Origin: Nitrospira sp.
GTDB lineage: Bacteria; Nitrospirota; Nitrospiria; Nitrospirales; Nitrospiraceae
Length of the DNA stretch: 64,000 bases
Assembly (NCBI GenBank): GCA_029194665.1
Contig: JARFXO010000002.1
Coordinates: 612,001-676,000 of the forward strand
Direction of reading: 5' to 3'
Numbering within the stretch: the first letter of the stretch is position 1; each line of letters begins with the position of its first letter. Under the pieces are notes generated by a model that worked only from the letters and a program-made list of their open reading frames with translations, was not told where the DNA came from and did not search any database. The position numbers were made by a program, and so were the translations under genes. Positions 1 to 64,000 of the stretch are shown here, piece after piece.

Positions 1-954
1 CCTGGACACTTCGAGGTTCAGGATCGGCAGATTGTTAAACGTGAGCGCCAAAGCGGCTGTCGGTTCGTTCTCGAGTGGGATCTCCTCGCCGGCGATCGAG
101 ACCGCTTCCTCGTCCCAGGGGAGATGAACTTCAAGCGTACTCGTCAATGGGCGTCCCTGCACGAGATTTTGCCTCGCGTGAGGAATCCGGAGCAGAACGG
201 TCAGCGGCACCTTCAGGCGCGGGGCCACCATATCCCGGCCAGGCCGTGACTCATCGATGGGTCGCGTAGAGGCAGCAAGCGGGACTCCCAACCCCGGGAT
301 ATGATACCGCATCGCGAGACCTTCAACCTTCAGCTCGGAGCTCGGAATCAACTGATACAGGGCGCGATCTCCCGCGCGTAGGGCGGCCGAGTCGAAGGCC
401 ACGTCCATCTCTCCGAAGGGCAGGGCGAACTTGCCTCCCTTGAGGATGACTTCTGACCTGTCCTCCGAAGCGAACGCGCTGGTGAGTGCCCACTTGTACA
501 GGTCGGCGGCAATCCGGAGGCGCGGGTCAAAACGCCCTGGGGCCAGACCCGTCTCCTCCGGGAATAGGAAGGCGTAGGCGTAGACTGCTGCCGCGAGACT
601 GTAATCGGACCTTTTCGTCTTCTGCCCCTGCAGGAAGGAAAGCTCGGCCAAGGCAAACAGGAGGTCGGGATCTCCACGCTCCTGCACCATGGTCCGATGC
701 AAGGCCGTGATAGAGGCGGCTGGGTATTCGTCGAATTTGTCGAACAGACCCTGCTCGAAGAGCACGTTGCGCGTCGGCCAGCTTGGGTCGCCAGTGGTGA
801 CGGCACTTCGGGCGAGATCGTAGCGGACGTCCTTGGGGTCGCCGCGAACCGCTGACACCTGCCCGGCGCATGCTGTGAGGAGCAGACACAGGGCACCGAG
901 CAGGAGTGGTCTGCGGCAATCTATCGATGCACGCCTCGGAGTTGACACGGCCAT
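1..954 (-). CDS. Lipoprotein, N-terminal part (runs off the window edge)
   Basis: An open reading frame of 318 codons enters from the left edge and starts at ATG 954; an in-frame ATG at 972 is an alternative start. The N-terminus is a lipoprotein signal peptide with lipobox LLTAC, so the protein should be lipid-anchored. The following region has the pattern VTTGDPSWPTRNVLFEQGL and LFALAELSFLQGQ, with Ala-rich helices (AAAVYAYAFLFPEE). I associate this arrangement with large lipoproteins of environmental Gram-negative bacteria that carry an alpha/beta-hydrolase domain further downstream. That domain would lie outside the window, so the hydrolase assignment is inference. Overlapping frames on the same strand contain shorter open frames but lack protein-like composition. 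Confidence 0.7.
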   Translation of the reverse strand, partial: MAVSTPRRASIDCRRPLLLGALCLLLTACAGQVSAVRGDPKDVRYDLARSAVTTGDPSWPTRNVLFEQGLFDKFDEYPAASITALHRTMVQERGDPDLLFALAELSFLQGQKTKRSDYSLAAAVYAYAFLFPEETGLAPGRFDPRLRIAADLYKWALTSAFASEDRSEVILKGGKFALPFGEMDVAFDSAALRAGDRALYQLIPSSELKVEGLAMRYHIPGLGVPLAASTRPIDESRPGRDMVAPRLKVPLTVLLRIPHARQNLVQGRPLTSTLEVHLPWDEEAVSIAGEEIPLENEPTAALALTFNNLPILNLEVSR

Positions 955-1048
955 GCGTTCAGGAGGAGACATGATCGCTAGGGGTAAGTACTCCTCCAGT
1001 TCGCATGACCGAGGACGAGTGGACAGGATTTTGGCACCTCGTGCGAAT

Positions 1049-1152
1049 TAGTGTCGTGCGTCAAAAATTGCTTTATACAGCGCTCGTCCTGAGCCCTTCG
1101 ACAAGCTCAGGGCCAACGGAAAAGTCAATACGCGTTAGAGGCACTACACTAG
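1049..1152. repeat. REP-like element with CTAGTGTAGTG-type ends, copy 1
   Basis: The element holds the core GAGCCCTTCGACAAGCTCAG at 1091-1110. It is bounded by TAGTGTCGTG on the left (1049-1058) and CACTACACTAG on the right (1142-1152), which are near inverted repeats. It fills most of the gap between the left-edge lipoprotein and the DUF4105 gene. Related copies lie at 10323-10468 and about 13877-14056, and a bare core lies inside the glucosidase gene at 21121-21148. The remainder of this gap holds nothing else I can identify. Confidence 0.65.
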
Positions 1153-1297
1153 GTAGACGCGGCATGGTGCCCGATCTTGATTGACGAGTCAACACCCTCC
1201 GAGTAGACTCCCATCCCCTGTCGATCGAACCATCCTGGCCGGCAGCTCTGAGAATGATCTCAGCTTGCAGTGGACGCGGGAGGGAGAAGAGGAGACC

Positions 1298-2305
1298 GTG
1301 ACTAAGACGAGAACCTGGCGCGAAAGTTTGATCATCAAGCTGCTGGTGTGGCCGCTGCTTCTGATAGGCATCGCCTGGGCATCGCTCGCGCTGTGGATCG
1401 ACGGCCCGTCGAATCCCACGCTGAGCGCGATTTTCTCCATCACGTTCGCGGTCGGCTGCATCGCGCTTCTGATCCTGTTCCGCCCGTTCACCCGTGCGGT
1501 GCTCGTGTCAGCGATGGGGCTGGTGTTGGTCGTCGCCTGGTGGAGTCAGATTGCGCCGCGTCAAGACCGAAACTGGACCCCCGATGTAGCCCGGCTTTCC
1601 CGCGCCACGATCGAGGGAAGCCGAGTAACGATCGAGAATGTGCGCAACTTCGAGTATCGGAGCGAGACAGACTTTACGGACAAGTGGGAGACACGCACGT
1701 ACGATCTCGACCGACTCCGAGGATTCGACATGTTTCTCTCGTTCTGGGGGCCCACGCTCATCGCTCACACGATCGCGAGCTGGGAGTTCGACGACACGCC
1801 GCCGCTCGCTATCTCGATTGAGACGCGGAAGGAGAAGGGCGAGTCCTACGACGCGCTCCGTGGATTTTTCCGGCAGTTCGAGCTGTACTACGTGGTGGCG
1901 GACGAGCGCGATGTGATCGGTGTGCGGGCGAACCAGCGGGGCGAACGCATGTACCTCTACCGGCTCCGGGTGCCCCAGGAGCGCGCCCGAGCGCTATTGC
2001 TGGATTATCTGGAAGAGATCAATCGTCTGGCGGAGCAGCCTGAGTGGTACAACGCCCTGATCCATAACTGCACGACCTCGATCCGCGTGCACGGTCAGCA
2101 TATCGGGGAAGGGCGGCCCTGGGACTCGCGGATATTGTTGAACGGTCGGCTCGATGAGCTGGGGTATGAGCGGGGACGGCTCGATACCAGCTTACCCTTC
2201 CCGGAGCTGAAAAAACGGAGTGAGATCACCGAGAAGGCGAAGGCAGCCGGCTTGTCGCCCGACTTTTCCCGCTTGATTCGCGAGGGCCTGCCGGACCCGT
2301 CCTAA
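1298..2305 (+). CDS. DUF4105 family membrane-anchored protein
   Basis: The 335-residue product has two hydrophobic segments near the N-terminus (about residues 10-30 and 40-60) and a third nearby, then a soluble domain. Residues around YNALIHNCTTSI match the conserved Asn-Cys-Thr motif of DUF4105 (Lnb N-terminal periplasmic domain), a papain-like fold family of unknown substrate. I chose GTG 1298 because GGAGAAGAGGAG lies just upstream. A longer frame from TTG 1181 is open but has no ribosome binding site and would put a charged, non-signal stretch in front of the membrane segments. The gene stands alone. A cysteine-dependent amidase or protease role is inference. Confidence 0.8.
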   Translation: MTKTRTWRESLIIKLLVWPLLLIGIAWASLALWIDGPSNPTLSAIFSITFAVGCIALLILFRPFTRAVLVSAMGLVLVVAWWSQIAPRQDRNWTPDVARLSRATIEGSRVTIENVRNFEYRSETDFTDKWETRTYDLDRLRGFDMFLSFWGPTLIAHTIASWEFDDTPPLAISIETRKEKGESYDALRGFFRQFELYYVVADERDVIGVRANQRGERMYLYRLRVPQERARALLLDYLEEINRLAEQPEWYNALIHNCTTSIRVHGQHIGEGRPWDSRILLNGRLDELGYERGRLDTSLPFPELKKRSEITEKAKAAGLSPDFSRLIREGLPDPS

Positions 2306-2464
2306 CCTTGAACCGGATGGACCAGCTTTGAGCCAGGCGAGAAGTGTCGAACGGGAATCGCTATTATGAAGTGGTCATCCCGCGTATCTTCAATGAGCAT
2401 GACCTTACCGCCGGCGCCATCCTGCGAATATCCAACCGTGCCAATCGCTCCCGACCGCGAAATC
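2306..2464 (-). other. Short protein-like open tail between convergent genes
   Basis: Between the convergent ends of the DUF4105 gene and the small membrane protein, the minus strand is open to a stop at about 2302. It reads like a folded small domain (GAIGTVGYSQDG, then HFIIAIPVRHFSPGSKL). There is no start codon with a ribosome binding site apart from an internal ATG giving about 32 residues. It may be a decayed gene end or chance. Confidence 0.2.
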
Positions 2465-2821
2465 TTATTGCACCAACATGCGGCCCAGAAGAATCGTGAA
2501 TATGGCGTGAACCGCCACCGCCGGCCATAACAGACTCCCGACCCATTCGCCACCGACGCCAAGGTAGGCAAGGTACAGCGTGGCGAACAGCCTGTAACAC
2601 AGCATGCCCAGGACCGGCTGAAAGGCGCTGTTCGTATCGCTGTCCGGCCAACAGGCGACGCCTAAGGCGATCAGAGCGATGCCGGTCACGCGAGCGACCG
2701 GTATGCCCACGCCGTTCAGCTCTTGACCGAGCAACAACCGTCCAACGAGCGATGGGACCGCCAGCAATGCCACACCGGTGACGGCTTCGCCGGCAGCAGC
2801 AAGAACAAGCACCTTTTTCAT
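2465..2821 (-). CDS. Small four-helix integral membrane protein, unknown function
   Basis: The 118-residue product is hydrophobic along most of its length and has about four transmembrane helices (residues 3-25, 40-60, 70-90, 95-115). It starts at ATG 2821 behind GGAGGTCGCG, a clear ribosome binding site. The segment GIALIALGVACW followed by LGMLCYRLFATLYLAYLG recalls small DoxX-like or DUF4345-like inner-membrane proteins, but I cannot assign a family firmly. No partner gene is close on the same strand. Confidence 0.75.
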   Translation of the reverse strand: MKKVLVLAAAGEAVTGVALLAVPSLVGRLLLGQELNGVGIPVARVTGIALIALGVACWPDSDTNSAFQPVLGMLCYRLFATLYLAYLGVGGEWVGSLLWPAVAVHAIFTILLGRMLVQ

Positions 2822-3087
2822 CGCGACCTCCCTAGGCTTTCAAGCGAGTAACCCGGTCGGCGATAGCGAATGCTACCGACTATCGGCTTTCCCGTACTGT
2901 ACCGACACGAGGTTGAGGGGCAGCTCGTTGAGCTTGCCCGTGAACATGAACGATACATCGTCACGATAGTCAGTGAGCGCGAGTGGGCTACGAGATTTCA
3001 AAGAGGGTCAAACCCCTTTAACTTGCAGCCCCCTTTACCTTACCGCACATGTGCCACGAGCGGACTCACCTTCCCGTCCCGTCTCGA

Positions 3088-4146
3088 TCAGAACGACGGA
3101 AATACGTACCGCACGCCCGCTTCGACCTGCCAATCATACGCTCCCAGCACATCTCGTCCCCAGATACCGACTCCAGGGCGCACGAATGCCCCCCATCGAC
3201 CTATGACATTCCTGCCGACCTCGAATTCAAGCGTCATGCTGGTTTTCGCTCCCCGTTCCCAGTCCACCTGCCAGACTCCCTGGACGATCGTCCACCATCG
3301 CTCGATCAAAAGGGTGTCAAGCTGCAGCGTATACTTTGTGAGTGAAACATCTTTCCGTGCCGGATCTCCACCCACCGTGGTCAAATGTTGTAATGTTCCA
3401 AAGAGCAAGGAATTCCAGTCCGGAAGGAATCGGGCCGTCGCCAGGACCGGGCCTACGTTATATTTGCCGAAACCCAGATCCGTCTCCGCTGCCGTTGGAA
3501 ACGTGGAAATCGCACCAAGGAATACGGCGTACTCCGGAGTGTTGTACACACGCCAACCCGCCCCGACGACCATGTCCGACAGGCCTCGGAGATTGGCGGC
3601 GCCGGGACTATTCGGATCGACCCACTTGAGATACGGCAGCTCCATGCGCAGCAACCAGTTCTCGCGAAATGGAAGATCCACGCGAAAGACGGCGTCGGTT
3701 GCATGGGCCCCCTGCTGCAGGTTCTGATATTGTGCCGTCATCTGCACTCGGCCCACGATCGCCGTCGGATCGATCCCGAATTTCGCAGCAAGTCGCTTTA
3801 GACGCTCGGCTTCCGCGCTTTCTTCCTCGCTCAACAGCCTGGGCCTCAACCTGGGCGGCAGGAACCGAGGGTCGCGAGGCGGCCCTCCTTGATCAGTCTC
3901 CAGAGTGCTGTGCAACTCGTCCAATGCCGACCTTTCCTCAGGCGTTGTTTTCGCATCGGCTTTCTCTTGAGCCATCGGCTGCTCTTGCCCCCATACCGGC
4001 GATATGCAGCCCGATACCAGCCACGCAGTCAGAGAGAGCGCCGCCCAGGAAATGTTGCTCCGCCGGCCCATGGCCTGAAGCAGTCGCTTCTCTTCGGCGC
4101 TCACCGTCGAGGGTTCGAGCGTGATCGACCTTTGGGGATTCGTCAT
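3088..4146 (-). CDS. Outer-membrane beta-barrel (transporter-like) protein
   Basis: The 352-residue product has an N-terminal hydrophobic segment ending SGCISPVWGQ, which may act as a signal or lipoprotein signal. A charged helical linker follows (residues 55-110). The C-terminal 230 residues alternate polar and hydrophobic residues, as expected of a beta-barrel, and end in YVFPSF, with the terminal Phe typical of outer-membrane proteins. The pattern resembles the transporter family linked to the phenol-degradation meta pathway. Its ATG overlaps the stop codon of the broken formylglycine-generating-enzyme fragment by ATGA. A strong sigma70-like promoter lies upstream at 4391-4419. The substrate is unknown. 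Confidence 0.7.
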   Translation of the reverse strand: MTNPQRSITLEPSTVSAEEKRLLQAMGRRSNISWAALSLTAWLVSGCISPVWGQEQPMAQEKADAKTTPEERSALDELHSTLETDQGGPPRDPRFLPPRLRPRLLSEEESAEAERLKRLAAKFGIDPTAIVGRVQMTAQYQNLQQGAHATDAVFRVDLPFRENWLLRMELPYLKWVDPNSPGAANLRGLSDMVVGAGWRVYNTPEYAVFLGAISTFPTAAETDLGFGKYNVGPVLATARFLPDWNSLLFGTLQHLTTVGGDPARKDVSLTKYTLQLDTLLIERWWTIVQGVWQVDWERGAKTSMTLEFEVGRNVIGRWGAFVRPGVGIWGRDVLGAYDWQVEAGVRYVFPSF

Positions 4147-4340
4147 TGCCGAACATTACGCACCAATCGGATTCCCAAATGGTTCGTCTCTGTATCCGGT
4201 TCGCTTTTTCTTCGCCCGCCTGCAATAGAGCGCGCGCAATACTGGTCGGTGCAGAGGAAGGAGCCGTCCTTATGCACTTGGGTTTGCGCGCCTGGTTCGC
4301 TGGGATCGAAACTGTCTGCTGGTCTCTGCGCGGCCGACAC
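4143..4340 (-). pseudogene. C-terminal remnant of a formylglycine-generating-enzyme (SUMF1) family protein
   Basis: The minus strand reads VHKDGSFLCTDQYCARS, then GGRRKSEPDTETNHLGIRLV. This matches the C-terminal signature of the FGE-sulfatase domain (GGSxLC...YCxRY...R...T...LGFR). Only about 60 residues remain; the rest of the roughly 300-residue family domain is absent upstream. The stop codon overlaps the ATG of the outer-membrane protein (ATGA), suggesting the intact gene was once translationally coupled to it. The expected motif residues Tyr after CAR and Phe in LGFR are replaced by Ser and Ile, consistent with decay. A GTG at 4340 could start a 65-residue peptide. Confidence 0.65.
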
Positions 4341-4390
4341 CGACGGACCGACTTGGGCACCGCTCAGTCCGCGTAGGGACCCTTTGTATT

Positions 4391-4419
4391 TGTATAGGGT
4401 GGGATCGCCTGAGAGTCAA
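4391..4419 (-). promoter_or_regulatory. Sigma70-like promoter A (twin of 62867-62895)
   Basis: On the minus strand TTGACT and TATACA are separated by exactly 17 bases, a near-consensus -35/-10 pair. It would drive the FGE remnant and the outer-membrane protein gene (start 4146). Spacer and flanks are nearly the same as in the promoter ahead of the DUF4136 gene at 62734, including the upstream CATCTCTCCCG block. The rest of the gap 4341-4540 holds no gene I can support. Confidence 0.6.
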
Positions 4420-4540
4420 CTGCAGGCGGGAGAGATGCTGGGAATTATCGGAGACGCAGGCCGACGAGCGGCACATTGCAAGGCGCTCCGGCCTTTGCTA
4501 TCTTCTGCACCACGCCGTTCCGCAGCAGAGCAGCCGGAGT

Positions 4541-6250
4541 ATGCTGTCGAGCATGTCCTTTCGTGCGCCTACACACATAGCGTTCCCTCGCTCAGGGCTC
4601 CGTGCTCGTTCCACCATCGGTTGCCGACCCTTCCGCCTCTGCGTCCTCGTGCTGTTGCTCGTCGGCGCGGCAATAGACAGGTCGTTCGCGGCCGAACAGC
4701 GAGCGATCCCGACGCCCACCGCCGCGTCGGAGTTGATCCCGATGGCCCCAGTAAGGCTGGATGGTCGAGTTCTGTTCAAAGTGCGCGGGGTCAGCGCCTT
4801 TCCGGCTGAGCAACGGGCCGGCCTCACCGAACAACGCCTGCGCGACATCGCCTCGAACGAAAGCCTCCCGCTGGACTCCCTCCATGTAGAGGAACGAAGA
4901 GACCGCTCTCTCCTCAAGTTCTCGGACGAGCTCGTGATGACGGTCTACGATGCTGATGCGGAGATCGAAGGGGTGTCACGCCATCTTCTAGCCGAGGCCT
5001 ATCAACGCCGTATCAAGACCGAGCTCGCCGTCTACCGGCACGACAGGAATCCGGAGATCCTCCTCACTCATACGATCTATGCGGTGGGTGCGACCACGGC
5101 GTTCTTGCTGTCCGTGTATCTCTTAGTCCTGGGGTTCAGGCGCGCTGACCGGTTGCTGGAAAAACGATACCAGACGAAGGTGGAGAGCCTGCGCGGCAAG
5201 ATCTTCCGGTTCGTAGAATCAGAACTGATCTGGAACGGCATCCGATCGTCGGGACAGCTCGTGCGCACGATGCTCATCCTCTTTCTGTTGTTCATCCATA
5301 GCCAGTTCGTCCTCGGCCTGTTTCCCTGGACGAAAGCGCTCTCAGCGAGACTCCTGTCGCTCGTGCTCGATCCACTCCAGACTATGGGACTGGCCGTCAT
5401 CGATGCGGTGCCGAGGCTGATCTTCCTCGTCATCCTCGCGGTCGTCATTCGGTACACGCTCAAGCTGCTGAAGATGTATTTCACCGCCATTCAACAGGGC
5501 ACGTTCTTCCTCAGTGGATTCGATGCCGACTGGGCGATGCCGACCTACCGCATTCTGCGAACGGTGACCATCGCCTTCGCATTGGTCGTCGCGTATCCGT
5601 ACGTGCCGGGATCCGACTCGGAAGCGTTCAAAGGGATATCGATTCTGCTGGGCGTCATTTTTTCGCTCGGATCATCCTCGGTCGTCGCCAACACCATCGC
5701 GGGGTACACAATGATTTACCGCCGCGCCTTCAAAGTCGGCGACCGAGTCATGATCGACCAATTGGTCGGAGATGTGACCGCCATGCGGCTGCAAGTGACG
5801 CACCTGCGCTCCCTCAAGAACGAAGAAATCACGATCCCGAATTCCATGATTCTGAACAGCAGCGTCACGAATTTCAGCTCGCTCGCGCAGGAGCGAGGGC
5901 TGATCCTTCATGCGATCGTGGGAGTCGGTTACGAAACCTCCTGGCGACAGGTGGAAGCCCTGTTGCTCGAGGCGGCAAGGCGTACGGAGGGGGTGTTACA
6001 GAACCCTCCGCCGGTCGTCCTGCTGCCCTCGCTGGGCGACTTCGCGGTGCAATATGAATTGAACGTCCATTCAGATCGTCCCCAAGAAAGCCCCCAACTC
6101 TATGCCGCGCTGCACCACAACATCCTGGATCTCTTCAACGAGCACGGCGTGCAGATCATGACTCCGGCGTACCAGGACGATCCCGTAAAGCCCAAGATCG
6201 TGCCGAAGGACCAGTGGTTCGCGCCACCCGCCACGCCGCCCGCGACATGA
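4541..6250 (+). CDS. MscS family mechanosensitive ion channel
   Basis: The 569-residue product has an N-terminal signal-like segment (about residues 30-48), a periplasmic domain to about 180, then about five membrane helices. The last of these carries the pore-lining pattern LGSSSVVANTIAGYTMIYRR, followed by FKVGDRVMI, the start of the MscS beta domain. The C-terminal 120 residues form the alpha/beta vestibule region. Such channels open under membrane tension and release solutes on osmotic downshock. The start is ATG 4541 or, 12 bases later, ATG 4553. It is larger than E. coli MscS (286 residues) and only distantly similar to the other two MscS proteins in the window. Confidence 0.9.
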   Translation: MLSSMSFRAPTHIAFPRSGLRARSTIGCRPFRLCVLVLLLVGAAIDRSFAAEQRAIPTPTAASELIPMAPVRLDGRVLFKVRGVSAFPAEQRAGLTEQRLRDIASNESLPLDSLHVEERRDRSLLKFSDELVMTVYDADAEIEGVSRHLLAEAYQRRIKTELAVYRHDRNPEILLTHTIYAVGATTAFLLSVYLLVLGFRRADRLLEKRYQTKVESLRGKIFRFVESELIWNGIRSSGQLVRTMLILFLLFIHSQFVLGLFPWTKALSARLLSLVLDPLQTMGLAVIDAVPRLIFLVILAVVIRYTLKLLKMYFTAIQQGTFFLSGFDADWAMPTYRILRTVTIAFALVVAYPYVPGSDSEAFKGISILLGVIFSLGSSSVVANTIAGYTMIYRRAFKVGDRVMIDQLVGDVTAMRLQVTHLRSLKNEEITIPNSMILNSSVTNFSSLAQERGLILHAIVGVGYETSWRQVEALLLEAARRTEGVLQNPPPVVLLPSLGDFAVQYELNVHSDRPQESPQLYAALHHNILDLFNEHGVQIMTPAYQDDPVKPKIVPKDQWFAPPATPPAT

Positions 6251-6269
6251 GCGCGCACCCGGCCTGACC

Positions 6270-6327
6270 ACTCCATTCGTCCCGAGGCTTTCGAAAGATA
6301 AACCGAGGGGTTTTCCGCAGCCTGTTA
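6270..6327. repeat. Partial copy of the 137-bp palindromic repeat (right half)
   Basis: The sequence from CCATTCGTCCCGAGGCTTTC to TTTTCCGCAGCCTGTTA matches the right half of the repeats at 39829-39965 and 42213-42349. The left half is absent. Its terminal TTA is the complement of the TAA stop codon of the lipoprotein gene on the minus strand. Confidence 0.75.
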
Positions 6328-6906
6328 GAAAGCACCCGCGTCCTGTGCGGCCGCTAGAAACCTGTGTGTGCAATCGGTGATCCCCTCGCGAATCAAGATT
6401 CCATCCTGCGCCAGCATGTTCGGCCCCCTCTGCGCCGACGTGCAGTTCCAGGTAAAAAGCGTGCGCTCGCCCGACCGGACGGTAAAGTCGGCCACCAGGT
6501 CGAACGATCGTTCCTGTCCGCTTTTCCAGTCAACATAGAATCGTGTGATGGTGCCGGACACGACACGGTCGCTCGGCTCCGTTGTTCGGTACCCCGACCG
6601 GTCCAGCTCCTTGCGGAGAGCATCTGCGAAGAAGGAGCCGATTTCCTGCGCGAGGTACAACTTGCTTTTCGATGTAGGATCGGTTTCGACCTGATGCGGA
6701 CGCACCCGATGCTCAACCGACGGTTGGTAGCGAAAGGGCACCGTGCCGACAGATCCCTGTCCTTTCAGAGGATTGGTCGGTTCGTACTTCAGCGAGATGA
6801 TGCGGGGACAGCCTGTCGTCGTGACGACCAGAAGCAGCAGGCAGAACGTCCAGAGGAACGACCTGCGCGAACAGCGGTGCTTTCCGGCGATCACGCTCAT
6901 AATCAT
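6325..6906 (-). CDS. Lipoprotein, YajG-like
   Basis: The 193-residue product has a signal peptide ending in the lipobox TTTGC and should be lipid-anchored. The mature part contains SKSKLYLAQEIGSFFADALRKELDRSGY followed by GTITRFYVDW (split by several residues) and VRSGERTLFTWNC. This is the layout of YajG-like and similar outer-membrane lipoproteins, in which a short helix is followed by a beta sheet. I chose ATG 6906 behind AAGGCAAGG; an upstream ATG at 6945 is possible. The stop codon lies exactly at the end of the partial 137-bp repeat. Function unknown. Confidence 0.75.
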   Translation of the reverse strand: MIMSVIAGKHRCSRRSFLWTFCLLLLVVTTTGCPRIISLKYEPTNPLKGQGSVGTVPFRYQPSVEHRVRPHQVETDPTSKSKLYLAQEIGSFFADALRKELDRSGYRTTEPSDRVVSGTITRFYVDWKSGQERSFDLVADFTVRSGERTLFTWNCTSAQRGPNMLAQDGILIREGITDCTHRFLAAAQDAGAF

Positions 6907-7022
6907 CGGCCTTGCCTTTCGAAGATTGCGGGCATCATCGGTCACGGCGGCGACCTTCTATCCGTTCACTCAGATCCTCTCCATCTCACCTTCTTGCCCA
7001 CCGCCTTGGCAGCCGATGAGTC

Positions 7023-7394
7023 CTATCGAAGGGCCGCGACAAGCTCTTCTGGTCTTGGTCGGGGAGATAGCTCTCCGTCGGCCATGCGGCGCTGTGCGCG
7101 CTCGAAAAACTCCTGCTCGTGAGACGGAGGCACCCCAAGGAGTTTTCCCATCGATTCCAAATACTCACCGCGCCCCTTGGCCATGTCCTGCAGCAGGTTC
7201 TCGGTGTTCACGGTCGCGAACGCGAGGGCCTTATACTCCTCCTTCAGCAAGCCATCGTCGCGATACCAATCGTTCGGCGTCGTGCTGGACAAGGTGTTCT
7301 TGATGCTGTCTGTTACAGTGCAGGCCGTCGAGAGCAGCAAACTGCCACACAACGCAAGGAATATGAGCAAACCGGTTGCAGAACGGATAGTCAT
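7023..7394 (-). CDS. Small lipoprotein, DUF3015-like
   Basis: The 123-residue product has a lipoprotein signal peptide with lipobox LLSTAC. The mature region contains FATVNTENLLQDMAKGRGEY followed by LESMGKLLGV, a pattern I associate with DUF3015-like proteins. ATG 7394 follows AGGAGG at the right distance; the further in-frame ATG at 7415 overlaps that ribosome binding site and is less likely. It is transcribed in the same direction as the YajG-like lipoprotein downstream. Function unknown. Confidence 0.75.
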   Translation of the reverse strand: MTIRSATGLLIFLALCGSLLLSTACTVTDSIKNTLSSTTPNDWYRDDGLLKEEYKALAFATVNTENLLQDMAKGRGEYLESMGKLLGVPPSHEQEFFERAQRRMADGELSPRPRPEELVAALR

Positions 7395-7588
7395 GGTTCC
7401 AACCTCCTTCCTCATGTTGCAGACGGCTTCCCGAAAAGCGATGTGGACGATATCAGAGCCCCCTCATTTCATGCAATGCCTGGGGGTGGGATTTGGTAAT
7501 AAACCTTCTATTTTAGAGCACCGCCCATGCTAGAGTGTGCGCTGATAGGGGCCTGTGCCGTTCCTGAACCACCAGCTCGTGAGGCAAC

Positions 7589-9088
7589 ATGGTGAAAACC
7601 TTGTCGATGATTCCGGTTTCCGTTCGAAGGACTCTGCGCGGTTTCTCGTTTCTGTTACCCCTGCTCCTCGGAGTGACGGCTTGCTCGGTGAACCCCGTGA
7701 GCCACAGGCCGGAACTGACCTTGATGACGGTGGAGCAGGAGAAGAAGATCGGCGCAGAGGAGGCTGAGAAGGTCGAACAGCAGATGGGGTTGTTGGATGA
7801 TCCGGCGCTCACGGACTATCTCACCGTACTGGGTCAGAGGCTGACAACGGAGTCCCCCCGACAGAACGTGACCTATCGCTTCTACGTAGCCGACATGCCG
7901 GAACCCAATGCGTTCGCGCTTCCCGGCGGCTATGTCTATGTCACCCGTGGTTTGCTGGCACTGGTCACGTCGGAAGATGAACTGGCCGGCGTGGTCGGCC
8001 ACGAGATCGGCCATGTGGCGGCACGACACTCAGTCCAAACGGTTTCCAAACAGGGTCCCTTCGCGGTCCTGTTCGGGATTGCATCTGGGCTAACCGGGAT
8101 CGTCAGTCCACTCGTAGGACATCTCATCGGGGGCGTCGGCAATGTGGCGCAGAGTCTCGTGTTCTCCCCCTACAGCCGGTCGCAGGAGTCCGAGGCGGAT
8201 AAGATCGGACAGGAGATGGCGGCCAAGGCCGGCTGGGACCCGGAGGGACTTTCCGTGTTTCTGAATACGTTGAGCCGGGAGGAAGATCTCTCCAGTAATA
8301 AGCCGCGCCGGACCAGTTTTTTCGATTCGCATCCCGCAACGCCCGACCGAGTAAAAAATACCAGCGAACATGCGAAACAGCTCACACGAGCGCCTCGCGA
8401 GCCGATCTCGTCCTCACGGGAGGCTTTCCTGGAACGACTCGACGGGATGGTCGTGGGACAACGGGCGGCCAACGGCATCGTCGAAGAATCTACCTTCCGT
8501 CATCCTGATCTGAACTTCTTCATCCAATTCCCGGATGGCTGGCGCGTTGAGAATACGCCCACCAAAATCGCCTCGGCGCCGAAGGACGGGCAGAGAGCGG
8601 TGGTGTTCCAGGCGGTGGCTGAGGGTCACGATCCACGCGAGGGAGTGCGGGCCATGGAGAACGCGAGCAAGACGCAGCTCAAGACCCGTCCGACGAACGT
8701 GAACGGGTTGCCGGCCGCTACGACCAGGTTTACCGAATCCAACCTCACCGTGGATCTGACCTGGATTGCGCATGGCGGAATGGTCTACCTGATCGCCGCA
8801 GTCGCGCCCACGAGAGAATTTCAAGGCATAGAGCCAGTCTTTCGCCAAGTGACAGAGAGCTTCCGGCCTCTGTCGCCGGAAGAACGGGCCGCCATCACCG
8901 AAGACCGCATCAGGCTGGTGAAAGCGCGGCAAGGGGAGACCGTGCGGGCCATCGCGGCTCGATCCAATAGCGTCTGGAAACCAGAACAGGTCGCGGTCGC
9001 CAACAATCTGACCGACTACGAACCGCTGCCCAAGGGCCACGTCATCAAGATCGTCGTATCGGAGCCGTACGAGGGAAAGAAAGAGTAG
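7589..9088 (+). CDS. M48 family zinc metalloprotease, lipid-anchored
   Basis: The 499-residue product has a signal peptide with lipobox VTAC, then an M48 peptidase domain. The zinc-binding motif HEIGH (GVVGHEIGHVAARHS, about residues 132-146) is intact, and ESEADKIGQEMA supplies the third zinc ligand. This architecture matches periplasmic proteases such as BepA and LoiP that degrade misassembled outer-membrane proteins. The C-terminal 200 residues include a region like those of secreted M48 proteins (FIQFPDGWRV) and end with a LysM-like stretch (ARQGETVRAIAARSNSVWKP), which suggests cell-wall binding. ATG 7589 follows GAGG. Family assignment is secure; the outer-membrane quality-control role is inference. 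Confidence 0.9.
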   Translation: MVKTLSMIPVSVRRTLRGFSFLLPLLLGVTACSVNPVSHRPELTLMTVEQEKKIGAEEAEKVEQQMGLLDDPALTDYLTVLGQRLTTESPRQNVTYRFYVADMPEPNAFALPGGYVYVTRGLLALVTSEDELAGVVGHEIGHVAARHSVQTVSKQGPFAVLFGIASGLTGIVSPLVGHLIGGVGNVAQSLVFSPYSRSQESEADKIGQEMAAKAGWDPEGLSVFLNTLSREEDLSSNKPRRTSFFDSHPATPDRVKNTSEHAKQLTRAPREPISSSREAFLERLDGMVVGQRAANGIVEESTFRHPDLNFFIQFPDGWRVENTPTKIASAPKDGQRAVVFQAVAEGHDPREGVRAMENASKTQLKTRPTNVNGLPAATTRFTESNLTVDLTWIAHGGMVYLIAAVAPTREFQGIEPVFRQVTESFRPLSPEERAAITEDRIRLVKARQGETVRAIAARSNSVWKPEQVAVANNLTDYEPLPKGHVIKIVVSEPYEGKKE

Positions 9089-9480
9089 AGAATTCGTCAT
9101 CGGACTGGCGAGAGCCCCGCGTCGAATGTGTTGGAGAATCGGGCTGACAATGAGCCACGGCGTGACTTGAACCTGGCTTTCCAGCTTGCGTCGAATGTAG
9201 CGCATGCATGAGAATTCTAAACTGTCACTTTAGATTTCTCAAAGCCTGGCTGAAGCGAGAGCATCGGTAAAGAGGCGCGTCTGCGGGAGGAAATGCGGGA
9301 CTTTCAATGCCTGATTCGGGATTGAAGATATTGCGCATCTCGCATCCTGGAACTCGCATCTCGTTTCTCACACCGCGCACTAGTTCGTCGTTCTTCTCCT
9401 CGCGTTCACCGTATGCGTGAGCATTTCAAGGTAATGAATACTCGGATTTCCATTCCGAATATTCATGGTACAATCCCCGC
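9089..9480. other. Gap ahead of the truncated ATPase gene
   Basis: No intact gene is visible. A short minus-strand open stretch near 9100-9205 (RRKLESQVQVTPWLIV) looks protein-like but has no recognisable family. The clearest signal is the inverted repeat at 9436-9464 described separately. Confidence 0.3.
9436..9464. promoter_or_regulatory. Inverted repeat (operator-like) upstream of the truncated ATPase
   Basis: GAATACTCGGA and TTCCGAATATTC form a near-perfect inverted repeat around a 6-base centre. A -10-like TACAAT lies just downstream at 9469-9474, and the ATG of the ATPase fragment follows at 9481. This placement is typical of an operator overlapping a promoter. Confidence 0.5.
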
Positions 9481-9650
9481 CATGATTACCAGAGCTTCGT
9501 TTCTCAAACAGCTCGCCCGAGCCGTTAAACGTTCTCCGATTACATCGCTCATCGGCCCTCGCCAGTGCGGTAAAACAACACTGGCGCGTCTGTTCGCGGA
9601 AGGTAAACGCTCGACATTCTTTGACCTTGAGTCCCAACCTGACATCAGGG
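9481..9650 (+). pseudogene. Truncated AAA ATPase (DUF4143-type), N-terminal fragment
   Basis: From ATG 9481 the frame reads FLKQLARAVKRSPITSLIG, then the Walker A motif GPRQCGKTTL, then STFFDLESQPDI. This is the start of the large AAA-ATPase family that carries a C-terminal DUF4143 domain and is usually about 380-450 residues long. After about 55 residues the match ends at the 3' end of the convergent SYLF gene; the frame then continues only briefly with unrelated residues. The promoter region with its inverted repeat is still present. The rest of the gene was evidently lost in a rearrangement. Confidence 0.7.
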
Positions 9651-10271
9651 CTTGTTCAGCTCGTCGTCCTTCCAGTACTTCGTTCCATACAGCATCGCCT
9701 GTCCCATGAGGCCGTTCTTGGTCATCTGATACACTTCCACCCCCTGGAAGAGTTGCACATCTTTTTCTCCGGCCGCCGCGAGCTTCTGCTCCTGGCGCAT
9801 CGCCATCCCCTGGTCGCCTGATTGAGCCTCAGCTCCGGCCTTGCCCGAGAACTCGATTCCCTGATCGAGGAACTTCTTAAAGTCTTCCTTTTCATGAAAG
9901 ATCATGACGGCGCGAAGATCCGAGACGCCAAAGCCCAGGCCTCCTCCTACCTCAATCATCTTCATGAAGATTTCCTTCTTGGTAGCATTGTCCACGGCCA
10001 CGCCGTATCCGTTGCCGCTGCCGAGCATCAAGATCTTGACGTTCATATTGCTGAACACCGCATAGCCGGCGGCGTTCTCCAGCCTGGCCTTCACGCTTGG
10101 CTTTTCCTTGTACAGGTCGGCGAGGGTCTGACGCTGCATGCTGCGAATGTTCTCGCGCTTCTCTTTCGGACTATCTCCCTTCGCCCCCAAAAAACCTGTC
10201 AAGGTGAGCAGGCTAAACGCCGTCGCAACCGTCACCAGCACGCTATTCTTCCATTGCATCTTCCGCATCAT
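9645..10271 (-). CDS. YSC84/SYLF domain lipid-binding protein
   Basis: The 208-residue product starts at ATG 10271 (a second ATG follows at once), preceded by AAGGAGG. It has a signal peptide (residues 8-30) and a SYLF-type domain with AAGYAVFSNMNVKILMLGSG, then GGGLGFGVSDLRAVMIF. Proteins with this domain bind lipid; bacterial members are secreted and poorly understood. The C-terminal part is rich in Ala, Gln and Lys and ends YGTKYWKDDELNKP. It is one of three SYLF proteins in the window (also 17774 and 41347), and the least similar of them. Confidence 0.85.
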   Translation of the reverse strand: MMRKMQWKNSVLVTVATAFSLLTLTGFLGAKGDSPKEKRENIRSMQRQTLADLYKEKPSVKARLENAAGYAVFSNMNVKILMLGSGNGYGVAVDNATKKEIFMKMIEVGGGLGFGVSDLRAVMIFHEKEDFKKFLDQGIEFSGKAGAEAQSGDQGMAMRQEQKLAAAGEKDVQLFQGVEVYQMTKNGLMGQAMLYGTKYWKDDELNKP

Positions 10272-10322
10272 GGTATCCTCCTTGGCGACCCCTGTGACCG
10301 GTTGGTCCATGGCGCCATCTAT

Positions 10323-10468
10323 TCTGGTGTAGTGTTTCATTAATTCATTGGCATTGACCGTTCGCCCTGAGCTTGTCGAAGGGCAAGCGTTTTCAACTGA
10401 TTCCGTTCATGGTTCGACAGGCTCACCACGAACGGAAGGTTAAGGAACTTATGGGGCACTACACTAGT
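10323..10468. repeat. REP-like element with CTAGTGTAGTG-type ends, copy 2
   Basis: The left end TCTGGTGTAGTG and the right end CACTACACTAG are inverted repeats. Between them lie TTCGCCCTGAGCTTGTCGAA (core, reverse orientation) and ATGGTTCGACAGGCTCACC. The element fills the gap between the patatin gene end and the SYLF gene start and is the best-preserved copy of its family here. Confidence 0.7.
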
Positions 10469-11879
10469 TCTTCTGTTGCAAATCACGCATCAACCGCTGA
10501 AATTCCGGGTCGCGATAAATCAGTTTTGTCGCGGCGGAGAGTAGACGTTCGATCTGTTCGTCGGTCAGGTACAGGGTCGTGGGAATCTTCATGAGATACT
10601 GCTGCTCATCCGCGTCGGCCACGGCGCCCAGACTGACATCGATGAAGTACACATCCGCGTCTTCCGCAAACGGGCTGTCGTCGGCTTGGGGACTTCCGCC
10701 GGCCGAGGCGAGCTTACGGGCGCGCAGCTGTTCTCGCCACTTCTCCACACCTAGTCGCATGATCATCAGCGTATCCGCCGAGTAGCGATTGATTGGAATG
10801 TCCACCAGGGCATTGAACACCCGTGAGATGCTGGGGATGTGATCGCTGCGGTACTCCCTCACGTCGGGACTCGTTTCGGCGTTCACCGCGATGAAGACGA
10901 GCTTCTTGATCTTCTCATTAACCTCGGCGTTTTTGATCATGCGGTCCAACCCTCCCGCCAGCGCGGAGGTCTCCAGGATGCCCCTGAGGGCCATGTTGTC
11001 CGAGAGGCCTCCGTCGAGGAGATGGACCTGTGGTCGTTTCTCGACATCCAGGTAGGAGAGCAGCTCCTTCGCCCGCTGGCGCTGCGCCGGTCTGGACGAC
11101 CCAGCGGCGGTTTCCAGCCAGTCCGGCGGCTGGTAGCCGCAGCTTCCCGCATAATTCTTGAGCGTGATCGGGCTCAGCACCAGAGGCAGCGCCGCCGAGG
11201 CGGCCGAGGCATAGGCGATCGGCAGCCGGCTGAGGTCGGAGCACAGTATGTCGAACTGAGTTTGGAGAAATTCAAACCGCGACAATGTGGCCATATCGGA
11301 CGCATGGATCAGCAGGCCAGGCTTGGTCTTCTGGTTCAGGAGATCGCCGTAGGTCTTGCCGTCATAGAGCGCCTCGTCCAGCAATTCTGACATGATATGG
11401 ATGCGACCGAAGTAGGGGGACCAGAGGCGAAGCCAGTTACTCGGCGAGCGCATGATGCGATGTCTCAGCTCGCTCTCCCAGTCCTTCCGCAAGAACCGGT
11501 ATTCGAAGTCATGGAAGATGCGCTCTCCGAAGAGCGCGTAGTAGGCGCCGGTGAAGGTGCCTCCGGACAGGGCATAAATCACGTCCAGTTCGTCAAGCAG
11601 TCGCTTGCCCTTCCCTTCCCAGGTAATGGGTTGCCGGGCCAGGACGCGCAAGGCCCCGAACGCGAGCGTGGAGGCTCGCGTGCCACCCCCGGAAAAGGAC
11701 GCCACGACCAACAGACTGTCGGAGTTGCCTTCCTCCGGAGGGGCAAGGTTGGCGAAGCGATACCCGTAGTGAGGGTCCCACTGGGCCAGCGGCGCATTCA
11801 GTGTTGGACGGACGTATTCGCAGCCGAGGAGGCCGACGGAGAGAGCTGTGACAAAGAGGAGATGAACGACTCTACGCAT
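10464..11879 (-). CDS. Patatin-like phospholipase lipoprotein
   Basis: The 471-residue product has a lipoprotein signal peptide with lipobox VGLLGC. The patatin domain is visible: the oxyanion-hole glycines in SFSGGGTRAS (about residue 66), the nucleophile serine in YALSGGTFTG (the first Gly of GxSxG is Ala), and the catalytic Asp in LLDGGLSDN. The Ser-Asp dyad of patatins hydrolyses acyl esters of phospholipids. The region of about 25 residues after AFGALRVLARQ is typical of bacterial members. The protein is probably anchored in the outer membrane and may act in lipid turnover. It is followed 41 bases upstream by a small lipoprotein gene in the same direction. Confidence 0.88.
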   Translation of the reverse strand: MRRVVHLLFVTALSVGLLGCEYVRPTLNAPLAQWDPHYGYRFANLAPPEEGNSDSLLVVASFSGGGTRASTLAFGALRVLARQPITWEGKGKRLLDELDVIYALSGGTFTGAYYALFGERIFHDFEYRFLRKDWESELRHRIMRSPSNWLRLWSPYFGRIHIMSELLDEALYDGKTYGDLLNQKTKPGLLIHASDMATLSRFEFLQTQFDILCSDLSRLPIAYASAASAALPLVLSPITLKNYAGSCGYQPPDWLETAAGSSRPAQRQRAKELLSYLDVEKRPQVHLLDGGLSDNMALRGILETSALAGGLDRMIKNAEVNEKIKKLVFIAVNAETSPDVREYRSDHIPSISRVFNALVDIPINRYSADTLMIMRLGVEKWREQLRARKLASAGGSPQADDSPFAEDADVYFIDVSLGAVADADEQQYLMKIPTTLYLTDEQIERLLSAATKLIYRDPEFQRLMRDLQQKN

Positions 11880-11920
11880 CGTAGTCCAACATTCTAGGAG
11901 ACTGTGCGAACTGACGTCGA

Positions 11921-12172
11921 TTACTGCTTGCCGATTGCTGTCTTGTACTCGTCCTTTGAGATCTCTTTGACTTCGGAAGCCTTGATCCTAACCGTGCTCC
12001 CGCTCTTGTCGTCCTTGATCTTGACCGTTCCCTCCTTCCCCACGTCTTCGACTTTGGTCGTGTAATAGTCCTTTCCAGTGAGGGTATCGGTGACCCGATA
12101 GTAGGTCGTGCAGCCGGCCGCGATCATCATGAATCCACAGACTGTGAAAATCCCCAGACGAGACATGCGCAT
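11921..12172 (-). CDS. Small lipoprotein of about 83 residues
   Basis: ATG 12172 follows AGGAGG at six bases; an ATG six bases earlier is too close to the ribosome binding site. The signal peptide ends with lipobox AAGC. The mature part is TTYYRVTDTLTGKDYYTTKV then EGTVKIKDDKSGSTVRIKAS, a small beta-rich domain similar in look to SH3-like periplasmic domains. Function unknown. It is probably co-transcribed with the patatin and DUF4403 genes, since all three run in one direction with short gaps. Confidence 0.75.
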   Translation of the reverse strand: MRMSRLGIFTVCGFMMIAAGCTTYYRVTDTLTGKDYYTTKVEDVGKEGTVKIKDDKSGSTVRIKASEVKEISKDEYKTAIGKQ

Positions 12173-12264
12173 GATCATCCTCCTGTTGTGAATTGTTGGT
12201 ACAGCCAGGTCAGGCCTGTTCCTCACCGAGCCCGCCACCGGTCGTTTCCAACCGCCCCTTCCGC

Positions 12265-13698
12265 TCATTGCAACAGCAGCCGCACTGTGCCCTGAGCGAT
12301 CATCCGGACCTCAACGCCTCCGGTGACGGGATAGATGCCGGCTGGAAGCAGCTTCGTAAATCTCCCCTCCAGCCTGGCGCCGGGAGCCAGCTCCCGCGTC
12401 AGCGCCTCGTTGAGGCGAGTCTGCATGAGCGTCAGGGGCTCGTCAAGATCCATGAAGATATCCGATTCCATTTTCTCAATCAGCCTATCGCGCCAGAAAC
12501 CTGCCGCTTTGCGCACCAGCGTATTCTTGGTATCCAGCGTGAAATCCAGGTCCTTGAATTTGATCGATCGACTTGGCTCGTCGAACCGCGGAACGCCGGT
12601 CAAATAGAGTGTGCCGTTGACTCCGTCCTTCACCTTGATCGCCACGATCAATTTGCCGCCGCTGCCGTAGAGTTCCACGCCGGTGATCGTGATCGGCTCC
12701 CCAAGCGGGTTGTCGATGGTCTGGCCGACGAGCATGCGCTCGAGCCGACTGTTGATTTTCGCGTAATCCACAAACAGCGGGTACAGGAGTCGAGAGCCGC
12801 CCATAATCGCGGGCGCCAACTGCAGTGAGGGAAGCGGCCGGTCATCGGCGGGGGGCTTGCGGTCGAGGATCTTCGGTTCCATGATCAGGTTGACCGACGT
12901 CTTGACCATCAAGCCTCCGTCGGACCCAACCGGACCGACCCGCGCATCGACAGGGTTGAGCGCGAGCCATCGGTTCGACGTCAGTTCGACCGGCTCTTGT
13001 AGTTTTTTCCAGATGACCGATGCTCGCTGTTTTCCGGCGCTGTGCTCGTCGATTGTCCGATCGATCTTTTCTGCGAGCACCGACAGCCTGGACTGCACAA
13101 GGGACTGCAACATCGGGGTGGCGTCGATATTCAACGGTTGGAGCCGGCAGGCATCGACAAAGACCGGAGGATCAAAGCTCGTCTGCGGGTTGAGTTGCCA
13201 GGCATCCGACCAGCTGACTGCCGTATGAGCGACGACCTGGATGCGTTTCGGCGGATCATCCCCATGTCCGCAGGCCCCCTCTTCCACCTGCTCCGCTCCG
13301 GGCCGGCGGGCCCAGATTCTGTATCGGATGTCGTTGAACGTCAGCTCGAGCCGATCCTGCTGCATTTGATACCGAAAGCCGCCCCGCAGCAGCCGGTAGA
13401 GGAAGCGTAGATCATCACTCCCCGGCAACAGGGCAGGATCGTTCCACCCATCTTCACGGGCGAGGACGGGAGGAAACGTTTGATCCACGAGGACAGCCAG
13501 TTCCTCTGCCGAGAGACTGACCTCCATATTGACCACGGAGCGCTCCAGGCTGGGAGGCGGGGGAGGCGGTAGTAGTCTCTCGTTCGGTTTCGGGATATGC
13601 ACGCTGGAGCCGCCCCACGCGCTCGAAGTGCCGATCAAGAAGATCAGTCCTGTCGCTCGCAGAGCCGAATCGAGGCGCTTGGGTAAGCCGTTAGTCAT
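12265..13698 (-). CDS. DUF4403 family periplasmic protein
   Basis: The product is 477 residues from ATG 13698, which gives a normal signal peptide (ATGLIFLIGTSSAWG). The frame is open upstream to a TTG at 13764 that has a weak GAGG site, so the start is uncertain. The sequence after the Pro-rich stretch contains LAVLVDQTFPPVL, the Trp-rich AVSWSDAWQLNPQTSFDPP and GTLYLTGVPRFDEPSRSIKF, features of DUF4403. Proteins of this family resemble tubular lipid-binding (TULIP-like) folds; that structural comment is inference. It is the first gene of the likely three-gene unit with the small lipoprotein and the patatin. Confidence 0.75.
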   Translation of the reverse strand: MTNGLPKRLDSALRATGLIFLIGTSSAWGGSSVHIPKPNERLLPPPPPPSLERSVVNMEVSLSAEELAVLVDQTFPPVLAREDGWNDPALLPGSDDLRFLYRLLRGGFRYQMQQDRLELTFNDIRYRIWARRPGAEQVEEGACGHGDDPPKRIQVVAHTAVSWSDAWQLNPQTSFDPPVFVDACRLQPLNIDATPMLQSLVQSRLSVLAEKIDRTIDEHSAGKQRASVIWKKLQEPVELTSNRWLALNPVDARVGPVGSDGGLMVKTSVNLIMEPKILDRKPPADDRPLPSLQLAPAIMGGSRLLYPLFVDYAKINSRLERMLVGQTIDNPLGEPITITGVELYGSGGKLIVAIKVKDGVNGTLYLTGVPRFDEPSRSIKFKDLDFTLDTKNTLVRKAAGFWRDRLIEKMESDIFMDLDEPLTLMQTRLNEALTRELAPGARLEGRFTKLLPAGIYPVTGGVEVRMIAQGTVRLLLQ

Positions 13699-13876
13699 AC
13701 GTTGGAACATCGGGAACATCGGATGGGGCGGCGGGACTCTATCGGAGAACAGCAGGATTTTCAAGACTGCCTCGGCACGGTTGCAGGCTACGGCATGGCG
13801 GGCAACGGACGACGGCTGTCTCCTGTGTGCCTTGAAAAACCGCGCGATGTTCGGTTAGAGTCGCCATTCCATCGTC

Positions 13877-14056
13877 TATAGTATTGCGACCCGAAAGCGT
13901 TTTTCATAACCCGTTCGCCCTGAGCTCGTCGAAGGGCGTGTGATTTTAGACAGTTTCGTTCATGTGGTTCGACCTGACTCACCACAGGGTTCGACAAGCC
14001 TGTCCTGAGTCAATCGAAGGGCTCACCACGAACGTATTTCTGGAACACTCCACTAG
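13877..14056. repeat. REP-like element, copy 3 (degenerate left end)
   Basis: This gap carries TTCGCCCTGAGCTCGTCGAA (13915-13934), a second arm GGGTTCGACAAGCCTGTCC, and ends with CACTCCACTAG at 14046-14056. The left end is degenerate (CTATAGTATTG). It occupies most of the space between the DUF4403 and universal stress protein genes. The remaining bases show no gene. Confidence 0.55.
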
Positions 14057-14076
14057 GTAACCGTTCGAGGAGATCT

Positions 14077-14949
14077 ATGGCTCCAAGCAATTCGCCCGAG
14101 GGTCCCGTTCTCCAACGCATTGTTCATCCATCCGACCTTTCCGAAAACGGCCAGGCGGCGTTTACCCACGCGCTGGTCGCAGCACTGACCGCCAAGGCCA
14201 CGCTGACTATTCTGCATGTGTCGGGCCGTCGAGACGATTCGTGGACAGACTTTCCCGGAGTCCGCGAGACTCTGGAGCGTTGGGGTCTGCTCCCGAAGAA
14301 CAGCGAGCGAGCGGATGTGTCGAAACTGGGGATCAAGGTCCAAAAGGTGCAGATGGTTCACAGCGACCCGGTCGAATCCGTCTCGGCCTATCTCGATCAG
14401 CATGGCACGGATCTCGTCGTGCTGGCGACCGACCAGAGCAAAAGCGGGGTCCAGTGGTTCAACAGATCCGTCGCGACCGGCGTCGCCCGCAAGTCACGGG
14501 TGATGACGCTCTTTATTCCCAAGGGCGTGGAGGGTTTCGTGTCCCCCGGTGACGGGTCGATCACCCTGAAGAACATCCTGATTCCCGTGGCGCCGGTTCC
14601 CTCGGCGCAACCTGCCGTTCAGGCGGTCGCTAGGATAGTTTCCAGGCTCCACTGCGAGTCCGGCCTGTTTACCCTCCTGCACGTCGGTGAGGAAGGGGCC
14701 ATGCCGGAGTTGACTTGTCCGGAGGTTGCCGGGTGGCGCTGGAACCGAATGACCAAGAGCGGCGAGGTGATTGAGGCCATCGATCAGGCTGCGCGGGAGA
14801 CAGATGCGGATCTCATCGTGATGACCACGGACGGACGCAACGGGTTTCTCGATGCGTTGCGCGGAAGTCACAGCGAGCGGGTGTTACGGGAGTCTCGCTG
14901 CCCCGTTCTCGCGATTCCGGCGAGCGGGTTCATGACCTCGGTCCTGTAG
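14077..14949 (+). CDS. Universal stress protein (two UspA domains)
   Basis: The 290-residue cytoplasmic protein has two UspA domains, residues about 8-150 and 160-285. The first begins ILHPSDLS-like (QRIVHPSDLSENGQAAFTHA). The second ends with DLIVMTTDGRNGF followed by GSHSERVLRESRCPVL, close to the Gly-rich nucleotide-binding motif of ATP-binding Usp proteins. Tandem-domain Usp proteins bind ATP or AMP and support survival under stress. ATG 14077 follows GGAG by four bases. It stands just before a secreted helical protein with its own promoter. Confidence 0.9.
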   Translation: MAPSNSPEGPVLQRIVHPSDLSENGQAAFTHALVAALTAKATLTILHVSGRRDDSWTDFPGVRETLERWGLLPKNSERADVSKLGIKVQKVQMVHSDPVESVSAYLDQHGTDLVVLATDQSKSGVQWFNRSVATGVARKSRVMTLFIPKGVEGFVSPGDGSITLKNILIPVAPVPSAQPAVQAVARIVSRLHCESGLFTLLHVGEEGAMPELTCPEVAGWRWNRMTKSGEVIEAIDQAARETDADLIVMTTDGRNGFLDALRGSHSERVLRESRCPVLAIPASGFMTSVL

Positions 14950-15011
14950 CCGTGGTCTCACAGACCCTCAGCCGGTTCGAACATGAACTCATGGACATGT
15001 GTTTTTCTACG

Positions 15012-15040
15012 TTGACCAGCACTCGCACATTCAGTATAAG
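15012..15040 (+). promoter_or_regulatory. Sigma70-like promoter for the periplasmic helical protein gene
   Basis: TTGACC and TATAAG are separated by 17 bases. The predicted transcript start near 15047 leaves a leader of about 165 bases before ATG 15211, long for such a small gene. No riboswitch family was recognised in the leader. Confidence 0.55.
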
Positions 15041-15210
15041 TGTTCTGTCGGCTCTTCCATCAGGCCGGGACTGACCATGATATCCGATTCCGGCTGGATG
15101 CTGTTCCGTACCATCATCTCGATGTTAGGTAGCCGACCGGTTTAGAGATTCCTGTCAGGAGTCCTTCCCGTATTATTCCCAACAACCTCTATTTCAAAGG
15201 AGAGTTTCGC

Positions 15211-15684
15211 ATGAGCGTCGTCACACCGATCGTGCTGACCCTTGCCGTTTTCATTGCCACGCCGGCGTTTGCCCAAACCGCAGCCGACACCAACATGGAA
15301 ATCCTGATGGAGAAGCTGAAGGCGGACAAAAAGTTGCTCGTCGCTACGAACATGGATCTCACCGAAGCGGAGGAGAAAGCCTTCTGGCCTCTGTACGAGC
15401 AATACCAGAAGGAACTCGATAAGCTCAATCAGAAGCTGGGGAACACGATCAAAGAATATGCAGATGCCTTCAACAAGGGTCCGGTCGAGAACAATACGGC
15501 GAAGAAGCTCTTGAACGAGGCCCTGACGATCCAGGAATCCGAGGTGAAACTGAGACGCACCTATGCCGGCAAGGTCAGCAAGGTGCTGTCCTGGTCCAAA
15601 GCGGCACGCTACATTCAGCTCGAAACCAAGGTTCGGTCGATCGTGAACATGGAGTTGGCCAAAGCAATTCCCTTAACTTACTAG
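15211..15684 (+). CDS. Periplasmic helical protein (paralogue 1 of 3)
   Basis: The 157-residue product has a signal peptide cleaved after ATPAFA. The mature protein is almost wholly helical: EILMEKLKADKKLLVATNMD, then LTEAEEKAFWPLYEQYQKEL, then IKEYADAFNKGPVENNTAKK, ending in KAIPLTY. The same order of motifs occurs in the products at 42401 and 43010, so the three are paralogues. The helical layout with an LT.AE..FWP.Y..Y motif recalls Spy/CpxP-type periplasmic chaperones, but I do not see their LTxxQ repeat, so the resemblance is inference. AAGGAG precedes the ATG. Confidence 0.8.
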   Translation: MSVVTPIVLTLAVFIATPAFAQTAADTNMEILMEKLKADKKLLVATNMDLTEAEEKAFWPLYEQYQKELDKLNQKLGNTIKEYADAFNKGPVENNTAKKLLNEALTIQESEVKLRRTYAGKVSKVLSWSKAARYIQLETKVRSIVNMELAKAIPLTY

Positions 15685-15727
15685 CAGAGTGGACGGCGTC
15701 CTGCGCGTCCGGACTGCATGAGGTGAA

Positions 15728-15763
15728 GAGCCGGGCGCGGCAGATTGCGCCCGGCTCCTTGTT
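15728..15763 (+). terminator. Rho-independent terminator
   Basis: GAGCCGGGCGC and GCGCCCGGCTC form a perfect 11-bp stem with an 8-base loop, followed by CTTGTTGG. It lies 44 bases after the stop codon of the helical protein gene and would end its transcript. Confidence 0.75.
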
Positions 15764-15938
15764 GGTTGAATCGCAGCTCTTCTGGACCTTCGTTCGAACC
15801 GTCTCGATGGACGATACGCAGCCTCACATTCGGTGCATGTTCGGTGATCAGCAACATGGTTGGCTGTTCGGCGCGCTGGAACGTCAGCGCGCGGTCGGCC
15901 GGCTGCTTCTTTGACCGCTCCCGCAAGGAGAACAGGCC

Positions 15939-17747
15939 CTGCACACGGCTAAAAAATCGCGCGGCGCCATCCTCTTTTTCGCGCTGGTCTGCTTCCTCGG
16001 ATGGACTGACAGTATAGTCGCTGAAACGGCCCAGTCCGAGCCCACGGTAAAAAAGGCGTTGCAAACCAGGGCGCAGGTCGTCGGACCGGCAGCGGAGATT
16101 GCCGACGCGCCGGAAGACGAGTTGAGCCGCGGCACGCCGCGCACGAGCTTCATAGGATTCATCCAGGCGACGAGGGACCGAGATTTCGAGCGGGCAGCCC
16201 AGTATCTCGATCTCCCCTCCGAGATGCGACCGGACGGACCTGCCTTGGCTCGCCAATTCAGGATGGTGTTGGGACGGGAGCTGTTTCCGGATCTCGAATC
16301 GCTCAGTGTGAATCCCAAGGGCGATCCAAACGACGGATTGGCGGAAGGGCGCGACCGCATCGGGCGGATCACCGGTGAGACCAAAATTTATGACATTCTC
16401 ATGGAGCGGGTCCTTCGTGAAGACGGGGCCTACATCTGGAAAGTGGCCTCTTCGACCGTAGCCCAAATTCCAAAGCTCCATGCAGAATTCGGATATGGCC
16501 GGCTGGAGACGATCCTGCCTCCGTGGTTCTTCGATTACCGGATCATAGGAATCGAAATTCTGTGGTGGGTGGCATGGGTGATCATCAGCGCCGCGGCCTT
16601 TCCGATCGCGATGCTGCTCGCGCCCGCTGTGCTGTGGCTGCTGCGCCGGATCCGTCCCGATGCGCCTTCCGAGCTGGAACAGTTTTTCACGGGACCGATT
16701 CGTTTGTTGTTGTGGGCGCTGTTGGTCCGCTCCCTGATGCAGGCACTCCACACGCCGGTCATCCTCAGGGCGCTCGCGGAAGCGAAGACGGTGCTCGTCG
16801 TGGCGCTTGCCTGGATGGTCCTCCGGACTTTGGATCTCGCGGCGCAGCGAATCGCCGACCGGCTTCAGACCGCCGGACTGGGTGGCGCGAAGCTCTTCCT
16901 CCGTCCGATCGGCAGACTGGCGAAGCTCGCGACGCTGGTCGGAGCGTTGCTGCTCTGGCTTGAGAACCTCGGATATGAAGTCACCACCCTGCTGGCAGGG
17001 CTCAGCATCAGCGGAGTGGCCGTCGCGCTGGCCTCCCAGAAAACGCTGGAAAACGTCTTCGGCGCCGTGACGCTCTATACGGCGCAGCCGGTCCGCGTGG
17101 GAGATTTCTGCCGGTTCGGCGACCAGCTCGGGACGGTCGAGGAGATCGGTCTGCGGGCCACGCTGATTCGTACGCTGGACCGCAGTCTCATCAGCGTGCC
17201 CAACGCCGAGTTTGCCTACATGCATCTGGACAATCTTTCTCGGCGCGACCGCTTCTGGTACCATCCTCGTCTCAAGCTCCGCCCGGAAACCACTGCGGAC
17301 CAAATCCGGTTCCTGTTGGTGGAGGTCAGGAAGATGCTCTACGCCCATCCCAAGGTGCTTCCCGATCCGCTTTGGGTGAGGTTCACGGAATTCGGTGATG
17401 ACGCCTCTCTGAATCTCGACGTGTTTGCGTACACAGGAGTCACCGACTACAGTGAATCGCTGGAGGTCGCCGAGGATCTCAATTTACGGATCATGGACAT
17501 CGTCGCGGAGGCTGGAACGGAACTGGCGCTCCCGTCGCAAATTCAGTATGAACTTCCAGGCCGACCGATGGACCAGAGCCGCACACGACAGGCCGAGGAC
17601 AGGGTCAAGGAATGGCGGGCTCAGCAGTCGCTGTATCTGCCGAATTTTCCAACTGATAAGATCACGGACTTGAAGGGCACCTTACAATATCCACCGGCTG
17701 GATCGCCGGAGGCGCTGACACACCGCAATGGTGTGTCGCAACCTTAA
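15939..17747 (+). CDS. MscS family mechanosensitive channel, probable CTG start
   Basis: The frame is open from about 15915. The first ATG, GTG or TTG is TTG 16059, which would remove the signal peptide. CTG 15939 lies eight bases after AAGGAG and would give a 602-residue protein beginning HTAKKSRGAILFFALVCFLG with a signal peptide ending SIVA. The body has a periplasmic domain, then about four membrane helices, the pore-type segment LAGLSISGVAVALASQKTLE and VRVGDFCRFG, as in MscS. The C-terminal part ends in NFPTDKITDLKGTLQYPP. It is a clear paralogue of the channel at 43854. The SYLF gene follows 26 bases downstream. Confidence 0.88.
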   Translation: MHTAKKSRGAILFFALVCFLGWTDSIVAETAQSEPTVKKALQTRAQVVGPAAEIADAPEDELSRGTPRTSFIGFIQATRDRDFERAAQYLDLPSEMRPDGPALARQFRMVLGRELFPDLESLSVNPKGDPNDGLAEGRDRIGRITGETKIYDILMERVLREDGAYIWKVASSTVAQIPKLHAEFGYGRLETILPPWFFDYRIIGIEILWWVAWVIISAAAFPIAMLLAPAVLWLLRRIRPDAPSELEQFFTGPIRLLLWALLVRSLMQALHTPVILRALAEAKTVLVVALAWMVLRTLDLAAQRIADRLQTAGLGGAKLFLRPIGRLAKLATLVGALLLWLENLGYEVTTLLAGLSISGVAVALASQKTLENVFGAVTLYTAQPVRVGDFCRFGDQLGTVEEIGLRATLIRTLDRSLISVPNAEFAYMHLDNLSRRDRFWYHPRLKLRPETTADQIRFLLVEVRKMLYAHPKVLPDPLWVRFTEFGDDASLNLDVFAYTGVTDYSESLEVAEDLNLRIMDIVAEAGTELALPSQIQYELPGRPMDQSRTRQAEDRVKEWRAQQSLYLPNFPTDKITDLKGTLQYPPAGSPEALTHRNGVSQP

Positions 17748-17773
17748 CACGCAACCCTAACAGAGGAGGTTCC

Positions 17774-18490
17774 ATGTTTGTTTCAATCCACAAGCATCTG
17801 AAGAGTCGAACGGGAGGGACGTTGGTAGCGGCGGTCCTGACCGTCTTCGTTTCGCTCATGCCCGTCACCGCCCGCTCTGAGGATTTCTCCCAGCAACAAC
17901 AGCTGGTGGACCGGGCGAAGATGACGTTGGAGGCGTTCACGGCCGAGCCCGGGTTGAAAGGATCGCTCAAACAACTCGGCGAAGATGCCAAAGGGCTGTT
18001 CATCATCCCGCAATTCATGCGTGGCGCCTTCATGTTCGGTGGCGCGGGCGGCAGCGGCATCCTGATCGCGCGGGATGAGAAGACCGGGCACTGGTCCGAT
18101 CCGGTTTTCTACAACATCGGATCGGCGAGCTTTGGCCTGCAGGTCGGAGCCGATGTTTCCGAAATGGTCCTGGTGGTGAGGACCAAGAAAGGGCTGGAAC
18201 AGTTCTACACCAACGATTTCAAGCTGGGGGCCAACGTCGGAGTGGCCGTCGGTCCGGTCGGCGCCGGCACATCGGCGAAAGGTATTACGGCTGATGTCGT
18301 GTCCTACGCGAAAAAGAAAGGGGCCTTTGCCGGGATTGCTCTGGATGGATCGATGGTGACCGTCTCCAACGACAGCAACAAAGCCTACTACGGCAAAGAC
18401 GTGCGGCCGACGGACATCATCGTGACAAAGGAAGTCGGTAACCCGAAATCGATCGAACTTCGAGAGGCGGCGGAGAAGTTACTGAAGTAG
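17774..18490 (+). CDS. YSC84/SYLF domain lipid-binding protein
   Basis: The 238-residue secreted protein has a signal peptide ending TARSED. The SYLF domain spans residues 40-235: AKGLFIIPQFMRGAFMFGGA, the GILIARDEKTGHWSDPVFY motif, SFGLQVGADVSEMVLVV, and GANVGVAVGPVGAG. ATG 17774 follows GAGGAGG. It is probably co-transcribed with the MscS channel 26 bases upstream. The 41347 protein shares the DE.TG.W.DP.F motif and the GPVGA motif, so the two are paralogues. The substrate lipid is unknown. Confidence 0.88.
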   Translation: MFVSIHKHLKSRTGGTLVAAVLTVFVSLMPVTARSEDFSQQQQLVDRAKMTLEAFTAEPGLKGSLKQLGEDAKGLFIIPQFMRGAFMFGGAGGSGILIARDEKTGHWSDPVFYNIGSASFGLQVGADVSEMVLVVRTKKGLEQFYTNDFKLGANVGVAVGPVGAGTSAKGITADVVSYAKKKGAFAGIALDGSMVTVSNDSNKAYYGKDVRPTDIIVTKEVGNPKSIELREAAEKLLK

Positions 18491-18530
18491 AACCATCGGA
18501 TCAGTGGTATCACTGGTCGAGAGGATGCGC

Positions 18531-21389
<2,859 letters not shown>

Positions 21390-21396
21390 GGTCGAC

Positions 21397-22866
21397 ATGA
21401 AACCATGGCCGAAGCATCCCCTGATCTATGAGATCAACACCTGGGTCTGGTTACATGAACTGAGCGGGCGGTATCGGAAGCAGGTGACGCTCGGCACGGT
21501 GCCAGATAAGGAATGGGACGCGATCGCCTCATACGGGTTCGACGCAGTCTGGTTCATGGGTGTGTGGGAGCGCAGCCCTGCCGGCCTCGCGATTTCGATG
21601 AAGAATGAGGGCCTCCTGACTGATTTCCGACGGGCGCTCCCTGATTTTGGTCCGGATGACAATGTCGGCTCCCCCTATTGCGTGCGTCGCTATGTGGTGG
21701 ACGAGCAGCTGGGAGGGTCGGAAGGACTGGCTCGGGCACGAAGGCAACTGGCCGACCGCGACATGAAGCTGATGCTGGACTTCGTTCCCAATCACGTCGC
21801 ACCGGACCATCCCTGGGTGACGGAGCATCCTGAATACTTCATTCAGGGCAGCGAGGAAGATCTGGCGCAAAAGCCGGCGGACTTTATCCGTGCCGGCGAC
21901 AAGGTGTTGGCTTGCGGCCGCGATCCCTACTTTCCTCCCTGGCAGGATGTTCTCCAACTGAATGCCTTCAATCCCGGATTGCGGCGGGCGGTGATTGAGA
22001 CTGTCACCTCGATCGCAAACCAGTGCGACGGCATGCGCTGCGATATGGCGATGCTGCTCATCAATGACATCTTCGAACGGACCTGGGGGTCGAGGGCGGG
22101 AACCAGACCTCGAATGGACTACTGGCCTGAAGTGATCCCCGGAGTCAGGAAGCGGCATCCCAACGTGCTGTTCATGGCCGAGGCCTACTGGGATCTGGAG
22201 TGGGAGCTGCAACAGCAGGGGTTCGACTACTGCTACGACAAGCGGCTGTACGATCGCCTCGAACACGATTCGGCTGAGAGCGTGAGGCTCCATCTCTGCG
22301 CCGCGCCGGCCTACCAGGAGAAGCTGGTGCGGTTCATCGAAAATCATGACGAGCCGAGGGCTGCTGCGACATTTAACCCGGCGAAGGCCCGCACCGCAGC
22401 CGTGACGACCTTCACCCTACTGGGCGCCAGGCTGTTTCACGAGGGACAGTTCGAGGGACGTCGTGTGCGACCGCCCGTCTTCTTGCGCCGTCGACCCGAT
22501 GAACGTTCGGACCCCGAGCTGCAACAATTCTACAAGACTCTCCTCAAGTCGCTGCGCGAGAGAGATTTTAAGGAAGGCGAGTGGAAGTTGTGCGAACGGA
22601 CCGGATGGTCGGATAACCAGAGCTTCCTGAATGTAGCGGCCTGGTGCTGGCGGAAGGATGACCTGCGTCATCTTGTCGTGGTCAACCTCTCCGACAAACA
22701 GTCGCAAGCACAGGTCCGGCTCCCCTGGGACGATGTCCGAGGGCGGTCCTGGACGCTCACCGACGCGTTCACCGGCCAGGTCTACGAGCGCGGCGGGACG
22801 CAGATGCGGGATGCCGGTCTCTATGTGGATCTCGGTCCTTGGGGGTATCACCTCTTGAAATTCTAA
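21397..22866 (+). CDS. Alpha-amylase family (GH13) glycosidase
   Basis: The 489-residue protein begins at ATG 21397, seven bases after the GH63-like stop, with GTGAGG as ribosome binding site. The GH13 conserved regions are visible: DFVPNHVA (region I), GMRCDMAMLL with the catalytic nucleophile Asp (region II), FMAEAYWD with the acid/base Glu (region III), and ENHDEPRAA with the third Asp (region IV). No signal peptide is present, so it acts in the cytoplasm. Pairing with a GH63-like enzyme suggests joint breakdown or remodelling of a storage or compatible-solute alpha-glucoside. The exact substrate is unknown. Confidence 0.9.
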   Translation: MKPWPKHPLIYEINTWVWLHELSGRYRKQVTLGTVPDKEWDAIASYGFDAVWFMGVWERSPAGLAISMKNEGLLTDFRRALPDFGPDDNVGSPYCVRRYVVDEQLGGSEGLARARRQLADRDMKLMLDFVPNHVAPDHPWVTEHPEYFIQGSEEDLAQKPADFIRAGDKVLACGRDPYFPPWQDVLQLNAFNPGLRRAVIETVTSIANQCDGMRCDMAMLLINDIFERTWGSRAGTRPRMDYWPEVIPGVRKRHPNVLFMAEAYWDLEWELQQQGFDYCYDKRLYDRLEHDSAESVRLHLCAAPAYQEKLVRFIENHDEPRAAATFNPAKARTAAVTTFTLLGARLFHEGQFEGRRVRPPVFLRRRPDERSDPELQQFYKTLLKSLRERDFKEGEWKLCERTGWSDNQSFLNVAAWCWRKDDLRHLVVVNLSDKQSQAQVRLPWDDVRGRSWTLTDAFTGQVYERGGTQMRDAGLYVDLGPWGYHLLKF

Positions 22867-22940
22867 CAGGATGCTGAAAAAGTCCGCCAGCGGCGTTCTC
22901 GCATCGCTCAGAGGCTCAACGTACCGCCGGGCAGGAGCTG
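22865..22940. repeat. Dispersed repeat starting AACAGGATGCTGAAAAAGTC
   Basis: Directly after the GH13 stop codon is AACAGGATGCTGAAAAAGTC, then CGCCAGCGGCGTTCTCGCAT and CGCTCAGAGGCTCAACGTAC. I associate this string with a repeat common in Nitrospira-type genomes. It shares only the AACAGG.TGC.G.AAAA beginning with the 137-bp repeat. The gap up to 23107 has no gene. Confidence 0.5.
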
Positions 22941-23107
22941 CCAGAGCAGCTCGGGGCGGGGTGGGTGAAATGACTACGCCTCGCCCCTTCACTCGCTGCG
23001 GCCTTGCCTGCGGAGAGGCGCGTCTTGGCGCGCCGGGGTCGGGCGAGTGAGATCAGAGGCCTTTCGCGCCGGCAGCTGCTGCTTCAAGGCTGATTTGTCG
23101 GGGCGGG

Positions 23108-23353
23108 TTACTTCTTTACATCTTCTAAACGAATTCCTCGACCGGCGCGTAGATGTTCGCGAGCCTTGGCGATTCGTTCGTGGAATCTGGGGTCGTTTTC
23201 TAGTCGAAAATCGAACCAATCGTCCTCGGACTCAAAGCCGATCAGAATCCCGGCTGGCTTGCCGTGACGAGTAATCACGACCTCTTCCTTGGCGGCAAGC
23301 CGCAGATATTTCGATAAATCATCCTTCACGTCGGACAGCGCAATCTTTTTCAT
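23108..23353 (-). CDS. Phd/YefM-type antitoxin
   Basis: The 81-residue product begins MKKIALSDVKDDLSKYLRLA, then EEVVITRHGKPAGILIGFES, the standard N-terminal DNA-binding fold of Phd/YefM antitoxins. The C-terminal part (ERIAKAREHLRAGRGIRLED) is the flexible toxin-binding tail. Its ATG overlaps the toxin stop codon (ATGA), so the two are translationally coupled. The toxin gene comes first, reversed from the most common order. It likely represses its own operon. Confidence 0.88.
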   Translation of the reverse strand: MKKIALSDVKDDLSKYLRLAAKEEVVITRHGKPAGILIGFESEDDWFDFRLENDPRFHERIAKAREHLRAGRGIRLEDVKK

Positions 23354-23643
23354 GACCGTTTCCCTGTTCCTTCGAGCCACGATGAGGCCTCTGATTTGTC
23401 GATGATCGCCAGCACCTCAACTGTGTCTTCAGTGACGTCGTAATAGACTCGTATTTCATCGATGCGAAGTCGGTACTGTGGCCGCTTCATTCCACGGAGT
23501 CTCTTGATTCGACTCTTGCTGCCTTTTGTCGGCTCACGTCGGAGGTGCGTTTCTATCGCGTCGCGAACCGAGGCTCGGACCTGGGCCCGTAGTCGCTGAA
23601 ACTGCTCGATTGCTTCAGGCGCAAGGATAATCTCATGGCGCAT
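23350..23643 (-). CDS. RelE/ParE-type toxin
   Basis: The 97-residue product has the RelE/ParE fold pattern: LAPEAIEQFQRLRAQVRASV, then the core GMKRPQYRLRIDEIRVYYDV, then EVLAIIDKSEASSWL. RelE-type toxins cleave mRNA on the ribosome, while ParE types poison gyrase; the sequence alone does not separate these. It is the first gene of the pair and overlaps the antitoxin by four bases. Confidence 0.88.
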   Translation of the reverse strand: MRHEIILAPEAIEQFQRLRAQVRASVRDAIETHLRREPTKGSKSRIKRLRGMKRPQYRLRIDEIRVYYDVTEDTVEVLAIIDKSEASSWLEGTGKRS

Positions 23644-23703
23644 TCCGGCCAGATTCTAGCCAGAATTCCTGTGTGAGGCAAGTTGGTCATTCGAAACAAG
23701 GGG

Positions 23704-24720
23704 CTAAATCTTCTCCACTTCCGAAATGATCGTGTGATACCCGCTCGCGCCGGCCGGCTGGGGGCGGACGATTTCGGCGATCTGAAGCTGTCCCTTCGTG
23801 TCGATGGCCCGCACGACGGTTTGAAACTTTCCCGGCTTCGGCGGCCGCCACGTGTAGCTCCAGATGACCCAGGAATAGGGCGACATGGGCGGTTCGATCC
23901 GGCAGTCGTTCCACGTACGGCCTGCATCGAAGCTTATTTCGACTTTGCTGATGCTGTTCGGTCCGCCGAAGGCGATGCCTCGAAATGTGTGTTCCGGCCC
24001 GCGTAAAGGTTGGTAATGTCCGGGCGAATCGATACGTGAGAAAATCTTGATCGTGCCGTCATCGGTCCAGCCCTTGCGCTGCCAGTAGCCCTTGTAGTCG
24101 CCGGGATAGACTTCGATCTCGACGATCCATTTGACGTTCTTGATGCCGTAGAGGCCCGGTACCAACAGTCGGAGCGGGAAGCCATGTTCCCTGGGAAGTT
24201 TTTCGCCGTTCATCAGGAAGGCGAGCATCACGTCGTCCTGCATCGCGCGGGTGAAGGGAATGCTGTCGTCATAGCCGTCGATGCCGCGAAAAACCACGTC
24301 GCGAGCGACCTCACTGTCCGCTCCGCAGTCGATGAGCAGTTGCTTGAGTGAGATCCCGCGCCAGGTCGCCGTGCCGATACTGTCGCCGCCGGGGAGCGTG
24401 TCGATGCACATCAAGGTGGAGATCTGATCGTAGGAATCGCGGTTCAGAATATCGCGCCAGCCAAGCGACATCGGGCGGTTCACCGAGCCTTTGACATGGA
24501 GCTTCCACTGCTCGATGTTCAAATCGCGGGATACGGAAACGGCTCCATCAGCATAATTGACCACGTAGAATTTCGAGTTTGGCGTGAAGTAGGTCGTGTC
24601 ACGGGGAGGGACGGCGAACATGCGTCCGAATACGCCTCCGACGGCATCGCAGCCACCGGTCGCGGCGGCCAGGGCTCCGAGACCGGTTGCTTTCAAGATG
24701 GTTCGTCGTGAGAAAGGCAT
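23704..24720 (-). CDS. Molybdopterin-dependent sulfite-oxidase-family protein, Tat-exported
   Basis: The 338-residue product begins at ATG 24720 behind AAGGAGGG. The N-terminus FSRRTILKATGLGALAAATG is a Tat signal, so the protein is folded with its cofactor and then exported. The oxidoreductase molybdopterin domain (residues 60-230) contains LMCIDTLPGGDSIGTATWRG, whose Cys is placed to ligate molybdenum. A C-terminal dimerisation domain follows (KVEISFDAGRTWNDC then YSWVIWSYTWRPPKPGKF). Family members oxidise sulfite or reduce sulfoxides; which applies is unknown. No heme domain is fused. No electron-transfer partner is next to it. Confidence 0.88.
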   Translation of the reverse strand: MPFSRRTILKATGLGALAAATGGCDAVGGVFGRMFAVPPRDTTYFTPNSKFYVVNYADGAVSVSRDLNIEQWKLHVKGSVNRPMSLGWRDILNRDSYDQISTLMCIDTLPGGDSIGTATWRGISLKQLLIDCGADSEVARDVVFRGIDGYDDSIPFTRAMQDDVMLAFLMNGEKLPREHGFPLRLLVPGLYGIKNVKWIVEIEVYPGDYKGYWQRKGWTDDGTIKIFSRIDSPGHYQPLRGPEHTFRGIAFGGPNSISKVEISFDAGRTWNDCRIEPPMSPYSWVIWSYTWRPPKPGKFQTVVRAIDTKGQLQIAEIVRPQPAGASGYHTIISEVEKI

Positions 24721-24897
24721 TTCCCTCCTTCCGATCGTGTGATTCATTATCATACAAGGACGGAACCTAACTCAACGACAGCGTCCGGCGAGAGGCTATG
24801 CTGCTCAAGTCGGGCTCGGTAGCCACGGACCAACTAGAAGCGGAGTCGTGTGATCAGATGCGGCCTCACCTCACACAGAGCAGCGGTATGGAGGTCA

Positions 24898-25329
24898 TCA
24901 CGGAACCCTCTTAAATTCGCCGTGATACCGATCCCCTGTCTCGTGATTGGTCGCCTCCACCAGGAGAACCGAAACACCCTTGTGGTCGTAGAGCGACAGC
25001 CTGACGGCCCGCCGGTCCGATGTACTGACCAGGTGTCCGTCGTCAGGCTCAAGCATGCCGGCTCCAACCGAGACTTTGGAAAAGGTCTCTCCGACGAAGA
25101 GGTAGGATCCATTCTCCCGGATCATTAAGCGGACTGATCCGGACGGCATCACGGCCCGATTCTTCTTGACGGGGCCTTCCCATTCACCCACCACCTGGCT
25201 GACCTGGGTAAGCGGAACCGAGGTCCAGGACGGATCGCCATGACCGGGACCGCTGGAACAAGCAGTGACCAAGCCGACCGCGAGCACGCACATCGGAGCC
25301 ATACCAACCGTGACGACTGTTGATCTCAT
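24898..25329 (-). CDS. Small lipoprotein, unknown function
   Basis: The 143-residue product has a lipoprotein signal peptide with lipobox VTAC. The mature part reads VVGEWEGPVKKNRAVMPSGS, then RLMIRENGSYLFVGETFS, then LSLYDHKGVSVLLVEATN, a beta-rich domain reminiscent of lipocalin-like quantitative repeats (SVGxWxG, ENGSY). I do not recognise a family. ATG 25329 follows GGGAGG by four bases. Confidence 0.75.
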   Translation of the reverse strand: MRSTVVTVGMAPMCVLAVGLVTACSSGPGHGDPSWTSVPLTQVSQVVGEWEGPVKKNRAVMPSGSVRLMIRENGSYLFVGETFSKVSVGAGMLEPDDGHLVSTSDRRAVRLSLYDHKGVSVLLVEATNHETGDRYHGEFKRVP

Positions 25330-25398
25330 GTGGCCTCCCTATCAGCGTTGAGTGGTAGCAGGCTGCGGAAAAACTCGATTTGCGCGCTTCGACATGCT

Positions 25399-25627
25399 TG
25401 TATGGTGTTTTACCGTTCATTCTTGAGAAGCTACGAGGAGCTGGGGTGGAGGGACATCGACTAGCATCTGCCGCACAGCGGACAGACTGTCTGAGAACTC
25501 TCCCACCCACACCACAAACGTCGATGAAGAATCTCGCGGCAGGACCCCTGACCGCCGATTTGTCTGCAAGCTCACGTTGGTGTGTGCCACCCCAGCGTCA
25601 TTCATTTCTGCTTTCAAGGAGGCGACG
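25399..25627 (+). ncRNA. Candidate bridge-RNA region of the IS110 element
   Basis: IS110-group elements encode a structured bridge RNA from the left non-coding end that pairs with both donor and target DNA (established for IS621). This element has its only long non-coding stretch here. Several paired segments are visible, for example around GGGGTGGAGGGACATCGAC and TGCCACCCCAGC. I could not assign the loops with confidence. Confidence 0.4.
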
Positions 25628-26584
25628 ATGATGCAACCCGTTCTGAATGTCGGCGTGGATGTGGCCAAAGACGCCGTTGTGGTCGCATGTGCCGAGCACA
25701 GTTTTCCGGTCCAGCGTATTCCCAATCAGCGGGCCCCCTTGCGGACATGGCTGAAATCTCTCCCAGCCGGCAGCCGCATCGGCTTGGAATCCACCAGCAC
25801 CTATCATGAATTGCTGGCGGCCCTGGCGCAGGCCCACGGGTATACCGTCTTCCTGCTGAACCCGTTGGATACTCGGCACTACGCCAAGGCCATGGGCAAC
25901 CGGGCCAAAACCGACCGGGTGGATGCGGAATTGATTGCCCGACTCATCGCGCAAGAGCACACGCACTTGCGTGCCTAGACGCCTCCCACGGCGAATCAAC
26001 GCAAGCTGGATCAGCTGATTCGACGGCGTGCCACGATTGTCCGTCTCCAAGGCACGCTCAAGCTGACGATGCGCAATCTGGGCGGCTTTGCCGCCGAACT
26101 CAAGGCCGTGATGAGCAAATTGGAGGCGTTGATTGCCAAGATTGATACGGCCATGGCTGCGATTGCGGCTGGTTCGCCCCAACACCAGGAGGCCCAACAT
26201 CGGTTGCAAACCATTGTGGGCGTCGGTCCCCTGGTAGGCCTCAGCTTGACCAATACGTTGGAGCGCGTACCGTTTCGCAAGGCGGATGCCTTCGTCGCTT
26301 TCACCGGGTTGGATCCGCGGGCGAATGACTCGGGACAGAAAGCCGGTCGCCGCCGCTTGTCCAAACGCGGCCCGGCCGAGTTGCGCCGCTTGCTGTTTAA
26401 CGCTGCGATGTCGGCCGTCAAAACTACCGTCTGGAAACCGATCTACGAATCGTACCGCACGCAAGGCTGGAGTACGACCGCCTCGTTGGTGATCATCGCT
26501 CGCAAAATCGCCCGGACCGCGTGGTCTATTCATCATTACCGGACAACATTTAATCCAGAGCGAATAACAAAATGCTTGACATGA
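25628..26584 (+). pseudogene. IS110-family transposase interrupted by a TAG stop
   Basis: The frame runs from ATG 25628 (after AAGGAGG) to TAG 25976-25978, then continues in the same frame to TGA 26582-26584. The N-terminal part has the DEDD RuvC-like residues: NVGVDVAKD, GLESTSTYHELL, and NRAKTDRVDAELIARL. The C-terminal part has the Tnp domain: TIVGVGPLVGLSL, FVAFTGLDPRANDSGQKAGR, and LSKRGPAELRRLLFNAAMSA. Without the TAG the protein would be about 318 residues, normal for the family. The stop follows HTHLRA, where relatives usually have Tyr or Trp, so one base change explains it. The element is probably inactive unless the stop is suppressed. Confidence 0.85.
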
Positions 26585-26694
26585 ACCATAGAATCTCAGC
26601 ACGAACGAAAAGCCTCAGCAAATTCAATGACCGCTCCGTTCGTCCTGAGGCTCTCGAAGGATGAATGGAGGGTTTTTCCGCAGCCTGTTAGAGG

Positions 26695-27270
26695 CTAACT
26701 CCTTTTAGGTGGATAGCTTTCAAACGCTTTCGCGATGGCCTTATTCCCGAGCTCGATATTGTCCTTCGCAGTATCCTTCAACGTGCCGACAATCGTCGCA
26801 CGCCAGACCAGTTCTTTCTTGGTTGGTTCGACCAGATCAAGAGTCAAGGTTCCTTCCGTATAATCATACGTGGTGACAGTGCCCCCGTAGCCCGCACCCC
26901 ACCCATATCCGTATCGGCCGCGATAGGCACCGGCGGTCGGCCCGGTGCTCTGGATTTGCTGCTTCTCCTTTGTACTGAACCAATAGTAGACCAGGAGGTC
27001 GGGTTGTTGATTCAGATCGACTTGCTGAAGCCCTTTCTCGATCAGCTCCCGTGCGACGGCTGATTCAATCCGCTTGTGCTTCAACGAATTGTCGTAGATC
27101 CCACCTTTTTCGGCCTCCGCCAGTCCCACAAACGTAAATGTTCTGAAGGTGGTGAAATCAGCAGTAGGATCATGGTCGGTCTTCACGTCGAACGTCGTGC
27201 AGGCGCTCAGGCCGAGCATTAATAGGATGAGTGGCCATACTGATCGTCGTCGATTCATCCGCGTGTCCAT
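26695..27270 (-). CDS. DUF4136 lipoprotein, paralogue 1
   Basis: The 191-residue product has a lipoprotein signal peptide with lipobox LSAC. The DUF4136 domain follows: TTFDVKTDHDPTADFTTFRT, then QPDLLVYYWFSTKEKQQ, then EGTLTLDLVEPTKKELVWRA. A Gly/Tyr-rich loop (GYGWGAGYGGTVTTYDYTEG) sits in the middle. The second copy at 62177 has the same order of motifs. DUF4136 proteins are outer-membrane lipoproteins of unknown function. ATG 27270 follows AGGAGG. Confidence 0.88.
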   Translation of the reverse strand: MDTRMNRRRSVWPLILLMLGLSACTTFDVKTDHDPTADFTTFRTFTFVGLAEAEKGGIYDNSLKHKRIESAVARELIEKGLQQVDLNQQPDLLVYYWFSTKEKQQIQSTGPTAGAYRGRYGYGWGAGYGGTVTTYDYTEGTLTLDLVEPTKKELVWRATIVGTLKDTAKDNIELGNKAIAKAFESYPPKRS

Positions 27271-27369
27271 GAACGATACTCCTCCTTTTCCGGCCCCGGC
27301 GTAAAATTACCGCCGATCGGTTGTCCTATCCACGCAGACAGGCAGACCAACTTCCGAGTCCCTGCCGGC

Positions 27370-28125
27370 CTATTTTCCATTCTGTTCCTGCGGCATCGCC
27401 TCCTTAATCAAATCGTCGAGGAATTTATTAACCGGCGTATACATAGACGCCGTTTTTCTGTTCAGGAAATCCGCCATCATGCCGCCCAAGGTGGCGCGGG
27501 CGATGTCCTCCAGATACACCGGATCTTGGGAGACCCCTTCGCCCTGCATGCTCGTTTCAGCTGCGGAGACCCAGACCAACTCCCCGATATTCGCATCCCA
27601 CAGCTGCAACACGAGCCGCATATCGCCCCAACGAGTCTGCGTGAGCCGTACGTCAAGGGCCTTCCAACGTTCGGTCATGGTTTGCGTGAAGGAGGCCAAG
27701 CGCAGCTGGAACACGTATCGCGCGCCGATCGCGGCACCGATCCTGCGCAGGGAATCACGATCAAGGATGTTGCTCTCCTCATAACCCGCTCTCATGCGCA
27801 TATACTCCGCGGCCAACCCTGCCCCGTTGATGCGTGCCACAGTCTCTTGCGGAGACACGACCTTCCATTCGGGCGTGACCTTGCGCAGAATCTCATGGAG
27901 ATAATAGACCAACGCAACCTCGTTCCCCCGCAAGCCCGCGACGGTCACGGCCGAGAGCAGCGCGACCGGTTCCTGCTGAAAGATGGCAGGCTCACCCGAT
28001 GCAGAGAAGGGAGTCGAAGTGGTTCGCACCTGCCACCCATAGATCGAACTCGCGCAGCCGCTCAGGATGAAACAAGCCGACAGCACGCTTGCACACAGGG
28101 CGGATGCCGCAACCCATGACTTCAT
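27370..28125 (-). CDS. Lipoprotein paralogous to the 28471 product
   Basis: The 251-residue product starts at ATG 28125 after GGGGGAT, giving a signal peptide with lipobox LSGC. The mature part starts ASSIYGWQVRTTSTPFSAS. Later motifs ILDRDSLRRIGAAIGARYVF, LRLASFTQTMTERW and EGVSQDPVYLEDIARATLGG recur in the neighbouring protein encoded on the other strand. The combination of a GARY(V/I)FQ strand and a helical C-terminus hints at a CsgG- or TolB-N-like fold, but this is inference. The two genes are divergent and share a 345-base gap. Confidence 0.78.
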   Translation of the reverse strand: MKSWVAASALCASVLSACFILSGCASSIYGWQVRTTSTPFSASGEPAIFQQEPVALLSAVTVAGLRGNEVALVYYLHEILRKVTPEWKVVSPQETVARINGAGLAAEYMRMRAGYEESNILDRDSLRRIGAAIGARYVFQLRLASFTQTMTERWKALDVRLTQTRWGDMRLVLQLWDANIGELVWVSAAETSMQGEGVSQDPVYLEDIARATLGGMMADFLNRKTASMYTPVNKFLDDLIKEAMPQEQNGK

Positions 28126-28470
28126 CTCAATCCCCCACCCTCGACCTTCATTATTCATGGACAGTTCCGCTGCAACCGCGCACCAGCTGCTACGACGATG
28201 CAAGGCAGGCATGATCCATACGCGTATTGTCGTTCCTTATACCCAGATCGACGTCGGAACTCAACGGAGTGACTCGGCCGTGACGCTCCCGCCCGACAAC
28301 ACATTGACAACGGCGAGTACACCTGTCACTTGTCTTAGAGCGATTCAACCGATACGCTGTCGCCTCGACACATTCAGGAACCAGTCAGCCGGCGTCTCAC
28401 CGATTCCAACAATTGCAGGTTTTCACAACCTCACGATGAGCGGAGCGTGCCTGAGCGGAGGGAGAGAAGA
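28126..28470. other. Divergent intergenic region between two paralogous lipoprotein genes
   Basis: The gap carries the 5' regions of both genes. TTGACA occurs at 28305 on the plus strand, but no well-spaced -10 box follows. No gene, repeat or strong hairpin was recognised. Confidence 0.35.
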
Positions 28471-29277
28471 ATGGAAGACAGAGAGACGATTCGTCGGTTG
28501 CTGCAAAGCACGGCTCTATACGCGGCTCTGGCGCTCATGCCTAGCCTGGTCGCGGGCTGCACAAGTGCACTCCATGGCTGGCAGGTACAAACGGTTTCGA
28601 CGCCGCAATTGCCGTCGTTTGATCACACCCTGCTCGAAAAAGAACGCGTCGCGATATTCGGGGCTCCGGCACCCATACCAATCTTGGGGAACGAAGTAGG
28701 AATGGAGACATTTCTGGTCGGCGTATTGAGCAGAGTTGCTCCAAAAATCATGGTCGTCGAGCCGAGGGAAATGTTTACGCGCATCAATAGACAGGGCCTG
28801 ACGGGAGACTATGCGAGGATGAGAAGCATTGCGGAGCAGGCGAATATTCTGGATCATGAGCCGCTGCACAAAATCGGAGTTGCCGTGGGTGCGCGCTACA
28901 TCTTTCAACCCCGCTTGATGTTGTTCACACAACACATGACCGATCGCATGTCGACACCCCTCTTCGGCGTGAGGCTCTCTCAAACTCGCGCCACCGTCAT
29001 GCGGCTCTCGTTGCAATTGTGGGATTCCGAAACCGGGGCGCTGCTCTGGTCCTCGATCGCCGAAGGGACCATGCAGGGTGAAGCGATATCCCAGGATCCG
29101 GTCTACTTCAAAGATATCGTGCGGGTCATCCTGGGAAGCATCATTACCGATTTCGTCAACGACAGGACCGGCGCGAAGTACACTCCGATCTATAAACTGC
29201 TTGACGATTTGCTCCAGACCTCCCCGCCGGAGAAGGAACCCAAGCCTGGCAAATCGAGTCCCGGCAAACCGACCTAG
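28471..29277 (+). CDS. Lipoprotein paralogous to the 27370 product
   Basis: The 268-residue product starts at ATG 28471 after GGAGGGAG; an in-frame GTG at 28447 is unlikely. The signal peptide ends with lipobox VAGC, followed by TSALHGWQVQTVSTPQLPS. Shared motifs with the neighbouring paralogue include ANILDHEPLHKIGVAVGARY, LFTQHMTDRM and GEAISQDPVYFKDIVRVILG. A Lys/Pro-rich tail (EKEPKPGKSSPGKPT) is specific to this copy. Function unknown; probably outer-membrane-associated. Confidence 0.8.
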   Translation: MEDRETIRRLLQSTALYAALALMPSLVAGCTSALHGWQVQTVSTPQLPSFDHTLLEKERVAIFGAPAPIPILGNEVGMETFLVGVLSRVAPKIMVVEPREMFTRINRQGLTGDYARMRSIAEQANILDHEPLHKIGVAVGARYIFQPRLMLFTQHMTDRMSTPLFGVRLSQTRATVMRLSLQLWDSETGALLWSSIAEGTMQGEAISQDPVYFKDIVRVILGSIITDFVNDRTGAKYTPIYKLLDDLLQTSPPEKEPKPGKSSPGKPT

Positions 29278-29327
29278 CCCAATTCATGTGAGGGCATGGA
29301 TCGACGTGCACGAGGGCTGCGAGACCG

Positions 29328-30074
29328 TCACCGTTTGCGCAGCTCTCGTAACATCCGTTCGGCCTCCGGCTTGTGTTTCCGTTCCCAGGCATAGCGATAG
29401 TGCGGGTGTTCGAATTCGACCACCGCGATCAACTGTTTTCTCGCCTCTTCGACCCTGCCCTGTTTTTTGTAGACGGTCGCCAGCATCATGCGCGCATTCG
29501 CATAGTTCCCGTCGGCGGCGATCGCCCGTTCCAGGTACACTTGGGCTTTCTTCTTGCTTCCGCCGAGGATCCGGGGGAGCTCCATCATCAGACCGCCCAT
29601 CATCTGTAACGCGAGGGAATGATTGGGGTTCAATTCGATCGCGCGCATCGCGCCATGTCTGATCGTACTCACCGTCAACGCGGCGTTCGTGACCCCCTGG
29701 AGGCGCGCCGCGTTGCCGATATTCAGGGCATAGAAATAATGAGCGTCGGCATTGGTCTCGTCGAGCTCGAAGGACTGTTTGGCCGCCTTCGCTCCCGCTT
29801 CGTAGGCAGCCAGCCGTTTTGCCTTGTCGGTCAGCAAGTCGTCGGCAAGATCGAAATAGGTTTCTGCAAGTTGAACGAGCAATTCCGGTGAGGGGTTGCC
29901 TTCGTCCACTCGGTCGAGCAGCGCCTGCAGATCCTTTTCAAGCGATTGCGGATATCCCGGCGGCATCTCGTTGCGCTGCGCTGAGGCACGATCTGATGCG
30001 ATGAGGGCGACGACCACGAGGAGGCTTGCCGCGATCGATGTCGTCATCCTCATCCCGTTTCTGAATGTCCTCAT
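29328..30074 (-). CDS. Secreted TPR-repeat protein
   Basis: The 248-residue product has a signal peptide ending ASAQ, then TPR-like helices: PELLVQLAETYFDLADDLL, AYEAGAKAAKQSFELDETNA, and VYLERAIAADGNYANARMML with KKQGRVEEARKQL. The layout resembles TatT-type periplasmic TPR proteins. Its ATG overlaps the stop codon of the upstream gene (ATGA at 30074-30071), so its translation is coupled to the phospholipase-like protein and the two probably act together. Confidence 0.82.
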   Translation of the reverse strand: MRTFRNGMRMTTSIAASLLVVVALIASDRASAQRNEMPPGYPQSLEKDLQALLDRVDEGNPSPELLVQLAETYFDLADDLLTDKAKRLAAYEAGAKAAKQSFELDETNADAHYFYALNIGNAARLQGVTNAALTVSTIRHGAMRAIELNPNHSLALQMMGGLMMELPRILGGSKKKAQVYLERAIAADGNYANARMMLATVYKKQGRVEEARKQLIAVVEFEHPHYRYAWERKHKPEAERMLRELRKR

Positions 30075-32050
30075 GGATAGTATCTCCAATCAAGGATCAG
30101 TCGCAGACCCACGGACCAGACCGGGTTAAGATCCGCCTCGGGACCGCCAGCAGGTAGGACAACCGCCGTGGAATAGGGAACCGTCACGCCGGTGAACAGC
30201 TGCATCAGCAATGTCGCGCTCTGGTTGGTGGAAAACCTCCGGAATGGCCTGTACTCCAGGACCGGTATATCAAAATACAAGGACTTGTACCCGACCAGTT
30301 GGCCACTGCCGTCCGACGTCGCGCTCGGCACGAACAGCCGATCCGATCCGTCAAGGCCGAACAGAGTCACACCGAGCTCCCGGCCGACTACGAACTGAAA
30401 ACGGCCGATCGGGGTGGCCCATCCGGACTGCCAAGGAATGAGACCTCCATTGCTCGCGGCCACGGCCATTTGCATGTACCGATCCGGCGCGAAGAGGTAG
30501 AGAGGCGAGAGCAGGAGGAGATCGCCCGGGATGAGGAAGAACGGCATCCGCAGGCGGGTCGAAATTCCTGTGTGCGATGGGATCGCAGCAGTTAGGCTGC
30601 CGCCTTGCGACGAGTATCGATTCGTTGACGAAGTATCGGCGCGCAGTCCGACCGCGAGGAAGATCAGCCCGTCACCCGAGTCGTCGAGCACTCCTTCCAG
30701 GCCCATGCCGACTCGTGCGGAGAGATCGAGTCCTCCTATGACACCCCCACCTTCCGAGCCGGCGAATCCGCTGGAGACGGATCTGCCGTCGATCATGCCG
30801 GCCAGCCCGACGAAGCGTCCAAGTTCGCTACGGAATCGCGGCATCGCGCCGAGCCCCGGCCCGAGACCCGGCATGGGGGTCCACCTCAGCACTTCAACTG
30901 CCAATTGCCGTGCCTGGGGTGGCGCGCGCAATCCTTCCGGCTCTTGCTTGAGCGTGTCGTTTCTGCACACATCGAAGGCGTCGGCCTCGATCGGCGCAGC
31001 CGCTGTGTAGGGCATATCGACGGCCCGCGGACGACCGGCGGCCGTGTCAAGCACTTGCTCGAGGCTGGTGCGGATCGCCACCGCAGTCCGCTCGGCATCC
31101 TCCGGGCGCATGTGCGCGTCGCCCATCACCACGATCGACTTCCTGTTCTTCAGCCAGAGAAAGACCTCGAGGCCACCCTCGTTGTAGAGATCATGGGTAC
31201 CCTTGCGCTGAGAGGCATTGCCCCAGGTGCCGGCGATATGGCCGGCGGAAAAGATATCCTGCAAGAAATGCAGCGCAAAGCCCTCGTCGAACAGCATGGA
31301 GCGCGCGAGCGCCTGGCGCTCCTCCGGCGCCAGTCTGTCCTTCGCAAGGCGAGTCGCCTTCTGTAGCGCTCTCAAGTGATACCATTCCCAGACTCCCATC
31401 GCGTTGATATCAGACCCGGCGCGCAAGGCCAGCTCCCCATATTCCTCCGGCGAAATATCACTGTGCGGGCGAGCAAGCAGAAAGTGAGCGTTGTTGGACT
31501 GTGCCCTGGTCGCATACTCGCGATCGGCACGTTGTAGCCCAAGGTCTGCAGCGCGAAGCGAGTTGATGCGAGCGGCCCTGGCGGTCTCGCTTTCCAGCTG
31601 GCGGTGAAAATCAACGATCGGGCTCTGATCGCCAGGGAGCTGTTCGGGGGACGGGAGGACTTCGATGCGTGCGAGGTCGACCTTGAGCTTTGCCGCGACG
31701 GCGGCAACCGCGAGGACCCATTTCGATTCGAGCACAATGCCGGTCATGTCCTGACTCGAACAGGAGTGATCTCCGGCAATCGCCGCCAGCGCGGCCCAGT
31801 CGATGCAAGCCGGCTTGAGACCTTGCTCGGCATCGGCACCCTGCTCGCAGAGGCGTGGTTCATGGGTCAGTCGAGCCTCCCGCCACAAGTCGTCGAAGAT
31901 GGCTCTGCGCGCCGGGTCAAGGTTCTGCACCGCCAGGATTGAGATATCGCGGTGCTCCGGATAGACCCAGGCCAAGGCCGGGGCGGCGAAGATCCAGCCG
32001 CTCAGGGACGCGATCGTCAACGATACGATGGCAAGAGGTATCCCGATCAT
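30071..32050 (-). CDS. Zinc-phospholipase-C-like protein with beta-rich C-terminal domain
   Basis: The 659-residue product has a signal peptide cleaved after PALA, leaving Trp as first residue (WVYPEHRDIS). In the zinc-dependent phospholipase C and S1/P1 nuclease fold the free N-terminal Trp and a nearby His bind zinc. Further candidate ligands are GDHSC, the HFLQDIFSAGH motif (HxxxDxxxxxH) and THDLYNE. This order matches the family, although I cannot align it exactly. From about residue 390 the protein is beta-rich (FLAVGLRADT, RFQFVVGRELGVTLFG, SVGLRLILDWRYYP), suggesting an outer-membrane barrel or similar domain. It is 2.5 times the length of a simple zinc PLC. The TPR gene overlaps its stop codon. 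Confidence 0.7.
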   Translation of the reverse strand: MIGIPLAIVSLTIASLSGWIFAAPALAWVYPEHRDISILAVQNLDPARRAIFDDLWREARLTHEPRLCEQGADAEQGLKPACIDWAALAAIAGDHSCSSQDMTGIVLESKWVLAVAAVAAKLKVDLARIEVLPSPEQLPGDQSPIVDFHRQLESETARAARINSLRAADLGLQRADREYATRAQSNNAHFLLARPHSDISPEEYGELALRAGSDINAMGVWEWYHLRALQKATRLAKDRLAPEERQALARSMLFDEGFALHFLQDIFSAGHIAGTWGNASQRKGTHDLYNEGGLEVFLWLKNRKSIVVMGDAHMRPEDAERTAVAIRTSLEQVLDTAAGRPRAVDMPYTAAAPIEADAFDVCRNDTLKQEPEGLRAPPQARQLAVEVLRWTPMPGLGPGLGAMPRFRSELGRFVGLAGMIDGRSVSSGFAGSEGGGVIGGLDLSARVGMGLEGVLDDSGDGLIFLAVGLRADTSSTNRYSSQGGSLTAAIPSHTGISTRLRMPFFLIPGDLLLLSPLYLFAPDRYMQMAVAASNGGLIPWQSGWATPIGRFQFVVGRELGVTLFGLDGSDRLFVPSATSDGSGQLVGYKSLYFDIPVLEYRPFRRFSTNQSATLLMQLFTGVTVPYSTAVVLPAGGPEADLNPVWSVGLRLILDWRYYP

Positions 32051-32231
32051 CGGTCTGTCGATAGTTGCTTGCCAGTAGGATCAATCGCGGAGCGGCTGTT
32101 CGATCGCGATAAAAAGGAGATCACCCTCATCTCTTCACAATCCGGTCCAGGCTCAGCCAGCCGAGCCATACCGTCACGCTGATTTCGGAGATGCCTGGAT
32201 GTCGAGACCGGTTCTTCATGGCAGCATCCCT

Positions 32232-34973
32232 TCAGCGGGTCTGGGCGTCCCGACTGTGGGCCGCCTTCTTTCCTCCCTCTAAGAGCTTCTTTGGATCGAC
32301 CCTGCCGAACAGTTCGATGAGCGCCGCGACGCAACCGGTCCATCCCGTCTGATGGCTCGCGCCCAAACCGGCCCCGTTGTCGCCATGAAAATACTCATAG
32401 AACAACAGATTATCCCGCCAATGACGGTCGGTTTGGAATTTCTCCGCCCCGCCGAATACCGGACGGCGTCCGCTGTTGTCTCGCAGAAAGATCCGCGTGA
32501 GCCGTTCGACAATTTCCCTGGCCACCTCGTATAGATTCATCAGCCGTCCGGATCCGGTCGGACATTCGACCTTAAAGGTATCCCCATAATAGAGATAGAA
32601 CTGGACGAGGGCTCGAATGATGAGCACGTTGACCGGCACCCAGACCGGTCCACGCCAGTTGGAATTACCGCCGAACATGCCCGTGTCCGATTCAGCCGGC
32701 AGATACCCGACCCGATACTCCTGGCCGTTCACGTAAAATACGTAGGGATTCCGCTCGTGGAACTTCGAAATCGACCGCAGCCCGTGGGGACCGAGAAACT
32801 CGTCTTCGCTCAGCATGATCGCCAGGATGCGCCGCAGGCGCTCCTGAGTGACCAAAGCCATGATTCCGCGCTCGTCTACCCCACGATGCCCTTCCCCGGT
32901 AGCATGAATCCAATGAAACAGCTCCGGCATCCTTGTGAATCGCTCTGCAATGACCCGTTTCGCCTGCGGCACCAGTTCGCGTTGCCATGGCTCAATGACT
33001 GTCGTCGCACAGAGAGGTAACAGACCGACCATCGACCGGACTTTCAGATGGGTCGCGCTTCCGTCCGGGAGTCGGAGGAGATCATAGTAGAACCCGTCTT
33101 TCTCATCCCACATCCCGATCCCGTCGGCCGCAGAGCCGTTCATACCGGCCGCGATCCATACGAAATGTTCGAAGAACTTCGCGGCCAAGTCATCGTACAT
33201 GGGGTCCTGAGATGCAAGCTCCACAGCCAGCTCCGCCATATTCTGGCTGAACAGAGCCATCCATGCCGTCCCGTCGGCTTGCTCCAAATAGCCGCCCGTC
33301 GGCAACGGAGCACTACGGTCGAACACGCCGATGTTGTCGAGGCCGAGAAAGCCGCCTTCAAACACGTTCTTGCCGTTCCGGTCCTTGCGGTTCACCCACC
33401 AGGTAAAATTGAGCGTCAGTTTGGAGAATGCCGCCTTGAGAAACTCGATATCTGCCTCGCCGCGGCGTCCGACATCCATTCGATGAAGAAAGAGCGTGGC
33501 CCAGGCATGGACCGGTGGATTCACATCGCTGAAATTCCATTCGTAGGCCGGCACCTGTCCGTTCGGATGCAGGTAATGGCCGGTCAGCATGAGCTCCAAC
33601 TGGTGCCGCGCGAAGTCGGGATCGACGACGGATAAAGCCGTCGTATGGAACGCCAAGTCCCATGCGGCGTACCAGGGATACTCCCACTTGTCCGGCATCG
33701 AAATAATGTCGTCGTTCACCATGTGGAACCACTCCCGGTTCCGGACGACATTGGTTCCTTTGTGGAGCGGATGAGCCTGCCGTTCTTCAAGCCAGCGGTC
33801 GACGTCGTAATAATAGTATTGCTTGCTCCAGAGCATGCCTGCGAGCCCTTGGCGCATGACGTTGGAGCGATCCGGATCGGCTTTGACAGCGGCGGGGGTC
33901 ACGGCATCATAGAACTCATCCGCCTCCCTGTGTCGCACCTTGAATTGCGCGTCGAATTCTCCAAACGGGTCCCGCAACTCACCGGGAGCGGCCTCGGCGA
34001 GACGAAGGCGAATCGTCTGTTCACCGCGTGGGTTGACGGTGAGTTGGTGGTGAGCGGAGACTTTTGTTCCTATCGCCTCAGGGTTGACCGCATCCCGTTT
34101 CCCTTGCACGACATAGTCGTTGATTCCATCCTTGACGTAGGGGCCGGAGTTGGAGCCGCCGAAGAGCTTGGCATGGTTGGTTTCGTTGTCCGTGAACAGC
34201 AACGGGATCTCGCCATCGCAATACAGATGGTAGTCGGTGAGGGACTCCTGGAACAGAGGATCCGTGTGATGGGCATGAACAACGGAGCCTTTCGCTCGTT
34301 TCACCCTGCGCAGCACCGGCTTGCTTCCTCCATAGGCCCAGGACCAGGTATTCCGAAACCAGAGCGTGGGTAGGACATGGAGGCCGGCCTTCTCCGGGCC
34401 ACGATTATGAATCGTGATCTTGATGAGGATATCGTTCGGCGCCGCCTTCGCATACTCGACAAACACGTCGAAATACCGGTCGTCGTTGAAAATGCCTGTA
34501 TCGAGGAGTTCATACTCCATGTCATGGCGATTTCTGCGCCGATTCGTCGAGACCAAGTCTTCATAGGGAAAGGCTGCCTGCGGATATTTGTACAGGTACT
34601 TCATGTAGGAGTGCGTCGGAGTGCTGTCGAGGTAGAAATAGTAGTCCTTCACGTCCTCGCCATGATTGCCCTCGCTGTTCGTCAGGCCAAAGACCCGTTC
34701 CTTGAGGATAGGGTCCTTGCCGTTCCAGAGCGCCAGCGCGAAACAGAGGACTTGGTGGTCATCAGAAATCCCCGCCAATCCGTCTTCTCCCCAACGATAG
34801 GCCCGCGATCGCGACTGCTCATGGGTGAAATAGTCCCAGGCATTGCCGTCCGTACTGTAATCTTCCCGGACAGTCCCCCACTGCCGTTCGCTCAGATACG
34901 GACCCCATTCTTTCCAAGCAGCGGCTTTCGCTTTGGCTTCCTCCAACCGGCGATGTTCTGACGTCTGTGCCAT
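32232..34973 (-). CDS. GH63-like glucosidase (MGH1-type), paralogue 2
   Basis: The 913-residue cytoplasmic protein starts at ATG 34973, seven bases after GGAGG; the ATG six bases earlier is too close. It shares long identical blocks with the first copy, such as GPYLSERQWGTVREDYS, SEGNHGEDVKDYYFYLDSTP, WEYPWYAAWDLAFHTTALSV and GLDNIGVFDRSAPLPTGGYL. The likely catalytic Asp in AAWDLAFH is kept. The first copy has a longer Lys-rich N-terminus and the REP-encoded insert; this copy has neither. No GH13 partner is next to it. A role in alpha-glucoside turnover is inference. Confidence 0.88.
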   Translation of the reverse strand: MAQTSEHRRLEEAKAKAAAWKEWGPYLSERQWGTVREDYSTDGNAWDYFTHEQSRSRAYRWGEDGLAGISDDHQVLCFALALWNGKDPILKERVFGLTNSEGNHGEDVKDYYFYLDSTPTHSYMKYLYKYPQAAFPYEDLVSTNRRRNRHDMEYELLDTGIFNDDRYFDVFVEYAKAAPNDILIKITIHNRGPEKAGLHVLPTLWFRNTWSWAYGGSKPVLRRVKRAKGSVVHAHHTDPLFQESLTDYHLYCDGEIPLLFTDNETNHAKLFGGSNSGPYVKDGINDYVVQGKRDAVNPEAIGTKVSAHHQLTVNPRGEQTIRLRLAEAAPGELRDPFGEFDAQFKVRHREADEFYDAVTPAAVKADPDRSNVMRQGLAGMLWSKQYYYYDVDRWLEERQAHPLHKGTNVVRNREWFHMVNDDIISMPDKWEYPWYAAWDLAFHTTALSVVDPDFARHQLELMLTGHYLHPNGQVPAYEWNFSDVNPPVHAWATLFLHRMDVGRRGEADIEFLKAAFSKLTLNFTWWVNRKDRNGKNVFEGGFLGLDNIGVFDRSAPLPTGGYLEQADGTAWMALFSQNMAELAVELASQDPMYDDLAAKFFEHFVWIAAGMNGSAADGIGMWDEKDGFYYDLLRLPDGSATHLKVRSMVGLLPLCATTVIEPWQRELVPQAKRVIAERFTRMPELFHWIHATGEGHRGVDERGIMALVTQERLRRILAIMLSEDEFLGPHGLRSISKFHERNPYVFYVNGQEYRVGYLPAESDTGMFGGNSNWRGPVWVPVNVLIIRALVQFYLYYGDTFKVECPTGSGRLMNLYEVAREIVERLTRIFLRDNSGRRPVFGGAEKFQTDRHWRDNLLFYEYFHGDNGAGLGASHQTGWTGCVAALIELFGRVDPKKLLEGGKKAAHSRDAQTR

Positions 34974-35032
34974 GGTCATACCTCCATGTAGCAGAATCGT
35001 TCACACCATCTCTTTTTCACGGCGATGAAGCT

Positions 35033-35143
35033 CCCCGCAGCAAGCTGCGGGGTATCTTGCGAAGTTCTCCGAAGCCGCGACCCTCCTGCGCCAAGGCTAC
35101 CGGAGGGTTCTCCACGCCTTCATCCCCGTAGCGAGCTACGGGG
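35033..35143. repeat. Three tandem hairpins in the gap 34974-35374
   Basis: The gap between the glucosidase and acetate kinase genes contains CCCCGCAGCAAGCTGCGGGG (35033-35052) and CCCCGTAGCGAGCTACGGGG (35124-35143), each a perfect 8-bp stem with GCAAGC/GCGAGC-type centre. Between them CCCTCC...GGAGGG (35081-35106) forms a third stem. Flanks of the two outer hairpins (GATGAAGCT and CTTCAT; GGGGTAT after both) are alike, so they look like diverged copies. No gene was seen in the rest of the gap. Confidence 0.6.
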
Positions 35144-35374
35144 TATTGGGCGAAGGAGAAGAAAGGCCTTCAATTGCGCTCCCGCCCACAGCTCCTCGGC
35201 ATACCACACCACATTCCGTTGTCGAGTCTTCTCTCTACGGGGAAGAGGATAACCCAGTCAGCCCTTTCGCGGATACTGTCTATTTTGAGATGTCTGCGAA
35301 AATTCGTGAAACCTAGCGAGGTGGGTCACAGTCTAAGTTGAAACGGAAGGAGTATCAGAAGGAGCTGAGCAGGT

Positions 35375-36562
35375 TCACTGCTCCCGCCAGACCTTCAACG
35401 TATGCTCGGCGATCATCCGTTCCTCGTCCGTCGGAATAACCCAGGCCGAGACCTTGGAGTCCCGCGTCGAGATGCGCGGCCCACCAGCTCGGTTGGCTGC
35501 CTCATCCAGCTTGAGGCCCAGCCACGCGGCGCCTATGCAGATACGGGCTCGCATCTCAGGAGAATTCTCACTGATGCCGGCCGTGAGGACGACTGCATCC
35601 AAGCCCTGCATTGCGGCCGCCAGAGCACCCAATTCACGCTCCACGCGGTAGACGAAGTAGTCCAGGGCGAGCCTGGCTTGCAGATCCTCGCTTGCCAGGA
35701 GGTCGCGCACGTCGTTGCTGATGCCAGAGAGCCCGCGCAGTCCCGTCTCATGGTAGAGGAATCGTTCCAGCTCCTTTGCGCCGTACCCCTTTTCGGACAC
35801 GAGATACAGGAGGACACCGGGGTCGATCTGGCCGCAACGGGTGCCCATGGGCAAGCCATCCAGTCCCGTGAAGGCCATGGTGCTGTCCATACTCCGCCCT
35901 CCCTTGATGGCGCACATGCTGGCGCCACTGCCCAGGTGGGCGACGACCACCGATCCCTGAGCGATCTCGGGAGCCACGCGAGGCAGGGCACGCGCGATGT
36001 ATTCGTAGGACAGGCCGTGGAACCCGTAGCGGCGGACCCCTTCCTGGTAGAGGGCCTCTGGGATAGCAAATCGGTCTGCCACGTCAGGATGCCCCTGGTG
36101 GAAACCGGTGTCGAAGCAGGCAACTTGCACCATGCCGGGGAAGCGCTCTTGGATCGTGCGGATGGGGCGGAGGTTGTAAGGTTGGTGCATCGGGGCGAGC
36201 GGGATGAGCCGCTCCAGCGCCGCCAGGGTATCATTGTCCACCGATACCGGCGCACGGTAAGCTGGACCACCGTGAGCCACCCGATGTCCGATGGCCACCG
36301 GCACCTCCCCGGCCAAATGCTCGCGAAGCCAAGCGCCGACGCGTCCCATTGCGACCGCTACGTCGGGGATCTCCGCAACCGGGAACGTCTGATCCACCAA
36401 GGGGCTGCCGCCGGCGTCTCTTGCCCGCAGACTCGGACGAGTACCGACCCCGCTCACTTGACCCTTCAACGTCAGCGAGAGTTGGGACTGCCCTCCGATG
36501 CCGTAAACGGAGAACTTGATGCTGGAGGAACCGGCGTTGACGACGAGAATCGTATCGGCCAT
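35375..36562 (-). CDS. ackA: Acetate kinase
   Basis: The 395-residue product carries the acetate kinase signatures: ILVVNAGSSSIKFSVYG at the N-terminus, GHRVAHGG, CFDTGFHQG, RRYGFHGLSYEYIA and VVAHLGSGASMCAIKGGRS. The enzyme interconverts acyl phosphate plus ADP and acid plus ATP. ATG 36562 lies six bases after the stop of the phosphotransacetylase gene, so they form an operon. Length matches the family (about 400). Because the upstream partner is a phosphate acetyl/butyryltransferase, the natural acyl group could be acetyl, butyryl or hydroxybutyryl. Confidence 0.93.
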   Translation of the reverse strand: MADTILVVNAGSSSIKFSVYGIGGQSQLSLTLKGQVSGVGTRPSLRARDAGGSPLVDQTFPVAEIPDVAVAMGRVGAWLREHLAGEVPVAIGHRVAHGGPAYRAPVSVDNDTLAALERLIPLAPMHQPYNLRPIRTIQERFPGMVQVACFDTGFHQGHPDVADRFAIPEALYQEGVRRYGFHGLSYEYIARALPRVAPEIAQGSVVVAHLGSGASMCAIKGGRSMDSTMAFTGLDGLPMGTRCGQIDPGVLLYLVSEKGYGAKELERFLYHETGLRGLSGISNDVRDLLASEDLQARLALDYFVYRVERELGALAAAMQGLDAVVLTAGISENSPEMRARICIGAAWLGLKLDEAANRAGGPRISTRDSKVSAWVIPTDEERMIAEHTLKVWREQ

Positions 36563-36567
36563 GGCCC

Positions 36568-37536
36568 CTACCCTTTTCCCACCCCGGCCCTGGCGGCCAG
36601 CGCGTGCGCATAGAGCGCGGCGACCGCGCATGAGGCCATCCTGGTCCGTTGGTTATCAGCTCGACTGGTGAGGATAATGGGGACCTTCGCACCCAACACG
36701 ACGGCGGCCCCATCGGCCCGCGAGAGGAACATCAGGTTCTTCACCAGCATGTTCCCTGCCTCCAGGTCCGGCACCAGCATAATATCCGGGTTGCCGGCTA
36801 CGGGCGAGTCGATCTTCTTGATCCTGGCCGCCTCGGCGCTGATGGCGTTGTCGAAGGCCAGCGGGCCATCCAGGATGCCGCCGTGGATCTGCCCCCGCTC
36901 GGCCATCTTGCAGAGGGCCGCCGCCTCGATGGTGGAGGGGATCTTCGGATTGATGGTCTCCACGGCCGAGAGGATGGCCACCTTGGGTTGCTTCCAGCCC
37001 AACGCGACAAAGAAGTCGATGGCATTTTGCAGGATATCCGCCTTGTCCTCGAGGCTGGGGAAAATGTTGATGGCGGCATCCGTAACGGCAAACACCTTGT
37101 GGTAGGTAGGCACGTCCATCACAAAGACATGGCTGACCCGCCGAGCGGTCCGCAGGCCCGTCTCACGCTTGACCACCTCGCCCATCAGCTCGTCGGTGTG
37201 AAGGCTCCCCTTCATGAGAAGTTTCGCCCGGCCCAGCCGGACCAGCTCGACCGCCGTCGCCGCAGCAGCGTGGCTATGGGGAGCATCAACAACCTCGTAG
37301 GGCGTGATGTCGAGCGCTGACTCCTTCGCCACCCGGCGGATCTTCTCGGACGGGCCCACGAGAATCGGAGTGATGATCCCCGCCTCAGCCGCCTCGACCA
37401 CGGCGCCGAGCGAGGCGTCGTCGCATGGGTGGGCGACGGCCGTCGGGACCGTCGCCATGCCCTTGCAGCGAGCCAGGAGCGCTTCATACTTGCCGGTGCC
37501 CCGGTGCTCGGTGTTCTCAGTCGTTCCTATCGCCAT
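36568..37536 (-). CDS. Phosphate acetyl/butyryltransferase
   Basis: The 322-residue product is a PTA_PTB family enzyme: DDASLGAVVEAAEAGIITPI, LVGPSEKIR, LLMKGSLHTDELMGEVV, FVMDVPTYHKVFAVTDAAIN and GPLAFDNAIS. It transfers an acyl group from CoA to phosphate. The LMKG.LHTDE form is closer to phosphate butyryltransferases and to the C-terminal domain of bifunctional enoyl-CoA hydratase/phosphate acetyltransferase than to classical Pta. It lies nine bases after the DUF3141 gene and five before ackA, an operon that would convert acyl-CoA to acid with ATP gain. Confidence 0.9.
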   Translation of the reverse strand: MAIGTTENTEHRGTGKYEALLARCKGMATVPTAVAHPCDDASLGAVVEAAEAGIITPILVGPSEKIRRVAKESALDITPYEVVDAPHSHAAAATAVELVRLGRAKLLMKGSLHTDELMGEVVKRETGLRTARRVSHVFVMDVPTYHKVFAVTDAAINIFPSLEDKADILQNAIDFFVALGWKQPKVAILSAVETINPKIPSTIEAAALCKMAERGQIHGGILDGPLAFDNAISAEAARIKKIDSPVAGNPDIMLVPDLEAGNMLVKNLMFLSRADGAAVVLGAKVPIILTSRADNQRTRMASCAVAALYAHALAARAGVGKG

Positions 37537-37545
37537 CGGTTCCTC

Positions 37546-39807
37546 CTATGATTTCGGCGCCGGCTCCCGCAACATCGCCTCGATCCGCGCCAGTCGCGCT
37601 GCCCGTTCACCACTCATCTCGCCGGTTGCCGACGCGACAGCGCGGATCGCCGCCAGCGCCGTTGTCCTGCCGTCTGGATCGTCGTGCAACATCTTGGGGA
37701 TCGCATCGACCGCGCCATCCTGGTCGAGCACCAAGGCCAGGAACTGCTCGCGCAGCACCCGTTTGAACTCCTCCAGCGTCAGGCCGCCCTGTTTGGCACG
37801 CATCTGACGCAACTGGTTGAACGCGCGCTCTTCTACTCCCGGTCCCGCCATACCGATGTAGAGCATGCCGCGGAACGCCGCTTCGCGCCACCCGCCTTCG
37901 GCAACCCTCGCCTTGAGCTCGGCGATCCGCGCCTGGATGAAGGCCGTTCGTTCCGGTTCGATCCCCGGCCGTCGACGAGGACTTTCATCCGAGGCACTCA
38001 GCCCCACGAGGGCCTGTAGCAGCGGGGTGCTGTAGATCGCCAGGAACATCTGTTCGAGACTGCGATCCCGCAGATCGCGCCAGCCGTCGAGCGCCGCGAT
38101 GATCCCCTCTGAGAATCTGGTCTGGGCCTGGAGCAAGGGATTGTCGGGTGAGGCCGGCCGGCGTTGTTTCCGGACCTGTTCGGCGAGTTGGGCGACGTGA
38201 CGCATGACAGGGTTACGATTTGAAAACAGCTCGAAGGGCAGCTCGGAGGGATTGAGTGTATGGAGCCATTGGGCGGTCTGCTCGTTCGCGAACGTCCGAA
38301 CAAACGGTTGCAGCATGGTGCGGTACAGGCCGAGATTGATCTGCGACAGGCGCCGCACGGTCGCGAACCGGCGCTCATCCTCTGGGTCGGGTGAGACAAT
38401 GGCCCGGATGTCATTCAGGCTGCGTCGCTCGAAACGGACGATCCAGTCGCTCCCGACCAGTTCCGGATGGGCCGAGTCCTCGGTCTTGCGGGTCATCACC
38501 GCCTCGTACAGGCCGGGGGGCAGCACGTCGATCAAATCGATATTGGAAGCGAATTCTTCGTGCTCCTTGCGGGCCACGCCGCCGGAAACGAAGATGCCGA
38601 GATGGCCGACGCTCTCGTGGACGGCATAGACGATGGTCTGGCCCTGGGCGAGAATATCCTCGTCCTTCTGATACAGGTCGCAGATCCAGCCGAGGGCCTG
38701 CGGCGGCGGAGTGATGTTGTCCCCCTTGGAGCAGAAACAGACGATGGGCGAACGGATATTCCGCAGGTCGATCCTCATCCCATCACTGGTGACGAGTTCA
38801 GCGGTCGCCAGCCTGTTACCAATGAACAGTTGATCGACGATCCATTGTATTTCCTCGGCGGTGAGGTTGACGTGGCCGCCCCACCATTTTTCGAATTCCA
38901 AGAAGCGCGCTCCCTCTGTGTCGACCTTGGCCCAGACGTTGTAATTTTTCGTCCAGAGAGTGTTGGCGGGGTTGAGGTTTTCGAAGTTGATGACGATATT
39001 CGCGCCGTCGAATTTGCCGGCGCCGAGGTCGCTGGTCAGCGCGGTCAGCCAGCTCCCGCCCATGAGTCCGCCTGTATATCGCATCGGGTTCCGGCCCACG
39101 GTTCCGGCCCAGTAGGACAGAGGCGAGCCGGCGATGATGATCGGCCCGAACAGCTCAGGTCGCGTCGCGGCCAGCATCATCACCGCCCAACCGGCCTGGC
39201 AGTTGCCGATGACGCAGGGCTTGCCGTCTGCATCTGGGTGGAGAGCGATCACCTTCTCCAAGAACATCGCTTCGGCGCGCATGATGTCTTCGATGGTTTG
39301 ACCCGGCATCGGCTCGGGAGAGAAGCCGACGAAGTAGCAAGGATGACCGGCACGCATCGCCACGCCCAGTTCGCTCTCGGCCTTGAACCCCCCGATGCCG
39401 GGCCCATGTCCGGCGCGCGGGTCCACGACCACGAACGGGCGTTTCTTTTGGTCGATGACTACCCCTTCCGGCGGCTTGATCCTCACCAGCCCATAATTGA
39501 CCGGCCGGTCGAAGGTCCGTCCGTCCAGCACCGTTTCGTGGCCGAAAATGAGCACGTGCGGGACCGCCTTCGCTTTCTGCTCATAGTATTGGTCGCTGCG
39601 CTGCCGCAGCACATCCCAGAACAGGATCGTGCGCTGCCAGGCGTCCACCCAATAGTCCCAGGCGGTCAGCCAAGGGTTGGGCATGGCCGAGAATGGAGGA
39701 TCGAGCGGCTTCCGATCGGATACGCCCTGGGTCTGAGTCTTTGTCTGGTGACGGTCACTGGAGACTTCGGATCGCTTGCGGCCGTCTGTCGGCGTCTGGG
39801 TCTGCAT
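37546..39807 (-). CDS. DUF3141 domain protein (PHA-synthase-like alpha/beta hydrolase)
   Basis: The 753-residue product has no signal peptide. The N-terminal 100 residues contain MPNPWLTAWDYWVDAWQRTI, as in phasin or PHA synthase N-termini. The alpha/beta hydrolase core has FVVVDPRAGHGPGIGGFK, a region around CVIGNCQAGWAVMMLAATRP where Cys sits in the nucleophile elbow (GNCQAG, a GxCxG form as in PHA synthases), and the SPIVCFCSKGDNITPPPQAL Asp motif. The C-terminal 250 residues are helical. It leads the operon with a phosphotransacylase and an acyl kinase. Members are known from PHA-producing bacteria, but the reaction is not established. Confidence 0.85.
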   Translation of the reverse strand: MQTQTPTDGRKRSEVSSDRHQTKTQTQGVSDRKPLDPPFSAMPNPWLTAWDYWVDAWQRTILFWDVLRQRSDQYYEQKAKAVPHVLIFGHETVLDGRTFDRPVNYGLVRIKPPEGVVIDQKKRPFVVVDPRAGHGPGIGGFKAESELGVAMRAGHPCYFVGFSPEPMPGQTIEDIMRAEAMFLEKVIALHPDADGKPCVIGNCQAGWAVMMLAATRPELFGPIIIAGSPLSYWAGTVGRNPMRYTGGLMGGSWLTALTSDLGAGKFDGANIVINFENLNPANTLWTKNYNVWAKVDTEGARFLEFEKWWGGHVNLTAEEIQWIVDQLFIGNRLATAELVTSDGMRIDLRNIRSPIVCFCSKGDNITPPPQALGWICDLYQKDEDILAQGQTIVYAVHESVGHLGIFVSGGVARKEHEEFASNIDLIDVLPPGLYEAVMTRKTEDSAHPELVGSDWIVRFERRSLNDIRAIVSPDPEDERRFATVRRLSQINLGLYRTMLQPFVRTFANEQTAQWLHTLNPSELPFELFSNRNPVMRHVAQLAEQVRKQRRPASPDNPLLQAQTRFSEGIIAALDGWRDLRDRSLEQMFLAIYSTPLLQALVGLSASDESPRRRPGIEPERTAFIQARIAELKARVAEGGWREAAFRGMLYIGMAGPGVEERAFNQLRQMRAKQGGLTLEEFKRVLREQFLALVLDQDGAVDAIPKMLHDDPDGRTTALAAIRAVASATGEMSGERAARLARIEAMLREPAPKS

Positions 39808-39828
39808 AATCGTCCTCTCTTTCTTCCC

Positions 39829-39965
39829 TAACAGGCTGCGGAAAAACTAGATTTCCGCGCTTCGACATGCTCAGCACGAACGAAAAACCTCAGCAAATTC
39901 AATGACCGCTCCGTTGGTCCTGAGGCTCTCGAAGGATGAACGGAGGGTTTTTCCGCAGCCTGCTA
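39829..39965. repeat. 137-bp palindromic repeat, intact copy
   Basis: It begins TAACAGGCTGCGGAAAAACT and ends GGTTTTTCCGCAGCCTGCTA, near-perfect terminal inverted repeats of about 19 bases. The inner arms TTCGACATGCTCAGCACGAA and TCCTGAGGCTCTCGAAGG are weaker inverted repeats. It fills the space upstream of the DUF3141 gene. The remainder of the gap to 40129 shows no gene. Confidence 0.85.
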
Positions 39966-40129
39966 AGCCACATAGCCAGGATGTTTCATCCGGCAGAGCC
40001 GTAAGGGGGTATCATATACATAGGACGGCTGTCCAGACAGATCCGCCCTCTCTTTTTCGCGCCAACAACCGGTGCAGGATGAGGAGTTGTGCCGTTCTTG
40101 TGCGAGGCTTCACGCGAGCAGCAAGCATA

Positions 40130-41350
40130 TTACAGAGTTCCCGGTCTGGCACAGCCGTCGGGCGAGACGGCGTAGGAGTTCAAGAGCCCGTAATGATCGG
40201 ACGCTGGGAGTCCGGCCTCGTCCGTCTCCAGCCCGAACATCGATTGTGTCAGACAGTAGCCGGGGAGAAAGGAGTCCTCGATCAAGTAGTCGATCTGTCT
40301 TGGACGTTGCATCTCGGTCCGGTACGCGCGAGTGATCTCGGCCTGCAGGTCGTCGCCCTCGCCCTTGATCATACCAGTCAGAAGGGACGGAAGCGGTGAG
40401 GTCATGGCGTCCGGTATCAGCCGGTTCCTGGGGGGATCGGCGGTATAAAAACCGGCATTCTGCCCGTTCACACGAGTCGTATCGACATACCGGAGAAGCT
40501 GAAGCTCCTCGTATTCTGGGTCATCCGACTCGAAATTCAAGTCTCCGCCGAAGAGAATACCAGCGTAATCCTCATCACGCTTGAGCTTCTGCAACGTGCG
40601 GCTCAACCGGTCGATTTCTCCGATCCGCCGCAGCCGAGACTGCTCGACGCTCCACCGCAACGACCGGTACTTGGAAAGCTTGCCTTGCGAATGCAAGGAG
40701 GCTAAATAGGCCAAAAATGACCGGCCCGTTTCAAAGCCCGAATGCAGGTGGGTTGTGGCGACCAGATGCCTCCGGCTGCTTCCCGGGATCGTGATCTCTG
40801 CGATGAGCGCATAGCGCAACTCTTCGAGTTGGAAGCCACGATCCGTGTGACACTCGCCTTTTTCACCGCTTAGTTTCAGCCCTGCGAGTTTGCGGAGCTG
40901 GAGCGGCTTCTTTGCCAGGATGACCAGCCCGTTGTTCAGATCGGCGAACAGCGCCCGTTTCTCGGCGGTGCGGATTCCGCATGCATCCACCTGGTGCACC
41001 TCATCATAGGCCAATCCCAGTTCCTCGAGGGCACCGACGTACGCCTCCGATCGGAGGGGCAAGGGATTGACTTCCTGCAGAAACGCGATATCGGGTTGCA
41101 CTCTGGCCAGTTGAGCGATCAGCAAACGGAATCTGGTCTCGTTCTGCTCCGGCGTTTCTCCTGGAGCGACTCCGAATGTCCCGGTCAGCAATCCGTGCAA
41201 GGCGTTGTAGGTGAGGACCTTAAACGTCTTCGGCATCCGTTCCGAGGCTTCGGCGATGGGGGACTGCTGATCCGGAGGGCCCCCTGTTCGGCAGGACAGC
41301 GACACAAGGCTCAGCGCGACGACCGCAATCATGAGGAACAGCCTCGTCAT
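40130..41350 (-). CDS. Endonuclease/exonuclease/phosphatase family lipoprotein
   Basis: The 406-residue product has a signal peptide with lipobox LVSLSC. The EEP domain follows with VLTYNALHGLL, DIAFLQEVNPLPL (catalytic Glu), LVATTHLHSG, GILFGGDLNFESDDPEY (GDLN) and RPRQIDYLIEDSFLPGYC, with the last His of the family seen in LPASDHYGLL. Members cleave phosphodiester bonds in nucleic acids or in sphingomyelin and phosphoinositides; a lipid-anchored form facing the periplasm suggests an extracellular substrate. ATG 41350 overlaps the stop of the SYLF gene (ATGA), so the two are translationally coupled. Confidence 0.88.
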   Translation of the reverse strand: MTRLFLMIAVVALSLVSLSCRTGGPPDQQSPIAEASERMPKTFKVLTYNALHGLLTGTFGVAPGETPEQNETRFRLLIAQLARVQPDIAFLQEVNPLPLRSEAYVGALEELGLAYDEVHQVDACGIRTAEKRALFADLNNGLVILAKKPLQLRKLAGLKLSGEKGECHTDRGFQLEELRYALIAEITIPGSSRRHLVATTHLHSGFETGRSFLAYLASLHSQGKLSKYRSLRWSVEQSRLRRIGEIDRLSRTLQKLKRDEDYAGILFGGDLNFESDDPEYEELQLLRYVDTTRVNGQNAGFYTADPPRNRLIPDAMTSPLPSLLTGMIKGEGDDLQAEITRAYRTEMQRPRQIDYLIEDSFLPGYCLTQSMFGLETDEAGLPASDHYGLLNSYAVSPDGCARPGTL

Positions 41351-42114
41351 GGATCCTCTCCCGCTCTGTCCAAGGTGTTGCGTATGCGGGCCGAATACCA
41401 ATGGTGGAGGGTCTGCGGATGGGCAAGAATGTCATCCGAGCGCATCGCCGAGCCATAATAGGCCTCATTGGCGGATGCATCGGACATCGCAATGAGGCCT
41501 TGGAGGGTCACGCCGGCATAGGCGCCTCCGGCCTTGGCAAAGGATACGATTCCATGGCGCAGGGTCGGTGTCGTCGCCGCCTTTGCTGAGGCGCCCACGG
41601 GACCGATCGCCAAGGCCGCGCCCGGTCCGAAGACGAACCGCCCTCGCAGGAACGAGTCGGTCTCGGGGCGGCCCATAATGAGGGCGACGACTTCCGTACG
41701 AGCTATTCCTATTTGGAGACCGGCGCTCACTCCCATCAAACTGAAGAACGCCGGATCGCCCCATTGCCCAGTCTGTTCGTCCTTCACCAGCAAGATCCCC
41801 TCTCCTTTGGCCACTCCGGCCAAGTATCCGATTCGAACGATAGCCGGAGCAATGAAGATGGCCTTGGCTTCCTGCAGATTCCGTCGAAGCCAGCTCATGT
41901 CCGGATGGGCGAGCATTCGCGCGACGATCAGCCGTGCATTGTCGACGATTTCCTGAGCGTCGCTGACATCCATGGCCTTCCCGGTCGTCGGAGACAGCAT
42001 CAACATCATGGCAGCAAAGAAGGCCGAAAGAATCGGGCGGGATCTGTTGTTGTGGATGTTGCGTGATAAGCGGCGAAGCACCGCTGCTCGCGCGGCGAGA
42101 CGAGGGACGATCAT
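41347..42114 (-). CDS. YSC84/SYLF domain lipid-binding protein
   Basis: The 255-residue secreted protein has a signal segment (ILSAFFAAMMLMLSPTTGKA) and a SYLF domain: AKAIFIAPAIVRIGYLAGVA, GILLVKDEQTGQWGDPAFFS, GVSAGLQIGIARTEVVALIM and GAALAIGPVGASA. The DE.TG.W.DP.F motif and the GPVGA motif are shared with the product at 17774. Translation is coupled to the EEP lipoprotein by ATGA overlap. The pairing of a lipid binder with a possible phosphodiesterase suggests a lipid-linked function, as inference. Confidence 0.87.
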   Translation of the reverse strand: MIVPRLAARAAVLRRLSRNIHNNRSRPILSAFFAAMMLMLSPTTGKAMDVSDAQEIVDNARLIVARMLAHPDMSWLRRNLQEAKAIFIAPAIVRIGYLAGVAKGEGILLVKDEQTGQWGDPAFFSLMGVSAGLQIGIARTEVVALIMGRPETDSFLRGRFVFGPGAALAIGPVGASAKAATTPTLRHGIVSFAKAGGAYAGVTLQGLIAMSDASANEAYYGSAMRSDDILAHPQTLHHWYSARIRNTLDRAGEDP

Positions 42115-42212
42115 GCGGAAGGCGTCTCTAGCCCGGTCATGTTTTCACATCAGGCTGTCCGTCAACGCCGGACGCCGGATCGGCGGCCGGCGCTCAAATG
42201 CTTTGCCACACC

Positions 42213-42349
42213 CAACAGGCTGCGGAAAAACTCGATTTGCGTGCTTCGCCATGCTCAGCATTAACGGAAAACCTCATCAAATTCAACGAACGCTCCGTTC
42301 GTCCTGAGGCTCTCGAAGGATGACCGGATGATTTTTCCGCAGCCTCCCA
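42213..42349. repeat. 137-bp palindromic repeat, diverged copy
   Basis: It runs from AACAGGCTGCGGAAAAACTC to GATTTTTCCGCAGCCTCCCA and is again 137 bases long. Compared with the copy at 39829 the core has small changes (TTCGCCATGCTCAGCATTAA) and the right end is CCCA instead of GCTA. It lies between the SYLF gene and a helical protein gene, with no gene in the rest of the gap. Confidence 0.8.
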
Positions 42350-42400
42350 ATCGAGGTACGTTCTTCTCTTGGGACCTGACGAACCTTTTTCGAAGTGTCT

Positions 42401-42952
42401 TTAATAAACCAGCGGGATCCGCTTGGCAAGCTCACCCTTCAAGATCGACCTGATTTTTGTTTCAATCTGCATGTATCTGGCCGCTTTGGTGGCGGGCAAC
42501 ACTGTCGCAACCTTATCGGCATAAATATGTTTCAGATCGACTTCTCCCTTTTCGATCGCCAGCACCTCATCGAGCAGTGCCGTGGCCTGATCGTCCGGAA
42601 CGGCTCCCTTGTTGATGAGATTCGCGTAATCGGTAATCGTCTTTCCGAGCCGCTCGTTGATCTGCATCAATTCGCCCTGATAGGAATCATAGAGAGGCCA
42701 GAACACCTTGGATTCCACATCAGTCAGCTCCATGTTGGAGGCCACTAGCAGTTTCTTGTCGGCCTTGATCTTATCCAGCAAGATCTGAGCATTCTGCTCG
42801 TTCGTCATCGACGCCGGGGCCTGGCGGGAAGTCGATCCGGCCGCAGCCTGGGAAGGGCCGGCGGCGGGCTTTGAAGCGGTCTCCTGTGACGCGCATCCAG
42901 CCATGATGAAAAGGCCGAAGACAATCGAACTGACTCGTCGCGCTGATTTCAT
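42401..42952 (-). CDS. Periplasmic helical lipoprotein (paralogue 2 of 3)
   Basis: The 183-residue product has a lipoprotein signal with lipobox MAGC followed by an Ala/Ser/Pro-rich linker of about 40 residues. The helical domain has AQILLDKIKADKKLLVASNM, ELTDVESKVFWPLYDSYQGE and RIPLVY at the end, the same motif order as the proteins at 15211 and 43010. It is the only one of the three with a lipid anchor. ATG 42952 lies seven bases after AAGGAGA. It follows the third copy by 57 bases, probably one transcript. Confidence 0.82.
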   Translation of the reverse strand: MKSARRVSSIVFGLFIMAGCASQETASKPAAGPSQAAAGSTSRQAPASMTNEQNAQILLDKIKADKKLLVASNMELTDVESKVFWPLYDSYQGELMQINERLGKTITDYANLINKGAVPDDQATALLDEVLAIEKGEVDLKHIYADKVATVLPATKAARYMQIETKIRSILKGELAKRIPLVY

Positions 42953-43009
42953 GGTCATTCTCCTTATGGTTCAATACTTGTTCCGCTGGTCCGCACGGTT
43001 TCCTATCCG

Positions 43010-43492
43010 CTAGTAAATCAACGGAATCTGCTGAGCCATTTCTGCCTTGAGCAGCGCCCGGATCTTGTTCTCGATCTGGATATAACGCGCCGCTTTTGCC
43101 GGCGACATGACGGCCGCAATTTTCTTCGCGTAGGCGCTCTTCAGATCGACCTCCGCTTCTTCCGTCGCCAGAAAGTCATGCATGAGTTTCGTTGACGTGT
43201 CGTTGGGAACCGGTCCCTTATTGAAGGCATCGGCGTACTCTTTGATGACACTTATCAATCGATGATTGATCTGATCCAATTCCTTCTGATAGGCGTCGTA
43301 CTGAGGCCAGAACACCTTGTTTTCCGCATCGGTCAGCGCCATATTCTCTGCGACCAGCAGCTTCTTGTCTGCCTTGATCTTTTGCATCAGAATCTTCTGG
43401 TTGGCGTCCGAGGTACCTTGAGCCTGCGAGACCGAGGCCACAAGGAACAGACTTAGCGCCGCCATAAGGGTGATGGTCGTCAATGACTTCAT
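43010..43492 (-). CDS. Periplasmic helical protein (paralogue 3 of 3)
   Basis: The 160-residue product starts at ATG 43492 behind AAGGAGA, with a signal peptide ending VSQAQ. The mature part is helical: KILMQKIKADKKLLVAENMA, LTDAENKVFWPQYDAYQKEL, then VIKEYADAFNKGPVPNDTST, ending QQIPLIY. The longer frame (199 codons) has no signal peptide at its N-terminus. It is most similar to the product at 15211. The strong promoter at 43770-43799 lies about 280 bases upstream. Confidence 0.83.
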   Translation of the reverse strand: MKSLTTITLMAALSLFLVASVSQAQGTSDANQKILMQKIKADKKLLVAENMALTDAENKVFWPQYDAYQKELDQINHRLISVIKEYADAFNKGPVPNDTSTKLMHDFLATEEAEVDLKSAYAKKIAAVMSPAKAARYIQIENKIRALLKAEMAQQIPLIY

Positions 43493-43769
43493 GGGTACGA
43501 TCTCCTTTGCCTTATAGAATGAGAAGGTTGTTGGTCCCGTGGTCAGATGCCGATGCCGGCTCATGTTGAGCAGGGTGAACGGCGGGCCGACCCACGGCAT
43601 CGGCGCCACAAGCTGTATCAGATTTGACGACGGAGGGGACCTATCGAAACTGAGAGGTCTGGCCGGTCAAATGATGACTCGTTCCTACGCCCTTTCGTGA
43701 TCTTGCCCACTAATGAGTCCCACAAGAACATTGCCCGTGAACAGGGTCGCAACCGCAAAAACGCTCAGA

Positions 43770-43799
43770 AATATAGTGGGAACCTCCTCGTCCTGTCAA
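43770..43799 (-). promoter_or_regulatory. Sigma70-like promoter upstream of two helical protein genes
   Basis: On the minus strand TTGACA and TATATT are 18 bases apart. It would give a leader of about 270 bases before ATG 43492. The rest of the gap 43493-43853 shows no gene; like the paralogue at 15211, the gene may therefore have a long leader. Confidence 0.5.
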
Positions 43800-43853
43800 C
43801 CCATCATTCCTCCTTGATCGGAATTCCTCCTAGATCCAATCCTCGATTGCCGG

Positions 43854-45686
43854 CTATGGTTTCCCACGAGAGTAGTGAGGCGATCCCTCAGGAGGATAGT
43901 CGAGCGATCCTTTGAGCCCGGCGATCGTCTCTTCCGGAAAGTCCGGAAGGTACAAAGCTCGTTGCGCTTTCCACTCCTCGACTTCGGTTTCGATCGCCTG
44001 CACCCGCTGCTCGTCGAGCGGCTTCCCCGGGAACGCGTACTCGATTTGAGTGGGGACTCCGAATCCGGTCCCAGCCGCCGCGACGAGCTCCATGACCCGG
44101 AGATTCAGATCGCTGGCGATGTCGTAAAATTCGGCGTAACCAGCCGCTTGGACGTACGCGAAGATCTCCAGATCGAGAGAGTGTTCCGCAAACCCCTTGA
44201 ACCGCACATGCAGAGGGTCGGCCAAGACTTTCGGATGGCCGTAGAGCATCCGTCGAACCTCAACCATCAGGTACCGAATCTGGTCCGGCGTCGTCTCATA
44301 GCGAAGTCTGAGCCTCGGGTGATACCAGAAGCGGTCGCGTTTCGAGAGGTTGTGCACCTGCATGCCGAGAAACTCCGAATTGGCGATCTTGAGGACGGTT
44401 CGTTCGAACGTGCGAATGCGGGTGGCACGAAGCCCGATCTCTTCTACGGTCCCCACGGTTGTGCCGAAGCGGCACAGATCCCCGACCTGGACGGGCTGTG
44501 TGGCCATCAGCGTAAAGGCCCCAAGGAAATTTTCGAGGGTCTTCTGCGAAGCCAGCGCGATCGCCAGCCCGCTGATCGTGAGCCCCGCCAACTCAAGCGT
44601 GGCCACGCTGAATCCCATGTACTCGAGCCAGAGAAACGACACGATGATAAGCATCAGCATCTTGAGCACTCTGACCACAGGCTTGAAGTGCAACAATCCG
44701 ACTCCAAAGCCTTGCCCATCAGGCTTCGCTTGGCCACGCGCTGCGACCAGATCCACCGTCCGCGCCAGAAGCCATGCCAACGCGATGAATAGGACGATTC
44801 TTGCCTCTCTCAGCACGTGCAAGGCGATCGACTGCCCCAGCAGGTCCGTGCACCAATGTATTAGGATGGCCCAGATGAGGAGCCGCACCGGCCCCGTAAA
44901 CAATCGTTCGAACTCCCCACCAACCTCTCCATGGAATCGCCGGATGATGACGGCCATGCCCCACGTGATCAACATCGCCGCCGGATAGAGCAACAAGCCG
45001 AGGCAACCCAGCATGATCCACAGCCAGAGGTGAATGCCGAGGATGGAGACATCGAACAACCAAGTTGGAAGCATCCCCTCGAGCCATCCATAGCCGAACT
45101 CCCGGTACAGTTCGGGAATTTCCGCGACCGTCACGCCGGCGAATTTCCAGATCGGCGCTCCGCCGTCTGGCGTTACCCGCTGCAGGAAGATGTCGAATAC
45201 TCTGTCACCCACCGAGATGGTTCCGATCCGGTCGTAGGCCGGGTGAAGATGGTCGTCTTGGTCGCCCTGCGGTTCGTCGCTCAATTGGTCCGGGTCGATC
45301 CAGAGCGCTCGGTCGAGCACGATTCTGAATTGCCGCGCGAGCTTGGGCCCTTGCGTTGTCGCCTCCTCGGCGGCCGGCTTGCTCAGGTCCAGGTACTCGG
45401 CCGCCAGCGCATAGTTGCGTCCCCCCGTTGCCGCCAGGAATCGACGAACAGTGGATCTTGGAACCTGCCTGCCCAGCCGGTCATCGGAGAGTCCAGGCTG
45501 CACGCGGTCGGATAGCGCTTGTCCAGGGGATTGGCTTTCGTTGGTCCTTTTCGAGATCAGCTCTTTCAAGGACGGTTGTGATGGATTGGTCTTAGCCGAC
45601 GAGGGTGACGCCCACAGCACGCCGAGCAGGACCATCATGGTTCCGGTCATCATGGCGAGCCGTCGAGTCAGCAGTTGGCTGGGCAT
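43854..45686 (-). CDS. MscS family mechanosensitive channel
   Basis: The 610-residue product has a signal peptide ending SPSSA. The soluble periplasmic domain reaches about residue 190. About five membrane helices follow, then LAGLTISGLAIALASQKTLE, a pore-lining segment with small residues, and VQVGDLCRFGTTVGTVEEIG of the beta domain. Blocks identical to the product at 15939 (SISGVAVALASQ vs TISGLAIALASQ; KRDRFWYHPRLRLR vs RRDRFWYHPRLKLR) show close paralogy. ATG 45686 follows AGGAGG. Larger MscS types often regulate osmotic or stress release of solutes. Confidence 0.9.
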   Translation of the reverse strand: MPSQLLTRRLAMMTGTMMVLLGVLWASPSSAKTNPSQPSLKELISKRTNESQSPGQALSDRVQPGLSDDRLGRQVPRSTVRRFLAATGGRNYALAAEYLDLSKPAAEEATTQGPKLARQFRIVLDRALWIDPDQLSDEPQGDQDDHLHPAYDRIGTISVGDRVFDIFLQRVTPDGGAPIWKFAGVTVAEIPELYREFGYGWLEGMLPTWLFDVSILGIHLWLWIMLGCLGLLLYPAAMLITWGMAVIIRRFHGEVGGEFERLFTGPVRLLIWAILIHWCTDLLGQSIALHVLREARIVLFIALAWLLARTVDLVAARGQAKPDGQGFGVGLLHFKPVVRVLKMLMLIIVSFLWLEYMGFSVATLELAGLTISGLAIALASQKTLENFLGAFTLMATQPVQVGDLCRFGTTVGTVEEIGLRATRIRTFERTVLKIANSEFLGMQVHNLSKRDRFWYHPRLRLRYETTPDQIRYLMVEVRRMLYGHPKVLADPLHVRFKGFAEHSLDLEIFAYVQAAGYAEFYDIASDLNLRVMELVAAAGTGFGVPTQIEYAFPGKPLDEQRVQAIETEVEEWKAQRALYLPDFPEETIAGLKGSLDYPPEGSPHYSRGKP

Positions 45687-45889
45687 AGTTATTCCTCCTG
45701 GTCTGCCTCTCTGAGAGGTGGTGATGTGTTCAAGGTGAAAGATAGGCTCAGGTCATCGACATTGAGCAGTCCGACTTGGGCAACTGGTCCAGCTCCCATG
45801 CTGGTCGCTCGGTTGTCGGCGCCCAGCGACGCGCGTTACGCTGCGAAACTGATCACAGCTGTACGCTCCTTGATCCCGTCCCGGAATCG

Positions 45890-46789
45890 TCAGAAGGCGT
45901 AGACGGTGCCGTAGAAGTAGGCCAAATTGTAGGCGACATCGATCTCAAACCCGCCTCTGCTGGTATCTTGCAGGCCCGCGGCCAGCCGGTCATAGGCGGC
46001 GCCGACCGCAAAGTTCTTGAATAGCCGGTACTCAAGGCCGGCATAGAACTCAAACATCACACCCTCGTAATCGGCAATCTTGAGATAGAAAAAGTCGGTG
46101 CGGCCCTGCACCTGGATGCGTGGAGTCACGTTGTAGTTCAATAGAATCCCGAAGGACGGCAGCGGAAAAGTTATATGCTCGTTCACCCTCGTCGAAGTGG
46201 AAGGTTGGTTGTTGGGCAGGAGGATATTCCCCTGTGCCGTGAGATCGAATTTCGTCGCCGCCACATAGAACCCAGGCGACAGGGCCAGCTCCACCTTGTC
46301 GGTGCGATAGAACGACCAGTTATAAAGAAACCGGTAGAGATTCACGTTCAAGTCCGACTGGATGCTCGCGTTGGCACTGATGGTGTTGCCGCCGATCTCT
46401 ATTTGCCGGTCGAGAATGGTATTTTCTCCCCCCAGCCCAACCCGATACCACGAGAATCCAACCGCATGGCGCTCGTTGAATCGATAGAGGCTGTCGACTC
46501 TGAGCGCACTCGTGCTGTCGTCTCCGCCCAAGGTCCTCGCAAAGTCAACGCTCGCACCGATCCCTGTTCTTTCGCCGCGAACCGTGACGTCTGCATTGAC
46601 TCCGAAGACGTAGGCCCAGCCGGCGCGGATCATGAGCCGGTCGCGCAACTCCTGTTTTGGTTCCTCTTTCGGTTCCTCGGCCAGCATTATGCCGGGTGTG
46701 CAGAGCACCAAGGCGACCACCATCGCCGTCATCAACGCCATCCAAGAACCCCACGCCCGCTGTGCCGCTAGTCCGAACAATCCTCTCAT
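45890..46789 (-). CDS. Outer-membrane beta-barrel protein
   Basis: The 299-residue product starts at ATG 46789 after GGGAGG. The signal peptide ends at about LAEEPK, followed by a Glu/Lys/Pro-rich spacer. The rest is a run of amphipathic beta strands (GVNADVTVRGERTGIGAS, ALRVDSLYRFNERHAVGFSW, FFYLKIADYEGVMFEFYAGL) ending in FYGTVYAF with the terminal Phe expected of barrels folded by BAM. No specific family was recognised. It stands alone between the MscS channel and the AsmA-like gene. Confidence 0.75.
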   Translation of the reverse strand: MRGLFGLAAQRAWGSWMALMTAMVVALVLCTPGIMLAEEPKEEPKQELRDRLMIRAGWAYVFGVNADVTVRGERTGIGASVDFARTLGGDDSTSALRVDSLYRFNERHAVGFSWYRVGLGGENTILDRQIEIGGNTISANASIQSDLNVNLYRFLYNWSFYRTDKVELALSPGFYVAATKFDLTAQGNILLPNNQPSTSTRVNEHITFPLPSFGILLNYNVTPRIQVQGRTDFFYLKIADYEGVMFEFYAGLEYRLFKNFAVGAAYDRLAAGLQDTSRGGFEIDVAYNLAYFYGTVYAF

Positions 46790-46860
46790 GATCACCTCCC
46801 ATCTACTCGATCAACCAAGCGGCCCTGCAGCAAGCATGCACAGGAACTCGGTCATGAATC

Positions 46861-49800
46861 TCATGTCCCCTCACCAGCGGATGCATCTGGCCGAGATCGG
46901 AACAATCTCGCCCCTGCCGATCCGGCCCTCCGCAAGCGATCCACCACCCATCCAAACCCGATGGTGACGACCTTTCGAGTCGTCAGTGTTCCTTTGCCTC
47001 CCTTTCGCAAGGCAACCGTACAAGGATTTTCGAGCGGAGAGCGGACTACCGTGGCCTGAAGGATCACACGAGGCACCTGCAAAGTGAGTCCGATGGGGAC
47101 CGCGATATCAAGAACCTTCCAAGCCTTGCTGGCGGCAATCGAGGTGGGTGAGGCCGAGGCCTTGGGAGCAGCCAGAGGTCCTGCCAAACGAACCGGTACG
47201 GCGAGACTGAGGAGCGCCAAACTTTTCGGCATGGGTGTCAGCACCGCGTCCAGGTCTTCCGCGCCGAGGTTCAATGTCCCGGCGGCTGCGACCGAGTGGT
47301 CGCTTGCGTCGATCAACAGCGCGTCGGTCTCCACTTCTCCATTTCGAATGTCGAAATACGCGGCCCCGCAGTTGTATCGAGAGAACCTCTCCAGGCGCCA
47401 CGTTTGCGACAGCATGGCCGTCATCAGATTGGATGCCCATAGGTGGATGAGCCGATTCTCCCATGTCGCCGGCCCTGCGACGATTTCAAGATGGCCGTTC
47501 GCAGCTCCCATCACCTCTCGCAAGGCTCGGCCCCGTCCTTCGGCGGTCAGGTAGATATCGGCTCGTCCTTCCGCCTTGTCTGTAATATTAAACGCTTTGA
47601 ACAGTCCGCCGTAATCAACATCGATTGCCGTGATCTCCATCGCGACATGCGGAACCTTGCCGGTACTATCTATCGTGAATCGCCCGGTCTTCGTCGACCC
47701 ATTGTGGGCCAATGCCAGGGGACCAACGGTCAAGACGCCATCCTTCAGGGTCAGCAACGCGGTGACCTCATCCGCCTGCATCGGCTGAACCGAAAGCCGT
47801 TTGATCGTCCAGAGCAAGTCCAATTCCATTGAGCGGAGGGATTCAACGGGCAGCCGCCAATCCGGGATGATTCTCAGGCCGGCCGATTCCGAGGCCGGCT
47901 CGGTGGTCGCTTTCGACGACGATTCCTCGCCCTCCATCGTGACCGCTTTCGAAGCAGGTCGCCCCAGGAACTCCAGGTCGACCAATTTGGACCAGAATGT
48001 CCCGATCACTCGTGGCTGAGATTCTCCAAACGCGATCTCAATCCTTCCTGCGGCATCGCTCCTGCCGGCTCGCGCTTGGAGATCGGATAGAATCACGCTC
48101 CGATCGTCGTAATCTACATCACAGGACAGCTCATACGAGCCCACCTCAGGCAGGTCGTGCCCGAACAAGGAAGCGAGACGCAGCAACGAACTCCCCTTCA
48201 GGTTGACGTGGAAATCAGCAGTCCCTGTCCTGCTTTGAAATCCAGCCTGCCCCTTCGACTCCAGCTCGATATCCGGTCCCCGCAGGACCAAAGTCCAGGG
48301 CAGGTATGCCGGCAGATCGAGCACCCGTTTCAATGGAACGCTCGTCGCGATAAGCGTGAGCGGAACGTCACGCACTCGACCCTGGAGGCTGAGGATAAGC
48401 GGGGCGTGGATTCGACCAGACAGGGCTGCCGTTGAGAGCGTGACCGGTCCCACCTCACGGCCGCCGGTCTCGGCAATATGCAAGGCGCCCGGCGTCGCAG
48501 TCACGTTGAACGCGACGTGGTCCACCAGCTCCTCAGCGCTGTTCCCTTCGCTCGTCAGGTCGAGCGCGAGATCGGTCGTTCCCGTCACACGATCGGTCAT
48601 CTTCGTTTCGCGAAGCAGTGCGCCATAGTCGAACTGTCGCGAACGAGCCCCAAGTTTTAGTCGGGGCACGGCCTCGCCGCTGTCGAACAGAAGAAGGGCC
48701 TCCATGTCTCCATATCGATGCGTGGCCGAAGAAGAGACATCCACTCGGCCACGATCTGCCGTGAGATGCAGCAGCAACCTGCGTAGGTGGAGAGGGCCGG
48801 TATGGAGTTGGTCGATCTTCCATTTCACGTCCGCTACAAGCCACGACGGAATCACCGGCACCACCGGGTTTCCACGGCCGGACATTACGTTCCCCCATTT
48901 GTCATGGCCCGCCGTACGATCCATGAAATCGTCTGCGCGCAGGCGGCGCGACGTGAGGTCGGCCGTGACGGCCAGTCGGTCGTTCTCCGTGGCCACATCA
49001 AGCCGTCCTGCTCCATCGCTTTCTCCCATCTGCCACGAGAACCTGGTGCTCCAGGGCCCGCCGCGCTCACCCTCCACATGGCACGACAAGCGAAAGGGGC
49101 CGCCGGCCGGCAGGGAAGAATCGAACTCGTCAAGCCTGCGGCTCTGTGCTCGAACCAGCACGGACCAGGTCTCATGATTCATCGGCCGGCTCACCGTGGC
49201 ATCCACCAACAACCAGGCCTGACCGATTTGGAGGGCCGCGTTGATCGGCCAGGTTCCATCGCCCAGCAAGGCGGAAAACGAGCCGGTCGTCGCATGAATG
49301 CGGAATGGCTTCAGCCCGTAGCGGCCGGTCAGGTCGATTCCCCCGGGACCAGACCCGTCCAAGGTCGCCTGTCCCTTGTCAAACGAAAGCTCAATCGGTC
49401 GTCCCGACAAGGGATCGTGGAACAAGAAGATCGAATGATCCGTCCGAAGCGAGACGGCCAACGACCTGAGGAGCGCCTCCCATGTCTTTCCACGAGCTGT
49501 TGCACTCAGCACGACATCGGTCATGCCGATCAGAGCACCTGACAATTCAGTCTTGAGCCTCACCGGTTCAAGTCCCCGCCCGGTCACAGAGAGCGAAAGC
49601 GATGGAACATCCGAACGGACATCGATCTCCGTCCGTCCCTCGATCATCGTTCCCAAGAAGTCGGCAGCCGGCACCCTGATCTGGAGCAAGCCAGCTTCCA
49701 AATTTGCCTGGACCTGTAACGAGCCGAATGCGCGCTCGCCGAGCACGACGGAATCGCACGACATCGCGACAGCAATATCCCACTCCTTCAACCATTCGAT

Positions 49801-50871
49801 GAAATGGGCATCCTGCGAAGCGCTGCGTCCGGTTGAAAAATCGTTCAAATCGATTTTCCGGGAGGCAGCGGTGGCGGAGAGGCGCGGCCGCCCCTGGTGG
49901 TAGCGGAGCGAGGCATCCGCCGCCAAATCGCTCGTGCCCAACGTCGCCTTCAGACCATCGATGGTCACCTGGTCGCCGGTTGCTTTCACTCGACCGGAAA
50001 CGCTGTAGGCACCAAGCGCAGGCCAGTCCAGCGCCAGTAACTGATTGAGTCCGTCCAGGTGAGAACCAGCGGCGGTAAGCTGAACATCCAACAGAGACGA
50101 GCCCACCGGAAGCCCGATATTACCGTTTACCGAGACCGTCATCTCCGGGGTGTGTGCCTCCATGGCCAACGGCCACCACCCCTGCCCGCCGCTGGCCAGA
50201 TCCAAGAACCTGCCTCCTGTTGCGTCGATCGTCACAGGCACCCCCCTGAACTCTCCGCTTGCGACAAGATGTGCGGGCCGATCGGGAACCATGTCCAGAT
50301 TCGCTTCATGGAGCGTCACCCGCTCCGTTGCGGCAGTGGATGCACCGGTGAATGTGGCCGTCGCACGGCTAAGATGGATCGCGTGGATCTGCACTGCAAA
50401 GCGGGATGGTCTCGACCTCAGAGCATCGTCCGAGGTCGTTGATCGCCCGCCTGCTTCTCGTTCAAAAATGTTTTTATCGAGGACCACCTTGAGATCGGTG
50501 ACGGCGAGGGAGGGAATGACGATCGACCGGCGCAACAACAACGGCAAATCGATCGACAGCTCAATTCTGTCCGCAGTGGCGAGGTCGGAGAACCCGCTGT
50601 CCGATTCAGCTGCGACCGCGACTTGCTTGAGGACAATCGTCGGCTCAGGCGACAAGGTCCAGGTCACCGGACCGCTGATCGTGATTCGTTTGCCGATGCT
50701 CGCGCTGACTGTCTCTGTCAGCCAATCCTGTACGTATGTCGTCGCGTTCAGCCAGAACAGAGCTGCCGCTGCCACGATTACGAGAAGGGCAAGCGCACCG
50801 CTCCATCGCGTGATTCGAACCGATGACCGCCGTATCGATTTCACGTCTTCCAGTGGGAAACCCTCGCCCAT
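46861..50871 (-). CDS. AsmA-like inner-membrane-anchored protein
   Basis: The 1336-residue product has one N-terminal membrane helix (about residues 22-42) and then a very long beta-rich periplasmic region. The start of the domain, SASIGKRITISGPVTWTLSP, and repeated strand pairs such as ADRIELSIDLPLLLRRSIVI are typical of AsmA. The C-terminal AsmA part contains GRGRALREVMGAANGHLEIV, LLIDASDHSVAAAGTLNLGA and VPIGLTLQVPRVIL. AsmA-like proteins form lipid-transporting bridges between inner and outer membranes, which suits the envelope-rich neighbourhood. ATG 50871 was used. Alternative starts cannot be excluded. Confidence 0.87.
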   Translation of the reverse strand: MGEGFPLEDVKSIRRSSVRITRWSGALALLVIVAAAALFWLNATTYVQDWLTETVSASIGKRITISGPVTWTLSPEPTIVLKQVAVAAESDSGFSDLATADRIELSIDLPLLLRRSIVIPSLAVTDLKVVLDKNIFEREAGGRSTTSDDALRSRPSRFAVQIHAIHLSRATATFTGASTAATERVTLHEANLDMVPDRPAHLVASGEFRGVPVTIDATGGRFLDLASGGQGWWPLAMEAHTPEMTVSVNGNIGLPVGSSLLDVQLTAAGSHLDGLNQLLALDWPALGAYSVSGRVKATGDQVTIDGLKATLGTSDLAADASLRYHQGRPRLSATAASRKIDLNDFSTGRSASQDAHFIEWLKEWDIAVAMSCDSVVLGERAFGSLQVQANLEAGLLQIRVPAADFLGTMIEGRTEIDVRSDVPSLSLSVTGRGLEPVRLKTELSGALIGMTDVVLSATARGKTWEALLRSLAVSLRTDHSIFLFHDPLSGRPIELSFDKGQATLDGSGPGGIDLTGRYGLKPFRIHATTGSFSALLGDGTWPINAALQIGQAWLLVDATVSRPMNHETWSVLVRAQSRRLDEFDSSLPAGGPFRLSCHVEGERGGPWSTRFSWQMGESDGAGRLDVATENDRLAVTADLTSRRLRADDFMDRTAGHDKWGNVMSGRGNPVVPVIPSWLVADVKWKIDQLHTGPLHLRRLLLHLTADRGRVDVSSSATHRYGDMEALLLFDSGEAVPRLKLGARSRQFDYGALLRETKMTDRVTGTTDLALDLTSEGNSAEELVDHVAFNVTATPGALHIAETGGREVGPVTLSTAALSGRIHAPLILSLQGRVRDVPLTLIATSVPLKRVLDLPAYLPWTLVLRGPDIELESKGQAGFQSRTGTADFHVNLKGSSLLRLASLFGHDLPEVGSYELSCDVDYDDRSVILSDLQARAGRSDAAGRIEIAFGESQPRVIGTFWSKLVDLEFLGRPASKAVTMEGEESSSKATTEPASESAGLRIIPDWRLPVESLRSMELDLLWTIKRLSVQPMQADEVTALLTLKDGVLTVGPLALAHNGSTKTGRFTIDSTGKVPHVAMEITAIDVDYGGLFKAFNITDKAEGRADIYLTAEGRGRALREVMGAANGHLEIVAGPATWENRLIHLWASNLMTAMLSQTWRLERFSRYNCGAAYFDIRNGEVETDALLIDASDHSVAAAGTLNLGAEDLDAVLTPMPKSLALLSLAVPVRLAGPLAAPKASASPTSIAASKAWKVLDIAVPIGLTLQVPRVILQATVVRSPLENPCTVALRKGGKGTLTTRKVVTIGFGWVVDRLRRAGSAGARLFRSRPDASAGEGT

Positions 50872-51012
50872 CCGTTCGTCGCCGCTGCTTCGCCATGCCG
50901 CCGCCGATCCTCACCGTGATCGGGCACAGGTTGTAATTGTTTGCCTGTCGGAGAATCGTCCAGGACTTCACCTTGGTGGAGATCGGTGAGCCCTGGCGGC
51001 CGCGCGCGATTC

Positions 51013-51288
51013 TTACTGCAAGCCGCTTTCCAGTCGTTTGAAGTGCAGGTAGGCTCCCACCATCAAGAAATTGATAATGACCGCGACCATGTTCCATCCG
51101 ATCACCGGTCTGGACTCGATCAGGAATCCGTAGTACACCCAGACAACCTGAAACGAGCCCATGATCCCGGCCATCGTGGGATTCATGCCCTGACTGGACC
51201 GCCGCTTGAGCATCGCGATCAAGTCCGGCAGGGCGGCGAAGGTCGTCCCGAATCCTGCCACGAAGCCGATGATTTCATGCAGCGGCAT
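51013..51288 (-). CDS. SemiSWEET-type sugar transporter
   Basis: The 91-residue product has three transmembrane helices (residues 5-25, 37-57, 65-85), the size of bacterial SemiSWEET half-transporters. The PQ-loop-type motif is seen as FGTTFAALPDLIAMLKRRSS, and SFQVVWVYYGFLIE and WNMVAVIINFLM fit helices 2 and 3. SemiSWEETs form dimers that let sugars cross the membrane by diffusion. It may feed or drain the cytoplasmic glucosidase pathway, but no gene linkage shows this. Confidence 0.88.
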   Translation of the reverse strand: MPLHEIIGFVAGFGTTFAALPDLIAMLKRRSSQGMNPTMAGIMGSFQVVWVYYGFLIESRPVIGWNMVAVIINFLMVGAYLHFKRLESGLQ

Positions 51289-51531
51289 ATGGGTCCCCGT
51301 CTCTACGATATGACACGATCCGCCTTTCAGGTGCGTCCAGCCCGAACAGCATGCACCCGAATCTCTGCGAGGTCTCGGTCACGGAGTCCACATGCTTCCT
51401 CGGTGTGAATGGGACACCACTAGTCGAACCAGTATAGATGGGTGGAATTCAAAGAATAAAGACAGAAAGGTACCCCGATCACTTTGCGGCAAGCTTTGAG
51501 TGGCAGCGCCGAGACGTTGCCTGCTCTCGGG

Positions 51532-52545
51532 TCAAAACGTATAGGTCCCGCCAAGAAAGACATTCATATCACGCGCGACTTCTCCCTCGAAACTCTGCTT
51601 TCGCTGTGACCGCTGGAATCCGGCCAGGACGCCCACCCGCTCGCTCACGCGGTAGCGGAACGTACAATCGCCCTGCCAGACGGTCTCATGGCCGCCCTTG
51701 CGTTCGTCCCCTTCGATCCCGCTGGTCCAATCATTCCGCTCGAAATGCAGCCCGATTTGCGCCGACAGTCGCTCGGTCACTTCCGCTTCAAGTCCGAGCG
51801 TGACGTAATTATTGACGTAGGACGTGTCGTCCTCCAATTGCGGTTGGTTTCGTCCATCCGCCAACCCTCTCTCGTAGTGATAGCCGGCGACAATCGCATA
51901 ATGCTCCATGAAATGCCAGACAAGGTGCGAGCCGATCGTCCAAAGTGTCGTATCGCGTTGCGCCCATTCGTCGTTGTACAGACGGGCGCCGTATCGCGCC
52001 AGCAGCCGGACTTCCCATTCCTTGGACAGATTATGCTCCAACCTTAGGGATCCGATGTGGCTCGTCACCCGCTCCTCTTGAATCGAGTCCGATCGCCGGC
52101 TTTCATTGTCACCCAAGAGAAGGTTCGGTGCGCTGTAATAACGCAGGCGGACTCTCGTGTTCTGGTCGATGTGGTGGAGCATCTGCAGCCCAAACGTGCC
52201 GTGATTGAACCCCGGATCGACAGCATAGATGTAACCCTGCCCTCGGAACGAAAATTCGGTCCGCCCCAACCGGGACGCCACCGATTTCATGACATTGATC
52301 TCCGGCTCGAACACCATATCCGAGCCCTTGCCGATCAACGATGAATCCAGGGCAGGCTGGGTCGGATCGCCATCGAGGTTGAAACGGCGCGTGGCGGAGA
52401 ACAGCGCGACATCGTCGGTGTAAAACAGGAAGGCCCGTCCTTCGATCGTCGTCTCGGCTAGCGCCGCAGGCGCCGCCACGAGCAGGAGCAAGACGAGAAG
52501 GAGCAGTCGTCCCGATATGCGGCGCTTATTCAGCATGTGAGACAT
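51532..52545 (-). CDS. Outer-membrane beta-barrel protein, unknown function
   Basis: The 337-residue product starts at ATG 52545; an ATG at 52536 is an alternative. The signal peptide runs to APAALA. The remainder is beta-rich (FLFYTDDVALFSATRRFNLD, MLHHIDQNTRVRLRYYSAPN, GLEAEVTERLSAQIGLHFER) and ends in NVFLGGTYTF with the terminal Phe of barrel proteins. The motif NLLLGDNE may be a loop. I do not recognise a family. No nearby gene on the same strand is close enough to suggest an operon. Confidence 0.72.
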   Translation of the reverse strand: MSHMLNKRRISGRLLLLVLLLLVAAPAALAETTIEGRAFLFYTDDVALFSATRRFNLDGDPTQPALDSSLIGKGSDMVFEPEINVMKSVASRLGRTEFSFRGQGYIYAVDPGFNHGTFGLQMLHHIDQNTRVRLRYYSAPNLLLGDNESRRSDSIQEERVTSHIGSLRLEHNLSKEWEVRLLARYGARLYNDEWAQRDTTLWTIGSHLVWHFMEHYAIVAGYHYERGLADGRNQPQLEDDTSYVNNYVTLGLEAEVTERLSAQIGLHFERNDWTSGIEGDERKGGHETVWQGDCTFRYRVSERVGVLAGFQRSQRKQSFEGEVARDMNVFLGGTYTF

Positions 52546-53049
52546 GTGAGAAGAACGACCGATCGGAAATGCCGGAGAAACTCCCAACCGAGTCGCTCTA
52601 TGGCTAAGCGCCCAAGCCTCAACGCGAAGTAAAGAGAATTTTGTAGCTTATTCACATCTTCGGCGCAAGCGGCTTTCCAACACCAACTCTGACCCGTCTA
52701 CTGTCAACCATGACAGGTGTGCTCGGCTACTCTCACCGGCACCGTGCGGGCATCTTGATGCTCATGATGCGAGTGGTCCAGCATCTCCCCATACGCACGA
52801 CCATAACGCTCGATGATCCTCATCGATTGAACCAGCCCTTGCCCCGCCGTATTGAGAAGCTATAACAACTTCAGGGCCGCGATCCAAACTTGCGCCGGGG
52901 TTGACACTGCAACAGGGAAAAGGTCGGGGTGCCGGACAGCCCAGCATCGGTCAACACGTACGGGGAGAACCCGGTTTGCCTTCGCATGGCCAACTCGCTT
53001 CATGTACCGACAATTGACATACAGCCATCCTGACGGTATGGTTTGCCAT
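52546..53049. other. Gap with a possible His-rich gene remnant
   Basis: The minus strand at 52704-52823 reads a 39-residue peptide starting MRIIERYGRAYGEMLDHSHH, followed by a His/Asp-rich end with a terminal CHG. It is open further upstream to about 52860 (LNTAGQGLVQS) without a start codon that has a ribosome binding site. It may be the tail of a lost gene. No other feature was recognised in this 504-base gap. Confidence 0.25.
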
Positions 53050-53277
53050 ATGAAGACCACCCTCAATATTGATGACACAGTGATGGCCCAGCTCAAGCGC
53101 GAAGCGGCACGCCAGGGGAGGACGATGTCTGAGCTGGTGGAGACCGCGCTGCGGAACCTGTTCCGGTCCCAGAAGAAACCTGCGGAACTTTCGCCGCTGC
53201 CCCTGTTCCAAAGCGGCGGCACACTGGTTGATGTAGCGGATCGCGATGCGCTCTACCAAGCGATGGAAGGGCGATAG
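53050..53277 (+). CDS. VapB-type antitoxin
   Basis: The 75-residue product begins MKTTLNIDDTVMAQLKREAA and continues RQGRTMSELVETALRNLF, a ribbon-helix-helix DNA-binding domain typical of antitoxins. The C-terminal tail (DVADRDALYQAMEGR) would bind the toxin. An upstream ATG at 53038 is possible but has no ribosome binding site. The toxin gene follows after three bases; the pair forms a type II toxin-antitoxin module that represses its own promoter. Confidence 0.87.
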   Translation: MKTTLNIDDTVMAQLKREAARQGRTMSELVETALRNLFRSQKKPAELSPLPLFQSGGTLVDVADRDALYQAMEGR

Positions 53278-53280
53278 CAG

Positions 53281-53712
53281 GTGTTGGTGGTCGATACCAA
53301 CATTTTCGTCTACGCTGCGGACAGGGATTCGCCGTTCCACGCCAAGGCGCGGGCCTGGCTAGAACGGCAACGCGCTCGTCCGGACGCGTGGTACACCACG
53401 TGGCCGATTCTCTACGAATTTATGCGCGTCACCACCCATCCACGCGTGATGCGCCGGCCGTGGAGCGCGTCGCATGCGTGGGAGTTTGTCTCTGTTCTGA
53501 TCACTTCGCCGGGCCTGGGGATTCTTGTGGCGACCCAGCAGCATGCCGACGTCGCCCAGGAGGTTATCGCCGACCTCCCGGCCCTTGCCGGCAATCTATT
53601 CCACGACGCGCACACGGCCATCCTCATGCGCGAGCATGGCATTCGCCGGATCTACACGCGCGACACAGACTTCCATCGCTTTGCCTTTCTCGAAGTCGTT
53701 GACCCGCTCTGA
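53281..53712 (+). CDS. VapC-type PIN-domain toxin
   Basis: The 143-residue product starts at GTG 53281. PIN-domain acidic residues are in place: VVDTNIFVYAAD, the Glu in PILYEFMRV, and FHDAHTAILMREHG with IYTRDTDFHRF for the last Asp residues. PIN toxins cleave RNA, often initiator tRNA or rRNA. With the antitoxin just upstream this is a complete VapBC pair. Confidence 0.9.
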   Translation: MLVVDTNIFVYAADRDSPFHAKARAWLERQRARPDAWYTTWPILYEFMRVTTHPRVMRRPWSASHAWEFVSVLITSPGLGILVATQQHADVAQEVIADLPALAGNLFHDAHTAILMREHGIRRIYTRDTDFHRFAFLEVVDPL

Positions 53713-53861
53713 ACTCCGCCTCAACCGCAGGCCAAGGTCGGACGATGTGGTCTTCGTTCACGGACGCTCTCCTGCTGTCTTGGCCGCCGAGTGCGGAGAA
53801 CGAGCGGTTGATATTCCAGGCAGGCTCGCCCTACTCCAAAACTGAACAATGGGCCGGACGA

Positions 53862-55172
53862 TCAGTCTTTCCAGTCGATCAACGGGAGCTCACGGGCCAC
53901 ATTTTCCCGAGCTGTGACACCGCGCTGAAGTAATTCAAAGCGGGCCCTTTGCGACAACGTTCCACTCAACCAGATCTCGATGTGTGCGTCATTCCCCGCC
54001 ATAGCGGCCCGCTTGGCGAGACGCGCATAGGCTGACTCGGTTCTCTCGCTCCAAATCCCATGGTCCACGGCGAGTGGACAAAACAGCGTTCCTGCTTCGG
54101 TGAAGCCGACAGGAATGCGTCCGACAACGTCGATATTCACGATGGGTGCTTTCTCCTGGTTGTAAGCCTGCAGAAGTTCAGCCTCTTGCTGGTAAAACAA
54201 TGCTTCTTCCTCCGACAGGGCATTCAAGGTCGCGCCGAGAAAGCGGTCTCGGTGTGACGCCTTCGCGAGGCTCTCTAGAGCGAAGGCAATAACCGCTTTA
54301 TGCCGTGGGCTGTACGACGGATGGGCCAGGAACTGGCGGGTCAGTTCATCATCGATCTGCATGGCCTTCAACTTTTTTTCGCTGAGGCTGATCAGATCCG
54401 ACGGCCCCTGTTCCTCCAAAGCTTGATTCAGCACCTGTACGGTTGTGAGCGAGGTCAACATCAGGGGCAGCGGGTTAGGTGCGGGAACCAACACCAAGGC
54501 AAAGGTGGTCGTATAGCCTGCCACTTGTGCCCAGGCGGCGCGATCCAATTCATGTTGGAGGATTGGATTCGTTGAGTAGGGATCGACGTGGTAATGGGCG
54601 GCGATACGGCGTTTATACGCGGACATTTGGGCAAACGATTCAACGGTGTTGTCTTCATAGGGCCCCGGCTCATGCGAAAGGCTGTCCTTGGATGATTCGA
54701 TCAGCCGAGAGATTCCTAATGGGATTCCGACAAGCGTTTCCCTGGGCTTCGAAGCAAGGCGCCCAAGCGCTTTGAGCGGAGTGACCCATTCGTGAACCGC
54801 GGCTTCGGCCGTCAGCCCGGCGAGGTTGCGCTCATGCAAATCGGCAATGGCCGTCAGCTCGCGTCGCAACCGAACAAACATGGTGCTGCCGCGAGCGACA
54901 AACCGACCATGCGGGGATGATAGGGAATACACATTTGTGTACCCGTCGTGGAGGATCGGATCCTCGACACGGTACTGTGGGCCCACAACGAGATCCGGTC
55001 CCAGCACCTGTTCAGCCGGTTCCTCTTCCGGCACTTCGTATGGCTCTCCCCATGAGTCTGTGAGACTAACCAGGCCAATGATGAGAATCACGAGCGTCGA
55101 GCAAGTCGGCCGAGCCAGTCTCCCTGTGTCAACGTTGGTTGCTTGGGCAGGTCGGCAGGAGGGAATACGCAT
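53862..55172 (-). CDS. Secreted protein of unknown function
   Basis: The 436-residue product has an N-terminal hydrophobic segment (STLVILIIGLVSLTD) as a signal peptide. Features include VYSLSSPHGRFVARGSTMFV, ELTAIADLHERNLAGLTAEA, GIPLGISRLIESSKDSLS and VESFAQMSAYKRRIAAHYHV followed by DPYSTNPILQHELDRAAWAQ. I have seen this order in uncharacterised secreted proteins of several Gram-negative groups, but no function is known. The mid-region with VPAPNPLPLMLT is hydrophobic and may touch the membrane. It lies nine bases after the HAD hydrolase gene, probably in one transcript. Confidence 0.72.
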   Translation of the reverse strand: MRIPSCRPAQATNVDTGRLARPTCSTLVILIIGLVSLTDSWGEPYEVPEEEPAEQVLGPDLVVGPQYRVEDPILHDGYTNVYSLSSPHGRFVARGSTMFVRLRRELTAIADLHERNLAGLTAEAAVHEWVTPLKALGRLASKPRETLVGIPLGISRLIESSKDSLSHEPGPYEDNTVESFAQMSAYKRRIAAHYHVDPYSTNPILQHELDRAAWAQVAGYTTTFALVLVPAPNPLPLMLTSLTTVQVLNQALEEQGPSDLISLSEKKLKAMQIDDELTRQFLAHPSYSPRHKAVIAFALESLAKASHRDRFLGATLNALSEEEALFYQQEAELLQAYNQEKAPIVNIDVVGRIPVGFTEAGTLFCPLAVDHGIWSERTESAYARLAKRAAMAGNDAHIEIWLSGTLSQRARFELLQRGVTARENVARELPLIDWKD

Positions 55173-55181
55173 GACCTGATC

Positions 55182-56186
55182 TCATCGCTCATCGAACGGA
55201 AATATGCGCGTCCAGTCTCGTTTCATATCCACGACGGTCCAGCCTTTGGCAATCGCCTCATCGAGCGCCTTGTCGAGTTTTCCGACATGGGAGGTGCGGT
55301 CGTAGGCCCACTCACGTTCGGCATCAGTATGATGGACCAATCCCATGAACCGCAACCTTGACCCGGCGGAAGTCCATTGCAACATCTGCTGGTCGCCGTC
55401 GGAGTTGCCGAAGGCAAAAATTGGCCGGCGGCCGATGAATTTCTGAATGCCTACGGGCTTGCCGGCTTTGTCGTTCACAAAATCGACGGCGGGCAATTTC
55501 ACAATCACCGGCTTACCATCGCGTAGCTCGAACTTCTGCTTCCCCATGCTCCCGACCACCTGCTCCGGCGGGATGCCATACACCTGCTCAACCCAGGCAC
55601 GCATGAACTCCACTCCACCGCCTGAAACGATGAAGGTCTTGAATCCATTCGCGCGCAAGTACGCCAGCAATTCAAGCATCGGCTGATACACAAGCTCGTG
55701 ATAGGGCCGTTTGAAGCGTGGGTGTCTCGTCGTGGCCAGCCAGTCCTTGACGATGGCGTCGAACTCGTCGGTCGTCATGCCGCTATGCGACACAGCCAGA
55801 ACATCCAGCAGCGCTCTCTCCCCTCCTGCGGCAACGGTTCGCTTATCGCCTTCCAGCAGCGCTTTGAACGGCTGCTTCGTCTTCCACTCGGGATGCTGTG
55901 GCGCCAGGGCCTTCACACGGTCGAGTGCAAATTGCACCTGGAAGTACATCGGCTGTTCCGCCCACAGCGTGCCGTCGTTATCGAAGACCGCAATACGCTC
56001 GGTGGGTGGGACAAAATCGGGACCACCTTCGTTGGTCACTCGTTCGACGAACGTGACGATGTGAGTCTTGACGGCCCCGTCGTTCCAAGACGGAAGCGGA
56101 TCGTCCGCCGCCGTCACAACGCCGTGCGTGACGACAATCAGCAGCACAAGAAGATAGAACAGCTTGTTGCCTCGCGATGCCCTCAT
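55182..56186 (-). CDS. Secreted HAD-family phosphatase
   Basis: The 334-residue product has a signal peptide (YLLVLLIVVTHGVVTAADDP). The HAD motifs are present: motif I AVFDNDGTLWAE with the nucleophile Asp, motif II in KTFIVSGGGVEFMRAWVEQV, and motif IV in FGNSDGDQQML. The layout is phosphoserine-phosphatase-like with a helical cap. The Trp after DGTL (DGTLW) is common in secreted relatives. The neighbouring gene of unknown function follows after nine bases. The periplasmic substrate is unknown. Confidence 0.88.
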   Translation of the reverse strand: MRASRGNKLFYLLVLLIVVTHGVVTAADDPLPSWNDGAVKTHIVTFVERVTNEGGPDFVPPTERIAVFDNDGTLWAEQPMYFQVQFALDRVKALAPQHPEWKTKQPFKALLEGDKRTVAAGGERALLDVLAVSHSGMTTDEFDAIVKDWLATTRHPRFKRPYHELVYQPMLELLAYLRANGFKTFIVSGGGVEFMRAWVEQVYGIPPEQVVGSMGKQKFELRDGKPVIVKLPAVDFVNDKAGKPVGIQKFIGRRPIFAFGNSDGDQQMLQWTSAGSRLRFMGLVHHTDAEREWAYDRTSHVGKLDKALDEAIAKGWTVVDMKRDWTRIFPFDER

Positions 56187-56261
56187 CCGTCCTCACTTTC
56201 TGGATTCAACACTGGGGTGGATCGGCGCCCCCAACCGCCCCCCTCATGATCCGCAGGTGGC

Positions 56262-56648
56262 TTATACGTACATCGGCCGCCTGTCACTAAGGGCGACCCA
56301 GCCTCGCACGATCCGGTACACAAACCAGAGCCCGAGCACGATCATCGGCAGCCACGTGATGAGAATGCCGATCCCAAAGGTCACGATGATGAAGACCACG
56401 CAGAGCGAAATCCAGAGCAGTCCGAACCAGAACGTCCGGATCTGCCAGCGAAAATGCGATTCGAGCCAGGTGCCGCGCGCCTCGCTTCGCTTGACGTAGT
56501 TCAGAATGACCGCGATGATCGACGGCCAGCCGGTGAGAAACGCGCCGACGACGGTCGCGGTGCCGAGGATGCCGGTGAGTAGGCTGAACGCGTGCAGCGC
56601 GTACACAACCTGCGTCCAGGTGACAAGGGAATCCGATGTCCGATCCAT
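56262..56648 (-). CDS. DUF4870 family membrane protein
   Basis: The 128-residue product has three membrane helices: residues 8-35 (LHAFSLLTGILGTATVVGAF), 65-90 and 95-120. The DUF4870 pattern is clear: GWPSIIAVILNYVKRSEARG, then WLESHFRWQIRTFWFGLL. ATG 56648 follows GTGGAGG by about six bases; an in-frame start at 56756 would add a charged N-terminus without a ribosome binding site. Function unknown. Confidence 0.85.
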   Translation of the reverse strand: MDRTSDSLVTWTQVVYALHAFSLLTGILGTATVVGAFLTGWPSIIAVILNYVKRSEARGTWLESHFRWQIRTFWFGLLWISLCVVFIIVTFGIGILITWLPMIVLGLWFVYRIVRGWVALSDRRPMYV

Positions 56649-56815
56649 GCCAGCCTCCACTGTGCCGATGACTGAGCGGTGGTTTGCCCCCCGGTCCCGT
56701 TCCTTGTCGTCCCCCGAGACCGACATGCGCTCGTCCATCTGCACCGCGCAAGCCACGATGCCCGTATCGTACGGCGATGCCTTGACATCAATACCTGTGA
56801 TGCTATGATGCTCCT

Positions 56816-57082
56816 ATGCGCACCACTATCCGCATCGACGATGAACTCCTCCGGAAGCTTAAGGAACAGGCACGTAAGGAAGACGCCCCCCTGACCCTCC
56901 TACTTAATCGAACGCTCCGTGCAGGCATGCGCGCGTCGGTCAAACCATCTCGGCCGAAACGACGCCACCGCGAGCCAACCTACACCATGGGTCAGCCGAG
57001 GATCAAACTGGACAAAGCGCTGGCTCTCGCCGCTGCACTGGAAGATGAGGAGATTGTCAGAAAAGTGCTTGGCCGAAAGTGA
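56816..57082 (+). CDS. Ribbon-helix-helix antitoxin
   Basis: The 88-residue product begins MRTTIRIDDELLRKLKEQAR, a ribbon-helix-helix DNA-binding domain, then a Lys/Arg-rich middle and a helical tail (LDKALALAAALEDEEIVRKV). This is a VapB-like antitoxin of the DUF2191 type. The last codons overlap the toxin start (GTGA). Confidence 0.85.
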   Translation: MRTTIRIDDELLRKLKEQARKEDAPLTLLLNRTLRAGMRASVKPSRPKRRHREPTYTMGQPRIKLDKALALAAALEDEEIVRKVLGRK

Positions 57083-57528
57083 AGCTGATTGACCTGAACA
57101 TCCTCCTCTACGCCATCAACGAAGACTCTCCTCATCACGGAACCATACGAGCATGGTGGGAGGAAGCCCTCAATGGCGACGAATCTTTGGGACTGCCCTG
57201 GGTCGTCCTTCTCGGATTTCTCCGCATCTCAACCAACCGCGACATATTTCCACGACCACTGGATCCTGATACGGCTATCGGCAAAGTCCACGCTTGGCTG
57301 TCGCTCGACCAGGTTCGTCTCTTGCACGAAAAAGACGAGCATTGGGAGATACTTCGTTCCCTACTGAGCGAATCCGGCACCGCCGCCAATCTGGTGACTG
57401 ATGCCCACCTGGCCGCGCTCGCCATCAGTTACGACGCCGTCCTCGTCTCATGCGACAACGACTTTGCCCGATTCAAGCGATTGCGCTGGGAGAATCCGAT
57501 GGGCCGCAAGCCGCACCGGCGGGCGTGA
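57079..57528 (+). CDS. PIN-domain toxin (VapC-like)
   Basis: The 149-residue product starts at GTG 57079, overlapping the antitoxin stop. It has PIN-domain residues LIDLNILLYAINEDSPHH, the LPWVVLLGFLRIST stretch where others have Glu, VTDAHLAALAISYDAVLVSC and NDFARFKRLRW. The first Asp and the later TDAHLAAL and DNDFARF Asp residues are kept. With the antitoxin it forms the window's third toxin-antitoxin pair. Confidence 0.88.
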   Translation: MKLIDLNILLYAINEDSPHHGTIRAWWEEALNGDESLGLPWVVLLGFLRISTNRDIFPRPLDPDTAIGKVHAWLSLDQVRLLHEKDEHWEILRSLLSESGTAANLVTDAHLAALAISYDAVLVSCDNDFARFKRLRWENPMGRKPHRRA

Positions 57529-57874
57529 GTTCAGCTCACCATGGCCGTTTCTACTGCAACCGCCGTGCGACCCCTCGCATTCGGCCCATCGCAAGGATGG
57601 AGCGATGGATTTCCCGGCAATGGGTCCAACGCGAGGTATCTCCATCGGGCCAGACCGCTGCTGGATCTGCGTCGCGCGAGGTTGCTGCAGGACTTGCAGG
57701 TCCCTCCGATCGCATCATCCGCCTCGCAGGCGAGCTCACCGACCGCTTCGTGTAACGACATGCTCCCCGAGCGATCCTCAACACTGAACCGGATCGGCGA
57801 TGTAGGTATCAAGCACTGATTTCCAACCGCTACGTGGATGCATCTTGCCGAACGACGCACGAGCCCGTCGATGC
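57529..57874. other. Gap with a protein-like but unassigned plus-strand frame
   Basis: The frame ending at 57755 reads RWISRQWVQREVSPSGQTAA and then SREVAAGLAGPSDRIIRLAG. It is open in phase but has no credible start. It could be the tail of a lost gene. Nothing else was recognised. Confidence 0.2.
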
Positions 57875-58147
57875 TTACTTCGCCTTTTCCGTCATTTCCT
57901 TCACTTTGGCGGTCCCACGCTCCATTTCAGCCTTCGCTTTCCCCTTTGTTCGTTCCATTTCCGCACTGACCTTGTTACCCTTCGCGTCTTCGACTGCCCC
58001 CTTGGCCTGCCCCTTGACCTCTTCCGTCGTCGCCTTAACTTCTCCCTTCGCCTTTTCTATCGCGGCAGAGGTCTCTCCCGCCGTCGAGGCATCCGCGAAT
58101 CCCAAGAGCGCACCGAAACCGATGGCGAGGATGAATGGCTTGTTCAT
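57875..58147 (-). CDS. Secreted Lys/Glu/Ala-rich helical protein (LEA/CsbD-like)
   Basis: The 90-residue product has a signal peptide (LAIGFGALLGFADASTAGET) and then repeated Ala-Lys-Glu helices (AAIEKAKGEVKATTEEVKGQ, GKAKAEMERGTAKVKEM). Such amphipathic repeats are typical of LEA or CsbD-like stress proteins that protect other proteins when dry or salty; assignment rests on composition only. ATG 58147 follows AAGGAGG. It lies 30 bases downstream of the LEA14-like gene in the same direction. Confidence 0.72.
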   Translation of the reverse strand: MNKPFILAIGFGALLGFADASTAGETSAAIEKAKGEVKATTEEVKGQAKGAVEDAKGNKVSAEMERTKGKAKAEMERGTAKVKEMTEKAK

Positions 58148-58177
58148 GACATAACCTCCTTGTGTAAATGTTTCCTC

Positions 58178-58672
58178 CTACTTTTCAGCCGACTGTCCGA
58201 GATTCAGGTCGATCTCCCCAGTATCCTCGAATGGAATCGTGAAGGTGGAAGGAGACTCCGCAAAGGCTTTCCCCTTGAGACTGTACTGAACGTTGGTAGC
58301 CCCCGAGGTAAATCCTTGAGCCTGGCGAAGCATGTTACCCAGCCCCGTAATGACCTCCCCATTGATCACCTCCGAGCCGAACCGTGGGACGGTGACTTTC
58401 GCTCCTGACATGCCGCTGCCGAATGCTTTCCCATTCAGCGCAACGTCGAAACGGACTCCGTTGATCCCAAGGTCGAAATTATTTGGGTTTTGAATCCGGA
58501 GCTGCACATCGAAGCGTTGTTCCATCAGCGTCATGTCTTTCGGCGCAATGTTGGTGATCGACACCTTCGGCTGCTCAAAGTCTCGCGGCATAGTGGAACA
58601 GGCGGTCATGATCAGCAGGATGAGCGCCGCCCCCACCCCGCCACATCTTGTCGCATTCCGCAAAGTTTGCAT
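58178..58672 (-). CDS. LEA14-like (WHy domain) lipoprotein
   Basis: The 164-residue product starts at ATG 58672 behind AAGGAGGGG. The lipobox is MTAC. The mature part reads QPKVSITNIAPKDMTLMEQR, then FDVQLRIQNPNNFDLGINGV, then FDVALNGKAFGSGMSGAKVT, the WHy/LEA14 type beta-sandwich with its N-P-N motif. LEA2-type proteins act in desiccation or osmotic tolerance. Together with the helical protein downstream it forms a likely two-gene stress unit. Confidence 0.85.
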   Translation of the reverse strand: MQTLRNATRCGGVGAALILLIMTACSTMPRDFEQPKVSITNIAPKDMTLMEQRFDVQLRIQNPNNFDLGINGVRFDVALNGKAFGSGMSGAKVTVPRFGSEVINGEVITGLGNMLRQAQGFTSGATNVQYSLKGKAFAESPSTFTIPFEDTGEIDLNLGQSAEK

Positions 58673-58772
58673 AAGTAGTCCCCTCCTTTTCAACTCCGAT
58701 CGATCCGACCGACACGAGCGGTCACAGAGACTTCCAGGCCCGTGGCAATTCGACCGGATCACTCCCCTTCAC

Positions 58773-59032
58773 TCACGCGCGCGGCGCATGACCCGCACCC
58801 TTTCAGTGACGCGATTGCCATCGGCCTGCGCGACGGCACTCACCGGCATCAACTCGATCGTAACTTTTTCGATCTTGCCCGTGAACTTGAACGGCAGCTG
58901 ATAGTCGGGCGTGACCGGCTGGCCGCTGTCCTCGCCGATGCCGAAAGTGTCGATGTCGAACCGACCTGCGACGGGTTCTTCGCAACGGCCACGACCGATC
59001 TCTTCGCCGTCAATTACACGTATGTAGATCGG
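58773..59032 (-). pseudogene. C-terminal remnant of an arylsulfatase
   Basis: Read on the minus strand from about 59032 to the stop TGA 58775-58773, the frame gives YIRVIDGEEIGRGRCEEPV, then DIDTFGIGEDSGQPV and DYQLPFKFTGKIEKVTIEL. This matches the C-terminal beta-sheet end of arylsulfatases (VNGxxVGxGRI...FDVGxDTGxPV...FxFTGxIxKVxIxL). There is no start, active-site region or metal site; an in-frame TAG precedes the fragment. It lies directly after the DUF2780 gene. Only about 86 of the usual 500 or more residues remain. Confidence 0.7.
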
Positions 59033-59037
59033 CTACG

Positions 59038-59466
59038 CTAATTCATGACGCTCGCCAAGAGGCTCTTCGCCTGATCCCCACCCGCCATTCCGACAAAGTC
59101 CGACATCGTTTGGGAAAATTTCGGCACCATCTCCGAGCCCATACCTAGGCGGGAGAAGGCGGAAGTCAAACCAGCTTGATCCCCGATTGGGCCGGTCAGA
59201 GCGCCGAGGTCCTTGGCAGCCTTCATGAAAGAATCAGCGCCGGGAATGAACTTCGCCAGTGTCGTGAAGTCCATTGAAGGAAGCTTCTCTTTCGCAAGAC
59301 TCAGAATGGATCCGACACCACCGTTCGCCTGATTCGTCGTCACGCCGAGCTGATTGGTCACGAGTTGTGTCAACGCGTTGGTGACACCGGACGATTGCAT
59401 CTCCGCACAGCCCAAGGGAAGAAATGCGGCTACGACCAGCAACAACGCGAGTGATACACGAAACAT
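59038..59466 (-). CDS. DUF2780 lipoprotein
   Basis: The 142-residue product has a lipoprotein signal peptide with lipobox LGC. The mature part contains NALTQLVTNQLGVTTNQAN, SILSLAKEKLPSMDF and FIPGADSFMKAAKDLGALTG, as in DUF2780 proteins. ATG 59466 follows AAGGAGGTGACGT. Function unknown; probably outer-membrane-associated. Confidence 0.83.
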   Translation of the reverse strand: MFRVSLALLLVVAAFLPLGCAEMQSSGVTNALTQLVTNQLGVTTNQANGGVGSILSLAKEKLPSMDFTTLAKFIPGADSFMKAAKDLGALTGPIGDQAGLTSAFSRLGMGSEMVPKFSQTMSDFVGMAGGDQAKSLLASVMN

Positions 59467-59924
59467 ACGTCACCTCCTTGTTCGTCTTCATGAGAGAGCG
59501 CGGCGGCCCCCATAATATCGATCTCGTCACCGTTAGGGAACGGGAAAATTGGCAGGCCTGAACCAAGCCTGCCGGGCCGTTATTGAGAAGTACGATGGCG
59601 GCAATGTTGGGCTGGAGTCAAGGCAGCGCAGTCGAGCGCGTTCCCGGAACGGTCGATTGCTTAACGAACCTGCGTGCCGGTGCGTGAATTGAAAACCCCG
59701 AGGGTGTGGCTCGCGTGAACGACTTTCTGAACCGGTTTGCTGGCGTCACGGAGGAACAGGTCGTCGCAGTTTTGGAGCAAGCTGAACAGCGTCTGGCGAG
59801 TCGTGGAACCGGCCTCGTAGAAAACCACGCGCGTGGCGAACGTCCCGCAGCCCTCGATACCAATGTTCTGATTTTGTACAGACTATGTCGGACAGGGTCC
59901 GGCATCAATACCATCGCATTGCGG
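59467..59924. other. Gap with an unassigned protein-like minus-strand frame
   Basis: On the minus strand an open stretch of about 70 codons (IGIEGCGTFATRVVFYEAGS, then LFSLLQNCDDLFLRDASKPV, then VHASHTLGVFNSRTG) looks protein-like and ends at a TAA near 59660. A TAG lies upstream in frame and no start codon is seen. The opposite strand also has an open stretch (VNDFLNRFAGVTEEQVVAVL). I cannot assign either. A minus-strand terminator lies at 59545-59573. Confidence 0.25.
59545..59573 (-). terminator. Rho-independent-type terminator
   Basis: On the minus strand GGCAGGC and GCCTGCC form a 7-bp stem with a 9-base loop, followed by AATTTT. It would end transcripts coming from the DUF2059 gene. 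The stem is short but GC-rich. Confidence 0.5.
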
Positions 59925-60521
59925 CTATGCCCCCTGCTTCCCCTTGCCTCTGGCAACCACGGCGATCACCTGAAAAAGTTTCTCGACTCGAGCCTTGTAT
60001 TGGTTCATGAATTGAGCCGTCCACATCTTGTTATATTCAATCGCTGCACTCTTCTTCATTCCCGCATCCTTTTCACCAAGCGGTGAGGAATAGTGCGCAA
60101 TGAGACGATCGAGCTCGTCTTCGCCGAAACTCGTCGAATAGGCGTGCTTTAAATGGTCATGAAGAGTCTCGACCTGTCCTATCGATTTTCTGATGTCCGC
60201 CAAGAATGCTTCAATAAGTCGCTCGATTTCCTTCTTTTTCTCACCAGCCACATGGGCATAGGTGTTTCCTACGGCTTTTCTTATTTGCTGTTCGTATTCG
60301 CTGATATATTTCTGAGTAAGAGAGTCGTATTCCGACTCCAGCTCTGAGACTCGGATCAGAGTAAGCAGTTTCTCAACCTTGATTGCCTTGGGGTTCTCAA
60401 TTGTTGCCGCCTCGACGGAAGCCACACCGGAAATCAGCGTCACGCAACAGAACCAACCTCGTAAAACAGTCAACGCAATACTTCTGTAATGTGTGCTCTC
60501 CAAGTTGTGCATCGTTCTCAC
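59925..60521 (-). CDS. DUF2059 secreted protein
   Basis: The 198-residue product has a signal peptide (LISGVASVEAATIE). The domain contains KVEKLLTLIRVSELESEYDS and the DUF2059 motif YSTSFGEDELDRLIAHYSSP followed by LGEKDAGMKKSAA. DUF2059 proteins are secreted and often near envelope genes; the function is unknown. ATG 60521 is near a promoter at 60534-60561. Confidence 0.85.
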   Translation of the reverse strand: MRTMHNLESTHYRSIALTVLRGWFCCVTLISGVASVEAATIENPKAIKVEKLLTLIRVSELESEYDSLTQKYISEYEQQIRKAVGNTYAHVAGEKKKEIERLIEAFLADIRKSIGQVETLHDHLKHAYSTSFGEDELDRLIAHYSSPLGEKDAGMKKSAAIEYNKMWTAQFMNQYKARVEKLFQVIAVVARGKGKQGA

Positions 60522-60533
60522 CTCTTGCGATCG

Positions 60534-60561
60534 AGTCTACATCGTATGGACCGATCGTCAA
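60534..60561 (-). promoter_or_regulatory. Sigma70-like promoter of the DUF2059 gene
   Basis: On the minus strand TTGACG and TAGACT are 16 bases apart. The -10 is off consensus. It lies just upstream of ATG 60521, so the leader would be very short. Confidence 0.35.
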
Positions 60562-60694
60562 GAAATAGAGAATCTTCGATCACCAGGCGTGACTCAACCC
60601 TCAGATCCGTAGTCAGCCCAACGTCGTTCGCAGACAAGAAGGCCAAGGCTCCTTGGCGGAGGTGACACACGGGCACGCGCGGCAATGGTGGTGA

Positions 60695-61972
60695 TTACCC
60701 CGGCAAAGCCTGATACCAGCCATTGGCCTGAACGAGGGTGAGCTGACTGTCGAAGAGCCGGCTGAGCTGATCGCTGGTGATCAACGCGGATTTGGCACCA
60801 TCGGCAACGACGTTCCCGCCTTTCAAGAAAACGACTCGATCGATCTCGGGAGGAATTTCATGCAGATGATGCGTCACAAGTAGAACGGTTTTCCCCTTTC
60901 TGATCTGAGTGCGCAGAAAATCGAGATACTGAAAGCAGGCCTTAGGATCGAGGCCGCTGGTCGGCTCATCAAATATCAACACCAGCGGGTCATGCACCAA
61001 GGCTCGGCCCAGCAGAAATCGTCGCTGCTCGCCGGTGGACAGATGGCCGAAGCGGCGGCCGGACAAAGCCTCGATTCCCAATTCCCGCATCACCTCATGC
61101 GCCCTGGTCACCTGCGTTGTAGTGAACTCTTGGTATTCATAGGTACCGTTACTGGCATAGAACCCGGAAAGGATCACGTTGAGCCCTTCGGCACAGATCA
61201 GATAGTCTCGTTGGAGATCATGAGACACAATGCCGATGTGTTTGCGCACATCCCAGACATTCCAGCGTTCATCACCGAAGAGCGTCATCCGCGTTTCGGC
61301 TCTCGGCATCACATGGATTTCACCCGACAAGAATTTGAGCAGCGTCGATTTTCCCGCTCCATTGGGGCCAAGAATGGCCGCATGTTCTCCCGCTCGCAGG
61401 TCGAAGGAGAAATCCGAGAAGACGCAGGTGTCGCCGCGATAGACCGTGGCACGTTCGATTTCAAGGATTGAGGTGGAACTGGCTGATCGGGTTGACTTTT
61501 TATCAATCGGACTCTGGATCGGTTGCCGGACCGGTTGCCCGGCACGGCGAGCCCGTTCAAGACCAGTGCGAGCCAACACATCCGCCCGCTCATTCTCTGG
61601 GTGTCCGTTATGGCCTCTGACCCAGTGCCAGTCGATTGTATGCTTGGCAACCAGCGCATCGAGTCGCCGCCACAAGTCTTCATTTTTCACCGGGTCGTTG
61701 CCTGCCGTTTTCCACCCACGCTGCTTCCAGGCGAGAATCCATTCACTCATGCCTTTCTGAACATATTGCGAATCCGTATAGACTCGTGCCCTCACTGGCT
61801 GCGTGAGTGACTGCAGCGCTTCAATGACAGCGACCAACTCCATCCGGTTGTTGGTGGTCGTTGGCTCACCGCCGCAGAATTCCGTTTCAGCATTGCCGTT
61901 CCGCACCAAGACCCCCCAGCCTCCAGGACCGGGGTTTCCGCTGCAGGCGCCGTCTGTATAGATATCGATCAT
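60695..61972 (-). CDS. RNase HI fused to an ABC-type ATPase
   Basis: The single frame encodes 425 residues. Residues 1-148 are RNase [50 protein letters not shown] and [20 protein letters not shown], with the catalytic Asp, Glu, Asp, His and Asp in place. A basic linker of about 20 residues follows. Residues 170-425 are a single ABC nucleotide-binding domain: [19 protein letters not shown] (Walker A), [15 protein letters not shown] (signature), [13 protein letters not shown] (Walker B) and [10 protein letters not shown]. It is like the soluble ModF/YlmA-type ATPases without a membrane partner. RNase HI removes RNA from RNA-DNA hybrids; the ATPase role is unknown. Fusion is unusual. Confidence 0.9.
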
Positions 61973-62176
61973 TCGGTTCCTCTTTCGATTCCGTCGTTCG
62001 TGTCTGGATTGTACTCACCCACAGCACGGCCTGCCCCATGATCGCAGTAGCGGTTTCAGAATCCCTATTCGGTAAACCACAGTTGGGGTTCGCGTTTTCA
62101 GGGGACAAGGCTCACCGCGTCCGGCGACAGGTCCGAGAGGAGCAGGTGGCTGAACCCAGGCAGCAAAGAGTCGTCA

Positions 62177-62734
62177 CTATTTCGTCCTGGGCGGCGGATA
62201 ATTTTTGAACGCTTTTTTAATCGCCTTCTCGGTCAGTTGGATGTTCTCTTCCACGCCTTCTCTCAGCTCGGCCACCATGGTGGCTCGCCACACCAGTGCC
62301 TTGTTGGCCGGCTCGACCAAATCTGTAATCAATGTCCCTTCTCGATACTCGTACGACAAGTCCCCGGTGTAGCCGCTGCCCCAGCCATATCCGTCTCCCC
62401 AGCTGGACGCCGGAGCGCTGGGCCTGCTTTGCACTTGCTGTTTGTCTTTCACACCCACCCAGTAATGCACCAACAAATCCGGGTGCTGATCGAGGCTGGT
62501 CTGCGTCAACCCTTTCTGCCGAAGTTCCCGCTCGAGCATGCTCTCGAGTCGATCTCGAACCAGGGAGTTGTCCAGTCGCCCGCTTTGATTCAGGTCCGTC
62601 ATTCCGGAAAACGCAAATGTCTTGAACCGGCTGAAATCGACGGTCGAATCGAAGTCGGTCCTGACATCAATCGCGCTACACCCTACGGCACAGGCCACGA
62701 ACATAGCCGCCGCTCCGCTCCACCATCCCTGCAT
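62177..62734 (-). CDS. DUF4136 lipoprotein, paralogue 2
   Basis: The 185-residue product starts at ATG 62734 behind AAGGAG. The lipobox is AVGC. The domain matches the paralogue at 26695: AIDVRTDFDSTVDFSRFKTF, QHPDLLVHYWVGVKDKQQVQ, GYGWGSGYTGDLSYEYREGT and LITDLVEPANKALVWRATMV. Its promoter at 62867-62895 is nearly identical to that of the barrel gene at 3088. The gene lies downstream of lspA on the same strand but has its own promoter. Confidence 0.87.
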   Translation of the reverse strand: MQGWWSGAAAMFVACAVGCSAIDVRTDFDSTVDFSRFKTFAFSGMTDLNQSGRLDNSLVRDRLESMLERELRQKGLTQTSLDQHPDLLVHYWVGVKDKQQVQSRPSAPASSWGDGYGWGSGYTGDLSYEYREGTLITDLVEPANKALVWRATMVAELREGVEENIQLTEKAIKKAFKNYPPPRTK

Positions 62735-62866
62735 AGTGCAACTCCTTTCTCGAACTCGCATGGCTCCTGTCGAGCACGTGCCGGGAGCTCCCTGCCCCAC
62801 CCTATAACGCACTCTGCCACAAGGAAGAGGCCGACTCCGGCACCCCTCGCTCGCGATGGTGCCCTC

Positions 62867-62895
62867 TGTATAGGCTGGAATCGCTCAGGAGTCAA
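62867..62895 (-). promoter_or_regulatory. Sigma70-like promoter B (twin of 4391-4419)
   Basis: On the minus strand TTGACT and TATACA are exactly 17 bases apart, as in promoter A. Spacers CCTGAGCGATTCCAGCC and CTCAGGCGATCCCACCC are similar, and CATCTCTCCCG lies upstream of both. It would start a transcript about 120 bases upstream of the DUF4136 gene. Confidence 0.6.
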
Positions 62896-62960
62896 CGGCA
62901 AGCCGGGAGAGATGTTTGAGACATTCCGCAAGGAACAATTCAGCCGGCCGTCAGCCACTA

Positions 62961-63479
62961 TCAGCGGCTTACACACCGTGGGGAACTCCGTGACAGCTCG
63001 AGCACAAGCAACCATACGCCGATCGTAATGCAGACATCGGCCACGTTGAAAATGCCGGTGCGGACGCTGCCGATGCCGACATTCATGAAGTCAATGACGC
63101 GTCCATCGTGGAGCAGGCGATCCAAAAGATTGCCTATGCCTCCGCTGAGCACGAGGCTCCAAGCAGTGACGGAGAACGGCGACATCTGCTTGGCGCCGAA
63201 GAGCACGATTGCCATTCCGACAAGACACAGCGCAGGGAACACTTGGAAGAGAATGACTCGTAGCCCCTCGGAAAACCCGCTGCCGAGACTCAAGAAGGCC
63301 CCCTTGTTCTGGGCATACTCCAGGCGAACAGTATCGTGGAGCCATGATCGAGGGGACTCGAGGGCTAAGTATTGCTGAGCGACATCTTTGGTGAGTTGGT
63401 CGCAACCGACGCAGCCAACGAGCAGTAGAAGAATCAACAGGTCTCGTTTGAACCGCACAGTTGAGAGCCTGACGTTCAT
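62961..63479 (-). CDS. lspA: Lipoprotein signal peptidase II (LspA)
   Basis: The product (172 residues from ATG 63479; a TTG at 63491 is also possible) has four membrane helices. The LspA signatures are present: DQLTKDVAQQYL, YAQNKGAFLSLGSGFSE, LSGGIGNLLDRLLHDGRVID with the first catalytic Asp, and GIFNVADVCITIGV with the second. It cleaves the signal peptide of lipoproteins after lipidation at Cys. The many lipoproteins in this window would depend on it. Sequence and length match the family well. Its start has no clear ribosome binding site. Confidence 0.9.
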   Translation of the reverse strand: MNVRLSTVRFKRDLLILLLLVGCVGCDQLTKDVAQQYLALESPRSWLHDTVRLEYAQNKGAFLSLGSGFSEGLRVILFQVFPALCLVGMAIVLFGAKQMSPFSVTAWSLVLSGGIGNLLDRLLHDGRVIDFMNVGIGSVRTGIFNVADVCITIGVWLLVLELSRSSPRCVSR

Positions 63480-63557
63480 CCTAAGTTTCAAGGAAGTGGC
63501 TCAGCCATTTCTTCTCCAGCGCTCGTTCCCCTCTACTGCCGACCGTTCGAGCGAGCA

Positions 63558-63791
63558 TCAAGACGACTCGACCTTGCGGGGACGGCCGACAGGCAATTTT
63601 CCCTTTCTCTTCTTGAACCGTTTCCCTTTTTCCAGCGTCTTGAGCGCGGATTGGATCGCCGTCTCGACGACGCCGGTGAGCGTCAGCTTGGGGCTCCAGT
63701 AGACGACGGTTCGCAACCGCTCGACCATGTCGGCAGAAAGAGACAGCGTGACCCTTTCCTTTCGCTTCGTGGTCTGCCGTTTCTGTTTCAT
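63558..63791 (-). CDS. Small ribbon-helix-helix-like basic protein
   Basis: The 77-residue product is KRKERVTLSLSADMVERLRT, then LTGVVETAIQSALKTLEKGK, ending in a Lys/Arg tail (KRKGKLPVGRPRKVESS). The first part fits a ribbon-helix-helix fold; the GRPRK near the C-terminus resembles an AT-hook. It may be a solitary DNA-binding regulator or an antitoxin without a neighbour toxin. ATG 63791 follows AAGGAGATGATC. Confidence 0.7.
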   Translation of the reverse strand: MKQKRQTTKRKERVTLSLSADMVERLRTVVYWSPKLTLTGVVETAIQSALKTLEKGKRFKKRKGKLPVGRPRKVESS

Positions 63792-64000
63792 GTGATCATC
63801 TCCTTCACAACGTGGCTGATGCCCGCATTCGCTGTTTATACTTGCATATCATGCTCTATTCCATACACGCAAGTGGACTTTGCGGTCCGGCCATTTGCCC
63901 GTAGAATTCCAGTCTAGGGTCTTTCCCACTGCACGCTCATCAGGTATGATGCGAAGTCCCCAGGCGACTTTCCTGGGTCACCGACCTTTCGACCCCACTC
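63792..64000. other. End of window, upstream region of the small basic protein gene
   Basis: On the minus strand TTGCGT and a TATGCA-like box are loosely spaced upstream of the small basic protein gene. I found no gene or repeat in this stretch. Confidence 0.3.

Follow-up and report, generated by a model that had tools for sequence, protein, structure and literature searches.

A predicted outer membrane-anchored zinc phosphodiesterase with a phospholipase C / P1 nuclease fold in Nitrospira

Zinc phospholipases C (PLCs) and P1-type nucleases are described chiefly as secreted soluble enzymes, and in the Bacillus cereus PLC the Trp-His spacing at the start of the mature chain is 13. Fusions of a phospholipase to an outer membrane barrel are known from the type Vd autotransporters, which combine a serine hydrolase of another fold with a POTRA domain and a 16-strand barrel and are exported to the surface. 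In Legionella, PlcA, PlcB and PlcC were reportedly described by Aurass in 2013 as a "novel zinc metallophospholipase C family" (cited in PMC6617341). The Listeria PC-PLC loses its activity when an extra residue is placed ahead of the Trp (PMC10576769). In the nuclease SmNuc1, three zinc ions are bound through W27, H32, D71, H88, H141, D145, H151, H175 and D179 (PMC11705217). The residue that binds the base in S1/P1 nucleases lies three positions after the Zn1 His, being Asp83 in S1 and Asn91 in SmNuc1. The Pseudomonas fluorescens lecithinase PlcC has 385 aa and is made without a signal peptide (PMC2613904).

Here we describe a 659-aa protein encoded on the minus strand (ORF 30071..32050) of a 64,000-nucleotide stretch of Nitrospira sp. 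DNA, which we call the window. The features of the gene and of its neighbour are as follows, with roles in metal binding given as proposals.

30071..32050, minus strand: whole gene, encoding a signal peptide, a domain of predicted zinc PLC/P1 nuclease fold and a predicted eight-stranded outer membrane barrel (from the ORF, homologues and model)
31970..32050, minus strand: signal peptide, residues 1-27, with predicted cleavage between PALA and W (from the sequence, with Ala/Gly at -1)
31031..31969, minus strand: catalytic domain, residues 28-340 (mature 1-313), mainly helical (from AlphaFold2 models and VIA-align)
31967..31969, minus strand: W28, the predicted mature residue 1 (invariant in 35/35 rows; in register with P1 nuclease and SmNuc1)
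31952..31954, minus strand: H33 (mature H6), proposed Zn3 ligand at Trp+5 (invariant, including deep relatives)
31769..31771, minus strand: D94 (mature D67) of the GDH motif, proposed Zn1 Asp and general base (invariant in the deep alignment)
31484..31486, minus strand: H189 (mature H162) of the HF motif, proposed Zn1 His (invariant in the close-family and deep alignments)
31238..31270, minus strand: H261-x3-D265-x5-H271 (mature H234, D238 and H244; invariant, with the spacing of SmNuc1)
31181..31195, minus strand: H286-x3-N290 (mature H259 and N263), proposed Zn2 His and ninth-ligand position (from the homologue alignment)
30074..30826, minus strand: C-terminal outer membrane barrel, residues 409-659, eight strands (from VIA-align and strand alternation)
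30410..30541, minus strand: conserved periplasm-side segment T2, residues 504-547 (IPGDLLLL...NGGLIPWQ), predicted helical (from top-residue frequency)
29328..30074, minus strand: secreted TPR protein of 248 aa (from the sequence; TPR_17, E 1.9e-11)

Residues 1-27 resemble a Sec signal and end in A-x-A, immediately followed by W28 and, five residues further, H33. The -1 residue before the Trp is Ala in 32 and Gly in 2 of the 34 homologue rows that cover this position. The preliminary description had proposed that cleavage after PALA exposes a Trp with a His downstream; both residues are in place, and the cleavage remains a prediction consistent with all of these rows. The helical region extends to about residue 340 and is joined by a linker to a beta-rich C-terminus.

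AlphaFold2 modelled the full protein with a pLDDT of 80 and the mature N-domain (residues 28-403) with a pLDDT of 86.7 and a pTM of 0.90. When the N-domain model was compared with PDB structures by VIA-align, every one of the top 21 rows was either a zinc PLC or an S1/P1 nuclease (rmsd 3.6-5.0 A across 157-192 residues, Z 7.3-10.0), and the next row, at Z 3.9, opened a series of unrelated helical proteins. The full-length model led to the same superfamily at Z 7.7-9.3. The register at the chain start also agreed, with model residue 2 lying on residue 2 of P1 nuclease and on residue 28 of SmNuc1, the mature chain of which starts at W27. Foldseek alone gave no significant match for the N-domain (best E 0.22), and the fold assignment therefore rests on VIA-align, backed by the pattern of active-site residues. 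Profile-profile comparison with the S1/P1 nucleases was weak (P 0.039), as it was for two accepted superfamily members (P 0.018), and aligned only the Trp1-His6 helix, in register; neither these scores nor those against PF00882 were strong enough to be taken as proof of homology. The helical zinc PLC core on which the preliminary description had staked its proposal is found in the predicted structure. We regard the zinc PLC / P1 nuclease fold of the N-domain as well supported, since the claim is borne out by the predicted structures set against the PDB together with conservation.

The predicted fold is common to the S1/P1 nucleases (PF02265; P1 1AK0, S1 5FBA, SmNuc1 8QJM, AtBFN2 4CXV; Z 7.3-8.7), with which the protein also shares the N-terminal Trp, the His at +5, the H-x3-D-x5-H motif, a later His and an aromatic residue after the Zn1 His. 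It differs from them in that it has no Pfam match, lacks the base-binding Asn/Asp at His+3, has Asn/Asp/Cys as the last ligand, has its Zn1 Asp and His separated by a large insertion and is fused to an outer membrane barrel. The bacterial zinc PC-PLCs (B. cereus PLC 1AH7 and Listeria PC-PLC 8CQM; Z 8.5-10.0) and PF00882 proteins have in common with it the predicted fold, the mature Trp1, the order of ligands and H-x3-D-x5-H, whereas the 659-aa protein does not match PF00882, has a Trp-His spacing of 5, carries the barrel and has Asn where these enzymes have their last Glu.

By comparison with SmNuc1, the counterparts of its nine ligands would be W28, H33, D94, H189, H261, D265, H271, H286 and N290, and the spacings W+5=H, H+4=D and H+10=H are the same in both proteins. 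The first eight of these residues are invariant in all covering rows of an alignment of 36 homologues. The further H/D motifs noticed beforehand do follow in order, as H261-x3-D265-x5-H271 and H286. H261 is proposed to bind Zn1, D265 to bridge Zn1 and Zn3, and H271 to bind Zn2, with the amine and carbonyl of W28 on Zn3. We infer that D94 (counterpart of D71 in SmNuc1 and D55 in PC-PLC) and H189 (counterpart of H88 in SmNuc1) are the Zn1 ligands. D84, which is invariant in the close family, was considered as the Zn1 Asp and rejected in favour of D94, since of the two only D94 is kept in the deep relatives; the Asp is also retained in the PlcC-like protein L102, as GGDF. H95 was rejected as the Zn1 His, for H189 fits better in motif and spacing and L102 has Phe at the position of H95. 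In the short relative L085 the assignment of H189 gives a His-to-His distance of 47 residues, compared with 53 in SmNuc1. Of the 36 rows, 24 have Asn at the ninth position (residue 290, mature H259+4), 9 have Asp, among them Bacteroidales members, and 3 have Cys; in this the family truly differs from known enzymes, which have Asp/Glu there.

A deep set of eight rows, the most distant being 19% identical to the window protein, retained E5, H6, G66, D67, H68, Y152, A156, H162, F163, F231, H234, L236, D238, G243, H244, H259 and G266 without change. This includes all seven proposed His/Asp ligands; W1 is kept in 7/8 rows, with Gly in its place in the deep relative L077. Homologues that were found by profile rather than through the WVYPEHRD pattern (L081, L083, L090, L091 and L093) also keep the Trp and His. 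Other deep relatives (L084, L085, L095 and L096), like L077, have a signal-peptide-like start, a beta-rich end and no Pfam match. In a randomisation that scattered the invariant residues (7 His and 10 Asp) over 376 positions, these formed H-x3-D-x5-H in 0.3% of trials, and one of the His residues came to lie at Trp+5 in 1.9%.

The protein belongs to a genuine family, not described before, that varies the zinc PLC / P1 nuclease fold, which comes close to what the preliminary description had proposed. One scan of genome contigs found 34 relatives with best-segment identities of 42-93% in Nitrospira, Burkholderiales and other Pseudomonadota, Bacteroidota and Ignavibacteria; with additional members from whole-genome searches, there are about 40 full-length relatives in Nitrospirota, Pseudomonadota and Bacteroidota/Ignavibacteria, and both domains are kept in them. 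Neither the protein nor any of 36 relatives matched a family in Pfam or NCBIfam; PF00882 (Zn_dep_PLPC) matched neither the protein nor the 36 members, even with E values up to 1 admitted, and nothing in the window's genome, and no PDB chain was reached by sequence or sequence-profile search. A Pfam match of the C-terminus to DNA_pol_B_exo2 (E 0.25) and a PDB sequence match to a phage tail tube (E 0.5) were dismissed as chance. Distribution of the family is patchy, with members in 4/98 near genomes and, in a sampled search, in 8/395 Nitrospirota genomes, 3 of the 8 being only weak matches. Since Nitrospirota sequences fall together with those of Pseudomonadota in one group of 12 in a maximum-likelihood tree (support 100/99, root arbitrary), this suggests that the family has been transferred horizontally. 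Collections of phages and plasmids contained no full-length relative of the protein.

The C-terminal 251 residues were modelled as a transmembrane-type beta-barrel, the closest VIA-align matches of the full-length model for residues 405-659 being NspA (Z 12.1), OmpA (11.6), OprF (11.6) and OmpW (10.7). It had been suggested that the last 270 residues look like a membrane barrel or an adhesion domain; the model favours the barrel, and the length is nearer 250. Eight amphipathic antiparallel strands are predicted to insert in the membrane with both termini on one side; the alternation of inward and outward residues is clear in 7/8 strands, and the C-terminus carries an aromatic beta-signal (GLRLILDWRYY). 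The fold (Z 10-12), the alternating strands and the C-terminal aromatic signal are shared with OmpA, NspA and OmpW; in contrast to these, the protein has no sequence-family match, an N-terminal enzyme domain and an unusually conserved periplasmic helical segment. The mean top-residue frequency is 0.69 in the periplasm-side segments versus 0.47 in the four outside loops (p 2e-6). The segment T2, of 44 residues and partly helical, reaches 0.68 and is possibly a dock for the enzyme domain or for lipid. Since the barrel is conserved about equally with the enzyme domain (mean pairwise identity 0.50 for the C-domain and 0.53 for the N-domain), it probably does more than anchor the protein.

An eight-stranded barrel with both ends on one side would place the N-domain in the periplasm, and we infer from the model that the enzyme domain lies there, facing the phospholipid leaflet. 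The surface-bound protein of the preliminary description is thus not supported: neither the barrel topology nor the location of the conserved inter-strand segments, which share a side with the termini, agrees with it. That the domain is instead carried to the surface through or beside the barrel in the manner of an autotransporter, to act on external lipids or prey, seems improbable to us. Such an arrangement would recall the type Vd patatin autotransporters (PlpD and FplA), in which phospholipase and outer membrane barrel are likewise found in one protein (PMC5724010 for FplA). However, no POTRA and no 12/16-strand barrel was seen in the 659-aa protein, its best barrel matches are closed, OmpA-like and eight-stranded and would be too narrow for a passenger, and its conserved segments lie together with the termini on what is the periplasmic side in known outer membrane proteins.

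As to what the enzyme domain may act on, the deep profile reached three Pseudomonadota proteins, L101 (E 4e-14), L102 (E 5e-13) and L105, with E values from 4e-14 to 4e-10 in their genomes and with the motifs GGDF, DHF and H(F/S)LTDLFSAGH. L102 has 385 aa, no evident signal peptide and no visible barrel, and its length, lack of a signal peptide and motifs suggest a PlcC-like protein. The likeness of the 659-aa protein to the PlcC / Preuss PLC group and the Legionella family lies in the profile match to L102, which extends over the metal-binding core (EH, GGDF, ADHF, HFLTDLFSAGH and HD). The 659-aa protein differs from this group in its Sec signal, which P. fluorescens PlcC does without (PMC2613904), and from L102 in its barrel and in the His of GDH, which is Phe in L102. 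The position three after the Zn1 His (residue 192) is aliphatic or Met throughout the 36/36 rows (Leu 29, Ile 4, Met 2 and Val 1). Since the base-binding Asn/Asp is replaced in this way and the sequence link leads to PlcC-like proteins, we favour a phospholipase over a nuclease. Of the lipase or nuclease suggested beforehand, the nuclease is thus the less probable, as the family lacks the base-binding Asn/Asp known from S1/P1 nucleases. A nuclease or 3'-nucleotidase with the same fold and metal site, tethered to the outer membrane in the periplasm and scavenging nucleotides or phosphate, is in our estimate unlikely, even though the fold matches include SmNuc1 and S1 (Z 7.4-8.7), the Trp1-His spacing of 5 is that of P1 and SmNuc1, and F163 supplies an aromatic residue after the Zn1 His (cf. 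Phe81 in S1 and Tyr89 in SmNuc1). The spacing is not specific to nucleases, since PF00882 proteins of Nitrospirota also have a His at Trp+5, and PF02265 matched neither the protein, nor 36 family members, nor anything in the window's genome. We give still less weight to the idea that the domain is a degraded or repurposed member of the fold, inactive and serving a structural, lipid-binding or metal-binding role while the barrel is the working part. The predominance of Asn at the ninth position, the Gly of L077 and the strong conservation of the barrel would fit such a loss, but the invariance of the other ligands over 36 homologues and deep relatives would be unexpected for a dead site, and the Bacteroidales members retain Asp. 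Furthermore, Asn serves as a metal ligand in other binuclear phosphoesterases.

The end of the enzyme gene (...TACTATCCATGA) and the start of the TPR gene (ATGAGGACA, at 30074) share an exact ATGA overlap, as had been noted, and the TPR product has its own signal peptide and an ordinary TPR match. The view of it as a dedicated partner is weakened by the finding that the TPR gene was found next to the enzyme gene in just three closely related Nitrospira (the window, L002 and L003/L005); it was rejected as a conserved partner on these grounds and is at most a lineage-specific accessory. A different neighbour recurs in seven other loci, namely a lipoprotein-like alpha/beta-hydrolase with a GYSKG motif, which matched no Pfam family above the cut-off. 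Six of these loci (L006-L010 and L108) belong to a related Nitrospiraceae genus, Steroidobacter and Burkholderiales, and in the seventh (L035, Rhodocyclaceae) the hydrolase lies about 1.6 kb from the enzyme gene. Cultured relatives carrying the enzyme gene include Rivibacter subsaxonicus DSM 19570 and Steroidobacter agaridevorans, the latter with the hydrolase gene adjacent. No match to this hydrolase was found in the window's own genome, and the neighbours of the enzyme gene in Bacteroidota vary.

Taken as a whole, the models and the conservation make it probable that the protein is a zinc phosphodiesterase which has the fold of phospholipase C and P1 nuclease and is anchored in the outer membrane; of the possible activities, that of a phospholipase C is the likeliest. 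After Sec export, signal peptidase would cleave behind ALA to free Trp1, whose N-terminus would complete a three-zinc site with H6, D67, H162, H234, D238, H244, H259 and N263. The C-terminal eight-stranded barrel would insert in the outer membrane and hold the enzyme on the periplasmic side, next to the inner leaflet of phospholipid. There it may cut phospholipid head groups to leave diacylglycerol, for lipid turnover or phosphate recovery, and in some relatives neighbouring lipolytic lipoproteins could carry the degradation of lipid further.

More tentatively, the proteins may together form a family of zinc PLCs embedded in the outer membrane and spread horizontally in Bacteroidota, Pseudomonadota and Nitrospirota, acting from the periplasm on the inner leaflet, with a modified second zinc site (Asn/Asp/Cys), a barrel that takes part in capturing lipid and an outer membrane lipid turnover that forms diacylglycerol. 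The series of Asn, Asp and Cys at one metal ligand is a natural one within the family, and through the profile matches PlcC-like phospholipases become linked in sequence with the classical zinc enzymes that begin at Trp1. If the proposal is true, the family-wide fusion to a barrel, which is absent from Pfam and NCBIfam, would place PLC/P1 chemistry at a defined face of the membrane and would suggest that nitrifiers and other environmental bacteria have a PLC-type route for the turnover of outer membrane phospholipids.

The enzyme gene is repeatedly accompanied, either directly beside it or nearby, by a gene for a lipoprotein-like alpha/beta-hydrolase (loci L006, L007, L008, L009, L010, L108 and L035 of other genomes). 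This hydrolase carries a GYSKG elbow, and its comparison with Pfam gave nothing above the cut-off. It is found upstream of the enzyme gene in Pseudomonadota and downstream in one Nitrospiraceae genome, and we consider it a better candidate for a partner of the enzyme than the TPR protein. Its positions in two of the loci are:

L108, 1549-2658, minus strand: alpha/beta-hydrolase
L035 (Rhodocyclaceae), 11467-12465: alpha/beta-hydrolase

In the window, the TPR gene is adjoined by two head-to-head, divergent lipoprotein-like paralogues, which share an SQDPVY motif and a GWQV-T-STP start and for which Pfam returned nothing above the cut-off. A glycoside hydrolase separates the family gene from acetate kinase, unlike in Nitrospira LK70 (L005), where acetate kinase is directly upstream. 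The split transposase is probably a disrupted insertion element.

25577-26584, plus strand: IS110-like transposase in two ORFs (25577-25978 and 26069-26584)
27370-28212, minus strand: lipoprotein-like paralogue 1
28447-29277, plus strand: lipoprotein-like paralogue 2
32232-34979, minus strand: MGH1/GH63-like glycoside hydrolase, 915 aa

In several Bacteroidota loci (L019, L024, L026, L028, L030, L032 and L036; neighbour cluster c1), the family gene has a gene for an MscS-type mechanosensitive channel, or a related one, no more than a few kb away, the MscS-type identity being confirmed by Pfam for L019 only.

A shortened copy of the family gene, with an internal deletion, is present in locus L097, joining the family's first part (AWVYPEHRN...) to its last strand (...FGLGLRIAFDWRYYL):

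L097, 1357-1794, minus strand: 146-aa ORF

Of 148 sampled Nitrospirota genomes, 62 encode PF00882 zinc phospholipases and 14 encode S1/P1 nucleases; the window's own genome has neither. For the very large proteins (>670 aa) L106, L107 and L086, from Pseudomonadota/Nitrospirota, the shared sequence is limited to the metal motif in its HFLQDRW-x-x-GHMWERW version, and neither Pfam nor NCBIfam assigned L106 or L107 to a family. These three proteins represent a further, undescribed branch of the zinc phospholipase C/P1 nuclease fold.

Follow-up and report, generated by a model that had tools for sequence, protein, structure and literature searches.

A compact operon in a Nitrospira genome carries genes for a DUF3141 protein, a phosphotransacylase and a kinase, and the set has the look of a toolkit, gained by horizontal transfer, with which the stored polyester PHB could be converted to small acids while ATP is formed. 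It lies in the window, by which we mean the whole stretch of 64,000 nucleotides analyzed here (Nitrospira sp., contig JARFXO010000002.1, positions 612,001 to 676,000). With a confidence that falls just short of even, we favor the reading that these genes form a module for acyl transfer and substrate-level phosphorylation linked to PHB, leading from PHB through acyl-CoA to acid and ATP. DUF3141 would be a PhaC-type Cys-His-Asp enzyme acting on PHB, presumably at the granule, and would most likely cleave the polyester by thiolysis, passing (R)-3-hydroxybutyryl units on to CoA. The Ptb-type phosphotransacylase would then swap CoA for phosphate, and the kinase would yield ATP and the free acid. 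The first-pass annotation of this DNA had suggested a flow from a bound acyl group through acyl-CoA and acyl phosphate to acid with ATP formation; gene order, the PHA cluster and the kinase pocket make this a somewhat better fit than its rivals, although sequence does not fix its direction or reaction.

Operon architecture

The operon comprises three genes:

37546..39807, minus strand: DUF3141 protein, 753 aa, first operon gene (ORF call and Pfam; start and stop codons checked)
36568..37536, minus strand: Ptb/Pta-family phosphotransacylase, 322 aa (ORF, Pfam, curated models and solved relatives)
35375..36562, minus strand: acetate/propionate kinase family protein, 395 aa (ORF, Pfam and curated models)

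Codons and gaps checked on the sequence place 9 bp (37537-37545) between the DUF3141 and phosphotransacylase genes and 5 bp (36563-36567) between the latter and the kinase gene, and the earlier description of three genes with nine- and five-base spacing proved accurate in coordinates and both gaps. The kinase gene start was set at the ATG of MADTILVVNAG; a longer open frame begins at 36631. Pfam assigns the three products to PF11339 (E 2.7e-286), PF01515 (E 1.1e-44) and PF00871 (E 3.7e-99), respectively. The ORF, pta, ack order of the ORF-pta-ack-fabI operon is present in the window; fabI is absent as a fourth gene, and the downstream neighbor encodes a GH63/MGH1-like hydrolase (32232-34979). 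A sigma-70 promoter scan returned 0 sites against 1.0 expected, a difference too small to be informative.

The DUF3141 protein

Membership of the DUF3141 family is clear (PF11339, 951.3 bits against a gathering threshold of 29.7; profile positions 1-581 of 582). The features discussed below are located as follows:

38524..39600, minus strand: PhaC-like alpha/beta-hydrolase core, about residues 70-428 (predicted model and structure comparison)
39199..39201, minus strand: Cys203, proposed nucleophile, in GNCQAG at residues 201-206 (alignments)
38719..38721, minus strand: Asp363 of the triad (alignments)
38602..38604, minus strand: His402 of the triad (alignments)
37561..37902, minus strand: C-terminal helical domain, residues 636-749, possibly TerB-like (structure comparison; weak sequence support)

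Cys203, Asp363 and His402 align with the triad of the genome's own class III PhaC. Asp363 and His402 are kept in 44 of 44 rows of alignment A3 and in 12 of 12 rows of alignment A1, whereas the conservation of GNCQAG across rows is partly a selection effect, because one of the two patterns used in the search was GNCQAGW itself. Alignment A3 represents 43 of 80 loci and leaves out L019, L060 and L080, which have stop codons in the match range, as well as L027, L029 and other unchosen loci. The top seven structural matches of the predicted core are all PhaC proteins (Z 23.6-22.1), followed by a lipase (Z 20.4). The Cys elbow had been called PHA-synthase-like from the letters alone, and both the triad and the predicted fold agree with that description.

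This likeness does not extend to family membership. DUF3141 scored 24.9 of 365.3 bits for TIGR01836 and 19.2 of 622.65 bits for TIGR01838, and neither PhaC_N (PF07167) nor the intracellular PHB depolymerase family PF06850 gave a row in it at E up to 1. We thus rejected its identification as a plain PhaC on the curated cut-offs and kept the likeness. Both proteins share the predicted fold, a Cys-Asp-His triad and a similar motif around the His; in contrast, DUF3141 is 21% identical to the genome's own class III PhaC, falls far under the family cut-offs and has no adjacent PhaE. PhaC-type chemistry is conceivable in both directions, and therefore fold and triad set no direction.

The C-terminal region of about 110 residues matched 2h5n (Z 8.2) and the tellurite resistance protein 2ou3 (Z 7.0) by VIA-align, with the next structure at 5.0, whereas Foldseek against the PDB returned nothing at E 0.001 (best E 0.6). 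PF05099 appeared in 1 of 41 DUF3141 members as a weak match (E only 0.11), and the TerB likeness of the predicted domain may simply reflect a common helical arrangement.

Phosphotransacylase and kinase

The phosphotransacylase exceeds the cut-off of the PRK11890-type model NF008852 (511.3 of 413 bits) and falls below that of the phosphate butyryltransferase model TIGR02706 (330.3 of 410.5 bits). It is nevertheless far nearer Ptb than Pta, for which TIGR00651 gives 70.1 bits, and its best solved relative is a phosphate butyryltransferase, 7vg9. In 8 of 58 rows a hydratase is fused to the phosphotransacylase; the GDxNPxH motif is found in all 8 fusions, and Pfam MaoC in each of the 4 that were scanned.

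The kinase passes the cut-off of the acetate/propionate kinase family (TIGR00016, 325.9 of 293.4 bits), scores 58.6 of 289.1 bits for butyrate kinase (TIGR02707) and has all catalytic residues (N9, R94, H126, D151, H182, R242 and E380). The acetate pocket of acetate kinase of the M. thermophila type is formed by Val93, Leu122, Phe179 and Pro232, according to excerpts of PMC5517563. At these positions the Nitrospira kinase has Ala, Met, Phe and Gly, with the three replacements, placed by alignment, at:

36275..36277, minus strand: Ala96 (Val93 of M. thermophila AckA)
36188..36190, minus strand: Met125 (Leu122 of M. thermophila AckA)
35864..35866, minus strand: Gly233 (Pro232 of M. thermophila AckA)

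Pro232 is replaced in all 53 operon kinase rows that cover the site (54 rows in all), and the 8 AckAs compared from outside such operons in the genus and order all retain the proline. A separate AckA is encoded elsewhere in the window's genome. The pass at the acetate-kinase family cut-off and the missing fabI were both counted against the reading that we prefer.

Gene order in other genomes

Of 80 loci (themselves taken from 582), 18 had short flanks and were set aside, and the gene-order tally covers the 62 with 3.5 kb of sequence to either side. In 42 of the 62, pta and ack lie within 5 kb of DUF3141 on the same strand, and in 36 fabI does so too; the order asked about in the first-pass annotation thus recurs in other genomes, which excludes chance as the cause of the grouping. 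It is also seen on plasmids, as phasin, DUF3141-pta-ackA-fabI, phbB, phbC in P. veronii and as DUF3141, pta, ack, fabI on pSmeSM11c of S. meliloti SM11. All three partners are absent near DUF3141 at 14 of the 62 loci and in 5 of 8 plasmid regions examined, and therefore DUF3141 can function without them.

Nitrospira DUF3141 shares a clade of 15 rows (support 100/100) with sequences from Competibacteraceae and betaproteobacteria, whereas the Pta and the kinase of Nitrospira fall apart from the Contendobacter rows in their trees. This disagreement makes the history of the operon a mosaic. On the same grounds we rejected horizontal transfer of the operon as one unit from Competibacter, with no single donor indicated.

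PHB synthase and mobilization enzymes

The search for phaC elsewhere in the genome led to a class III PHB synthase cluster at another site, in the order thiolase-reductase-phasin-like-PhaE-PhaC. Full-length DUF3141, class III PhaC over the cut-off and true Pta occur in the same 3 of 35 Nitrospira congeners; true Pta scores 136-139 bits in these three, and every other PF01515 match scores 31.8 or less. Among the other genomes with DUF3141, 38 were tested, corresponding to 38 of the 80 loci, and every one has PhaC_N; DUF3141 therefore accompanies the polymerase and does not replace it. As PhaC is common in proteobacteria and the three Nitrospira are possibly one lineage, these counts are not independent events.

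Of the known mobilization enzymes, PF06850 depolymerase was found in 0 of 59 genomes, CoA-transferase PF01144 and 3-hydroxybutyrate dehydrogenase above the cut-off each in 0 of 8, and acetoacetyl-CoA synthetase above the cut-off in 0 of 3. A depolymerase may exist in Nitrospira despite these negatives: a single PF10503 match, weak though above the cut-off, was found in the window's genome (29.1 bits; none in congeners G012 and G030), and excerpts of PMC7078480 report phaZ in Nitrospira LK70 and other Nitrospira.

Regulation and expression

In B. diazoefficiens, blr3456-blr3459 includes pta (blr3457) and ackA (blr3458); blr3456 has two predicted PhaR boxes and, without PhaR, rises 7.2-fold in transcript and by log2 7.2 in protein (PMC10888616, in part). 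By gene order blr3456 would be DUF3141, and the Bradyrhizobium operon under the PHB-responsive repressor PhaR is probably the one described here. An upstream PhaR box like that of blr3456 (at least 14 of 17 matches) was found at none of 18 other alphaproteobacterial DUF3141 loci, a scan that does not bear on the identity of blr3456. PhaZ1 rises too in the phaR mutant (PMC10888616, in part), so the lower PHB there is no proof of an operon effect.

The available text of PMC3732241 gives a 118-228 fold increase of NGR234 pta/ackA in bacteroids, and phosphate starvation induces the S. meliloti operon via PhoB (Summers et al. 1999, cited in PMC8231600, in part). We scanned about 500 bp upstream of 68 loci for the best match to the 14 fixed positions of a PHO-box consensus; at least 11 matched in 3 of 68 loci, compared with 3.1% of 1288 background windows, which is no enrichment in a scan run without a positive control. 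In Nitrospira LK70, pta and ackA are both transcribed (PMC7078480, in part). The PhoB control in S. meliloti and the acetate reading of LK70 pta/ackA were also counted against the preferred explanation.

Discussion

The arrangement itself is already known, as rhizobial ORF-pta-ack-fabI and Burkholderia phaC-pta-ack-fabI (PMC8231600, in part); new in this analysis are the gene-order counts, the co-occurrence in Nitrospira and with PhaC_N, the fusion counts and the kinase pocket change, and we make no claim that the idea of PHB fermentation is absent from print. The S. meliloti operon, whose ORF we infer to be a DUF3141 protein, shares its order on pSmeSM11c with Nitrospira, which differs in lacking fabI, in its kinase pocket and in having no detected PHO box. 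In Burkholderia sensu lato (phaC-pta-ack-fabI and phaC/phaJ-pta/ackA, groups D1 and D2), a PhaC-type protein likewise adjoins pta, ack and fabI, and a PhaJ-Pta fusion occurs; the first gene there is classed as phaC, whereas that of Nitrospira is PF11339 with no PhaC_N match and with about 320 additional residues at its C-terminus (PMC8231600, in part). Engineered Ptb-Buk routes in E. coli also join a phosphotransacylase and a kinase, yielding (R)-3-hydroxybutyrate from its CoA ester, but with a true butyrate kinase in place of an AckA-family one (PMC7147478, in part). The thiolysis proposed for DUF3141 has been ascribed in R. eutropha to PhaZ1 (PMC3430594, in part), a depolymerase of the PF06850 type, a family that has no match in DUF3141 at E up to 1 and none in the 59 genomes searched.

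A live though, in our view, unlikely rival is ordinary acetate metabolism. The pair would make or consume acetate, in overflow, in fermentation or in uptake, and DUF3141 would be a passenger associated with PHA or would supply acetyl-CoA by an indirect route. The authors on LK70 and on B. diazoefficiens hold the acetate view (PMC7078480 and PMC10888616, in part). Both enzymes pass acetate-type cut-offs. Further support comes from S. meliloti, for whose operon Summers reportedly measured both acetate kinase and phosphotransacetylase activity in 1999. The acetate view is opposed by the Ptb-like transferase, the altered kinase pocket, the hydratase-phosphotransacylase fusions, the separate AckA and the place that DUF3141 keeps beside the pta-ack pair across phyla.

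Next in rank, live but also unlikely, is the synthesis direction: acids would be activated to acyl-CoA by the kinase and transferase and then polymerized by DUF3141. This would be the natural equivalent of engineered routes that combine butyrate kinase, phosphotransbutyrylase and PHA synthase. It draws on the PhaC fold and triad, and for the phaC-pta-ack clusters of Burkholderia the authors of that work suggest that PHA is made from substrates of the acetate type (PMC8231600, in part). Every step but that of FabI can run this way; a polymerase is, however, already present in all 38 genomes tested and in the PhaEC cluster of Nitrospira, and DUF3141 stays under the polymerase cut-offs. The FabI step is reductive and fits synthesis poorly. 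Least probable of all is that DUF3141, as a PhaC-like protein of the granule with little or no catalytic activity, modulates the actual synthase, with the kinase pair only co-regulated; it would resemble Bradyrhizobium PhaC2, proposed to reduce PhaC1 activity via heterodimers (PMC10888616, in part), and could account for the long non-PhaC tail and the loci lacking pta-ack, but an inactive homologue would not be expected to keep a complete triad in all rows examined.

To return to PHB breakdown with ATP gain, the four-gene form of other phyla could include a PhaJ-type hydratase, in some cases fused to the phosphotransacylase, and a FabI-type enoyl reductase that together convert 3-hydroxybutyryl-CoA to butyryl-CoA, so that stored PHB would be fermented to butyrate. 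The Nitrospira form, with no fabI and an altered kinase pocket, might release 3-hydroxybutyrate, or acetate after PhaB and PhaA in reverse. A bolder proposal, which we put forward as doubtful, is that DUF3141 is a separate thiolytic PHB-mobilizing family that starts this storage-polyester fermentation, with the Ptb-type transferase and wide-pocket kinase giving acid and ATP, and that it has spread in rhizobia, Competibacter-type sludge bacteria, desulfobacteria and a few Nitrospira, supplying oxygen-starved cells with ATP from PHB without respiration. If PHB breakdown with ATP gain is the right reading, it would account at once for the grouping of a PhaC-like ORF with pta, ack and fabI, so far unexplained in rhizobia and Burkholderia; ATP would be drawn from stored PHB at low oxygen, as happens in the nodules of roots and in sludge tanks without aeration; and PF11339 would gain a testable reaction, and a few Nitrospira a storage-polymer fermentation. 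If it is wrong, an acyl substrate other than acetate is still needed to explain both the altered pocket of the kinase and the fusions of hydratase and transferase.

Gene order of the operon

The three genes were confirmed at the position given in the first-pass annotation; they lie on the minus strand, with intergenic gaps of 9 and 5 bp:

37546-39807, minus strand, DUF3141 protein (753 aa)
36568-37536, minus strand, phosphotransacylase, pta (322 aa)
35375-36562, minus strand, acyl kinase, ack (395 aa)

Their products matched DUF3141, PTA_PTB and Acetate_kinase in Pfam with E-values of 2.7e-286, 1.1e-44 and 3.7e-99, respectively; the genome (G000) comprises 4.8 Mb in 17 contigs. Upstream of the operon, an endonuclease/exonuclease/phosphatase-family gene (40130-41401) is retained in two other Nitrospira.

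Conservation of gene order, a point raised in the first-pass annotation, was evident among the best 80 of 582 matched relatives, a sample skewed to close relatives, Bradyrhizobium and Alcaligenaceae. Counting same-strand neighbors within 5 kb at the 62 loci flanked by 3.5 kb or more on each side, DUF3141 was accompanied by pta, ack and fabI in 36 and by pta and ack in 6; pta with fabI occurred in 3, fabI only in 2, pta only in 1 and none of the three in 14. The same four genes are arranged as ack-fabI-DUF3141-pta in three desulfobacterial or delta-type loci (L054, L069 and L095). The pta-ack pair was present in three of eight plasmid regions examined (S. meliloti, Azospirillum and P. veronii) and absent from the other five; in P. 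veronii, a phasin gene lies upstream of the DUF3141 operon, and phbB and phbC lie downstream. Genes for acetate/3-oxoacid (acetoacetate-type) CoA-transferases were observed somewhere in 16 of the 80 loci (e.g., locus L022, 4622-5937), 12 of them from Bradyrhizobium.

Predicted structure of the DUF3141 protein

The AlphaFold2 model, built from 44 input sequences (mean pLDDT 83.8, pTM 0.84), had PhaC chains as its top six Foldseek rows, and a second structural comparison returned seven PhaC rows (Z 23.6-22.1) before the first lipase (Z 20.4). Asp363 and His402 are conserved in all 44 rows, as is Cys203, for which the count is partly a selection effect of using GNCQAGW as a search pattern. The genome's own class III PhaC shares 21% identity and the same triad with DUF3141, which falls below the PhaC family cut-offs in profile comparison. 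Residues 436-753, modeled separately (mean pLDDT 81.0, pTM 0.54), include a segment (636-749) resembling TerB-type chains at Z 8.2 and 7.0 (next 5.0), values weak for a helical domain and without backing from Foldseek E-values or Pfam. Roseibium and Methylocystis each have a short plasmid-borne form that is truncated by ~130 residues, losing the C-terminal domain, and lies near polyphosphate kinase 2 (ppk2), copper and cytochrome genes:

L013, 6725-8617, short DUF3141 form
L014, 6842-8746, short DUF3141 form

Published assignments, as far as the relevant passages go, conflict on function: the protein is tabulated as phaZ (PMC8050969), left hypothetical within a phaCAB cluster (PMC8601165) and placed among PHA synthases by fold (PMC11878206).

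Co-occurrence with PHB metabolism

A phaC gene, which the first-pass annotation had thought worth seeking elsewhere in the genome, was found as a class III gene in a cluster (L120) that also encodes a thiolase, an SDR resembling acetoacetyl-CoA reductase (at 300.9 bits it narrowly misses the cut-off of 302.1), a phasin-like protein and PhaE (179.3/154.95 bits); PhaC itself scores 526.6/365.3 bits. Within the genus (35 genomes), the distributions of full-length DUF3141, over-cut-off class III PhaC and true Pta coincide, each being confined to G000, G012 and G030; one further class III PhaC belongs to G038, of another family. In Nitrospira sp. LK70, whose contig PHGD01000110 is identical to one in G030, phaCE was reported as unique among the Nitrospira known at the time, and transcription of phaABCE, pta and ackA was detected (PMC7078480). 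PhaC_N was present in all 38 other DUF3141 genomes searched, a count with no baseline frequency behind it.

Profile searches detected the PF06850 depolymerase in none of 59 genomes, CoA-transferase and above-cut-off 3-hydroxybutyrate dehydrogenase in none of eight, and above-cut-off acetoacetyl-CoA synthetase in none of three. Against the missing depolymerase stand a phaZ reported for LK70 (PMC7078480) and a weak PF10503 match in G000, which has no counterpart in G012 or G030. On the same contig as phaC (G000:C7:98446-141802), several very long frames (1801-2639 aa) with adenylate-forming-domain matches, similar to frames in G012, suggest a large NRPS-type cluster.

Probable substrates of the kinase and phosphotransacylase

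The operon kinase is an AckA-family protein in which every catalytic residue checked is present. Whereas Val93, Leu122, Phe179 and Pro232 are reported to form the acetate pocket in M. thermophila AckA (PMC5517563), the corresponding residues of the operon kinase are Ala/Met/Phe/Gly in G000 and its two congeners. Across 54 rows from operon loci, with the LK70 contig counted twice, position 232 is occupied by Ala in 49 rows, by Gly in 3 and by Ser in 1, and 1 row does not cover it; at position 93, 49 rows have Val and 3 have Ala, and 2 leave it uncovered. All eight non-operon AckAs of the genus and order retain Val93 and Pro232, and operon kinases split from native AckAs in trees. A substrate larger than acetate would be the simplest reading.

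The phosphotransacylase scored 511 bits (cut-off 413) with NF008852, a PRK11890-type model, 330 (410.5) with the phosphate butyryltransferase model and 70 (311) with the Pta model; among solved structures it best matches the phosphate butyryltransferase 7vg9. In eight of 58 rows, the N terminus is extended by a segment containing a GDxNPxH motif, and MaoC_dehydratas matched in all four of these that were scanned. Since PhaJ-type hydratases interconvert crotonyl-CoA and (R)-3-hydroxyacyl-CoA, the fusion favors a C4 substrate over an acetyl one. Burkholderia is reported to have a PhaJ-Pta fusion as well (PMC8231600).

Proposed function

The data themselves establish the protein families, the gene order, the triad, the predicted fold, the kinase pocket, the fusions and the co-occurrence; from these we infer the reaction, direction and substrate of the operon enzymes as follows. 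DUF3141 would move 3-hydroxybutyryl units between PHB and CoA, and the transferase and kinase would convert the CoA ester to acid with formation of ATP; where hydratase and FabI are present, the unit may be reduced to butyryl-CoA beforehand. Acetate metabolism, with which the AckA-family membership is compatible, is the rival that the pocket and the hydratase fusion disfavor. PHA synthesis would suit the PhaC-like fold; we favor mobilization over synthesis because FabI runs in the reductive direction and a separate PhaC is always in company. The whole chain from PHB through the CoA ester to acid and ATP, by DUF3141, transferase and kinase, is in our judgment nearly evenly balanced, leaning slightly to the doubtful side. 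A dedicated PHB fermentation, in which a thiolytic DUF3141 family would act with hydratase and FabI to give butyryl-CoA, seems rather unlikely. The phaZ reported for LK70 and the PF10503 match weigh against both readings. As precedents, (R)-3-hydroxybutyryl-CoA is a substrate of Ptb-Buk in E. coli (PMC7147478), and thiolysis by PhaZ1 is reported (PMC3430594).

In B. diazoefficiens, the predicted operon blr3456-blr3459 begins with blr3456, followed by pta (blr3457) and ackA (blr3458); in a phaR mutant, the blr3456 transcript rose 7.2-fold and its protein by log2 7.2, and two PhaR boxes are predicted for the gene (PMC10888616). Because the Bradyrhizobium loci in our sample are ordered DUF3141-pta-ack-fabI, blr3456 is very probably DUF3141. 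The PhaR boxes were not kept in 18 other loci examined. In NGR234 bacteroids, pta and ackA are reported as strongly up (PMC3732241), and the S. meliloti operon is cited as PhoB-controlled (PMC8231600).

Origin and mobile elements

The three Nitrospira DUF3141 sequences fall within a 15-row clade (support 100/100) with Competibacteraceae and betaproteobacterial sequences, which makes acquisition of the gene from that side likely. In the transferase and kinase trees, the neighbors differ from those in the DUF3141 tree. Two elements share the end motif CAGGCTGCGGAAAAAC:

39829-39967, palindromic insertion of ~130 bp, ~20 bp upstream of the DUF3141 start
25359-26687, ~1.3 kb element in which two separate frames (25577-25978 and 26069-26584) match IS110-type transposases

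The palindromic insertion is missing from the two other Nitrospira copies. The window holds 7 copies of the motif against 0.03 expected, and the genome has 44 at up to one mismatch (reversed control, 0); judged by these repeats, the palindromes constitute a putative MITE-like family. The larger element is possibly the parent of the small ones, with its transposase gene perhaps interrupted.
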